A DNA stretch of 35,774 nt from a virus, in the IMG/VR virus record IMGVR_UViG_3300022752_000200, positions 1 through 35,774 of that record. One strand, 5' to 3'. Below, piece after piece: positions 1 through 35,774 of the stretch. Position numbers and translations under genes: made by a program. The notes beneath the pieces are model-generated. The model saw nothing but the letters and a program-made list of their open reading frames with translations. It had not been told where the DNA came from and ran no database searches. Position 1 is the stretch's first letter. Each line of letters begins with the position of its first letter.

Positions 1-34
1 ACCGCCAGACCTTCAAATTGAGCATTTGATGACG

Positions 35-244
35 TTACTCGCCGGTCTGCTTGGTTTTGGTGGGATGCGTAGCTTCGAAAAATCCAAGGGTATCGCGGCG
101 AAGTAGGTCGCGGTAGGCGTTAATCGCCGTCTTTAAGTCGGCGTTTAGCGCGTCAATCTCCGCATTCAGCAGCGCCAGCCGCTTGTTTGCTTCTACTGCA
201 AACTTGACAAGGTTGTCATACTGCCACGTTTCAAAATTAGCCAT
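35..244 (-). CDS. small hypothetical protein (69 aa)
   Basis: I do not recognise a family. The 69-aa product is mainly helical and charged, with a heptad-like Leu/Ile pattern at about residues 20-48 (AEIDALNADLKTAI) that suggests a short coiled coil. The ATG has a good Shine-Dalgarno (AAAGGA, 5 nt upstream). It overlaps the end of the upstream gene by 8 nt, so it is translated as the last visible member of the leftward early operon. The 34 bases left of its stop hold no complete gene. Function is unknown; a small accessory early protein is the only supportable guess. Confidence 0.7.
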   Translation of the reverse strand: MANFETWQYDNLVKFAVEANKRLALLNAEIDALNADLKTAINAYRDLLRRDTLGFFEATHPTKTKQTGE

Positions 245-491
245 GGGATTCCTTTCTGGGTAAGTTTCTAAGGATATACGAGTACTCTGGCTCTACCGAA
301 GGAGGGCCGATGTTAAACACAAAATACCTTCTGTTTTCTTCTCCAACTTCACGTTTGGAGACAGAACCGTTGGCGCACAAACGGTTCAGTATTCCAAACA
401 ACGCCTTGGGCGTTACGCCTGGCACTTTCATTTCTTTTCTTGCCATCTCTCCGTGTTCGCTCAAATAATCAAGAACCTTTTGTTGGCTCAT
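237..491 (-). CDS. small winged-helix-like protein (84 aa)
   Basis: The start is ATG at 491, not the longer frame reaching 626, because GAGGT lies 5 nt upstream and the extra N-terminal residues would run across two other genes. Residues 3-60 read as a winged-helix fold: a helix (QKVLDYLSEHG), a second helix with MKVPGVTPKALF, a recognition-type helix (ILNRLCANGSV) and a beta hairpin ending RRYFVF. Phages often carry such small MarR/GntR-like DNA-binding proteins. It may regulate late stages of the left operon or host genes. The family call comes from the predicted fold pattern only, not from a recognised signature. Confidence 0.7.
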   Translation of the reverse strand: MSQQKVLDYLSEHGEMARKEMKVPGVTPKALFGILNRLCANGSVSKREVGEENRRYFVFNIGPPSVEPEYSYILRNLPRKESHG

Positions 492-498
492 ATTTACC

Positions 499-642
499 TC
501 AAAACAATGCGTCTGGTACGTTAGACAGGTCCAGCTTTGGTTTACGCTGGCGTTTGATTTTCTGGACAATGTGTGGGTACGGCGGCATATGCCACACCCA
601 CCGCACCACGTTGCTTTCGTCGTCAAGGATTCCGTATCTCAT
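499..642 (-). CDS. micro-protein, hypothetical (47 aa)
   Basis: A short reading frame that starts MRYGILDDESNVVRWVWH and ends DLSNVPDALF. It has a purine-rich Shine-Dalgarno (GGGAAGAGAA) directly before the ATG, and its TGA lies 7 nt before the next ATG (491), inside that gene's ribosome binding region, which indicates translational coupling. The product is rich in Trp, Arg and Pro with a basic middle (KIKRQRKPK). No family recognised. Its start overlaps the end of the upstream gene by 20 nt in another frame. Confidence 0.6.
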   Translation of the reverse strand: MRYGILDDESNVVRWVWHMPPYPHIVQKIKRQRKPKLDLSNVPDALF

Positions 643-754
643 TTCTCTTCCCTTTGTCGTTTTGTGTTATGGGTTTCCCAATCGGTAATTTTGATTCACC
701 ATTAGTAGTCTTTCCTGCGGATTCTTCCCGTTCGGGGTTGAAAATAAACTTCAT
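623..754 (-). CDS. micro-protein, hypothetical (43 aa)
   Basis: The ATG overlaps the TGA of the upstream gene (AATGA), the same coupling seen at several junctions of this operon, and the upstream sequence GGGAGTTGGAA can serve as Shine-Dalgarno. The product begins MKFIFNPEREES and is a polar, mostly disordered chain (GKTTNGESKLPIGKP). No family is recognised. Without this frame there would be an unexplained gap of about 110 nt in an otherwise gapless operon, which supports it being real. Confidence 0.5.
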   Translation of the reverse strand: MKFIFNPEREESAGKTTNGESKLPIGKPITQNDKGKRNEIRNP

Positions 755-1002
755 TTCCAACTCCCACCCCTTGCCGCCATCTGACCAGCCAAGAACGCAG
801 CCTTGTACGCACCATCGTTGGTGTTAGCACGCATCAGTTGTTCTTTTAGGTGGGTGATCTCAATCTGAGATTGCTTGTCTGCCACATCCCAGGCCGCCTC
901 CCATGCGTCCCACATAGGTGCTTCCCTTGGGTCATAACTACCAGCGGGAGCGGTCTTTTGAATTACAGACCACCACTTACGCCATGCTTCTGCTTTGTTC
1001 AT
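751..1002 (-). CDS. hypothetical early protein (83 aa)
   Basis: An 83-aa protein rich in Trp and Ala (WRKWWSVIQK, MWDAWEAAWD) followed by a helix (IEITHLKEQLMRA) and an Ala/Gly-rich tail. The pattern of an aromatic helical N-terminus and a short coiled segment is common among small phage proteins annotated as hypothetical. The start overlaps the upstream stop by 4 nt (ATGA) and the stop overlaps the next start. No catalytic motif, signal peptide or membrane segment is visible; function unknown. Confidence 0.7.
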   Translation of the reverse strand: MNKAEAWRKWWSVIQKTAPAGSYDPREAPMWDAWEAAWDVADKQSQIEITHLKEQLMRANTNDGAYKAAFLAGQMAARGGSWK

Positions 1003-1319
1003 AGACGTGCCTTTATTAAGATTTTAAGTTCTGCGCTGCTAAACGCCCGTTCTTTACCTTGGAAGATGATTTTCTCAGTCCACGGTCTTGACCACAGGCA
1101 TTGAAGTTCTGGGACGGCACGGGAGTTAAGCAACTCCTCAGTTGTATACGCAACGCCACCCAATCCAACCCATTTGTGCGGCTCGATAAAATGTGGCACA
1201 ACAATCTGCTCGCTGTTGGGCAACCTGAATACAGGCTCCAAAGCATAGTCAGAAAAACGCTGAAGCATTTCAGCAAGGCTAAAGTTAACTTTGAACTCTG
1301 GCTTTTGTTTCTTGGTCAT
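999..1319 (-). CDS. hypothetical early protein (106 aa)
   Basis: A 106-aa soluble protein of unknown function. It begins MTKKQKPEFKVNFSLAEM, carries a central beta-rich part (QIVVPHFIEPHKWVGLGGVAYTT) and ends with a helix (SSAELKILIKARL). GGAGAG lies 6 nt before the ATG, and the start overlaps the stop of the VRR-NUC gene (ATGA). No family recognised. Its place directly after the nuclease genes suggests an accessory to the recombination set, but that is inference from position only. Confidence 0.7.
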   Translation of the reverse strand: MTKKQKPEFKVNFSLAEMLQRFSDYALEPVFRLPNSEQIVVPHFIEPHKWVGLGGVAYTTEELLNSRAVPELQCLWSRPWTEKIIFQGKERAFSSAELKILIKARL

Positions 1320-1645
1320 TTATGCTCTCCGATTTTGGTTTTGGCATCGTCAAACCCATAACCCACAATGACCCGATGCCCGCAGCCCTGTAGGTAATCA
1401 ATCCAATCCTTCTGTTCTGGCCTTAACACACCTCCTTTCTGACGTTTCATCTCAATCCACAAACCCCAAGATGGGACAAACAGGTCAGGAACTCCGGCGC
1501 TAACGCCTTCGGCTTTCAACCTACTTGCCACGCTAATGCTTCGTTTTTCCCCGTTAGGAATAGCAAAGATGCGAACGTCTGGATACGTCTGGCGAAACCA
1601 ACGCACCAGGTCGCGCTGCTCTTCATGCTCGGTTGGTATTACCAT
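1316..1645 (-). CDS. VRR-NUC domain endonuclease
   Basis: A stand-alone VRR-NUC (PD-(D/E)XK superfamily) nuclease of 109 aa, the usual size for the phage type. Visible motifs are the N-terminal EHEEQRDLVRWF helix, GVPDLFV with catalytic Asp54, and IEMK with Glu65 and Lys67; Gln78 in RPEQKDW is the conserved trailing glutamine. Family members cleave branched or structured DNA; phage versions are thought to resolve junctions or process replication intermediates. Its start overlaps the 3' end of the helicase gene by 7 nt, so helicase and nuclease are co-translated and may act together as a junction-processing pair. Confidence 0.9.
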   Translation of the reverse strand: MVIPTEHEEQRDLVRWFRQTYPDVRIFAIPNGEKRSISVASRLKAEGVSAGVPDLFVPSWGLWIEMKRQKGGVLRPEQKDWIDYLQGCGHRVIVGYGFDDAKTKIGEHK

Positions 1646-3240
1646 TTCCTACTCACAACCCTAAAGAATTTTCCATCGCGTTTGTACTCAATGGATACTG
1701 GGGGAAACCCTTGGTTCATCTGCGCCACAACATAATCAACCGCGTCTGACTCGGCCACTTCGTTGATCTGGCTTAGTACAGCTTGGGCTTTGTTGGCGAT
1801 GTAGTACAACGTACCCAACGCCTTCTCACCGGCAAACCCGGAATGCAGTATCGGCAGGTACTCGGTGATAGGGGTATCGCTCAGGCCGCCGTAGTAAGTG
1901 ATTGACACCATTAGCTTGCCGCTGGCCTGACTAACGTGCCGCCGCCAAGACCAATCGGTGACCGCCATCTCGGTGCCGCTGTCACCCATAATGTCGTCAT
2001 GCTGTAACTTCAACTTCTTAGGCTCAACAGCGGGGAAATCCGTCCCGCAAGCGGGGCATACGCGCACCGCTAACGCGCAAATCTCGTTGCAGTTGTCGCA
2101 TACTTTGACCGGGGCTACGCCGTCGCCTGTACCGCCTTTCTTTGGTGGTTGCACATTGGTGATCGGCCCATGCGTTGCAACCACCTTGGCAAAGTCCAGC
2201 ACCAAGCAATGATCGGTGTGGCTCTTAGGCCGCATTCCTCGACCGGCCATCTGGATGTACAGACCAGGAGACATCGTTGGCCGCAGCATTGCAATCAAGT
2301 CAATGTCTGGGTAATCAAAACCTGTGGTCAGCACGTTGGCGTTGGTCAACGCCTTAATCTTTCCGGTCTTGAACTCCTCAATGATCTTCTCACGCTCTTT
2401 CTTGGGCGTGTCGCCAGTCACGCACTTGGACGGTATGCCCCAATAATTCAGGATCTCGCAGACGTTCTGGGCATGAGATACGCCGGTACAAAAGAACAAC
2501 CAATGCTGCCGATCTTCGGCCAACGCAATCACCTCGCTGACCACGCGCACGTTCTGGTCTTTGGTGTTGACCGCTTTCTGTAGCTCGCCTTCAACAAACT
2601 CCCCACCGCGCTTGGCAACGCCATCAGTATCAAGTTTGGTTGTGGTTACTTTCGAGCGCAGCGGGGCAAGATGCTTCTTAAAGATCAACTCTTCAATCGT
2701 TACTGGTTCAATTAGTGCGTTGAAGACCGCTGGCTCATCGGTAATCATGCCGTGACCTAGCCGGTACGGGGTTGCGGTCAGTCCGATGAAACGCAGGTTT
2801 GGGTTGATGCGTTGAAGCTGGCGCAGCAGATCGCGGTAACCGCCAGTGTCTTTGTGATTGACCAGATGGCACTCGTCAATGATCACCAGATCAACGTGGT
2901 CAATCTGCGCCGCCTTATCTCGCACCGACTGAATGCCGGCAAACGTAATCGGCTGGTGTAACTCACGCCGCCCTATACCGGCGCTATATATTCCGAGCGG
3001 CGCGTCCGGCCAATGTACGTACATTTTCTCGGCGTTCTGCTCAATTAGCTCCTTTACGTGGGTCAGCATCAACACCCGCGTCTCAGGCCACTTGGTCAAC
3101 GCATCTTGGCAAAGGGCCGCAACAAGGTGGCTCTTGCCTGAACCAGTGGGCAGCACCAGACAAGGGTTGCCTTCGTAGCCAGCAAGAAACCAGTTGTACA
3201 GATCATCTATGGCCCGCTGCTGGTAGTCACGCAGGATCAT
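1639..3240 (-). CDS. SF2 DEAD/DEAH-type helicase with zinc finger
   Basis: A superfamily 2 helicase related to the restriction type III/UvsW group, 533 aa. In order: Q-like motif (RDYQQRAI, residues 4-11), Walker A PTGSGKS (31-37), DECH box (122-125), motif III TAT (155-157), C-terminal RecA domain with TTGFDYPDID and motif VI QMAGRGMRP (330-338). A CxxC-x10-CxxC zinc finger follows (Cys381, 384, 395, 398), then a C-terminal domain of about 110 residues without recognised fold. It probably remodels replication forks or D-loops using ATP. Its start overlaps the stop of the upstream nuclease gene (ATGA), and VRR-NUC overlaps its end. All key motifs look intact. Confidence 0.95.
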   Translation of the reverse strand: MILRDYQQRAIDDLYNWFLAGYEGNPCLVLPTGSGKSHLVAALCQDALTKWPETRVLMLTHVKELIEQNAEKMYVHWPDAPLGIYSAGIGRRELHQPITFAGIQSVRDKAAQIDHVDLVIIDECHLVNHKDTGGYRDLLRQLQRINPNLRFIGLTATPYRLGHGMITDEPAVFNALIEPVTIEELIFKKHLAPLRSKVTTTKLDTDGVAKRGGEFVEGELQKAVNTKDQNVRVVSEVIALAEDRQHWLFFCTGVSHAQNVCEILNYWGIPSKCVTGDTPKKEREKIIEEFKTGKIKALTNANVLTTGFDYPDIDLIAMLRPTMSPGLYIQMAGRGMRPKSHTDHCLVLDFAKVVATHGPITNVQPPKKGGTGDGVAPVKVCDNCNEICALAVRVCPACGTDFPAVEPKKLKLQHDDIMGDSGTEMAVTDWSWRRHVSQASGKLMVSITYYGGLSDTPITEYLPILHSGFAGEKALGTLYYIANKAQAVLSQINEVAESDAVDYVVAQMNQGFPPVSIEYKRDGKFFRVVSRKW

Positions 3241-4262
3241 CCAACTACCCGCGCATCAAACATCTTACGAAACTCAATCATCCCTTCGTCAGATTCAGCA
3301 CAAGCGGCAGCGTTGGCGACCAACTCCTTAGACCCGTACACACCGTCCCCTGGCTCACCGTTCACAACATCTTTACCGTTGATGACGTAAATCGTCTGCC
3401 ACTGGTCGCCGGCTTCCTTGCGTTGCCACGGGACCATATCGGGGTGTAGGACATGGCTACCGCAACCCTCACGCTGCCATTCCACGGGTATTTCGCTACC
3501 TGCGTGGCGCTCGCAGATCCACTTGGAATCCTCGGTCGCCGTGCTATGGGCGCAGGTTCGGCAGTTGACCTCTTTGGTCAGACGGTCGCCGTGGCAAAAC
3601 TCATGAGCAGGACACCACTTGCATTGATACCAACTTGGATCAGCACTTAACGGCTCGGGCATCCGGTCTGACAATGCAATGCGCTTGCCTCTGGCTATTG
3701 CGTTTTCGGCGACGCCTTTGTCGTACTCCACCCGCTCTGTGTAGAGTCGGTCGTCATCTTTGCAGACAGCCACGTATAGCGCCCGATCAATGCCAGTGCC
3801 ATGCATATAAGACTGCATTTGCACAAAGTGATCAAACTTGGCACGTTCCACGCCCTTGTCTTCGACTTGTTCAAACGATTTTTTGTTGTGGGTTTTGTAC
3901 TCACAAACGTGTTTCTTCTGTGGCGCTCCCGGCACTCCAGATATTGCGATGTCATCTATGCTCCCGCTAATGTGGCAACCAAAGTCCACCCGTTCTTGCG
4001 CTACCCCTGGCTTAAACTGGATGCCAATGGCTTGCAGATCCTCTTTGATCGTTGCTTCTTCGTTCTGGCCGCGTCTAAACATACGCAGCACGCGACCTTC
4101 AAACTTGCTCGCCACAGCCCACCGAAACGACAGCCATAACCAACGGTCGCAAGCGTGACCAAGTTGGCTTGCGCCAAGATGCGCCCTTGGTTTCTCAGGT
4201 TTGCTTGCGTGGTATTGGTCTACGAGTTCTGGGATGCTATACTGAGCGTCAGGTATCTTCAC
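3237..4262 (-). CDS. Cas4/RecB-like PD-(D/E)XK exonuclease with four-Cys Fe-S pattern
   Basis: I place the start at GTG 4262 (341 aa), because AAGGAGAG lies 5 nt upstream; the ATG 162 nt further up would run through a hairpin and the end of the neighbouring gene. The nuclease core shows SIDD (Asp103/104), CEYK (Glu121, Lys123) and the QMQ motif (148-150). Cys38 near the N-terminus and CKWC-x5-C (Cys214, 217, 223) reproduce the cysteine layout of Cas4/Dna2-type Fe-S nucleases. A second cysteine group (234, 237, 250, 267) is extra and may bind zinc. Likely role: DNA end resection to give single strands for the Sak4-like annealing ATPase. Substrate polarity cannot be read from sequence. Confidence 0.88.
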   Translation of the reverse strand: MKIPDAQYSIPELVDQYHASKPEKPRAHLGASQLGHACDRWLWLSFRWAVASKFEGRVLRMFRRGQNEEATIKEDLQAIGIQFKPGVAQERVDFGCHISGSIDDIAISGVPGAPQKKHVCEYKTHNKKSFEQVEDKGVERAKFDHFVQMQSYMHGTGIDRALYVAVCKDDDRLYTERVEYDKGVAENAIARGKRIALSDRMPEPLSADPSWYQCKWCPAHEFCHGDRLTKEVNCRTCAHSTATEDSKWICERHAGSEIPVEWQREGCGSHVLHPDMVPWQRKEAGDQWQTIYVINGKDVVNGEPGDGVYGSKELVANAAACAESDEGMIEFRKMFDARVVG

Positions 4263-4285
4263 GTGCTCTCTCCTTGGTATCGATT

Positions 4286-4315
4286 TGCCCCGGCACTCCA
4301 CCGGGGCATTTTTTT
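4286..4315 (+). terminator. intrinsic terminator on the plus strand, antisense to the operon
   Basis: TGCCCCGG-7 nt-CCGGGGCA forms an 8-bp GC-rich stem followed by seven T on the plus strand. It lies in the 58-bp gap between the DUF669 and nuclease genes, which are both on the minus strand. Read leftward, the stem is preceded by A7 and followed by AAATCG, so it would not terminate the operon transcript. Confidence 0.75.
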
Positions 4316-4320
4316 GCCTA

Positions 4321-4800
4321 TTACTTCTTAGCCCAGGGTGGCGCAGCCTTAACGCCCGCAGCGGGGACCGATGGCGCAGCCTTTGGTGCGGGTGCAGTAC
4401 CACCAGACAGGCTCTTGAACCCACGCACCTCGTTGCTGTTGCCGTACTGCTCTGAGATCCGAATATCCAACTTGATCGACAAGTTGCCGCCGATCATCTG
4501 GTCCGTATCTTTCAAGCTGGTGAGGCCAATCGCTCGCATGATCTCGCCCAACTGCTGGCGCCCGATCTCTTCGGCCTTTGGGTTGGGGTTACGCACATTC
4601 AGGTTGCCAAACACTACGCGGCCTTGATGCGTCGGGCCTTGGATGTCGTAGCGGATCTTGATGTATTTGCCGTTGCCCATCTTGGTAGCCATAACTTCGG
4701 CATTAGAAATTGTTGCGGTGTACCAGCCAGCGGGCAGGGGTTCAAAGTTGCGCTCCGACTGGGGCAGCGAGGCAACGTCATAGGTTTCGTCTAAAAGCAT
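4321..4800 (-). CDS. DUF669 family, SSB-like protein
   Basis: A 159-aa protein with the typical DUF669 opening (FEPLPAGWYTATI, about residues 19-31) and core (NGKYIKIRYDIQG, RVVFGNLNVRNPN). Members sit beside phage recombinases and primase-helicases, and are thought to bind single-stranded DNA in the role of SSB. The C-terminus (about 130-159) is a flexible Ala/Pro linker ending PPWAKK. It is flanked by the Sak4-like ATPase cluster upstream and the nuclease downstream. AAGGAAGTGA precedes the ATG; the gene starts 1 nt after the upstream stop. The family call is strong; the SSB role is from the family context. Confidence 0.88.
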   Translation of the reverse strand: MLLDETYDVASLPQSERNFEPLPAGWYTATISNAEVMATKMGNGKYIKIRYDIQGPTHQGRVVFGNLNVRNPNPKAEEIGRQQLGEIMRAIGLTSLKDTDQMIGGNLSIKLDIRISEQYGNSNEVRGFKSLSGGTAPAPKAAPSVPAAGVKAAPPWAKK

Positions 4801-4801
4801 T

Positions 4802-5206
4802 TCACTTCCTTGTGATGGTGAACGATGGGCGACCGGGCTTGGCAGTTATCGCTGCCGCAAACGGTTTGGTAATTGACTCGTCTGTGGCTTTCCAGACGGT
4901 CATATTGATCTCAGGTTTCCAGCGGAACACCGTAGACAGATGCTCCTCCGACCCAGTTTCGTGGGCAATGACCAGCAACTTGTCAGAGTTGACCGTGCGG
5001 TTAACCCGACCTTCAATCTTAATTGCAAAAGGTGACCCGACTTGCACCACATTCTCGGTCCCCTCAAACGTCTCTGGGAAATTGACCTTCTTGGCAATCT
5101 CGTCCTCAATCTCGCGCCGTTTCTCAACTGCCACCTTCTCGGCTTCCTTGTAGCCAATCCAACGCTCGGCAAGTTCGTCGAGCGTAATGTCGTCAAACAC
5201 TCTCAT
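4802..5206 (-). CDS. hypothetical protein of recombination module (134 aa)
   Basis: The start is ATG 5206, which has GGAGGTG upstream and overlaps the TGA of the Sak4-like gene (ATGA); the longer frame to 5293 lies inside that gene. The N-terminus is a charged helix (LDELAERWIGYKEAEKVAVEKRREIEDEIAKK), probably coiled coil, followed by a beta-rich half (AIKIEGRVNRTVNSDKLL, INMTVWKA). Similar helical-then-beta proteins occur next to AAA_24/DUF669 pairs in other phages, but I cannot name a family with certainty. It may be an accessory subunit of the annealing complex (inference from position). Confidence 0.8.
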   Translation of the reverse strand: MRVFDDITLDELAERWIGYKEAEKVAVEKRREIEDEIAKKVNFPETFEGTENVVQVGSPFAIKIEGRVNRTVNSDKLLVIAHETGSEEHLSTVFRWKPEINMTVWKATDESITKPFAAAITAKPGRPSFTITRK

Positions 5207-5880
5207 GCCACACCTCCAATTTTCTTGATGATCTCGCCCAAATCGGCGTCTTCCCACACTTCCAGCTTGCCAGACCGATCCTTGGCAAGCCACAACCCAT
5301 CGCCATCAGTCATCAGGGCGCGGCGAGTCATTCCTTCGGCATCCTTCTCAACCCTGAGAGCCAGCACTTCATCGAAGAAGTAGGGCAGCGACTGGCCGGT
5401 TTTATTCCCCGGCATACTCGGGGCGTAAAGAACGCGGCCCATCTCATCCTGAGTTTTTTCCAATTTTGCCGACATATAAACGTGCTTGCCGGGGAGATCG
5501 CGGAAACCTCGGATGATGTCGGCCATTTGCTCTTGCATGGCCCCGTATGCCGCTCTGGGATCTTTATTGATCTTTTTTTCAGCGTTCAGTACTACCTCGG
5601 CGATTTCCGAAATACTGTCCAGCGCCACCGATTCAAATTCTGCTGCTTCGGCGCTGCTGGTCAGCCACTTGTAAGCCTCCCTAAGATCATCCATGCTCGT
5701 GATCTCAATGAAAGGTAGGTTGGTATCAGCAATGCTTAACAAACCGCCTTCCGCACTTAAAATGACCGGCGTGGGTAAGGTGGGTATAAGGCTGGTCTTA
5801 CCTGCACCTGCTTGACCGTAGACCAAAAGCTTGACCGCTTGCGCGGTGGCTTCTTTCGTCCTCTTTAATGAAATTGCCAT
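5203..5880 (-). CDS. AAA_24 / Sak4-like annealing ATPase
   Basis: A RecA-fold ATPase of the AAA_24 (phage nucleotide-binding) group, 225 aa from ATG 5880, chosen for GGAGG upstream and a TGATG overlap with the previous gene. Walker A is GQAGAGKTS (22-30); Walker B is SVALDS with Asp88; a sensor-like VYMSAKLEK segment follows. Phage members of this group include Sak4 proteins, which anneal single strands and promote recombination, usually together with an SSB-like partner. Here a DUF669 gene lies two genes downstream and a Cas4-like nuclease three genes downstream, which completes a plausible two-component recombination system. Confidence 0.9.
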   Translation of the reverse strand: MAISLKRTKEATAQAVKLLVYGQAGAGKTSLIPTLPTPVILSAEGGLLSIADTNLPFIEITSMDDLREAYKWLTSSAEAAEFESVALDSISEIAEVVLNAEKKINKDPRAAYGAMQEQMADIIRGFRDLPGKHVYMSAKLEKTQDEMGRVLYAPSMPGNKTGQSLPYFFDEVLALRVEKDAEGMTRRALMTDGDGLWLAKDRSGKLEVWEDADLGEIIKKIGGVA

Positions 5881-5993
5881 CAGATGCCTCCACTCAAAGC
5901 CAAAAACAGGACAATGGCCGCTGATGCACCAACTGCTACAGACGCCAAAATGATGACCCAAGGCGGGTCTTCTTGAGGTTCAAACTTATTCAT
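5880..5993 (-). CDS. single-span membrane micro-protein (37 aa)
   Basis: The start is ATG 5993; the longer frame to 6098 lies inside the preceding gene. The 37-aa chain has a polar N-terminus (MNKFEPQEDPP) and one hydrophobic span of about 23 residues (13-36), so it should insert in the inner membrane. It overlaps the start of the Sak4-like gene (TGATG) and the end of the preceding gene by 8 nt. Small early membrane proteins in phages are sometimes superinfection-exclusion factors, but nothing here identifies the role. Confidence 0.65.
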   Translation of the reverse strand: MNKFEPQEDPPWVIILASVAVGASAAIVLFLALSGGI

Positions 5994-6156
5994 TGCCTTC
6001 TTCCTCCTCGTCGCTTTTGTTTGAGTAAAAGACCGTGACGTACTCGTCTTCGCTAAAGTCGCAAAAATCAATCGTGTTGAAGTCCTCGTGAAACTCACGA
6101 TGGACGTAAGCGAGGATGATTTCCTCTACCTCTTGCTTGGTAAGAATTACCTTCAT
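5986..6156 (-). CDS. small acidic early protein (56 aa)
   Basis: First gene of the leftward operon. ATG 6156 has an excellent Shine-Dalgarno (AAGGAG), which the 9-codon longer alternative lacks. The product begins MKVILTKQEVEEIILAYV and ends with a strongly acidic tail (KSDEEEEGNE). The pattern of a beta strand, helix, and acidic sheet fits small host-modulating or DNA-mimic-like phage proteins, although no family is recognised. It is about 50 nt from the predicted leftward transcription start. Confidence 0.7.
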   Translation of the reverse strand: MKVILTKQEVEEIILAYVHREFHEDFNTIDFCDFSEDEYVTVFYSNKSDEEEEGNE

Positions 6157-6207
6157 GATTACTCCTTGGTTGGAACCGCACATTCGGGCTATCCGTTCGT
6201 GCAGTTG

Positions 6208-6236
6208 TTGCTACTTTACCCATTTCACTTTAGGAT
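6208..6236 (+). promoter_or_regulatory. rightward early promoter
   Basis: TTGCTA (6208-6213), a 17-nt spacer and TAGGAT (6231-6236) match 4 of 6 at each box. The start would be near 6243, ahead of the Cro-like gene. It shares nearly all its DNA with the leftward promoter, so polymerase can probably occupy only one at a time. Confidence 0.6.
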
Positions 6237-6241
6237 GTCAA
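6213..6241 (-). promoter_or_regulatory. leftward early promoter
   Basis: On the minus strand a perfect -35 TTGACA (6236-6241), a 17-nt spacer and a -10 TAAAGT (6213-6218, 4 of 6) fit a sigma-70 promoter. Transcription would start near 6206, about 50 nt before the first leftward gene. A TTTCACTTTAGG repeat lies between the two boxes, where a bound regulator would block polymerase. Confidence 0.75.
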
Positions 6242-6266
6242 CAGAAAGTTTCAACCCAAGGTGAAA
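6223..6266. promoter_or_regulatory. candidate operator: inverted TTTCACYTTR repeats
   Basis: TTTCACTTTAGG (6223-6234) and CCCAAGGTGAAA (6255-6266) are inverted copies that agree at 10 of 12 positions. The left copy covers the rightward -10 and the leftward spacer; the right copy covers the ribosome binding site of the Cro-like gene. A small GAAAGTTTC palindrome (6244-6252) lies between. The likely ligand is the neighbouring Cro-like protein (inference). Confidence 0.5.
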
Positions 6267-6268
6267 AA

Positions 6269-6442
6269 GTGACAACAGAGGAAGCGATCAAGCACTTTGG
6301 CGGGCTGAAAAAGCTCGCCGATGCGCTACAAATCTGGCCGCAGGTGATCTATCGATGGGGCAAGAACCCGCCGATGGCGCGGCAGTACGAGATAGAAGTT
6401 AAGACTGAGGGAAAGTTACGTGCAGACCATGAACAAGATTGA
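6269..6442 (+). CDS. Cro-like transcriptional regulator
   Basis: A 57-aa helix-turn-helix protein resembling the P22 Cro/DicC group: TTEEAIKHFGG at the start, LKKLADALQIWPQVIYRW as the helix-turn-helix (about 13-30), then a short wing-less tail (YEIEVKTEGKLRAD), close to the length of P22 Cro. The start is GTG 6269, preceded by AAGGTG at 5 nt; upstream frame extension crosses the promoter region. It is the first gene rightward of the control region and probably represses both early promoters through the TTTCAC repeats, one of which overlaps its own ribosome binding site. No CI-type repressor gene faces it. Confidence 0.85.
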   Translation: MTTEEAIKHFGGLKKLADALQIWPQVIYRWGKNPPMARQYEIEVKTEGKLRADHEQD

Positions 6443-8294
6443 CGCGGCGCTTTTATATGCAAGTTGGGGCTGGCGCGTGTTGCCAGTGGTGCCCAACGGC
6501 AAGGTTCCTGCAACCGCCCACGGGGTCAACGATGCAACCACAGACCCAGAGCAGATCAAGCGTTGGTGGGGGCAGAACCCAAATCTTAATATCGGCATCG
6601 CTTGCGGCAGTACTAGCGGGATTGTGGTGTTTGACATTGACCCACGCAATGGTGGTGACGCAAGTTGGCAGCAATGGCTATCTGACCACGGCCTAATGCT
6701 AGACGGTGCTATGGCGCTTACCGCAGGTGGCGGGCAGCACTACGTTGCCAAGCACGTTGATGGCATTCGGTCTTGCAAGCTGGCCGATGGGATAGACCTG
6801 CTGGCCGATGGACGGTACTTCATCGTCTACCCATCCACCATCGAAAACAGGGCCTACGAGTGGGAGGCATCCAGCGATCCGTTTGATGGTATCGCCCCAA
6901 CCTATATCCCAACCCATTGGTTGCCGCTCCTTGGGCAGCGCAAGGTAGCGCCCACAACTAACGGCGATCTAATCCAAGGCAACCGTAACGATGGCCTGAC
7001 GAGCCTGGCCGGTGCAATGCGCTCGTTTGGGATGACCGAAGCCGAGATACTGGCCGCGATAAGTGTTGCAAATGAGACACGCTGCGAGATCCCATTGCCA
7101 TCGAGCGAGATCAAGCAGATCGCACGCTCAGTCTCGCGCTATGAGCCAGACGCAGATGTTGCGGCAAGTAGTGCAATCGGCTCAGAGGCCGCAGACGCGC
7201 TTTTATCTGAGCCACCCACATCAGACTACTTCCTTACCCGCGCAACGAGCTTCTTGGGCCAACCAAGCCCCGTGCCGTGGATTGTGAAGGGCTGGCTTCC
7301 TGCATATGCCACAACCATGATGTATGGCGAGTCAGGAGTGGGTAAGACATTCGTTGCGCTGGACATGGCCTGTTGCATAGCTAGCGGAATCGACTGGCAC
7401 GGCATTCGCACTAAGCCTGGCATCGTGGTGTATCTCGCTGGCGAGGGTAACTACGGTATGCGCCAGCGGATTGCAAGCTGGTGTAAGCGTAACAACGTAA
7501 ACAGTCTGGACAACCTGCTAATCAGCAATAAGGCGTTAGACATGGATGCCCCTGGCGCAGCAGCGCAGGTTATCTCGGCAGTCCGGGCGCTGACGCCAGA
7601 ACCAGTTGTACTGGTCAACATCGACACGTTGAATAACCATATGTCAGGGGATGAGAACAGCGCCAAAGACTCACGCGCCATGATCAATGCTTGTAACGTG
7701 GTCTCAATGGCTCTTAGCGCCACGACCATGTTGATACACCACCTTGGGCACAGTAACGAAGCCAAACAGCGTGCGCGGGGTTCTAGCGCGTGGCGCGGGG
7801 CATTGGATGCGAGCATCTTGGTTCACGGAAAAAGCCACGAGATTATCGTTAGCTGCACCAAGCAAAAAGACGCGCCAGAACCAGCAGATTTGTTCGGATG
7901 TTTAAGCCCAGTTGATCTAGGTTGGCAGGACGAGGATGGGATGCCGCTGCCTGGTGCGGTGTTTGAGATGTTCCAAGAGGGCGATCTTCGTATCCCACAA
8001 CCAAAAGAAGACAAGTTGGCCGAGCACAAAACTAACTTGGAACGAGCGTGGTTTGTTGGTGGAGCGGAAGTTGTGGATGAGATGCCCTACGTCAGCCGGG
8101 AGGCGTTTAAGACGTTTCTGCTTGAGCAAGGCATCAAAACCAACTCGGTCGATCAGCACCTTAAGGCATCAGCCAGACCGGGGATGATCATCAGGGATCT
8201 GACCGATGCTGAAATTATAGGCAAGCACGATAAGGGATGGCTGGTTAAAGATACAGTCTTGGGGTCTAAACTCATTATAAAAGTTAGTCCGTAA
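6420..8294 (+). CDS. PrimPol-helicase replication protein
   Basis: A 624-aa replicase. Residues 6-165 are a bifunctional primase-polymerase (PrimPol) domain with the metal-binding DID (72-74), the GGGQHY motif with His107, and GIDLLADGRYFIVYPS (124-139). A PriCT-like helical linker follows (about 189-242). The C-terminal half is a RepA/AAA_25-type hexameric helicase with Walker A GESGVGKT (303-310), Walker B VLVNIDT (397-403) and the LIHHLGH sensor (438-444). It should prime and unwind the phage origin. GTG 6420 has GAGGG at suitable distance; ATG 6429 is an alternative. It overlaps the regulator gene by 23 nt. The CGTAAC array begins at its stop codon. Confidence 0.92.
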   Translation: MQTMNKIDAALLYASWGWRVLPVVPNGKVPATAHGVNDATTDPEQIKRWWGQNPNLNIGIACGSTSGIVVFDIDPRNGGDASWQQWLSDHGLMLDGAMALTAGGGQHYVAKHVDGIRSCKLADGIDLLADGRYFIVYPSTIENRAYEWEASSDPFDGIAPTYIPTHWLPLLGQRKVAPTTNGDLIQGNRNDGLTSLAGAMRSFGMTEAEILAAISVANETRCEIPLPSSEIKQIARSVSRYEPDADVAASSAIGSEAADALLSEPPTSDYFLTRATSFLGQPSPVPWIVKGWLPAYATTMMYGESGVGKTFVALDMACCIASGIDWHGIRTKPGIVVYLAGEGNYGMRQRIASWCKRNNVNSLDNLLISNKALDMDAPGAAAQVISAVRALTPEPVVLVNIDTLNNHMSGDENSAKDSRAMINACNVVSMALSATTMLIHHLGHSNEAKQRARGSSAWRGALDASILVHGKSHEIIVSCTKQKDAPEPADLFGCLSPVDLGWQDEDGMPLPGAVFEMFQEGDLRIPQPKEDKLAEHKTNLERAWFVGGAEVVDEMPYVSREAFKTFLLEQGIKTNSVDQHLKASARPGMIIRDLTDAEIIGKHDKGWLVKDTVLGSKLIIKVSP

Positions 8295-8421
8295 CAACCG
8301 TAACAAGCCGTAACATGGCGTAACATTGTTACGGCGGCAAAGGCGAGTTTACCGTAACGTAACGTAACACACCCTTTAGGGTGTTACGGTGTTACGGTAC
8401 GATGCGGAGCGTTACGTTACG
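8290..8421. repeat. CGTAAC/GTTACG array, candidate replication origin
   Basis: Twelve exact copies of the hexamer occur in 132 bp. Direct copies start at 8290, 8299, 8309 and 8319 (9-10 bp apart, one helical turn), then 8353, 8358 and 8363 (overlapping by one base); inverted copies start at 8328, 8383, 8391, 8411 and 8416. ACACCCT-TT-AGGGTGT in the middle (8369-8384) can form a hairpin. The array fills the gap between the PrimPol and methyltransferase genes and looks like iterons. The origin role is inference. Confidence 0.7.
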
Positions 8422-8427
8422 TGAAGG

Positions 8428-8440
8428 TTTCACCTTGAGG
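8428..8440 (+). promoter_or_regulatory. third operator-like site
   Basis: TTTCACCTTGAGG repeats the control-region motif; its first ten bases equal the reverse complement of the repeat at 6257-6266. With the preceding GTGAAGG it also forms GTGAA-GGT-TTCAC (8421-8433), a dyad. It lies 13 nt before the methyltransferase ATG, so a bound regulator could reduce its expression. Confidence 0.35.
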
Positions 8441-8453
8441 GGAAAATTGAAAG

Positions 8454-9653
8454 ATGACCGATCCAGCAGAAAAAATTGAAAAATGGGCGATTGAAAAACT
8501 GATCCCCTACGCGAGAAATGCCAGGACGCACTCGGATGAGCAGGTAGGGCAGATTGCTGCCAGCATCAAAGAGTGGGGTTGGACTACCCCGGTGTTGGTG
8601 GATGAGGATGGAGGGATCATCGCTGGCCACGGCAGGACGATGGCAGCGAAGCGTCTAGGGATGCGTGAAGTCCCCGTGATGGTGGCTCGAGGATGGAGCG
8701 ATGCGAAGAAGCGAGCCTACGTTTTGGCCGATAACAAACTGGCTCTCAACGCGGGTTGGGATGACTCAATGCTGGCCCTTGAACTCAAAGAGTTGGGCGA
8801 GACTGGGTTTGACCTAGATTTGACTGGTTTTTCCCTTGATGAGATCAATGCGCTCACGCCTTTGGAGGTTGAACCTGGGTTAACGGATGAGGATGCCGTT
8901 CCAGAGGCCCCAGAAGAGCCTACAACGCGATTGGGCGACGTTTGGATACTGGGACAGCACCGACTAATGTGCGGCGATTCTACGTTGATTGACGCGGTTG
9001 AGAAGCTGATGGATGGGCAAAAGGCTGAGATGGTGTTTACGGACCCGCCCTATAATATTGATTACCAAGGCGTGAAAGATCGTCGGGAAAAAATCAAAAA
9101 CGACAAGATGTCTGATCCCGATTTCTTGGATTTCTTGATTCAAAGCTTGATGAGGTGCGAAGTTATGTACGTTTGCTGCTCATGGCAGTACGCCCACCTT
9201 TTCAAGCAAGCGATGTATGAAATCGGGCATCCAGCCAAGGCGATGATCGTTTGGGACAAAATAAATCCAGCCCAACATCTGGATCTCTACTTTAAGCAAC
9301 ACGAAATAATCTTTTATCACGGCCCGTTTGGCGGCAACAAAACAGTTCGTGGAGACGTTTGGAAAATCAAACGACAACAAAACACGGTCCATCCAACGAT
9401 GAAGCCGGTCGAACTGATCGAGATGGCTTTGTCAGACCATCCTGGCATGAAGATCGTTTATGACGCTTTCGGAGGCTCAGGCTCTACGCTGATAGCCTGC
9501 GAAAAAACGGCACGGCAATGCAGGATGATGGAGCTTGATCCGAAGTATTGCGATGTCATAATCAAACGATGGGAGGAATACACTGGAAAAAACGCAATCA
9601 ACTCAATTTGTGGTAGGGAATTCAAGACGTTACAGAAGCAAGTTCATGAATAA
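8454..9653 (+). CDS. ParB-domain / DNA N6- or N4-methyltransferase fusion
   Basis: A 399-aa fusion common in phages. Residues 12-95 are a ParB/Sulfiredoxin-like nuclease domain with AGHGR (57-61). Residues 160-390 are a beta-class DNA methyltransferase: catalytic DPPY (197-200) comes first, HPTMKPVEL (313-321) and the AdoMet-binding FGGSGST (339-345) last. DPPY favours adenine modification. No restriction enzyme gene is nearby, so it is an orphan methylase that may protect phage DNA or mark origin or packaging sites. A GGGGA sequence and GAAAG precede the ATG. It sits between two CGTAAC clusters. The ParB half may act as CTP/ATP-using or nicking module; that is unknown for this group. Confidence 0.92.
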   Translation: MTDPAEKIEKWAIEKLIPYARNARTHSDEQVGQIAASIKEWGWTTPVLVDEDGGIIAGHGRTMAAKRLGMREVPVMVARGWSDAKKRAYVLADNKLALNAGWDDSMLALELKELGETGFDLDLTGFSLDEINALTPLEVEPGLTDEDAVPEAPEEPTTRLGDVWILGQHRLMCGDSTLIDAVEKLMDGQKAEMVFTDPPYNIDYQGVKDRREKIKNDKMSDPDFLDFLIQSLMRCEVMYVCCSWQYAHLFKQAMYEIGHPAKAMIVWDKINPAQHLDLYFKQHEIIFYHGPFGGNKTVRGDVWKIKRQQNTVHPTMKPVELIEMALSDHPGMKIVYDAFGGSGSTLIACEKTARQCRMMELDPKYCDVIIKRWEEYTGKNAINSICGREFKTLQKQVHE

Positions 9654-10191
9654 CCATCAACAAGAAATTGAAGAGTCAAGAGGGCGTGGGCGCCCCCGCT
9701 TTGAACCAACGGACGAAGAGCGCAAGCAAGTCGAGGCAATGGCTGGTTATGGCGTTGCTGAAGCGCACATCGCATCGTTGATTCGCGGCGGCATTGGAGT
9801 CTCGACTTTGCGTGAGCGGTTCAAGGAAAACCTTGAGCAAGGCCGCGCTAAAGCGCACGCCGGGATCGGCAAGACGCTGTTCCAGAAGGCGATGGCCGGC
9901 GACGTGGCGAGCTTGATCTGGTGGACCAAGACACAAATGCGCTGGACCGAAGCACCGCGCCAGATCGAAGTGAGCGGCAACATCTCCATCACTGACGCGC
10001 TCGCGCAGGCGCAAGCACGCTTGATCGAGGCTGAGATCATTGAGATGGACGCGCCGTTACTGACCGTAACAGAGCCTGTTACGCTTGTTACGGACGCCGT
10101 TACGCCTGTTACGGTCGAGTACGTTGGGGGTAACAATGGGGGTAACATCTCCGACCGCGGCAAAGAAAATGCAATGAAATCAACGGGTTAG
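9646..10191 (+). CDS. terminase small subunit
   Basis: The 181-aa product starts at ATG 9646, which overlaps the methylase stop; an upstream GTG (9610) has no better binding site. The N-terminal half resembles phage small terminases: basic GRGRPRF, an HTH (EERKQVEAMAGYGVAEAHIASLI, about 25-48), then LFQKAMAGDVASLIWWTKTQMRW. The subunit recognises the packaging site and feeds DNA to the large subunit, and in P22 the pac site lies inside this gene. The C-terminal 45 residues (TVTEPVTLVTDAVTPVTVEYV) are low complexity and arise from a GTTACG-rich DNA stretch, which looks as if a DNA motif has been written into the reading frame. Confidence 0.82.
   Translation: MNNHQQEIEESRGRGRPRFEPTDEERKQVEAMAGYGVAEAHIASLIRGGIGVSTLRERFKENLEQGRAKAHAGIGKTLFQKAMAGDVASLIWWTKTQMRWTEAPRQIEVSGNISITDALAQAQARLIEAEIIEMDAPLLTVTEPVTLVTDAVTPVTVEYVGGNNGGNISDRGKENAMKSTG
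10056..10146. repeat. second CGTAAC/GTTACG cluster, inside the terminase small-subunit gene
   Basis: Exact hexamers begin at 10065, 10078, 10087, 10099 and 10108, with near matches at 10056 (GTTACT), 10129 and 10141 (GGTAAC). It is the same motif as at 8290-8421, mostly in the opposite orientation, with 9- and 12-bp steps that keep the reading frame. A pac or second initiation site is possible. Confidence 0.6.
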
Positions 10192-10271
10192 CGCAATGAT
10201 GTGATTCCCCCTACGGCTACCGCATCGGGTCCGGCAGGGCCGACCGAGGGTTTTCCCGTAGGCCCGAGGGG
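10192..10271. other. intergenic gap between small terminase and XF1762 genes (left part)
   Basis: No reading frame with a ribosome binding site is visible on either strand here. The sequence is GC-rich with repeated CCG/GGC steps (CATCGGGTCCGGCAGGGCCG) and merges into the hairpin at 10272-10338. The position next to the small terminase gene makes it, together with the upstream CGTAAC cluster, the best place to look for a packaging start site. Confidence 0.4.
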
Positions 10272-10338
10272 GCGGGGGAGGGCCGGCGGCCGACCGGTCA
10301 CGGTGACGGTGGCCCCGCAAGAATTTTTTTTATTTTTT
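10272..10338 (+). terminator. GC-rich hairpin followed by T-tracts (leaky terminator or pac-region structure)
   Basis: The gap 10192-10343 has no gene. Its right half is very GC-rich: GCGGGG (10272-10277) can pair with CCCCGC (10313-10318), with smaller dyads such as GTCAC-G-GTGAC inside, followed by T8-A-T6 (10324-10338). The T-tract ends 5 nt before the next ATG, which leaves no room for a new promoter, so full termination here is doubtful. Confidence 0.45.
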
Positions 10339-10343
10339 GAAAA

Positions 10344-10790
10344 ATGCCCTTATTGATCACGCCGATCTCGCTGGAAGAGGCAAACGCTTTTGTGGAGGTT
10401 CACCATCGGCATCACAATCCGGTGGTCGGGCATAAGTTTTCAATTGCGGTGAGCGATGGCGATAAGGTGGTTGGTGTGGCGATTGTTGGTAGGCCGGTAT
10501 CGAGACATCTGGATAACGGATGGGTGCTTGAGGTAAACCGTTGCTGTACGGATGGAACCAAGAACGCTTGTTCAATGCTGTACGGTGCTGCCTGGAGGGC
10601 GGCGAAGGCGTTGGGGTACAGAAGGTTGATTACCTACACGCTGCCGGCAGAGGGTGGCGCTAGTCTGAAGGCGTCGGGATGGAACTTAGTAGGCGAGCGT
10701 GGTGGGGGCAACTGGAACGTCAAGAGCAGACCAAGGATTGATACTGACGAACTTCTGCGTGGGCAGAAGTCGCTCTGGGAAGCGGTTTAA
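10344..10790 (+). CDS. XF1762 family protein (GNAT-like)
   Basis: A 148-aa protein of the XF1762 family, recognised from the opening PLLITPISLEEANAFVE with HHRHHNP (20-26), VGVAIVGRPVSRHLD, the NACSMLYGAAWRAAKALGY segment (about 74-92) and the GGGNWNVKSRPR end. The layout (beta, helix, NACSMLYG loop) resembles GNAT acetyltransferases, but the substrate is unknown. In phages it usually lies beside terminase genes, as here. The ATG follows a T-tract and has only GAAAA before it, no real Shine-Dalgarno, so expression may be low or dependent on A/U-rich initiation. Family call firm, biochemical role inferred. Confidence 0.85.
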   Translation: MPLLITPISLEEANAFVEVHHRHHNPVVGHKFSIAVSDGDKVVGVAIVGRPVSRHLDNGWVLEVNRCCTDGTKNACSMLYGAAWRAAKALGYRRLITYTLPAEGGASLKASGWNLVGERGGGNWNVKSRPRIDTDELLRGQKSLWEAV

Positions 10791-10799
10791 GGGATAACC

Positions 10800-12323
10800 A
10801 TGCAAAAAACCAAGTACAGCGCCGAAGACGAACAGATCCTGATGACCAAGTTATGGTCGCCGACGATTGCGGACAACCCGGAGGCGTTTGTGTTGTTTGC
10901 GTTCCCGTGGGGTCAGCCGAACACGCCGCTGGCGAAGTTCAGTGGGCCGAGGAAGTGGCAGAGGGAGATTTTGAGGGACATTGCCAAGCACATTAAGGAC
11001 AACCAAGGGCAGGTGGATATGCAGACGTTGCGTGAGGCGGTGTCTAGTGGCCGTGGTATTGGCAAGTCTGCGCTGGTGAGTTGGTTGATACTTTGGATGT
11101 TGACGACGAGGATTGGCTCGACGGTGATTGTTAGTGCGAACAGTGAGAGCCAGTTAAGGTCGGTGACTTGGGGTGAGCTGACCAAGTGGCAAGCGATGAT
11201 TATCAACAGCTACTGGTGGGAGATCAGCGCGACGAAGATTGTGCCGGCGCAATGGCTTACCGAACTGGTTGAGCGGGACTTAAAAAAAGGTACGCGCTAC
11301 TGGGCGGCAGAGGGCAAGTTGTGGTCAGAAGAGAACCCGGATGCGTATGCGGGGGTTCACAACCATGACGGGATGATGTTGATCTTTGACGAGGCGTCAG
11401 GGATACCGGACCCGATATGGGCGGTGGGTGCGGGGTTTTTTACAGAGAACATCCTAGACAGGTACTGGTTTGCGTTTAGTAATCCGAGGAGGAATAGTGG
11501 ATATTTTTTTGAGACATTTCATGGCAAGCGGGATTTTTGGAAGGGCCGGCAGATTGATGCCAGGGAAGTTGAGGGGACGGACAAGAATACGTATGAGCAG
11601 ATCATTGCCGAGTATGGTGAGGATTCGCCTCAAGCGCGGGTGGAGGTGTACGGAGAGTTTCCGGCTAGCGGGGATGACCAATTTATTGGGCCAGGTTTGG
11701 TTGACGATGCGATGGAGCGAGAAAAATACAAGGATCAGACCGCGCCGATTGTTATTGGGGTTGATCCGGCGCGAGGAGGTTTGGATTCAACGGTAATTGT
11801 GGTTAGGCAGGGCCGTGACATTGTTGCGATTAAGCGGTTTAGGGGCGACGATACGATGACTACGGTTGGCAATGTGATTGACGCAATTGAGGAGTACAAG
11901 CCCACGTTGACGGTCATTGATGAGGGTGGTTTGGGGTATGGAATACTTGACCGATTGGTTGAACAAAGGTATAAGGTGCGAGGGGTCAATTTTGGCTGGA
12001 AGGCCAAAAACCCGGTGATGTGGGGTAATAAACGGGCTGAGATGTGGGGTGCTATGCGGGACTGGTTAAGGTCTGCGAGCATTCCGAAGGATCGGCAGTT
12101 AAAGGCCGATCTGGTTGGCCCGATGAAAAAGCCCAACTCAGCGGGTACGATCTTTCTGGAAGGCAAGAAGGAAATGAAGTCTAGGGGGTTGGCGAGTCCT
12201 GATGCGGCTGATGCACTAGCCGTTACATTCGCTTACCCTGTAGCGCATCGAGAATACAAAGAGCCACCTAAAACCTTAAGGTCTAGTGGGTCTACAATGT
12301 CTGGATCTTGGATGGGTGCATAG
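10800..12323 (+). CDS. terL: terminase large subunit
   Basis: A complete packaging motor, 507 aa (P22 gp2 is 499). Motor domain: Walker A SGRGIGKS (83-90), Walker B MLIFDEAS (193-200) with the catalytic Glu, and the FSNPRR coupling segment (226-231). Nuclease domain of the RNase H fold: VIGVDPARGG with Asp322, LTVIDEGGLG with Asp374, and SPDAADAL (466-473). It translocates DNA into the prohead and cuts it. AAGGGAT lies before the ATG, 9 nt after the upstream stop. All catalytic residues appear present. Confidence 0.97.
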   Translation: MQKTKYSAEDEQILMTKLWSPTIADNPEAFVLFAFPWGQPNTPLAKFSGPRKWQREILRDIAKHIKDNQGQVDMQTLREAVSSGRGIGKSALVSWLILWMLTTRIGSTVIVSANSESQLRSVTWGELTKWQAMIINSYWWEISATKIVPAQWLTELVERDLKKGTRYWAAEGKLWSEENPDAYAGVHNHDGMMLIFDEASGIPDPIWAVGAGFFTENILDRYWFAFSNPRRNSGYFFETFHGKRDFWKGRQIDAREVEGTDKNTYEQIIAEYGEDSPQARVEVYGEFPASGDDQFIGPGLVDDAMEREKYKDQTAPIVIGVDPARGGLDSTVIVVRQGRDIVAIKRFRGDDTMTTVGNVIDAIEEYKPTLTVIDEGGLGYGILDRLVEQRYKVRGVNFGWKAKNPVMWGNKRAEMWGAMRDWLRSASIPKDRQLKADLVGPMKKPNSAGTIFLEGKKEMKSRGLASPDAADALAVTFAYPVAHREYKEPPKTLRSSGSTMSGSWMGA

Positions 12324-12364
12324 TGCCTAGCCTTTTTTTAGGTTTGTTTTTTAAATTAGTCAAT

Positions 12365-12493
12365 ATGCTTAAAAAGTCTGCCTCGCCCAAAGCGTTCAAA
12401 GAGAACGTAAAGACTGAAGTAAAGGCCGGTAAGCCGGTCAAACAAGCAGTAGCGATTGCATACGCAACCAAACGAGCGGCGGCAAAGAAATGA
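12365..12493 (+). CDS. tiny Lys-rich protein (42 aa)
   Basis: A 42-aa basic protein (MLKKSASPKAFKENVKTEVK, then KPVKQAVAIAYATKRAAAKK). The Lys/Ala helix resembles small basic proteins found between terminase and portal genes in many podoviruses. No Shine-Dalgarno precedes ATG 12365 (TTAAATTAGTCAAT), and an upstream ATG at 12308 would overlap terL and add 19 hydrophobic residues; I prefer 12365 because the product then matches that group. It may bind DNA or the prohead, unproven. It couples to the next gene through ATGA. Confidence 0.65.
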   Translation: MLKKSASPKAFKENVKTEVKAGKPVKQAVAIAYATKRAAAKK

Positions 12494-12639
12494 GTAAGCC
12501 CGGTCTCTACGCTAATATCCATGCTAAACAAGCACGTATTAAAGCGGGTTCTGGCGAGAAGATGAACAAGGTTGGCAGTAAAGCTGCGCCAACGGCCAAA
12601 GACTTTAAAGAGTCTGCCAAGACGGCGAAGAAGAAGTGA
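12490..12639 (+). CDS. tiny basic hypothetical protein (49 aa)
   Basis: The ATG overlaps the upstream stop (ATGA). The 49-aa product begins MSKPGLYANIHAKQARIKAG, continues SGEKMNKVGSKAAPTAKDF and ends in a poly-basic tail (KTAKKK). The GLYANIHAK...GSGEKM...G.KGAPT pattern is one I recognise from many phage genomes, always small and unnamed, near portal or terminase genes. The function is unknown; the charge suggests nucleic-acid or capsid contact. It ends with GTGA shared with the start of the next gene. Confidence 0.75.
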   Translation: MSKPGLYANIHAKQARIKAGSGEKMNKVGSKAAPTAKDFKESAKTAKKK

Positions 12640-12893
12640 AGAAAGGCGTATCGCTATCGGTTGGGCGCGGCGAGAAGTTGCCGGTTAGCAAGGGTGCTGG
12701 CCTGACCGAGAAAGGGCGCGAGAAGTACAATCGGGAAACTGGTAGTAATTTGAAAGCACCAGCGCCCAATCCCAAGACAGAAGCCGATAAGGGTAGGAAG
12801 TCTAGTTTCTGCGCTAGAATGGAAGGGGTTGTAGCCCACGCCAAAGGCGATGCCGAGCGGGCTAAGGCGTCACTTAAACGCTGGAAGTGTTGA
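12636..12893 (+). CDS. DUF6321-like small basic protein (85 aa)
   Basis: Starts at GTG 12636, overlapping the upstream stop, with AAGAAG before it. The 85-aa product contains GLTEKGREKYNRETGSNLK (about 22-40) followed by KGRKSSFCARMEGV, the signature of DUF6321-type phage proteins, and ends with a helix (AERAKASLKRWKC). It is strongly basic. The stop overlaps the portal start (TGATG). Third in a row of tiny basic proteins between terL and portal; a head-assembly or DNA-contact role is inference. Confidence 0.75.
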   Translation: MKKGVSLSVGRGEKLPVSKGAGLTEKGREKYNRETGSNLKAPAPNPKTEADKGRKSSFCARMEGVVAHAKGDAERAKASLKRWKC

Positions 12894-15064
12894 TGGCTGA
12901 CTACACTGGGATTAACGCTGTTGGCAACGTCGCACTGGGTGGTAAGCCACTCAAAAGCGACTCGGATGTCTTGTCTACGGCGCGGGATCGCCTGTCAATG
13001 GCAATCTCGGCGTATTCCGAAAGTCGGGAAGACGAGCTAGACGACCTGCGGTTCTACGCTGGATCACCCGACAACCAGTGGCAGTGGCCGGCAGATGTGC
13101 TGGCGACCCGTGGTGCGGTGCAGGGTCAGACGATCAATGCGCGGCCGTGCTTGACGATCAACAAGCTGCCGCAGCACGTACATCAGATTACCAACGATCA
13201 GCGCCAGAACCGGCCTAGTGTCAAGGTCATTCCGGTTGATGACAACGCGGATGTTGAAGTCGCCGAGATTTTCAACGGCATGATTCGGCATATTGAGTAC
13301 ATCTCGGATGCGGATGTGGCCTATGACACGGCCTGCGAGAACCAGGTTGCGTATGGCGAGGGTTATATTCGGGTCTTGACCGAGTATTGCGACGACGATA
13401 CGTTTGACCAAGACATCAAGATTGCGCGAGTTCGTAATAGTTTCAGCGTCTACATGGACCCGCTGATTCAAGACCCGTGCGGATCGGACGCGAAGTGGTG
13501 TTTTATAACGGAAGACTTGTCTAAAGCCGAATACGCACGGTTGTTCCCTAACGCATCGCCCTTGTCCACGCTTGAGACGCTGGGTGTAGGGGATCAGAAC
13601 CTAAGCCAGTGGCTAAATACCGATACGATCCGTATTGCTGAGTATTTTTATTGCGAATACGACACGCAGACGCTGAATTTGTACCCTGGTAATGTGACTG
13701 CATTCCAAGGGACACCGGAAGACAAAGAGTTGCGGGCGGTTTACGGCAAGCCGAAGAAGTCACGCCAAGCGGATCGCAAGAAGATTTGCTGGACAAAGAT
13801 TAACGGCTACGAAATCCTTGAAAAGCAGGAATGGGCCGGTAGTTGCATCCCTGTTGTGCGGGTGATTGGTAACGAATACGAGGTTGAGGGTCGGATTTAC
13901 ATCAGTGGGCTGGTGCGTAACGCAAAAGATGCACAACGGATGTACAACTATTGGACTAGCCAAGAGGCAGAGATGCTGGCGCTGGCTCCAAAAGCCCCGT
14001 TTATTGGTTATGGCGGTCAGTTTGAGGGGTACGAGACCCAGTGGAAGACCGCAAACACGCAGAATTGGCCATATTTGGAGGTCAATCCTGATGTAACGGA
14101 CGGTCAGGGCGCTGTATTACCGTTACCGCAACGTGCGCTGCCGCCAATGGCCCAAACTGGCTTGATTCAAGCCAAAATGGGTGCGTCCGAAGACATCAAG
14201 TCGGCAACTGGACAGTACAACGCATCACTTGGACAGCAATCAAACGAGCGTTCCGGCAGGGCTATTCTTGCCCGCCAGCGTGAGGGTGATGTAGGTACTT
14301 ACCACTATCAAGACAACCTAGCACGAGCTGTCCGGTACGTTGGTCGGCAGTTGGTTGACTTGATCCCCAAGATTTACGACACGCAGCGCATCGCCAGAAT
14401 CATTGGTCTGGATGGCGAGACAAAGATGGTCAAAATTGACCCGACTCAAGCCGAGCCAGTGCGTAAGATTCAGAACCAAGAAGGGATTGTGATTGACAAA
14501 ATCTACAATCCGGCGGTTGGTAAGTACGATGTTGTGGTTGCGACGGGTCCTGGGTACGCCACTAAGCGCCAGGAAGCACTTGAGGCGATGGCGCAGCTAC
14601 TGCAAGGTAATCCGCAACTGTGGGCGGTGGCAGGCGATCTGTTCGTTAAGAACATGGACTGGCCGGGGGCGCAGGAAATGGCAAAACGCTTTGCCAAAAC
14701 GATTGATCCAAAACTCATGCAAGAGGCTGACGACAATCCAGCTCTGCAAGCAGCCAACCAGCAGATGCAGGCGATGGCAGCAGAGTTGGATCAATTGCAT
14801 AATATGCTTCAAAATGTCGGCAAGTCAATGGAAGCGCAGGACATGGAGCGCAAGGATTTTGAGGCTAAGATCAAGGCGTTTGACGCTGAGACTAAGCGCA
14901 TTACCGCTGTTCAGGCGGGTATGTCTGAAGAGCAGATCCAAGACATTGCAATGGGTGTAGTCGCTGCGGCTATAGAGTCACAGAATCTGATGAATCAAAT
15001 GCCTGAAATGCGTGAGGAATCCATGCCGATGGAAATGATGCCTTCTGAAGGGATGATGCAATGA
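12893..15064 (+). CDS. portal protein (P22 gp1-like)
   Basis: The start is ATG 12893 (GGAAG 5 nt upstream, TGATG overlap); GTG 12887 is an alternative adding two residues. At 723 aa it nearly equals P22 gp1 (725). Recognisable parts are the N-terminal RDRLSMAISAYSESREDELDDL, the KLPQHVHQITNDQRQNRP segment, and the conserved SATGQYNASLGQQSNERSG region near residue 440. The C-terminal 130 residues are Gln/Met/Glu-rich and helical, fitting the barrel of the P22 portal. It forms the 12-mer DNA gate at the capsid vertex, and binds the terminase and later the gp4-like adaptor. Confidence 0.95.
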   Translation: MADYTGINAVGNVALGGKPLKSDSDVLSTARDRLSMAISAYSESREDELDDLRFYAGSPDNQWQWPADVLATRGAVQGQTINARPCLTINKLPQHVHQITNDQRQNRPSVKVIPVDDNADVEVAEIFNGMIRHIEYISDADVAYDTACENQVAYGEGYIRVLTEYCDDDTFDQDIKIARVRNSFSVYMDPLIQDPCGSDAKWCFITEDLSKAEYARLFPNASPLSTLETLGVGDQNLSQWLNTDTIRIAEYFYCEYDTQTLNLYPGNVTAFQGTPEDKELRAVYGKPKKSRQADRKKICWTKINGYEILEKQEWAGSCIPVVRVIGNEYEVEGRIYISGLVRNAKDAQRMYNYWTSQEAEMLALAPKAPFIGYGGQFEGYETQWKTANTQNWPYLEVNPDVTDGQGAVLPLPQRALPPMAQTGLIQAKMGASEDIKSATGQYNASLGQQSNERSGRAILARQREGDVGTYHYQDNLARAVRYVGRQLVDLIPKIYDTQRIARIIGLDGETKMVKIDPTQAEPVRKIQNQEGIVIDKIYNPAVGKYDVVVATGPGYATKRQEALEAMAQLLQGNPQLWAVAGDLFVKNMDWPGAQEMAKRFAKTIDPKLMQEADDNPALQAANQQMQAMAAELDQLHNMLQNVGKSMEAQDMERKDFEAKIKAFDAETKRITAVQAGMSEEQIQDIAMGVVAAAIESQNLMNQMPEMREESMPMEMMPSEGMMQ

Positions 15065-15423
15065 AGTGCGCAGATTTTGTAGGGCTTCTGTTCTTGGCGC
15101 GAGATGTAGCCCATAGCGTACATCTCAACACGCGCAGCTACAGCAAACACAAGGCGCTTGGTCATTTTTACGAGCTAATTGTTGAGGCGGCAGATGACTT
15201 TGCCGAGGCCTATCAGGGTCGGCATGGATTGATTGGGCCAATCACGCTGATGACAGCCAAGAAAACGACTAATATTGTTGAGTTCTTGGAAGAACAGTTG
15301 AAAGAAATTGAAGGTTGTCGATACGAAATTGTTGACAAGACCGACATGGCTTTGCAGCAGTTAATTGACAATATTATTGAAATTTACTTGCGTGCTCTGT
15401 ATCGGCTGCGCTTCTTGGCATGA
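15061..15423 (+). CDS. DUF5856 family, ferritin-like protein
   Basis: A 120-aa all-helical protein. Residues 1-60 (VGLLFLARDVAHSVHLNTRSYSKHKALGHFYE..DFAEAYQGRHGLIG) match the DUF5856 pattern, related in fold to Dps/ferritin, with His/Glu residues (His17, Glu38, Glu49) placed as in metal sites. Metal binding is not proven. It couples to portal (ATGA) and to the fibre gene after it (ATGA). It could be a capsid component or a carry-over gene of Dps type. Similar proteins occur in other podoviruses and cyanophages. Confidence 0.75.
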   Translation: MKCADFVGLLFLARDVAHSVHLNTRSYSKHKALGHFYELIVEAADDFAEAYQGRHGLIGPITLMTAKKTTNIVEFLEEQLKEIEGCRYEIVDKTDMALQQLIDNIIEIYLRALYRLRFLA

Positions 15424-15788
15424 CAATTTCGGTAACCCACACTACGCCAGCGGACGGCTCGTTTAGCGCCACTGGCGCGGCTGCGTGGAATGCCACACAC
15501 TCGTTTACTGGTGTTTTAGACGTAGCAAACGGCGGCACCGGCACGGCAACGCCTTCGTTGGTTGCCGGTACAAACGTCACAATCACCGGGACCTGGCCTA
15601 ATCAGACGATTAATTCGTCGGGTGGTGGGGGTGGTGGAGGACCAATTCTTGAGTCGCAAATTGTTATCAGTCAGAACTACACGCTCACCAGCAACACAAA
15701 CGGGTTTAGTGTTAGCCCAGTAACAATCGCCGCAGGATATGCAGTTACTGTCCCAACTGGTCAAGTTTGGGCAATTTGGAATATTTAA
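15420..15788 (+). CDS. short fibre-like structural protein
   Basis: A 122-aa Thr/Gly-rich protein. It opens MTISVTHTTPADGSFSATGAAAW, has the fibre-type segment LDVANGGTGTATPSLVAGTNV and a seven-Gly run at about residues 68-74, and ends AVTVPTGQVWAIWNI, the kind of terminal beta strand seen in phage fibre tips. It probably trimerises as part of a tail fibre or collar. Coupled to the DUF5856 gene (ATGA) and directly followed by the next fibre gene. Family uncertain, structural role fairly likely. Confidence 0.65.
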   Translation: MTISVTHTTPADGSFSATGAAAWNATHSFTGVLDVANGGTGTATPSLVAGTNVTITGTWPNQTINSSGGGGGGGPILESQIVISQNYTLTSNTNGFSVSPVTIAAGYAVTVPTGQVWAIWNI

Positions 15789-16895
15789 ATGAGTGCAATC
15801 AAACTTCAAGGTAACGCAAGCGGTGCTGGCACCCAGACTTTACAGGCTTCTGCAACTGCTGGTACTCCTGTAATTACGTTACCAGACGCAACAGGCACGC
15901 TGCTTGTTAGCGGCGGCGACTTGGGTACACCTTCAGCAATTGTGCTGACAAACGGCACCGGCCTGCCACTTACTACCGGGGTTACGGGGAACCTTCCGGT
16001 AACCAATCTGAATAGCGGCACAAGCGCATCATCCACTACGTTTTGGCGTGGTGATGGCACTTGGGCAACGCCTGCTGGCGGCGGTGGATCTGGTACGGTT
16101 ACAAGCGTTAGTTGGACAGGCGGTATTGTTTCGGTCGGGACGCCAACTACAACCCCGGCGTTTACGATTGCGGGAACTTCTGGTGGCGTGCCGTACTTTT
16201 CAAATGGCACCACTTGGGCGTCCTCTGCTGCGCTTGCATCCAATGCTCTGGTTGTGGGCGGTGGTGCTGGAGCAGCTCCTTCAACGGTCACGACTGGCAC
16301 TGGGGTTGTCACTGCGCTTGGTGTGAACACGGGTTCTGCTGGGGCGTTTGTAGTCAACGGTGGGGCGCTTGGAACGCCAAGTTCGGGAACACTAACGAGT
16401 GTTACTGGGTTGCCAATATCAACTGGCGTATCTGGTCTAGGCACTGGGGTCGCCACGTTCTTAGGCACTCCATCCAGCGCGAACTTGCTCTCAGCAATGA
16501 CTGACGAGACTGGCTCTGGATCGTTGGTGTTTGGATCAACACCAACGCTGAACAATCCAACAGTCACAAATTACACCGAAAGCGTTGTGGCTATCGGTAC
16601 GGTAACAACTACAAACACTATAGCGTTAACTAACGGCACGGTTCAAACAGCAACGCTGACAGCCTCAACTGCTTGCACGTTTACAATGCCTACTGCGACC
16701 GCTGGCAAATCATTTGTTTTGTTGCTTAAACAAGCTGCGGCTACAGGTAACGGTACGGCTACGTTTACTGGAGTTAAATGGGGGACTGCGGGTGCCCCTA
16801 CAATTACGGCGACTGCAGGAAAAATGGACATACTGTCTTTTGTTGCTGATGGTACAAACTGGTATGGCTCCATTACTCAAGGGTATACACCATAA
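15789..16895 (+). CDS. tail fibre protein
   Basis: A 368-aa Gly/Thr/Ala-rich chain with fibre repeats: [23 protein letters not shown] (about 43-65) recurs as [23 protein letters not shown] (about 193-215). Residues 55-125 carry the typical [27 protein letters not shown] segment. The C-terminal 90 residues form a beta-rich tip ([28 protein letters not shown]). No cysteines or catalytic site. It starts immediately after the upstream stop (no Shine-Dalgarno, coupled) and overlaps the next gene by one base (TAATG). Likely a trimeric host-binding fibre segment. Confidence 0.8.
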
Positions 16896-17842
16896 TGTTT
16901 GCTGCCCTCAATAATTTTTTAACACTGCAAGCCGCTGGTGGTGGTAGCCCAACATCAATTGAATACTTGGTTGTCGCAGGTGGTGGGGGTGGCGGATCTG
17001 ATTCTAACGGGGTTGGCGGTGGCGGTGGTGCTGGCGGACTTCTTACTAATATAGGCGGTTCTGCGTATTCGGTTGTAGCAGCTACCTTGTACACGGTTAC
17101 AGTTGGTGGCGGCGGCGCAGGAGGTGCAGCAGCAAACAACAGTACAGCACAAGGGTCAAAGGGTAGCGTCTCATCTTGGAACACTAACGCGGTAGGAAGC
17201 GGAACAAAAATTGAATCCGCTGGTGGTGGGGGTGGCGTTGCAGATAGATCGGGAGCGCAAACAAATAAAAATGGTGGGTCTGGCGCTGGCGGCGCTGGTT
17301 CTAATAGTACTTCTAATAACGCTCCGGGGACCGGAACAGCCGGGCAGGGTTCAGATGGTGGAAGTGGTGTTTTAAGTGGAGGCTCTTTCCTTGGAAGTGG
17401 AGGGGGCGGCGGAGCGGGCGGTGTTGGCAGTGCTGGAACCACATCAGCCGGTGGCAACGGGGGTGCTGGAGCTACTAATAGTATTACGGGGTCTTCTGTT
17501 TATTACGCATACGGCGGAGGTGGCGGCGGGTATCAAGCAACGGCTGGAAATGGTGGGACCGGGGCGACTGGAACCGCTGGAAAAGGTGGTACAGCCACTA
17601 GCGTATTGAATACAGCTCCTTTCGCTGCCGATGCTAATACGGGCGGCGGGGGTGGAGGCACTGCAAACTTAATAGCGCCGGGGTCTCCCAATGCTGGCGG
17701 GGCTGGCGGAAAAGGCGTTGTTATTATTCGTTATGCCGACACTTTTGGTGCAGCATCAGCCACAACCGGAAGCCCAACAATTACTGTAACTGGCGGGTAT
17801 CGAATCTATAAGTTTACCGACACCGGTTCTATTACATTCTGA
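16895..17842 (+). CDS. glycine-rich fibre/adhesin
   Basis: A 315-aa protein with long runs of Gly: VVAGGGGGGS near the N-terminus, GVGGGGGAGGL, GGGGAGGAAAN, GGGGGVADR, GGGGGAGGVGSAG, GGGGGGYQAT, GGGGGGTAN. The end GGKGVVIIRYADTFGAAS..GYRIYKFTDTGSITF matches the C-terminus of phage glycine-rich domain proteins. Known phage adhesins of this sort pack polyglycine helices into a flat tip that varies in the loops between them, so this is a receptor-binding candidate. It has a one-base overlap with the fibre before it. Confidence 0.8.
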   Translation: MFAALNNFLTLQAAGGGSPTSIEYLVVAGGGGGGSDSNGVGGGGGAGGLLTNIGGSAYSVVAATLYTVTVGGGGAGGAAANNSTAQGSKGSVSSWNTNAVGSGTKIESAGGGGGVADRSGAQTNKNGGSGAGGAGSNSTSNNAPGTGTAGQGSDGGSGVLSGGSFLGSGGGGGAGGVGSAGTTSAGGNGGAGATNSITGSSVYYAYGGGGGGYQATAGNGGTGATGTAGKGGTATSVLNTAPFAADANTGGGGGGTANLIAPGSPNAGGAGGKGVVIIRYADTFGAASATTGSPTITVTGGYRIYKFTDTGSITF

Positions 17843-17850
17843 GAAACCAA

Positions 17851-18216
17851 ATGGCTTACTTTGCAAAACTTGATGAAAACAATGTTGTGCTTGAAGTTCT
17901 CGCCGTTAACAATAATGAGTTGTTACAAGACGGTGTTGAATCTGAGGCAAAAGGGATTCAGTTTCTTGTAGACTGGTCTGGCGGGTACACCAACTGGAAA
18001 CAAACCAGTTACAACCAAAGAATTCGTAAACATTACGCTGCTATTGGTTTTACCTATGACGCTCAACGTGATTCTTTTATTCCTCCGCAGCCGTTTTCCT
18101 CATGGGTTCTGAACGAAGAAACTTGCTTGTGGGAAGCGCCAACGCCGATGCCTACAGATGGCCAGTTGTACAATTGGGATGAGGCAACGCTATCTTGGGT
18201 TGCGCCTGAAACATGA
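17851..18216 (+). CDS. conserved small structural protein (MAYFAKLDENN type)
   Basis: A 121-aa protein of a type I know from many aquatic phages: starts MAYFAKLDENNVVLEVLAV, has GGYTNWKQTSYNQRIRKHYAAIGFTYD (about 44-70), and ends with two Trp-rich copies (SSWVLNEETCLWEAPTPMP and LYNWDEATLSWVAP). It typically lies among tail-fibre genes; a virion or fibre-associated part is likely but its function has not been named. GAGAAACC precedes the ATG. It couples to the next small gene (ATGA). Confidence 0.75.
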   Translation: MAYFAKLDENNVVLEVLAVNNNELLQDGVESEAKGIQFLVDWSGGYTNWKQTSYNQRIRKHYAAIGFTYDAQRDSFIPPQPFSSWVLNEETCLWEAPTPMPTDGQLYNWDEATLSWVAPET

Positions 18217-18329
18217 ACTCATTTTTTGGTGGTGCTTTTTTTGCCGGAGACTTTTTTCAGTCTGTTGTCACTGGCGCAGAACAATTGTTGATTAAACTTC
18301 GGTCATTCACCGAAAGAAGGAGATTCTGA
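18213..18329 (+). CDS. micro-protein, Phe/Gly-rich (38 aa)
   Basis: A 38-aa frame whose ATG overlaps the upstream stop (ATGA) and whose TGA overlaps the downstream ATG (TGATG), so both junctions are translationally coupled. It begins MNSFFGGAFFAGDFFQS and ends with a basic tail (KLRSFTERRRF). The alternating Phe-Phe-Gly pattern is amphipathic rather than a proper membrane span. No family; possibly a linker or plug peptide of the virion. Confidence 0.6.
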   Translation: MNSFFGGAFFAGDFFQSVVTGAEQLLIKLRSFTERRRF

Positions 18330-18634
18330 TGGCTATTAACCTCAAGGCGATTACCTCAGTAATGGGGTATCAGCAGATCACAAGTCTGAGTTCTGCTACC
18401 AAACTGACCGTGCCGCCCCGCGATATAAGCGGATTGATCGGCTCCCCTCGGATTGCTATCATTACGCCTGAGACGCAAGCCGTGCGCTGGCGCGACGATG
18501 GCGTAGCCCCAACCGCAAGCGTTGGTATGCCGCTAGCCGCTGGCGTTACGTTGCAGTATGACGGCGATCTGTCCCAGATCCAGTTTATTGAGCAGACTGC
18601 TAGCGCCAAGCTCAACATCACTTACTATTCTTGA
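18329..18634 (+). CDS. hypothetical structural protein (101 aa)
   Basis: A 101-aa beta-rich protein with no cysteines: MAINLKAITSVMGYQQITSLSSATKL at the start, then RIAIITPETQAVRWRDDGVAPT and a C-terminal strand (QIQFIEQTASAKLNITYYS). The WRDDGVAPTA..GMPL segment is typical of small phage proteins among virion genes, perhaps with a jelly-roll fold. GAAGGAG lies 6 nt before the ATG. Virion location is inferred from the block it sits in. Confidence 0.7.
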   Translation: MAINLKAITSVMGYQQITSLSSATKLTVPPRDISGLIGSPRIAIITPETQAVRWRDDGVAPTASVGMPLAAGVTLQYDGDLSQIQFIEQTASAKLNITYYS

Positions 18635-18641
18635 GGTCGCT

Positions 18642-19130
18642 ATGCAAGTTTCTAACGACTCTCCTGCCGTGAACTACGTTGATTATTTCACCAAGCAGTT
18701 TCCAATTGATCTGGCTAACATGGCCGCGTTGCGTGATGAACTGGCTATTCGTCAGGGTGCGTTGTCTGCCGCTCAAGACGCTGTAGCTGACCGCGAACGT
18801 GCTAAGCAAGAGCTAGATGCGGCCAACGCAGAAGCAGCCGCACTGCGAGCTGATGCGGCAACTGACCGCGCAGTTGCAAAACAAGAACTGGCTGATGCCA
18901 AGGTCAAAGCCAAAGATCTGAATGCCCAGGCTAAAGCTGCACTTGCCAATGCGGTAGACCGTGAGACTGCGGTTGAGTTGCGCGAGAAAGCGGTGACAGA
19001 TTGCGAGGCTTACCAAACTGAGGCCCAGGCTGAGATTGAAAGCCAACAGGCCGATTTGAAAGCCCAGACTGCCGCCTTGGACGCTCGCATCAAAGCGTTT
19101 CAAGATAAAGTTGCTGCACTTACAGCGTAG
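18642..19130 (+). CDS. coiled-coil structural protein (162 aa)
   Basis: Starts at ATG 18642 with GAGGT 5 nt upstream; the longer frame lies inside the previous gene. Residues 25-160 are an almost uninterrupted Ala/Glu/Lys/Gln helix (ELAIRQGALSAAQDAVADRE, AKQELADAKVKAKDLNAQAK, EIESQQADLKAQTAALDAR), so a long coiled coil is expected. A spacer or rod in the fibre assembly, or a chaperone for the tailspike gene that follows after 8 nt, fits; neither is proved. No family recognised. Confidence 0.75.
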   Translation: MQVSNDSPAVNYVDYFTKQFPIDLANMAALRDELAIRQGALSAAQDAVADRERAKQELDAANAEAAALRADAATDRAVAKQELADAKVKAKDLNAQAKAALANAVDRETAVELREKAVTDCEAYQTEAQAEIESQQADLKAQTAALDARIKAFQDKVAALTA

Positions 19131-19138
19131 GACACAAA

Positions 19139-21025
19139 ATGGCCGTCAATCTCTCTCCCGTGGGCGGCGCAGCGGCTCAGTTTTTTACTAACAATGGCGT
19201 TCCTCTTTCGGGCGGCTTGTTGTACACATATGCTGCTGGAACTACTACTCCTCAAGCAACTTACACCAATTCATCCGGTAGCACGGCACACACCAACCCA
19301 ATTATTTTAGATTCTGCTGGACGTGTACCTAGCAGTGAAATTTGGTTGACTACGGGTGTTACATATAAGTTTGTCGTTAAAACGTCAGCAGATGTTTTAA
19401 TTGGCACGTATGACAATATTTCTGGGATAAGTTCACTTAATTTACCAATATCGTCAAATGATGTCACATACACACCCGCAGGCGGCGGCGCTGTAGCAAC
19501 TACAGTTCAAAATAAGTTACGCCAATGGGTTAGCGTAATTGATTTTGGTGCTGACCCAACTGGTTCGGCTGAAAGTACAACTGCCTTTACAAATGCATTG
19601 ACCGCATCTCGTTTTGTATATGTACCTGCGGGCACTTATTTGGTTGACCAAATTAACATTACCCAAGCAGGAACACGACTGTTTACCGCTGGTATGTCGG
19701 TAACCCTTCAGCAGAAAAACACTGTTAATCGCTACGATAGCCCCATAATTAACGTAAAAGTTTCCGATGTGTCTATTGGAGACATGAAATTTATTGGCAA
19801 CATTGCAACTGATAATGGCGAATTTAACCATTGCATAAACATTGCTGGCATTGGTTCAGAAATTCGTGACGTTACGCTTGGCAACTACTACGCCACAAAC
19901 ATTCGTGGTGACGTTTTGTATGTCGGCGGTATTGCTGCCACACCTGTGTACAACGTAAACGTAATTTCTTTAGATGGCGACAATATCTATCGCAGCATTT
20001 GCTCGGTTACTGGAGGTCAAGGCGTTCGCATTCAGCAAATTCTTGGCAATCGAGTTGGCTATCGTAACATTGATTTTGAAACAAACGTAGGCAGCCAAAC
20101 GGTTGACGATTGTTGGGTTGGATATGTTCGCGGCGGCTGCGTTCAATTAGCTAGCAATAGCTCAGGACTTCGTATTGGTTCAATTCAAATTGACCAAATG
20201 GATTTAGATAACGCATATATGCCAGCGCCAACACCGTATGCGGCGTTTACTAACCCCGCCGGGCCTGATATTGGCATTTTATGTAACCGTTTTGATTATT
20301 TTAAGATTGGCTCACTAAAATTAAACAGTTATAACACGGTTGGGATTCTTGTTAGCCAAATTGGAAGTGAAGCCAAAGGCCGTTTAATTGTTGATTATTT
20401 AGAAGCAACAAACATTGCTCCATCTGGCGCTTATCAAACGGTCATTGAATCTACTGGCGCAACGCTTGTTGAAATAAACTCAGGCAAAGTGACGCTTACC
20501 TCCGGTTCTGCTTTGCTTAAAGGGCTTGATGCCGATTATACAATTAGAAACATTGAATTTGTCGGCAACACCACCGCAAACATTGCAGCGTTTTGCACAG
20601 ATTTATATTGCGAAAATTTGCTTGGGTCATTTGGCAGCGCGACACTATTTACAAACGTAGCAAATGGTCAAGTCATCAACTCTAGGTTGACGACAACTGG
20701 CAGCGCGATGAATCAATGCAAGGACATGAGTTGGTACAACTGTAATTTAACTTGCGTTAATTTTGACTTTTCTCCCGGAGCTGGCAGTAACAAAGCGGCA
20801 TTTGATCGCGGAACGTTAAATAGCACTTGGTACGACAGTTATAACGTGGTATTTGGGGGCACTGTTTGGAGCAACCAAATTGGCGTGGCGCAAGGGACAG
20901 GCTCACCTGAAGGTGTCTTGACGGCAGCTATTGGCGCTCTTTACGTTAATCTGACTGGCGGCACAAGCACAACGCTTTATGTCAAAACATCTGGAACTGG
21001 TAACACCGGCTGGACTGCCAAATAA
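19139..21025 (+). CDS. tailspike protein with pectate-lyase-like beta-helix
   Basis: A 628-aa tailspike. Residues 1-95 are a virion-binding adaptor (LSPVGGAAAQFFTNNGVPLSGG, then LDSAGRVPSSEIWLT), of a kind common to podoviral tail proteins. From about 130 a Pectate_lyase_3-like parallel beta-helix begins (WVSVIDFGADPTGSAEST.., FVYVPAGTYLV) and runs through ASN/Gly-rich turns to about 560. The final 50 residues (GALYVNLTGGTSTTLYVKTSGTG) resemble a fibre-tip beta domain. Such proteins bind and often degrade surface polysaccharide; the acidic active-site residues cannot be fixed from sequence alone. Confidence 0.87.
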   Translation: MAVNLSPVGGAAAQFFTNNGVPLSGGLLYTYAAGTTTPQATYTNSSGSTAHTNPIILDSAGRVPSSEIWLTTGVTYKFVVKTSADVLIGTYDNISGISSLNLPISSNDVTYTPAGGGAVATTVQNKLRQWVSVIDFGADPTGSAESTTAFTNALTASRFVYVPAGTYLVDQINITQAGTRLFTAGMSVTLQQKNTVNRYDSPIINVKVSDVSIGDMKFIGNIATDNGEFNHCINIAGIGSEIRDVTLGNYYATNIRGDVLYVGGIAATPVYNVNVISLDGDNIYRSICSVTGGQGVRIQQILGNRVGYRNIDFETNVGSQTVDDCWVGYVRGGCVQLASNSSGLRIGSIQIDQMDLDNAYMPAPTPYAAFTNPAGPDIGILCNRFDYFKIGSLKLNSYNTVGILVSQIGSEAKGRLIVDYLEATNIAPSGAYQTVIESTGATLVEINSGKVTLTSGSALLKGLDADYTIRNIEFVGNTTANIAAFCTDLYCENLLGSFGSATLFTNVANGQVINSRLTTTGSAMNQCKDMSWYNCNLTCVNFDFSPGAGSNKAAFDRGTLNSTWYDSYNVVFGGTVWSNQIGVAQGTGSPEGVLTAAIGALYVNLTGGTSTTLYVKTSGTGNTGWTAK

Positions 21026-21034
21026 GAAACTATC

Positions 21035-21853
21035 ATGGCTGATACAAAAATCTCCGCACTACCCGCATCAACCACGCCGCTGGCGGGTACTGAGGTACTG
21101 CCAATCGTTCAAAGCGGCGCAACCAAACAAGTTTCTGTTGCAAATTTGACCGCTGGACGAACCGTATCAGCAAATAGCGTTTTGGCTTCAACTTTGTTTA
21201 CAACGGCACAAGCGGCAAGTCCTGCAACATACGGCGGCAACGTGTATGTTTATTCTGGTGTTGGTCTAAATGCTGCTGTTGGTGGTATTGAATGGCAATA
21301 CGCTACCTCTGGCGCTGGCTATGGTTTTAAAATCAACGTCAACGGTGGCACAGACACGATGGATTTTGGCTACCGTGCCAATTCTGCGACGTTTACCAAA
21401 GCAATGGGTATTGGCAACACAGGCATTATTACGATGCCCGCCTATGGCGCAGGTGCGGCAACATTTTCAGCAACAGGCGTAATTTCTTCCGTTTCGGATG
21501 AAAGATTCAAAATTAAAGACGGAGCGCCTACTGACCCAGAGTCAATGCTTAAAAAATTAAAACCTGGCTATTGGTTTTATGATCAAACAAAAACTAAATC
21601 GGGCGACGATAAACGACAGCTAGGCTTCTATGCTCAAAACGTGCATGAGGCAATTGGTCCTGAAGCAGCACCGCAACCAGAAGAAATTGTTGATGTTGCT
21701 GAAAACGGCACGTTAATCCCTACGGGTAATTTTCGTCCTTGGGGGTACTATGACCGTTCAGTGTTGGCAGTAGTAGTAATGTCATTGCAAAACGCTCTTG
21801 CAAAAATTGAAACGCTTGAATCCAAAATTCTTGCTTTGGAATCTGTCGCATAA
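21035..21853 (+). CDS. tail fibre with S74 intramolecular chaperone
   Basis: A 272-aa fibre. Residues 1-50 hold an anchor-like segment (ISALPASTTPLAGTEVLPIVQSG) also found in the protein at 25536. The middle is beta-rich. From residue 154 it reads SDERFK, the Peptidase_S74 site in which Ser154 and Lys159 form the Ser-Lys dyad, so the chain should cut itself just before Ser154 after trimerisation and release a chaperone of about 119 residues (GYWFYDQ, QLGFYAQNVHEAIG, long terminal helix). The mature fibre would then be about 153 aa, which is short. Confidence 0.88.
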   Translation: MADTKISALPASTTPLAGTEVLPIVQSGATKQVSVANLTAGRTVSANSVLASTLFTTAQAASPATYGGNVYVYSGVGLNAAVGGIEWQYATSGAGYGFKINVNGGTDTMDFGYRANSATFTKAMGIGNTGIITMPAYGAGAATFSATGVISSVSDERFKIKDGAPTDPESMLKKLKPGYWFYDQTKTKSGDDKRQLGFYAQNVHEAIGPEAAPQPEEIVDVAENGTLIPTGNFRPWGYYDRSVLAVVVMSLQNALAKIETLESKILALESVA

Positions 21854-21862
21854 TAGTATAGT
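21835..21862 (+). promoter_or_regulatory. weak promoter candidate before the head genes
   Basis: TTTGGA (21835-21840), 16 nt and TATAGT (21857-21862) lie at the end of the fibre block and 45 nt before the scaffold ATG. The -10 is good and the -35 poor. It could boost scaffold and coat expression, but the match is not decisive. Confidence 0.3.
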
Positions 21863-21906
21863 ATCACCGTACCGGCGCGGTTCACCGGGGAATCTCAGGA
21901 TTCAAA

Positions 21907-22644
21907 ATGTCCGAAGAAGTAGTAGCGATTGAAGCGGAAGTAGCGCCCGCGCCGGAACTGGATGTCACGGCGACTCCAGAACCTGTAGATACGCCGGAAG
22001 TTGCGCCCAAGACCTTCTCGCAAGAGGAACTTGATGCCGCGATTCAAAAACGTCTCGCAAGAGAACAGCGAAAGTGGGAGCGTGAGCGTCAAGCGCCGCC
22101 GCCCGTTGCCGTTGATGTCCCGCCAGTAGATCAGTTTGATTCGGTTGATGCTTACGCAGAAGCCAAAGCAATCCAGCTAATCGCACAACGTGACCAGCAA
22201 AAGCAACAGACGGAGATTCTTGAGGCATATCACGAACGTGAAGAAGAGGCTCGGACCAAGTACGATGACTTTGAACAAGTCGCGTACAACCCAAGTCTTA
22301 AGATCACGACTGTGATGGCGCAAGCGATTCAAGCCTCTGATGCTGGCCCTGATGTAGCTTACTACCTCGGGTCCAATCCAAAAGAGACAGATCGCATTTC
22401 CCGTCTTAGCCCGATCTTGCAAGCAAAGGAGATTGGACGCATTGAGGCTAAAATAGCCAATGATGTGCCAGTTAAACGTACTACGTCCGCGCCCGCACCG
22501 ATTAGTCCGGTAACAGCCAGAACTTCAGGCAATCCAAGTTATGATACGACCGATCCTCGGTCTACTAAAACCATGACTGCCTCGGAATGGATTGAAGCAG
22601 ACAGGCTGCGCCAGATTAAGAAGGCACAAGCTCAACATCGCTAA
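21907..22644 (+). CDS. scaffolding protein (P22 gp8-like position)
   Basis: A 245-aa acidic-to-basic helical protein, shorter than P22 gp8 (303). The N-terminus is acidic and Pro-rich (EEVVAIEAEVAPAPELDVTATPEPVDTPEV), the centre is charged helix (FSQEELDAAIQKRLAREQRKWERER, about 38-62), and the end is basic (ASEWIEADRLRQIKKAQAQHR), which fits the coat-binding hook of scaffolding proteins. Its place directly before the coat gene supports the call. It would leave the prohead at packaging. The family signature is weak, the position strong. Confidence 0.85.
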   Translation: MSEEVVAIEAEVAPAPELDVTATPEPVDTPEVAPKTFSQEELDAAIQKRLAREQRKWERERQAPPPVAVDVPPVDQFDSVDAYAEAKAIQLIAQRDQQKQQTEILEAYHEREEEARTKYDDFEQVAYNPSLKITTVMAQAIQASDAGPDVAYYLGSNPKETDRISRLSPILQAKEIGRIEAKIANDVPVKRTTSAPAPISPVTARTSGNPSYDTTDPRSTKTMTASEWIEADRLRQIKKAQAQHR

Positions 22645-22660
22645 CTTTTAAGGAATTACC

Positions 22661-23872
22661 ATGTCAAATAGCATTCTTACGATTGACATGATCACCAGGA
22701 AGGCCCTGGAGATCTTGGAAAACAATCTGGTTCTTACCCGTAACGTGAACCGTCAGTACGACGACAGCTTTGCTGTTGAAGGTGCAAAGATCGGTTCGAC
22801 CCTGCGTATCCGTCTGCCCGACCGCGCTCTGGTGACGGACGGTGCCGCCCTGCAAGTTCAGGACGACAACGAGCAGTTCACCACCCTGACCGTGGCTTCG
22901 CAGAAGCATATCGGCGTGAACTTTACGTCTGCCGAATTGACAATGCAGTTGGATGACTTCGCAGAGCGCGTTCTCAAGCCGCGTATCTCGCAGTTGGCTT
23001 CTAGCATTGACGCTGACGTTGCCAATGCTTACAAAGCAATTGGTAACACAGTCGGCACTCCAGGCACCACCCCAGGCACCTCGCTAGTTCTGTTGCAAGC
23101 TCAACAGAAGCTGAACGAGAACGCCGCTGTGATGTCCCCACGTTATGCAACGGTTAACCCCGCTGCTAACGCTGGTCTGGTTGAAGGCATGAAAGGTCTG
23201 TTTAACCCAACGGATACCATCAGCAAGCAGTTCAAGAACGGCATGATGGGTACGGGCGTGTTGGGCTTTGACGAGATCAATATGTCTCAGTCGATCAAGC
23301 AGCACACCACGGGTAACTTCCCTGTTTCGCCGATTGTTTCTTCTAGCGCCACGTTTGCCGAAGGTCAATCGACTCTCGCCATTACGTTCTCTAGCGGAAC
23401 CAAGACGGTTAAGCAAGGCGACGTGTTTACCATTGCTGGCGTGTACGCGGTCAACCCACAAACCCGTGAGTCAACTGGTTCGCTTCAACAGTTCGTTGTG
23501 ACCGCTGACAACAGCGTTACCTCCGGCACTGCAATGACCTTGGCAATTTCTCCGGCGCTTTACACGTCGGCAAATGCTTTGGCTACCATTGATGCGTTCC
23601 CAGCTACCAGCGCGGTTATCACGTTTGTTGGAACTGCATCCACCCAGTACCCACAAAACTTGGTATACCACAAGGACGCAATCACGTTCGCTACGGCTGA
23701 CTTGTTGCTGCCGCAGGGTGTTGATATGGCTGCTCGCGCAGTGCATAACGGTATTTCGTTGCGTGTCGTGCGCCAGTACGATATTAACAACGACCGTCTG
23801 CCTTGCCGTATTGACGTTCTGTATGGCTTCTCAACGATCCGTCCACAGATGGCCTGCCGCGTCTGGGGTTGA
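22661..23872 (+). CDS. major capsid (coat) protein, P22 gp5-like
   Basis: A 403-aa HK97-fold coat protein of the P22 type (gp5 is 430 aa). The start MSNSILTIDMITRKALEILENNLV, then the GSTLRIRLPDRALV segment and the QKHIGVNFTSAELTMQLDDFAERVLKPRISQLASSIDADV region (about 84-125) are characteristic. The Thr/Val-rich region around 225-320 is probably the inserted I-domain. Strong Shine-Dalgarno (AAGGAAT) 6 nt before ATG. It forms the icosahedral shell with scaffold and portal. No protease gene is nearby, so the coat is probably not cleaved, as in P22. Confidence 0.95.
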   Translation: MSNSILTIDMITRKALEILENNLVLTRNVNRQYDDSFAVEGAKIGSTLRIRLPDRALVTDGAALQVQDDNEQFTTLTVASQKHIGVNFTSAELTMQLDDFAERVLKPRISQLASSIDADVANAYKAIGNTVGTPGTTPGTSLVLLQAQQKLNENAAVMSPRYATVNPAANAGLVEGMKGLFNPTDTISKQFKNGMMGTGVLGFDEINMSQSIKQHTTGNFPVSPIVSSSATFAEGQSTLAITFSSGTKTVKQGDVFTIAGVYAVNPQTRESTGSLQQFVVTADNSVTSGTAMTLAISPALYTSANALATIDAFPATSAVITFVGTASTQYPQNLVYHKDAITFATADLLLPQGVDMAARAVHNGISLRVVRQYDINNDRLPCRIDVLYGFSTIRPQMACRVWG

Positions 23873-23896
23873 ACTTTTTAATTTAAGGAAATAATT

Positions 23897-24304
23897 ATGG
23901 CTCTCCCCAATGGCGCAGGTGGTTACCAAGTTGGCCCTGGTAACCGCGCAGAAACCGTTATGGGCGCTATGGCTGCTCCACAAACAGCCACTGCTACCGC
24001 AACCTTGACCGCAGCTCAGATCGCCAACCAGATGTTGGTTGCTAACCCTGGCACTTCGGCAGCAACGTACACGTTGCCGCTAGGCACGGCGATTGATACC
24101 GCTGTTCCTAACGCCACGGTCGGCAGCACGTTTGACTTGGCAATCGTAAACATCGGAACCAGCTCTGGCGCGGTGACTTTGGCTGTTAACACTGGCGTGA
24201 CCGATGGCGGCAACGCTCTAACGGCTGTTGCTGTGACCACCAGCCAGATGTTCCGCTTCCGTAAAACTGGTGACGGCACTTACGTAGTGTATCGTCTGGC
24301 CTAA
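23897..24304 (+). CDS. capsid-decoration-like protein (135 aa)
   Basis: A 135-aa Ala/Thr/Val-rich beta protein (MALPNGAGGYQVGPGNRAET, then TLPLGTAIDTAVPNATVGSTFDLAIVNIGTSSGAVTL, ending MFRFRKTGDGTYVVYRLA). It lies directly after coat, with AAGGAAA before the ATG and a clear terminator after it, which is the usual position of a head decoration or cement protein. The C-terminal strands also resemble the tip of the fibre at 15789-16895, so a short trimeric fibre is possible. No recognised family. Confidence 0.65.
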   Translation: MALPNGAGGYQVGPGNRAETVMGAMAAPQTATATATLTAAQIANQMLVANPGTSAATYTLPLGTAIDTAVPNATVGSTFDLAIVNIGTSSGAVTLAVNTGVTDGGNALTAVAVTTSQMFRFRKTGDGTYVVYRLA

Positions 24305-24310
24305 GACTAA

Positions 24311-24340
24311 GGGGGAGGGCCACAAGCTCTCCCCTTTTTT
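24311..24340 (+). terminator. intrinsic terminator after the coat/decoration genes
   Basis: GGGGGAG (24311-24317) pairs with CTCCCC (24329-24334), with a loop rich in C/A, followed by six T (24335-24340). It lies 6 nt after the stop of the decoration-like gene. Partial termination here would raise coat-transcript abundance over the downstream tail genes. Confidence 0.75.
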
Positions 24341-24352
24341 AAGGAAATTACT

Positions 24353-24766
24353 ATGCCTAATACGCAAGCAGTTGGGGTCGCGTATTCCGATCCTGAGTTT
24401 ACGACCTGTTACGCAAGCCAAGAAATTGGTTATAGCGCAGCAGCCCAAGGTACTGTGACGCAAGCAACGGACAAGTCAACAGCGGTAACGCTGAACAAGT
24501 CTGCTGGTCGCATCACAATGAACAACGCGGCTTTGGCTGGATCTACTGCGGTTTCGTTTACGTTAAACAACAGCCTGATTTCCGCCAATGATGTAATTAC
24601 TGTGTGTATTTCTAGTGTTACCACTGGTAGTACCGCTGGGGCGTACACCTCTTACGTTTCTAATATGTCTGCTGGTTCTGCTTCAATTACGTTGCGTAAT
24701 TTAAGCGCCACTTCATATTCTGAAGCGGTTGTAATTAACTTCTGCATCATCCACAGCGCAAGCTAA
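24353..24766 (+). CDS. decoration/fibre-like protein, paralogue of 25536 C-terminus
   Basis: A 137-aa protein. After a 30-residue leader (MPNTQAVGVAYSDPEF..) it reads GTVTQATDKSTAVTLNKSAGRI and continues as a beta domain (SAGRITMNNAALAGSTAVSFTLNN..DVITVCISS). This domain aligns with the last 100 residues of the protein at 25536-26135 (GTVTQATSRTTGVTLNKTTGAI..DVIILNQKS), so the two share a module. It is likely a virion surface or fibre-tip domain. The ATG has AAGGAAA before it and follows a terminator, so read-through or a nearby promoter is needed. Confidence 0.7.
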   Translation: MPNTQAVGVAYSDPEFTTCYASQEIGYSAAAQGTVTQATDKSTAVTLNKSAGRITMNNAALAGSTAVSFTLNNSLISANDVITVCISSVTTGSTAGAYTSYVSNMSAGSASITLRNLSATSYSEAVVINFCIIHSAS

Positions 24767-24771
24767 CAGGC

Positions 24772-24785
24772 GGGGCTTCGGCCCC
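24772..24785 (+). promoter_or_regulatory. UUCG-tetraloop hairpin before the gp4-like gene
   Basis: GGGGC-TTCG-GCCCC is a stable 5-bp stem with a UUCG loop. It has no T-tract and so is unlikely to terminate. It partly competes with CCTC (24784-24787) pairing with the Shine-Dalgarno GAGG (24793-24796), which might tune translation of the next gene. Confidence 0.5.
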
Positions 24786-24802
24786 TCCTCTTGAGGTTTA
24801 CG

Positions 24803-25534
24803 ATGGCAACATATTCCGCTGGCGATCAGATCAACCGCGCCCTGCGTCTGTTGGGGGTTCTGGCAGAAGGTGAGACGTCATCGGCGTCTGTGATGCAAGA
24901 TTCATTGATGGCAATGAATCAAATGATTGACAGTTGGAACACCGAGCGGTTGTCGGTGTTCTCAACCATAGATCAGATCGTTAATTGGCCTGTTGGTGCA
25001 ATCAACGCCACGCTCGGCCCTTCAGGGTCTTTGGTGCGACTAAACGGTACTGCCGTTCGCCCCATTCTGGTTGACGACGCAACGTATTTCCGCGACCCGC
25101 AGACCAATGTGTCTTACGGTATCAAGCTAATTAACCAACAACAGTACGACGGTATCGCGGTCAAAACCGTAACGTCTACTTATCCACAGGTCATGTTTAT
25201 CAACATGACCTACCCAGACATTGACATTTACATCTATCCTAAGCCGACGCGCTTGCTAGAATTTCACTTCATCAGCGTTGAGGAGTTGTCCCAACCGGCG
25301 ACGTTAGCGACTACGCTGGCTTTCCCACCGGGTTATCTGCGGGCGTTCACTTACAACTTGGCGATGGAGATCGCGCCGGAGTTTGGCGTTGAGCCATCGC
25401 CGCAGGTGCAGCGTATTGCCATGACCAGCAAGCGCAACTTGAAGCGCATCAACAACCCTGACGATGTAATGTCAATGCCTTACGCAATTGTTGCGACGCG
25501 ACAGCGGTTCAACGTCTACGCAGGAAACTATTAA
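24803..25534 (+). CDS. tail accessory factor gp4-like (packaged DNA stabilisation)
   Basis: The start is ATG 24803, with GAGG 6 nt upstream; the frame 24791 begins at a TTG before the binding site. At 243 aa it is longer than P22 gp4 (166). The N-terminus AGDQINRALRLLGVLAEGETSSASVMQDSLMAMNQMIDSWNTERLSVF (about 5-52) is typical of the family, and the long C-terminal part contains KYPT-like strands (MTYPDIDIYIYPKPT). It adapts the 12-fold portal to the gp10-like nozzle and keeps DNA inside after packaging. Confidence 0.88.
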   Translation: MATYSAGDQINRALRLLGVLAEGETSSASVMQDSLMAMNQMIDSWNTERLSVFSTIDQIVNWPVGAINATLGPSGSLVRLNGTAVRPILVDDATYFRDPQTNVSYGIKLINQQQYDGIAVKTVTSTYPQVMFINMTYPDIDIYIYPKPTRLLEFHFISVEELSQPATLATTLAFPPGYLRAFTYNLAMEIAPEFGVEPSPQVQRIAMTSKRNLKRINNPDDVMSMPYAIVATRQRFNVYAGNY

Positions 25535-25535
25535 A

Positions 25536-26135
25536 ATGGCTACTATTGCAATCACAGCACTCCCAGCAGCCACGGCTGCGGCTACAACCGATGTTTTGCC
25601 GATTGTCCAAGGCGGCACAACCAAACAAGTAACCAACGCGCTGTTGTTTACCAATTCAACATTGGTTGCACCTGCGCTTGGTACTGTTGCAAGCGGAAAT
25701 ATTAGCGCTTGTACAAGTACAGGCATGGTGTTGACCACGCCGGTAATTGGCGCGGCCACCGGCACTAGCCTGACCGTCACCGGCGCTATTGTGTCCACCG
25801 GTACGGCTGGTGTGGGCTATGCCACAGGCGCAGGCGGCACAGTCACCCAAGCTACAAGCCGAACCACAGGCGTGACGCTAAACAAAACCACTGGTGCAAT
25901 CACTCTATTCAGCGCGGCGGGCTCGGCAACAGCAGCAACTTTTACCGTGACTAATAGCACCGTGGCGGCAACTGACGTAATCATCTTGAATCAAAAATCA
26001 GGTACTGACCTGTACGACTTGATGGTCACTGCGGTGGCGGCGGGTAATTTTAACATCACGTTCCGCACCACTGGCGGCACGACAACCGAGCAGCCCGTGT
26101 TCAACTTTGCAGTTATTAAAGCAGTTGCTGCTTAA
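25536..26135 (+). CDS. two-module virion protein (fibre anchor plus beta domain)
   Basis: Starts at ATG 25536, just after the upstream stop (TAAA ATG); the longer frame lies inside the gp4-like gene. The 199-aa product combines two modules found elsewhere in this window: residues 5-38 (ITALPAATAAATTDVLPIVQ) match the anchor of the S74 fibre at 21035, and residues 100-199 match the C-terminus of the protein at 24353. Between them lies a repeat-type linker (TVASGNISACTSTG..). It lies between gp4- and gp10-like genes, so a short fibre or tail knob is likely. It ends one base into the gp10-like start. Confidence 0.65.
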   Translation: MATIAITALPAATAAATTDVLPIVQGGTTKQVTNALLFTNSTLVAPALGTVASGNISACTSTGMVLTTPVIGAATGTSLTVTGAIVSTGTAGVGYATGAGGTVTQATSRTTGVTLNKTTGAITLFSAAGSATAATFTVTNSTVAATDVIILNQKSGTDLYDLMVTAVAAGNFNITFRTTGGTTTEQPVFNFAVIKAVAA

Positions 26136-27775
26136 TGAAAACGCCCATCCTTGGTTCAACCTATGTGGCCCGCAGCGTTAATGCTGCGGACGCCCGTATG
26201 GTCAATTTGTTTCCAGAAATTGTGCCGGAAGCAGGTAAGGAACCTGCATTCTTAAACAGAGCGCCAGGACTAGAACTGCTGGCAACAATCGGTAGCGGGC
26301 CGATCCGAGGGGTGTGGGCGTTCTCGCCGCAAGACGGCGTTGCATTTGTGGTGTCTGGTACAGAGTTGTACAAGATTAACAATTCCTACACCGCAACGCT
26401 TTTGGGGACCGTAGCTGGATCTGGCCCAGTCAGTATGTCTGACAATGGTACGCAGCTATTTATTGCAGCCAATGGTCCTAGTTACATTTACAACAACACC
26501 ACCAACGCTTTTGGTCAGATAACCGATCCAGATTTCCCCGGCGCTGTAACCGTCTGCTATCTGGATGGCTATTTTGTGTTTAACGAACCCAATAGCCAAA
26601 AGTTGTGGGTGACTGCGCTGCTAGACGGTACGTCTATTGACCCGTTGGAATTTGCCAGCACCGAAGGCTCGCCCGATGGTTTGATCGCGGTAGCCGCAAA
26701 TTTCCGCGAAGTTTGGGCGTTTGGAACTAACTCAATTGAAGTCTGGTACGACTCTGGCGCTACGGACTTTCCGTTGCAACGCATCCAAGGCGCGTTTAAT
26801 GAGTTAGGTTGCGCTGCACCATATTCTGTTGCCAAAATGGACAACGGGATGTTCTGGCTTGGGCGCGACCGCCGCGGTCAGGGTATGGTCTACCGAGCCA
26901 ACGGATACACCGGCCAGCGAATCTCAACTCATGCGGTTGAATGGCAGATTCAGCAGTACAGCGACATCTCTGACGCGATTGCCTATACTTACCAGCAAGA
27001 CGGGCATTCTTTTTATGTTCTGATATTCCCAACTGGCAACGCTACGTGGGTGTACGATGCGGCTACGGGAGCATGGCACGAGCGGGCTGGTTGGGTAAAC
27101 GGTGACTTTACTCGCCATCGCAGCAACTGCCAGATGGCGTTTAATAATCAGATTGTTGTTGGCGACTATGCCAACGGCAATCTGTACGCTTTTGACCTAG
27201 ATGTGTACGCTGACAACGGCAGCATCCAGAAATGGTTGCGCTCTTGGCGGGCGCTACCTACTGGGCAAAATAACCTAAAACGCACCGCGCACCATAGCCT
27301 ACAACTTGATTGCGAGTCTGGCGTAGGACTAAATTTATACCCCGGATATGACAGTGAAAATATAGACACTGAATCTGGGTTAAATCTTGTGGCTGAATAT
27401 GTGCAAACATTTTTGGCTACTCAATCAGGCGTTACATTGACCACCGAAGCAGGGGATGGTTTTGAACCGCTTGGGCAATACGAACTATCAGATACTGACA
27501 TCACTGGGTATGAAATTGTTACCAATTCATATTCTGCTGCACCAGGTTACAACCCCGAAGTTATGCTGCGTTGGTCAGATGATGGGGGTCACACCTGGTC
27601 AAACGAGCACTGGTCGCCAGTTGGCAAGATCGGCGTCTATCAGCAGAGGGTGTTTTGGCGGCGTCTGGGCATGACCTTAAAGCTGCGTGATCGGGTTTAC
27701 GAAGTTTCGGGGACCGATCCGGTCAAGACGGTGATTATGGGCGCTGAGTTGATTTTGAGCGGCACAAATGCCTAA
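26135..27775 (+). CDS. tail accessory factor gp10-like (packaged DNA stabilisation)
   Basis: A 546-aa protein of the P22 gp10 type (472 aa). The start MKTPILGSTYVARSVNAADAR, followed by NLFPEIVPEAGKEPAFLNRAPGLE, is characteristic, and the rest is a propeller-like series of beta blades (GVWAFSPQDGVAFVVSG, MFWLGRDRRGQGMVYRANGY). It forms the nozzle below the gp4 ring and binds the tail needle. It has no Shine-Dalgarno and relies on coupling to the preceding gene (TAATG). Extra length lies mainly near the C-terminus. Confidence 0.88.
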   Translation: MKTPILGSTYVARSVNAADARMVNLFPEIVPEAGKEPAFLNRAPGLELLATIGSGPIRGVWAFSPQDGVAFVVSGTELYKINNSYTATLLGTVAGSGPVSMSDNGTQLFIAANGPSYIYNNTTNAFGQITDPDFPGAVTVCYLDGYFVFNEPNSQKLWVTALLDGTSIDPLEFASTEGSPDGLIAVAANFREVWAFGTNSIEVWYDSGATDFPLQRIQGAFNELGCAAPYSVAKMDNGMFWLGRDRRGQGMVYRANGYTGQRISTHAVEWQIQQYSDISDAIAYTYQQDGHSFYVLIFPTGNATWVYDAATGAWHERAGWVNGDFTRHRSNCQMAFNNQIVVGDYANGNLYAFDLDVYADNGSIQKWLRSWRALPTGQNNLKRTAHHSLQLDCESGVGLNLYPGYDSENIDTESGLNLVAEYVQTFLATQSGVTLTTEAGDGFEPLGQYELSDTDITGYEIVTNSYSAAPGYNPEVMLRWSDDGGHTWSNEHWSPVGKIGVYQQRVFWRRLGMTLKLRDRVYEVSGTDPVKTVIMGAELILSGTNA

Positions 27776-28187
27776 TGTGACGCCGATCACGCCACCGCGA
27801 GTACCGCTAGTTGATCCGCGCACGGGGTTTATTGATCGCGCTTGGTATTTGTTCTTTCTGTCTCTCAACAACGCGGCGGCTGAAGTCTATGACAACCCTG
27901 CCGTTGGGCCTAGTTTAGAGACATTAATTGCGTCTTACGATGCTGCGTTGCAAGAGTTAACGCAAAACGTAGACACTCAACAATCGTCGGTGGCTTTGCT
28001 GCCGCAATTGGCCGAAATGCAAAAACAGATTGATGCGCTCGCGTTGTTGCCCGCACAAATAACCGCTATGCTTGCTCAATTAGCAGATGTAACTGCGATG
28101 AACCCGTCGGATGGTGACAAGCTGATATACAACGGCGCTACAGGCAAGTGGAATCAAGATTCCCGCAGCTACCTCATGCTTGAATAA
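27768..28187 (+). CDS. coiled-coil structural protein, tail-needle candidate
   Basis: A 139-aa protein. The N-terminus (MPNVTPITPPRVPLVDPRTGFIDRAW..LFFLSL) is a widespread phage adaptor segment, followed by a helix of about 60 residues (DAALQELTQNVDTQQSSVALLPQLAEMQKQIDALALL) suited to a trimeric coiled coil, and a C-terminal GDKLIYNGATGKWNQ tip motif seen in fibre-type proteins. Directly after gp10-like it occupies the place of P22 gp26, the tail needle, so I suggest that role, as inference. It overlaps the gp10-like stop by 8 nt. Confidence 0.6.
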   Translation: MPNVTPITPPRVPLVDPRTGFIDRAWYLFFLSLNNAAAEVYDNPAVGPSLETLIASYDAALQELTQNVDTQQSSVALLPQLAEMQKQIDALALLPAQITAMLAQLADVTAMNPSDGDKLIYNGATGKWNQDSRSYLMLE

Positions 28188-28198
28188 AGGATTTTCAC

Positions 28199-28534
28199 AT
28201 GGCTGTTTCAGTAAAAGTCTTAGTTCCGGCAAAGTTTGCCGAAAACACACAAACAACGCAGTACACCGCCAACGGTGTGACGGCGATTATTGACAAGTTT
28301 ACGGCGACAAATATCAGCGCCTCTGCTGCTACAATCTCCGTCAACTTGGTCACAGTGGCCGGATCTGCCGGAAACACCAACTTGATCACCAAGACCAAGA
28401 CTTTGCAAGCGTCTGAGGTCTACACGTTCCCAGAGTTGGTTGGGCAAGTTTTAGGCGTTGGCGACTTTATCAGTACAATTGCAGGTACGGCCAGCGCGAT
28501 CAATATCCGGGTTTCTGGGCGGGAAGTGACTTGA
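28199..28534 (+). CDS. beta-rich structural protein (111 aa)
   Basis: A 111-aa protein with the opening MAVSVKVLVPAKFAENTQTT and alternating Thr/Val/Ala strands (TATNISASAATISVNLVTVAGS, KTLQASEVYTFPELVGQVL). It resembles small jelly-roll-like virion proteins often found after tail genes; no named family. AAAGGA lies before the ATG. Its last codons overlap the TTG start of the cupin gene (TTGA). Presumed virion part by position. Confidence 0.65.
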   Translation: MAVSVKVLVPAKFAENTQTTQYTANGVTAIIDKFTATNISASAATISVNLVTVAGSAGNTNLITKTKTLQASEVYTFPELVGQVLGVGDFISTIAGTASAINIRVSGREVT

Positions 28535-28992
28535 ACGATCTTGCTAACATAGCTCCTTTGCGGGAGCAGATTGAGCGGTTACAGGCCGAGATGGTCCAGA
28601 TGCCGCAAGCTGATTTGCAAACAGAGCATTACTTCTCAGAATCTGGGATGTATTGCCGTAAAGTTTTTCGTCCCGCTGGTACGTTGATTGTTGGGAAAGT
28701 ACACAAACATCATCATTTGTTTTTGTGCGCGATGGGTGAAATAATTGCGTGGACCGAAAATGGAATGAAGCGTCTACAAGCCGGTGATGTGGTTGAGTCT
28801 AAACCAGGGACCAAACGGGTTACGCTTGCCGTAACTGATGCAATTGGCGTTACTGTTCACCGTACAGACAAGACCGATCTTGATGAAATTGAAGCAGAAC
28901 TTGTTGAGCCTGACAACACGGCGTTGTTTGACTCTAGTAATTTATTGAAAATCGCAGGAGAAATAAAAGCCCTGCAAGGAGAACTGCAATGA
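28531..28992 (+). CDS. cupin-like protein (TTG start)
   Basis: A 153-aa protein that starts at TTG 28531, overlapping the upstream stop, with GGGAAG as Shine-Dalgarno. After a helical head (LREQIERLQAEMVQ) it folds as a cupin: KVHKHHHLFLCAMGE (57-69) has His58, 60, 61 and 62 as metal-ligand candidates, and LQAGDVVESKPGTKRV (82-97) is the second cupin motif, without its usual histidine. The tail is acidic and helical. The small single-domain cupins of phages have no known substrate; a virion-bound sugar or metal binder is possible. Coupled to the ejection protein (ATGA). Confidence 0.7.
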   Translation: MNDLANIAPLREQIERLQAEMVQMPQADLQTEHYFSESGMYCRKVFRPAGTLIVGKVHKHHHLFLCAMGEIIAWTENGMKRLQAGDVVESKPGTKRVTLAVTDAIGVTVHRTDKTDLDEIEAELVEPDNTALFDSSNLLKIAGEIKALQGELQ

Positions 28993-29705
28993 CTTGGGTT
29001 GCAACGGCAATTGTAGGGAGTGCGCTTATTGGGGGGTATGCCTCAAACAAAGCAGCAGGTACACAAGCGGCAGCGGCCAGACAAGGTATTGAAGCTCAAG
29101 AGCGAATGTTTGAGCGTCAGGTTGAGCTGCAAGAGCCGTTTCGCAAAGCTGGCGAAGAAGCACTTAACAAATTGATTCCGCTATCGTCAAACTACACGCC
29201 GTTTGGCATGAATCAGTTCCAGCAAGATCCCGGTTACGGATTTAGATTATCCGAAGGCATGAAGGCGCTTGACCGTACTGCTGCTGCGCGTGGTGGGTTG
29301 TTATCTGGTGCTACCCTTAAAGGGGCGCAACGCTATGGTCAAGATTTAGGTTCACAAGAATATCAGAACGCTTTCAATCGTTACCAGATTGAACGAAACG
29401 CTCAACTTAATCCACTTCAGTCATTAGCCGGTGTTGGGCAAACTGCTACCAACACTCTGACTGGTGCAGCCGGCCAGATGGGGCAAAACCTTGCTACTGG
29501 CTACGGCAACATTGGGCAAGCTAGGGCATCTGGGTACGTTGGTGGAACAAACGCGCTAACGTCTGCGCTCGGGACTGGTTTGAACTATATGCAAAACCAG
29601 CAGTTAATTAGTCGGTTTCCAAATCCAAACGGGTTGGTTCCTTACAGCGGTGCATATGGCGGCACTCAAGTCACTCCGGGTAATTTTGGCGACGGGTATT
29701 ATTAA
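28989..29705 (+). CDS. ejection protein 1 (gp7-like, DNA transfer protein)
   Basis: A 238-aa protein (P22 gp7 is 229). The N-terminus has a hydrophobic GSALIGGYASNKAAG segment, then a helix (AQERMFERQVELQEPFRKAGEEAL), a central motif DPGYGFRLSEGMKALDRTAAARGG (about 80-103) followed by QRYGQDLGSQEYQNAFNRYQ, typical of proteins annotated as DNA transfer proteins, and a low-complexity Gly/Asn end. It is the first of three ejection proteins that leave the virion with the DNA and bridge the periplasm. ATGA overlap with the cupin gene. Confidence 0.85.
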   Translation: MTWVATAIVGSALIGGYASNKAAGTQAAAARQGIEAQERMFERQVELQEPFRKAGEEALNKLIPLSSNYTPFGMNQFQQDPGYGFRLSEGMKALDRTAAARGGLLSGATLKGAQRYGQDLGSQEYQNAFNRYQIERNAQLNPLQSLAGVGQTATNTLTGAAGQMGQNLATGYGNIGQARASGYVGGTNALTSALGTGLNYMQNQQLISRFPNPNGLVPYSGAYGGTQVTPGNFGDGYY

Positions 29706-29714
29706 GGTCTAATC

Positions 29715-31628
29715 ATGGCAGACTACACTGTTGCGCTTGGCGTTAAACCGCTGCAACTTGAAAATCCTTTGGCAATGTATGGCACAGTTGCCAACATCCA
29801 GAACGCGCAAAATCAAAATGCACTGGCTCAGTACACTCTTGCTGCCGCTCGGCGTGGCGAAGAGTCAGAGAACGCGCTAAACAAAGCGTACATGGAAGCC
29901 TATAACCCGCAAACAGGCCAGATTGATTTGCCTACGTTGCGTGGGAAAATTGCAACCGCTGGCGTTGGATCAAAACTACCTGCTATTGAAGAGCAACTTG
30001 CAAAAGTTGAAAAAGAACAACTTGCTCGTAAAGAACAACTTGGAAAAGTTGTAAACCAAAGATTTGAACAATCAAAAGGGTTGCTGGCAAATGTCAGAAC
30101 GCCAGAACAATACATTGCATGGCATAAAGCCAACCACGCCGATTCTGTTTTGGGACCGTATCTGGAAAGCCGAGGCGTAACCGCTGAAAGTTCTCTCGCT
30201 CAAATTATGGCTGAACTTGCCCAACCTGGCGGGTTAGAGCGTTTAATTTCAAGAAGCACAACTGCGTTGGACAAAATGCCAGAGTTGCTGCGTTTGGAAC
30301 AGGAACGAATGGCACTTTCTGGACGTATGCCAACTCAACCAATGGCTGCGCCACCTACTAATGCACTGGCCCCGGCTGCGCCGCAACCACAACCAGTTGC
30401 CGCGCCAGTTACTAATGCTTTAGCCCCAATTGCGCCACAAGTTCAACAGGTTGGCAATTCAATGGGTGTGCAAACCGCTTCTGTTTTTCCGCCGGCTGTT
30501 AGGGCTATGCAACCAACGTTTGGGTTGCAAGGTGAACTTAGCGCGGTCAATAACGAAATTGCACGACTTCAAGGTTCTGAAGCCGCAGGGCTTCCAGGTG
30601 TTCAAGCGAGAATCAGATCTCTTGAAGAACAAAAAGCACGGTTATTTACGGCTATTAATCAAGAAAGAAACGCAGCAACTCAAGAAAGAAACGCAACAAC
30701 TTCTGAAGAACAAGCCAGAATTGCTGCAAGACAAGCCGAATTGGCTGCTGAAAGGTTTGCGTTTGAACAATCAATTGCAGCAGATTTCAAAAGTACCCCT
30801 GCTGGTGTTGTCAGAATTGATAAAGTTACTGGCGAAACAAGAATTGTCAAAGACGCTAACGGCAAACCAGTCATGGACGTTGAAGCAGCTAAAGCCGCTG
30901 ATGCAGCTAGACACGCCAAAGTCATGGAAGCCCAAGGCGCCGCCCGTATTGGTCAAGATGCTGCAAGAATTGCTCTTGAAAAACAACGAATTGCACAAGC
31001 GGAGTTTCAAGCCAAACAACCCAAGTTTGACGCAGGTGCTGGCGGGTTTGTTTACGCGCCAACCCCAGAAAATCCCCAAGGCAAGTTTGTTGCTGTTTCT
31101 GGTATTGAAGGAAAACCTCCAAACGAAGCTCAAGGAAATGCAATTGCTTTTGGCGCCCGGATGGATTATTCCAACAGAATTTTGGAAGGGTTAGAAAAAG
31201 AAAATGTTACCAGTGGCGGCAGAATTAAAGGGTTTGTTTCTGGAACTTTGCAAAGTTTAGTTCCCTATCAAGGGGAAAAACTTGCCGCTGGTGCGGAAAG
31301 TGTTATGCGTCCATTTTCAAGTGAAAAACAAAATAATTACGAACAGGCAAAAGAAAACTTTATTACCGCAGTGTTGCGAAAAGAATCTGGCGCCTCCATT
31401 AACCCAGATGAATTTGCTAGAGAAGAACGCAAATACTTCCCTCAGCCCGGAGATGGTGATAGCACTATAAAACAAAAACAAGAAGCCCGCAGATTGGCAA
31501 TTAGTGCAATGCGGCAAGTTGCTGGTCCGTTTGCCAAAAATATTGACGCAATTTCTTCCGGCGCTGCCGGCGGTGCTTCGTCTGCTGGTGCTGCAACTGG
31601 CGCTGACCCCCTTGGGTTAAGGAGGTAA
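29715..31628 (+). CDS. ejection protein 2 (gp20-like position)
   Basis: A 637-aa protein with long Glu/Gln/Arg/Ala helices. Residues 95-115 (LAKVEKEQLARKEQLGKVV) and 310-350 (AATQERNATTSEEQARIAARQAELAAERF) should form coiled coils; a Pro/Ala/Gln linker lies at about 210-245. The C-terminal third holds a compact domain (RKESGASINPDEFAREERKYFPQPGD, about 555-580) recognisable in many phage internal proteins. No catalytic motif is certain. It occupies the place of P22 gp20 and is longer (gp20 is 471). AAGGT lies before the ATG. Confidence 0.75.
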   Translation: MADYTVALGVKPLQLENPLAMYGTVANIQNAQNQNALAQYTLAAARRGEESENALNKAYMEAYNPQTGQIDLPTLRGKIATAGVGSKLPAIEEQLAKVEKEQLARKEQLGKVVNQRFEQSKGLLANVRTPEQYIAWHKANHADSVLGPYLESRGVTAESSLAQIMAELAQPGGLERLISRSTTALDKMPELLRLEQERMALSGRMPTQPMAAPPTNALAPAAPQPQPVAAPVTNALAPIAPQVQQVGNSMGVQTASVFPPAVRAMQPTFGLQGELSAVNNEIARLQGSEAAGLPGVQARIRSLEEQKARLFTAINQERNAATQERNATTSEEQARIAARQAELAAERFAFEQSIAADFKSTPAGVVRIDKVTGETRIVKDANGKPVMDVEAAKAADAARHAKVMEAQGAARIGQDAARIALEKQRIAQAEFQAKQPKFDAGAGGFVYAPTPENPQGKFVAVSGIEGKPPNEAQGNAIAFGARMDYSNRILEGLEKENVTSGGRIKGFVSGTLQSLVPYQGEKLAAGAESVMRPFSSEKQNNYEQAKENFITAVLRKESGASINPDEFAREERKYFPQPGDGDSTIKQKQEARRLAISAMRQVAGPFAKNIDAISSGAAGGASSAGAATGADPLGLRR

Positions 31629-31630
31629 AA

Positions 31631-33430
31631 ATGCCTTCGATTTTAGAAATCCGTGAAAAGTTTCCGATGTATTCGGATCTTCCTGATCTGCAATTAGTTG
31701 ATGCTTTACATCAGAAGTTTTATTCAGATATTCCAAAGGCAGATTTTTACAAGCAAACCGGCATCGCAGGGACCGCCAGCCAGATCCCTGGCACGATTAC
31801 GTTGCCGCCTAAACCAGAACCATCTTTTTTTGAAAGAATTGGCGCGCTGCCAGAAACCGCTGCAAGAGTAATTTATGGCGGTTTGACAAGCATGGCCGCA
31901 GCACCGATTGGTTTAGGTAAAGAAATGTTGACGGGTACTCCTAAGGAACAAACCGCTCGTCAAATCATGGAGTTAGGCGGTAACGTCGCAATCAATCCGG
32001 CAACACAAGCAAACCTTCAGACGGTTGGCAATCTAATGCCTAACCTTCCTGCGTTTGTACCTGCTGTTGGTCAAGCCGGACAAATTGCGCAAACAGCCAA
32101 CGCTCTTGCCACTCGCGCTGCTCCAACGGCACAACGTGTATCCCAAACAGTACAGAACGCCTTAGTACGGACGCCAGAACCACAAATGGCTGGTGGTGGC
32201 GCGGCGTTGACGCAAGAGGCGTTTTTGCGGGCAGAACGCGCCCAACGTCAGGGCATCCCGTTGACCAAAGGCGAGCAACTGCAAAGTCTGGCTCAACAGC
32301 AACTTGAGCAAGATTTGATTAAGTCAGGAAAACCTGAGTTAGTAGCACCTCTTACCAACCTAAAGCAGCAACAACAAGAAGCAATCGGTCGCCAGTTTCA
32401 AAGGTTGACTGAAGCTACCGGCGCAGAAATGGCTGATGTTAGCCCTATATTTTTGCGTGAAATTGGAAAAATTGTTGACAAGCCGTTGATGGCAGAGTAC
32501 CAAAAATCAATTAACAATTATCGTAACAAATACAACGCGGCAGACAACGCTGGCGAGACGCTACAAGAGGTTCCATACCAAAGTCTTGTTGATTACATCA
32601 ACAAGCAAACGCCTACGACCAGAACGTCTCTTGCGCCGATTTTGCAAGATACGCTTGAGCAATTGAAGATTAACGATCCAAACGGAACTGGCAACATTTC
32701 CATTCGGGCGCTTGAAGATGTATATCAGAACATTGGCAAAAAATCGCAACCAGGGACGCCAAACTTAACTTACGGAAAAGATCTTAAGAACCTGATTGAT
32801 CAAACAACCGAAGGCGCTGGCGGCGATCTTTATAAAGAAGCCCGCTCTGCTCGCAAGCAATTTTCCAAGGAATTTGAAGATGTGTCTTCTGTAGCTGCGC
32901 TTGTTCAAAGCAAAGGTGAAGATCGAAAAGTTCGACTTTCTGCAATTTTTGACGATGTAGTGCTTGATAGTTCTTTGGAAGATTTGCAATCAATCACCAA
33001 GTTGCTTAAACGCGCAGGACCAGAAGGCGAACGCGCCATGAGTGAACTAAAAGGCCAAACAATTCAATGGCTTAAAGGTCAAGCTACTGGCATCAACGGT
33101 ATTACAAAAGCAGATGCTTTTCGTAAGGCAATTGACAAATTAGAAATTGAAGACAAGTTAACTGAGTTGTTTGGAAAAGCTGGACGCGAACAAATTCTTG
33201 ACCTGCGTGATACGGTCAAAGATGCAATGGTTAAAAAGCCAGAAGCAACAAATTACTCTAACACCGCCAGCGCAGTACTGCGTGGGTTGGAAAAAATGTC
33301 TGCATTTAAAATTCCTGGCGCAAAAACGCTTGCAGAAATGAAGCAAGGATCTATCACCAAACAACAAGCCAAAGAAGCAGCAACCTTTAACGCTTTAGCC
33401 CCAACCAACCAAAACAAATTGGTGCCCTGA
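31631..33430 (+). CDS. ejection protein 3 (gp16-like position)
   Basis: A 599-aa protein, close to P22 gp16 (609). It starts after a perfect AAGGAGGT, the strongest Shine-Dalgarno seen here. The N-terminus MPSILEIREKFPMYSDLPDLQLVDALHQKF (1-30) is a known phage internal-protein motif; residues 60-120 include a weakly hydrophobic part (AARVIYGGLTSMAAAPIGLG), and the remainder is helical and rich in Gln/Lys. It presumably helps form the ejection channel. Its stop overlaps the next start (TGATG), linking it to the lysis block. Confidence 0.75.
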   Translation: MPSILEIREKFPMYSDLPDLQLVDALHQKFYSDIPKADFYKQTGIAGTASQIPGTITLPPKPEPSFFERIGALPETAARVIYGGLTSMAAAPIGLGKEMLTGTPKEQTARQIMELGGNVAINPATQANLQTVGNLMPNLPAFVPAVGQAGQIAQTANALATRAAPTAQRVSQTVQNALVRTPEPQMAGGGAALTQEAFLRAERAQRQGIPLTKGEQLQSLAQQQLEQDLIKSGKPELVAPLTNLKQQQQEAIGRQFQRLTEATGAEMADVSPIFLREIGKIVDKPLMAEYQKSINNYRNKYNAADNAGETLQEVPYQSLVDYINKQTPTTRTSLAPILQDTLEQLKINDPNGTGNISIRALEDVYQNIGKKSQPGTPNLTYGKDLKNLIDQTTEGAGGDLYKEARSARKQFSKEFEDVSSVAALVQSKGEDRKVRLSAIFDDVVLDSSLEDLQSITKLLKRAGPEGERAMSELKGQTIQWLKGQATGINGITKADAFRKAIDKLEIEDKLTELFGKAGREQILDLRDTVKDAMVKKPEATNYSNTASAVLRGLEKMSAFKIPGAKTLAEMKQGSITKQQAKEAATFNALAPTNQNKLVP

Positions 33431-33618
33431 TGGTTACATTATCTGAAGTTGATCACAAAATTGACGCCCACGTTGATGTCTGCGCCGTAAGGTATGAAGG
33501 CATTGAAAAGGAAACCAAAGGCATCCACGCCCGGATCAAGCGGCTAGAGCAGATTTTGATCACGGGTGGCGGGTCAATCATCCTGCTACTGCTGACCATA
33601 CTGACCAGAGGTCATTAA
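33430..33618 (+). CDS. XhlA-like holin/membrane protein (62 aa)
   Basis: A 62-aa protein with a soluble coiled-coil half (IEKETKGIHARIKRLEQIL, 25-43) and one C-terminal membrane span (about 43-59, rich in Leu/Ile), the layout of XhlA-type haemolysin/holin accessory proteins. It starts with TGATG on the ejection protein 3 stop. With the endolysin two genes on and a 3-TM holin after it, a role in lysis timing is plausible. Confidence 0.65.
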   Translation: MVTLSEVDHKIDAHVDVCAVRYEGIEKETKGIHARIKRLEQILITGGGSIILLLLTILTRGH

Positions 33619-33667
33619 ACGGTAATCGTCAGTTCGTAAGATAAGACTCCTTTTCTTGGAGCCTGAC

Positions 33668-33886
33668 ATGAAAGACGACATCCTTGCCGCGATCAATGAC
33701 TCTGAGCCAGTTGACGCCCTGAACGCTCTGTTCTCGGTGGCCTTCTTGGTTGCTAAAGCATCAAACATCAACGAGTTCACGCTTTCTTCGCTCTTCTCTT
33801 CGACCGCTGACGCACTCTTCCAAGCTCACATTGAAGACGAAGAGGAAGAGGAAGCCGAAGAGTTTGACGAACAGACCGACGAGTAA
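33668..33886 (+). CDS. small acidic protein (72 aa)
   Basis: I take ATG 33668 (TTGGAG 7 nt upstream) as the start; a TTG at 33656 in the same frame would overlap the binding site. The product is helical (DILAAINDSEPVDALNALFSVAFLVAKAS) and ends in a very acidic tail (EDEEEEEAEEFDEQTDE). No family is recognised. It sits alone between a short gap and a hairpin, so it may be a separate transcript unit. Acidic tails of this type occur in DNA-mimic or chaperone-like phage proteins, as a hint only. Confidence 0.6.
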   Translation: MKDDILAAINDSEPVDALNALFSVAFLVAKASNINEFTLSSLFSSTADALFQAHIEDEEEEEAEEFDEQTDE

Positions 33887-33891
33887 TGATC

Positions 33892-33918
33892 TGACCCCCT
33901 GACGACCTCGGGGGGTCA
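33892..33918. repeat. inverted repeat after the small acidic gene
   Basis: TGACCCCC (33892-33899) and GGGGGTCA (33911-33918) form an 8-bp stem with an 11-nt loop. Downstream is CCCAACCG, without a T-tract, so an ordinary intrinsic terminator is unlikely; a transcript-end stabiliser or processing structure fits better. The next 57 nt to the phosphoesterase gene hold only its ribosome binding site. Confidence 0.55.
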
Positions 33919-33975
33919 CCCAACCGCAACAAAACTGTGGTATTTGGGATGCTTCTCCTAAAAGGATGAAGAATA

Positions 33976-34926
33976 ATGACACCAAAAATCACAGACCAAG
34001 AGTTTTTGCGGTTATGGGACGAGCACAAATCACCACTTAAAGTAGCTAAGGCCGCTGGCCTTTCTGAACGCCGCGTTCACACTCGACGGCGCTCAATAGA
34101 AAATAAGTTAAACATCAATTTAAAAAGTGGCAAAGCAGTCCACATCCAAAAAGCCCGCCACGAAGCTGGCCTGACTGATGGCATTGCAATCATTTTCTCT
34201 GACGCACACTTCTGGCCTGGCATTAGGACGACCGCCTTCAAAGGCTTGTTATGGGCGATAAACGAACTTAAACCGCACGTTGTAGTCGCCAACGGCGATA
34301 TTTTTGACGGAAGTTCGATCAGCAGACACGTCAGAATAAATTGGAGTTCGGTCCCAAACGTAAAACAGGAACTTGACGCTTGCCAGTCGGCGCTTAAAGA
34401 GATTGAAGACGCTTGCGAAAAGGCCCGCCATCACACGCAACTGATCTGGCCGCTAGGTAACCATGACTCGCGCTTTGAGTCGCGCTTGTCCGAAGCTGCA
34501 CCCCAATTTGAAGGCGTTGGCGGCACGGCGCTCAAAGACCATTTCCCAAAATGGCATCCATGTTGGTCTTGCTGGTTGTCCGATAGCGTAGTTGTCAAAC
34601 ACCGATATAAGAATGGCGTTCACGCTACGCATACCAACACCCTGAATTCTGGCGTCACAACTATCACCGGCCATCTACACAGCCTCAAAGTTACCCCATT
34701 TGGTGACTATAATGGCACTCGGTGGGGCGTTGACACGGGTACGCTTGCTGAGATTGATGGGCCGCAGTTCATTGACTACCTTGAAGACGGTCCGGTCAAC
34801 TGGCGCAGCGGCTTTGCCGTGGTAACTATGAAGGACAGCAAACCGCTTTGGCCTGAGTTGGTTAGCAAACACGCCGAAGGTATCATCGACTTCCGTGGTC
34901 AACTTATTGATGTGAGTGGGTACTAA
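33976..34926 (+). CDS. calcineurin-like metallophosphoesterase with HTH N-terminus
   Basis: A 316-aa enzyme. Residues 8-45 form a small HTH-like region (EFLRLWDEHKSPLKVAKAAGLSERRV) that resembles a DNA-binding N-terminus. The catalytic domain has all metallophosphoesterase motifs: Asp76/His78 in SDAHFW, GDIFD (107-111), GNHD (161-164), His219 in THT and GHLH (232-235). It binds two metal ions and may cleave phosphodiesters of DNA, RNA or a nucleotide signal. It is placed between lysis-type genes and overlaps the endolysin start by one base (TAATG). AAAGGATG precedes the ATG. The substrate is unknown. Confidence 0.85.
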   Translation: MTPKITDQEFLRLWDEHKSPLKVAKAAGLSERRVHTRRRSIENKLNINLKSGKAVHIQKARHEAGLTDGIAIIFSDAHFWPGIRTTAFKGLLWAINELKPHVVVANGDIFDGSSISRHVRINWSSVPNVKQELDACQSALKEIEDACEKARHHTQLIWPLGNHDSRFESRLSEAAPQFEGVGGTALKDHFPKWHPCWSCWLSDSVVVKHRYKNGVHATHTNTLNSGVTTITGHLHSLKVTPFGDYNGTRWGVDTGTLAEIDGPQFIDYLEDGPVNWRSGFAVVTMKDSKPLWPELVSKHAEGIIDFRGQLIDVSGY

Positions 34927-35441
34927 TGGCTAACTTCAATCCCGCGTTTGAGAAAATGATCGTTGATGAAGGCGGTTATGTTTTACACACCGTCCCAGGC
35001 GACACCGGAGGAATGACTTATGCTGGAATTGCGCGAAACCCAAACCCGCACTGGCCGGGATGGAACATCATTGACCAAGGTGGCCGTGACAATCCGCTCC
35101 TTACTGGGATGGTGCGCAAATTCTATAAGGTTGAGTTTTGGGATCGTTTACGAGGGGATGAAATTACGCAGCAAGTTGTTGCAGAAAGCATCTTCAACTT
35201 CGGCGTAAACACCGGCATCAAAGTTGCCGTCAAGCTCGCGCAGTTGATCGTAGGCGCTACCCCAGACGGCGCGGTTGGCCCTGTTACGCTGCAAAAGTTC
35301 AACAGTGTTGAACCAGATTCGTTCAAGAAATCTTATGCCTTAGCTAAGATCACGCGCTACGCAGACATCTGCAACAAGAACCGTACCCAGTCCAAGTTTC
35401 TTCTTGGCTGGATCAACCGTACATTGTCCGGGCTAAAATAA
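34926..35441 (+). CDS. endolysin, GH108 muramidase
   Basis: A 171-aa lysozyme-type endolysin. The GH108 domain is at residues 1-90: VDEGGYV with the catalytic Glu15, GDTGGMTYAGIA (25-36), FYKVEFWDRLRGDEI (about 67-81). The C-terminal part (FNFGVNTGIKVAVKLAQLIVG.., PDGAVGPVTLQ) is the PG_binding_3 domain that goes with this family. It has no signal peptide or SAR segment, so release depends on a holin. Coupled to the phosphoesterase (TAATG) and to the holin after it (TAATG). Confidence 0.93.
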   Translation: MANFNPAFEKMIVDEGGYVLHTVPGDTGGMTYAGIARNPNPHWPGWNIIDQGGRDNPLLTGMVRKFYKVEFWDRLRGDEITQQVVAESIFNFGVNTGIKVAVKLAQLIVGATPDGAVGPVTLQKFNSVEPDSFKKSYALAKITRYADICNKNRTQSKFLLGWINRTLSGLK

Positions 35442-35774
35442 TGGATCTTATTGGAATCGGGAGCATCATTGAAGGCGTGGGCAAGGTCGCGGGTGACCTC
35501 ATTACGACAGACCAAGAACGCCTTCAAATGGCGCTGGAGGACCGCAAGCTCGATCTTGAAGAAAAGCGTATCGACCAAGCTACAGACCTCGCGCAGGTGG
35601 GTATCAACAAGATCGAAGCGGCGTCTACTAGCCTATTTGTCTCTGGTTGGCGTCCTGCTGTCGGTTGGGTTGGCGTTGCTGGCCTAACCTACCAATTTCT
35701 TGGCTACCCTCTGATGCAGTGGGTGTGGGCGTTTGGGCAGGGCGTGGATATTATCCCGAAGGGTCTGGCCGCAC
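35441..35774 (+). CDS. GTA-type 3-TM holin (partial, cut at right end)
   Basis: The ATG overlaps the endolysin stop by one base (TAATG) and the frame runs open to the window edge (111 codons visible). The product has an N-terminal hydrophobic-amphipathic start (MDLIGIGSIIEGVGKVAGDLI), a charged helix (DRKLDLEEKRIDQATDL) and the conserved LFVSGWRPAVGWVGVAGLTYQF (65-86), the signature of the GTA_holin_3TM family. It should make membrane pores so that the endolysin can reach the cell wall. The remaining membrane spans lie beyond the window. Confidence 0.85.
   Translation, partial: MDLIGIGSIIEGVGKVAGDLITTDQERLQMALEDRKLDLEEKRIDQATDLAQVGINKIEAASTSLFVSGWRPAVGWVGVAGLTYQFLGYPLMQWVWAFGQGVDIIPKGLAA

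Follow-up and report, generated by a model that had tools for sequence, protein, structure and literature searches.

A putative replication origin at the end of a phage PrimPol-helicase gene and a candidate code by which the helicase may read it

A dense array of one short repeat at the very end of a phage gene raises two questions: what the array does and which protein reads it. The array considered here lies in virus record IMGVR_UViG_3300022752_000200, the whole analyzed stretch of which (35,774 bases) is referred to below as the window, and it begins where a gene encoding a PrimPol-helicase ends. The first-pass annotation had read it as an iteron-type origin and had left the initiator unnamed. 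The comparative evidence, namely, the constant place of the array among relatives and the covariation of the repeat with the helicase, supports the origin reading, and the likely binder can now be named: the PrimPol-helicase encoded immediately upstream, through its predicted C-terminal winged-helix domain. We think it probable that the array is the replication origin, that this protein is its own iteron-binding initiator through helix 574-580, and that its PrimPol part primes at a hairpin within the array. Origin activity as such we infer from position, architecture, and precedents.

The main array (8290..8421) contains 12 exact copies of CGTAAC/GTTACG in both orientations, all of which were confirmed by position. 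Hexamers on the plus strand start at 8290, 8299, 8309, 8319, 8353, 8358, and 8363, and those on the minus strand start at 8328, 8383, 8391, 8411, and 8416. The array opens with four direct iterons (8290..8324, plus strand) that are 9, 10, and 10 bp apart, the first of which includes the PrimPol stop codon (TAA at 8292-8294). An inverted iteron (8328..8333, minus strand) forms a small inverted repeat together with the fourth direct copy and is followed by three tandem iterons with 1-base overlaps (8353..8368, plus strand). Four inverted iterons (8383..8421, minus strand), two of which are absent in many relatives, lie on the right side of the hairpin. The spacing, the tandem triplet, and the position of the stop codon are as the first-pass annotation had described them, although it had overlooked the hairpin (8369-8384), a cluster of five further copies at 10065-10113, and two copies of GGTAAC just beyond that cluster. 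A gene encoding a ParB-N6/N4 methyltransferase fusion (8454-9653) follows the array in the window.

The hexamer is strongly overrepresented, with 37 copies of CGTAAC/GTTACG in the window compared to 14.5 ± 3.6 in dinucleotide shuffles, none of 100 of which reached 37. Outside both clusters its density is 0.56 per kb, and the Poisson probability of finding 12 copies in 132 bp is about 5e-23. Cumulative GC skew, which had been put forward as a check, gives no support for an origin exactly at the array. The minimum falls at 6257, where leftward genes give way to rightward genes next to a Cro-like regulator; because the minimum follows gene direction, GC skew was set aside as evidence on the origin.

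The gene that ends in the array (6420..8294, plus strand) encodes a PrimPol-helicase of 624 amino acids, characterized through Pfam matches, likeness to RSF1010 RepA in sequence and fold, and AF2 models. It consists of a Prim-Pol domain (residues 10 to 154), a PriCT-1 domain (180 to 244), an AAA_25/RepA-type helicase (270 to 446), and a predicted C-terminal winged helix (about 532 to 622); the Pfam E values are 4e-32 for Prim-Pol (PF09250), 5e-15 for PF08708, and 3e-37 for AAA_25. The AAA_25 part matches RSF1010 RepA in a profile search of PDB sequences (1g8y; E, 7e-8), and its fold matches 1nlf and 1olo with a TM (target) of about 0.7. On these matches, the helicase core is assigned as a RecA-type hexameric helicase related to RSF1010 RepA. 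The coding region for the predicted iteron-binding domain (8013..8285, plus strand) specifies residues 532 to 622. Modeled alone by AF2 with a mean pLDDT of 81, this domain has helices at 532 to 546, 560 to 569, 574 to 580, and 590 to 596, a two-stranded beta wing at 600 to 609, and a final helix, an order of elements that is that of a winged helix. Foldseek returned weak matches of this model to CRP/FNR winged helices (best E, 0.09), and searching PDB sequences with this domain yielded no relative.

In 50 IMG/VR loci whose PrimPol is 87 to 95% identical to that of the window, the array is present wherever the contig extends far enough, with 8 to 12 copies of a nearly invariant hexamer separated by variable spacers. 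It persists even in several close relatives in which a gene cassette of about 0.8 to 0.9 kb lies between PrimPol and the array. In loci with the cassette (L016, L020, L029, L037, and L038), the last PrimPol codons are altered, and the inserted gene appears by eye to be PAPS-reductase-like. Farther away, the phage record MW202867, whose PrimPol is 56.5% identical, has an array of a different hexamer, GGGACA, in the equal place and order. The hexamer is GGTTCA in Alteromonas phage XX1924, GGTACA in Idiomarinaceae phage 1N2-2, and GGGACA in Salicola phage CGphi29. The proteins of these three phages match the window protein only from about residue 260 onward, which indicates that the array goes with the helicase and its tail and not with Prim-Pol. 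It accompanies the helicase and C-terminal domain whether the N terminus is PrimPol or another module.

The check proposed in the first-pass annotation, whether similar clusters are scattered at random over related genomes, gave a result that favors its reading. In 94 of 125 viral and bacterial loci, hexamer repetition is higher in the 500 bp located at the stop of the helicase gene than in any other block of that locus. A single hexamer occurs six or more times at the helicase stop in 111 of 133 nonredundant relatives (83%) versus 22 of 1,673 other blocks (1.3%), counted in blocks of 330 bp in a set of AAA_25 helicase-plus-tail relatives that pools all scans and holds tails less than 93% identical. 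The hexamers of the family include CGTAAC, GGTAAC, GGGACA, GGTACA, GGGTCA, and CGTACC, and the order of elements is shared: first direct repeats and one inverted copy, then tandem repeats, the hairpin (loop TTTA or TATA), and finally inverted repeats. Among the loci without an array at the stop, it is displaced downstream in L120, L113, and L016. A clade whose tails carry RTIENDLS (L109, L122, L217, and similar loci) has the family hairpin and a short, degenerate array of three to five CCCCTA-like copies; its iteron is perhaps degenerate or longer. Two further arrangements were observed. L097 has a very long AGGGTA array (1911-2531), with 11 copies near the stop and 19 within 2288-2531, in one orientation where examined, and L322 (2235-2298), L338, and L339 have four GGTAAC copies inside the helicase coding region besides the array after the stop.

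The hairpin, ACACCC-TTTA-GGGTGT (8369..8384), lies between the tandem and inverted copies, and its stem and loop type are conserved across the family. Among close relatives both arms vary together with pairing kept (ACCCTTTAGGGT, ACTCTTTAGAGT, TCCTATAGGA, and a longer form). A C-G-closed hairpin with a TTTA or TATA loop and a stem of at least 6 bp is present in 34 of 103 loci that were not chosen for array presence, the set in which the hairpin was first noticed, versus 4 of 2,130 other blocks. With a T[TA]TA loop and a stem of at least 5 bp, it is present in 60 of 116 nonredundant array loci versus 1 of 1,750 other blocks, and iterons flank it on both sides in 57 of those 60. As single-stranded DNA, the window array folds better than shuffled sequences (z, -3.2). 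Because transcription terminators are usually found as hairpins just past a stop codon, the hairpin might simply be a terminator and the repeats a feature of the mRNA. We consider this reading to have next to no probability, given that the hairpin in the window is not followed by a T-run and that the repeats occur in both orientations, differ between families, and change along with a helix predicted to bind DNA.

Another element that does not depend on the hexamer is a DnaA box (TTATNCACA), which is found in 27 of 116 array regions versus 21 of 1,623 other blocks (1.3%), although the window has no TTATNCACA box near its array. Between the array halves of the window lies a GGCAAAGGC box (8336..8344, plus strand), and a similar box is found in part of the family. 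Within 1 mismatch it occurs in 14 of 57 loci versus 7.7% of other blocks, with none on the minus strand; this enrichment is modest, as is that of GATGCGG boxes, and neither of the two boxes is claimed as a general element.

The helicase could bind the array as an operator that times or represses the downstream genes or its own operon, with replication starting elsewhere. The array does separate an early gene from the one that follows, and the downstream genes vary among relatives, as an insulated control site would permit. However, the array stands after and not before the gene of its binder, its position and architecture are kept while the downstream genes are replaced, and the conserved hairpin and the enrichment of DnaA boxes do not favor an operator. 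We therefore regard this explanation as unlikely and retain the reading of the array as an origin.

From 52 aligned proteins, before further loci were inspected, a rule was noted in which D or E at residue 578 is paired with C at base 1, and K or R with G. For residue 579, Q or N is paired with T at base 3, and the residue T with the base G. In held-out loci, the assignments of D/E to C and of K/R to G were right in 41 of 48 cases, and that of Q579 to T at base 3 was right in 14 of 14. The assignment of N579 to T at base 3 was right in just 2 of 14 held-out loci, and the N part of the code was therefore withdrawn.

An unbiased scan that made no use of this rule compared locus pairs with helicase domains 60 to 97% identical and scored the protein columns that differ more often when a motif base differs. 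It relied on similarity-matched pair contrasts with an occupancy filter, with motif frames aligned without protein information; plain mutual information over all columns was dropped in favor of these contrasts because gappy, high-entropy columns dominated it. Of 350 columns, the top-ranked ones are 578 (base 1), 579 (base 3), 577 (base 4), and 576 (base 5). None of 200 permutations, which ignore relatedness, reached any of the four top column scores. The residues concerned in the window (S576, V577, D578, and Q579; codons at 8145..8156, plus strand), from which specificity would derive, are all in or at the predicted helix 574-580. Tabulated by the pair of residues at 578 and 579, D-Q goes with CGTAAC in 14 of 16 cases, K-Q with GGTAAC in 13 of 15, K-T with GGGACA in 13 of 14, and R-N with GGGTCA in 11 of 12, and the D-Q pair is common to the distant CGTAAC families L069, L100, and L139.

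Natural pairs of loci point in the same direction. The helicases of L245 and L253 differ at four positions and their tails (521 to 624) at five, one of these being Q579V, and their arrays differ throughout, from GGTAAC to GGGAAC/CGGAAC. L114 and L140 have 2 helicase differences and 46 tail differences, including D578K; GGTAAC and CGTACC are exchanged between them, while the hairpin and the sequence that follows it are identical. Residue 579 is Q or T in L098 and L101, with CGTAC and CGGGAC, respectively. Not in line with a code of two residues, base 3 changes between L232 and L236 while residues 578 and 579 do not, which indicates that residue 586, which changes in two such pairs, or other positions contribute. 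On a tree of helicase domains, in which many loci are related, the supported independent switches are few and all in the direction expected from the code, and a sign test is not significant (5:0 for base 3, P = 0.0625; about 2.4:0 for base 1). The strongest arguments for the code are the rank of these columns against 346 others with equal history and the natural pairs. We strongly infer that the tail binds the hexamers.

The binder might instead be the Cro-like regulator, the ParB-methyltransferase, or the small terminase, all of which are encoded close by in the window, the last in a gene that holds the second cluster. The ParB-methyltransferase was discarded, since the majority of close relatives have the array but not this gene downstream of it, and among the 350 columns, all of them in the helicase protein, the hexamer tracks four adjacent residues of the helicase tail best. 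It is thus very unlikely that one of these three proteins, rather than the helicase tail, reads the repeat.

The second cluster (10065..10113) comprises five copies within the probable small terminase gene (9610..10191, plus strand; PHROG 309; E, 7e-10), with two GGTAAC copies directly after it (region 10065-10150). It is invariant in relatives even though Val and Thr codons are 4-fold degenerate. Among the 138 Val-Thr pairs at the end of the small terminase in 32 different sequences from the window's clade, 106 are encoded by GTTACG and 32 by GTAACN, counts that are upper bounds because the loci were picked for carrying the cluster. Codon usage predicts 12% GTTACG for Val-Thr, and neighboring codons vary freely. 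The simplest reading of this pattern would be selection on the DNA itself. Among the loci examined, only the window's clade and L091 have a second cluster, and the MW202867 terminase gene lacks one. In L091, which is of the GGGACA type, it consists of four copies of that locus's own hexamer and lies about 0.6 kb past the stop, on its downstream side. A gene for a Mom-like DNA modification protein (10344-10790; PF25680 and PHROG 1384) directly follows the small terminase gene in the window, and GC-rich inverted repeats followed by a T-rich run, possibly a terminator, lie between the two (10230-10335).

The small-terminase gene of P22-type phages contains pac. Portal matches of the P22 type are present in the window alongside the cluster in its small-terminase gene, so that the clusters might be packaging (pac) or packaging-control sites instead of an origin. 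This explanation is nevertheless given very low probability: the second cluster is confined to the loci just named and is missing from the MW202867 terminase gene, and the main array occurs across families independently of a nearby terminase gene. With the main array taken as the origin, a further comparison is with phage P4, whose alpha protein is a primase-helicase initiator with two separated iteron sets (ori and crr). The main array and second cluster of the window may be compared with these two sets, although the type of helicase and the iteron sequence differ. By analogy, the second cluster could be a copy-control binding site like P4 crr, or it could be a link to packaging.

In the mechanism that we propose, helix 574-580 would read the hexamer, with D578 specifying base 1 (C), Q579 specifying base 3 (T), and residues 576 and 577 specifying bases 5 and 4. 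Copies bound on both sides would assemble the hexameric helicase ring at the hairpin, as may be supposed from knowledge of the RepA family, and the DNA would open there. The attached PrimPol domain would then lay the first primers at the hairpin, and in relatives without a Prim-Pol domain, priming would proceed by other means. Host DnaA may assist in part of the family, to judge from the enrichment of its box, which accompanies the array in about one relative in four. As neighbors, binder and sites can be exchanged or mutated jointly, and each phage lineage may in this way have come to hold a private origin code.

Parts of this arrangement have precedents, those for a helicase that reads iterons beyond its own gene being experimental. 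SaPI Rep, of the staphylococcal pathogenicity islands, is an initiator helicase with a C-terminal domain that recognizes short iterons lying immediately past the end of the gene encoding it (PMC7581432), and in SCCmec Cch2 the isolated C-terminal domain binds AAGTG iterons downstream of cch2 (PMC7581432). The window helicase resembles SaPI Rep in having iterons directly downstream of its own gene but differs in being a RepA/AAA_25 helicase with the RecA fold that is fused to an AEP PrimPol. The arrays of its family differ as well, with a conserved TTTA-loop hairpin, copies in both orientations, and a readable correspondence between residues and bases. Cch2 is of the D5/AAA+ type with three 5-nt iterons, whereas the window family is of the RecA fold with typically 6 to 14 hexamers. 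On its sequence, then, the window helicase appears to work like SaPI Rep and Cch2 and is not a member of the D5/AAA+ protein family of Cch2. The Sulfolobus plasmid pRN1 has an essential origin stem-loop downstream of the PrimPol gene encoding ORF904 (PMC4234260). ORF904 likewise combines PrimPol, helicase, and winged helix with an origin element 3' of the gene, but it has an SF3 helicase, a stem-loop of about 100 nt, and no described iteron code, whereas the window has AAA_25 and not SF3. In RSF1010, a separate RepC reads the iterons, and the primase RepB' is also separate (PMC4234260). The likeness there is in a RepA-family hexameric helicase and in iterons and ssi hairpins at the origin, and the difference is that iteron reading and priming appear to be fused to the helicase in the window.

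In open-access full text, we found no description of iteron origins for RepA/AAA_25 phage helicases or of a residue-to-base code. A mobile-element helicase that reads downstream iterons is thus known, and what is apparently new is the RepA/AAA_25 phage version and its residue-base code. With somewhat more confidence than doubt, we favor the broader view that this is a widespread, apparently undescribed class of phage and prophage origin whose iterons are read by a RecA-fold helicase encoded beside them, through a short, decodable code at residues 576 to 579. Private origin specificities would then arise as the helix and all of the repeats change in concert and the hairpin and flanks are kept, and in the window's clade the second sites within the small-terminase gene may tie replication to packaging or to the control of copy number. 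If this is true, the origin would be readable from sequence in many uncultured phages and prophages with a RepA-type helicase, and the iteron would be partly predictable from two residues. The family would also offer a natural system in which to study how an initiator can be altered jointly with a dozen DNA sites and remain functional, and it raises the question of why phages keep private origin codes, for which incompatibility and defense against satellites or related phages are candidate reasons.
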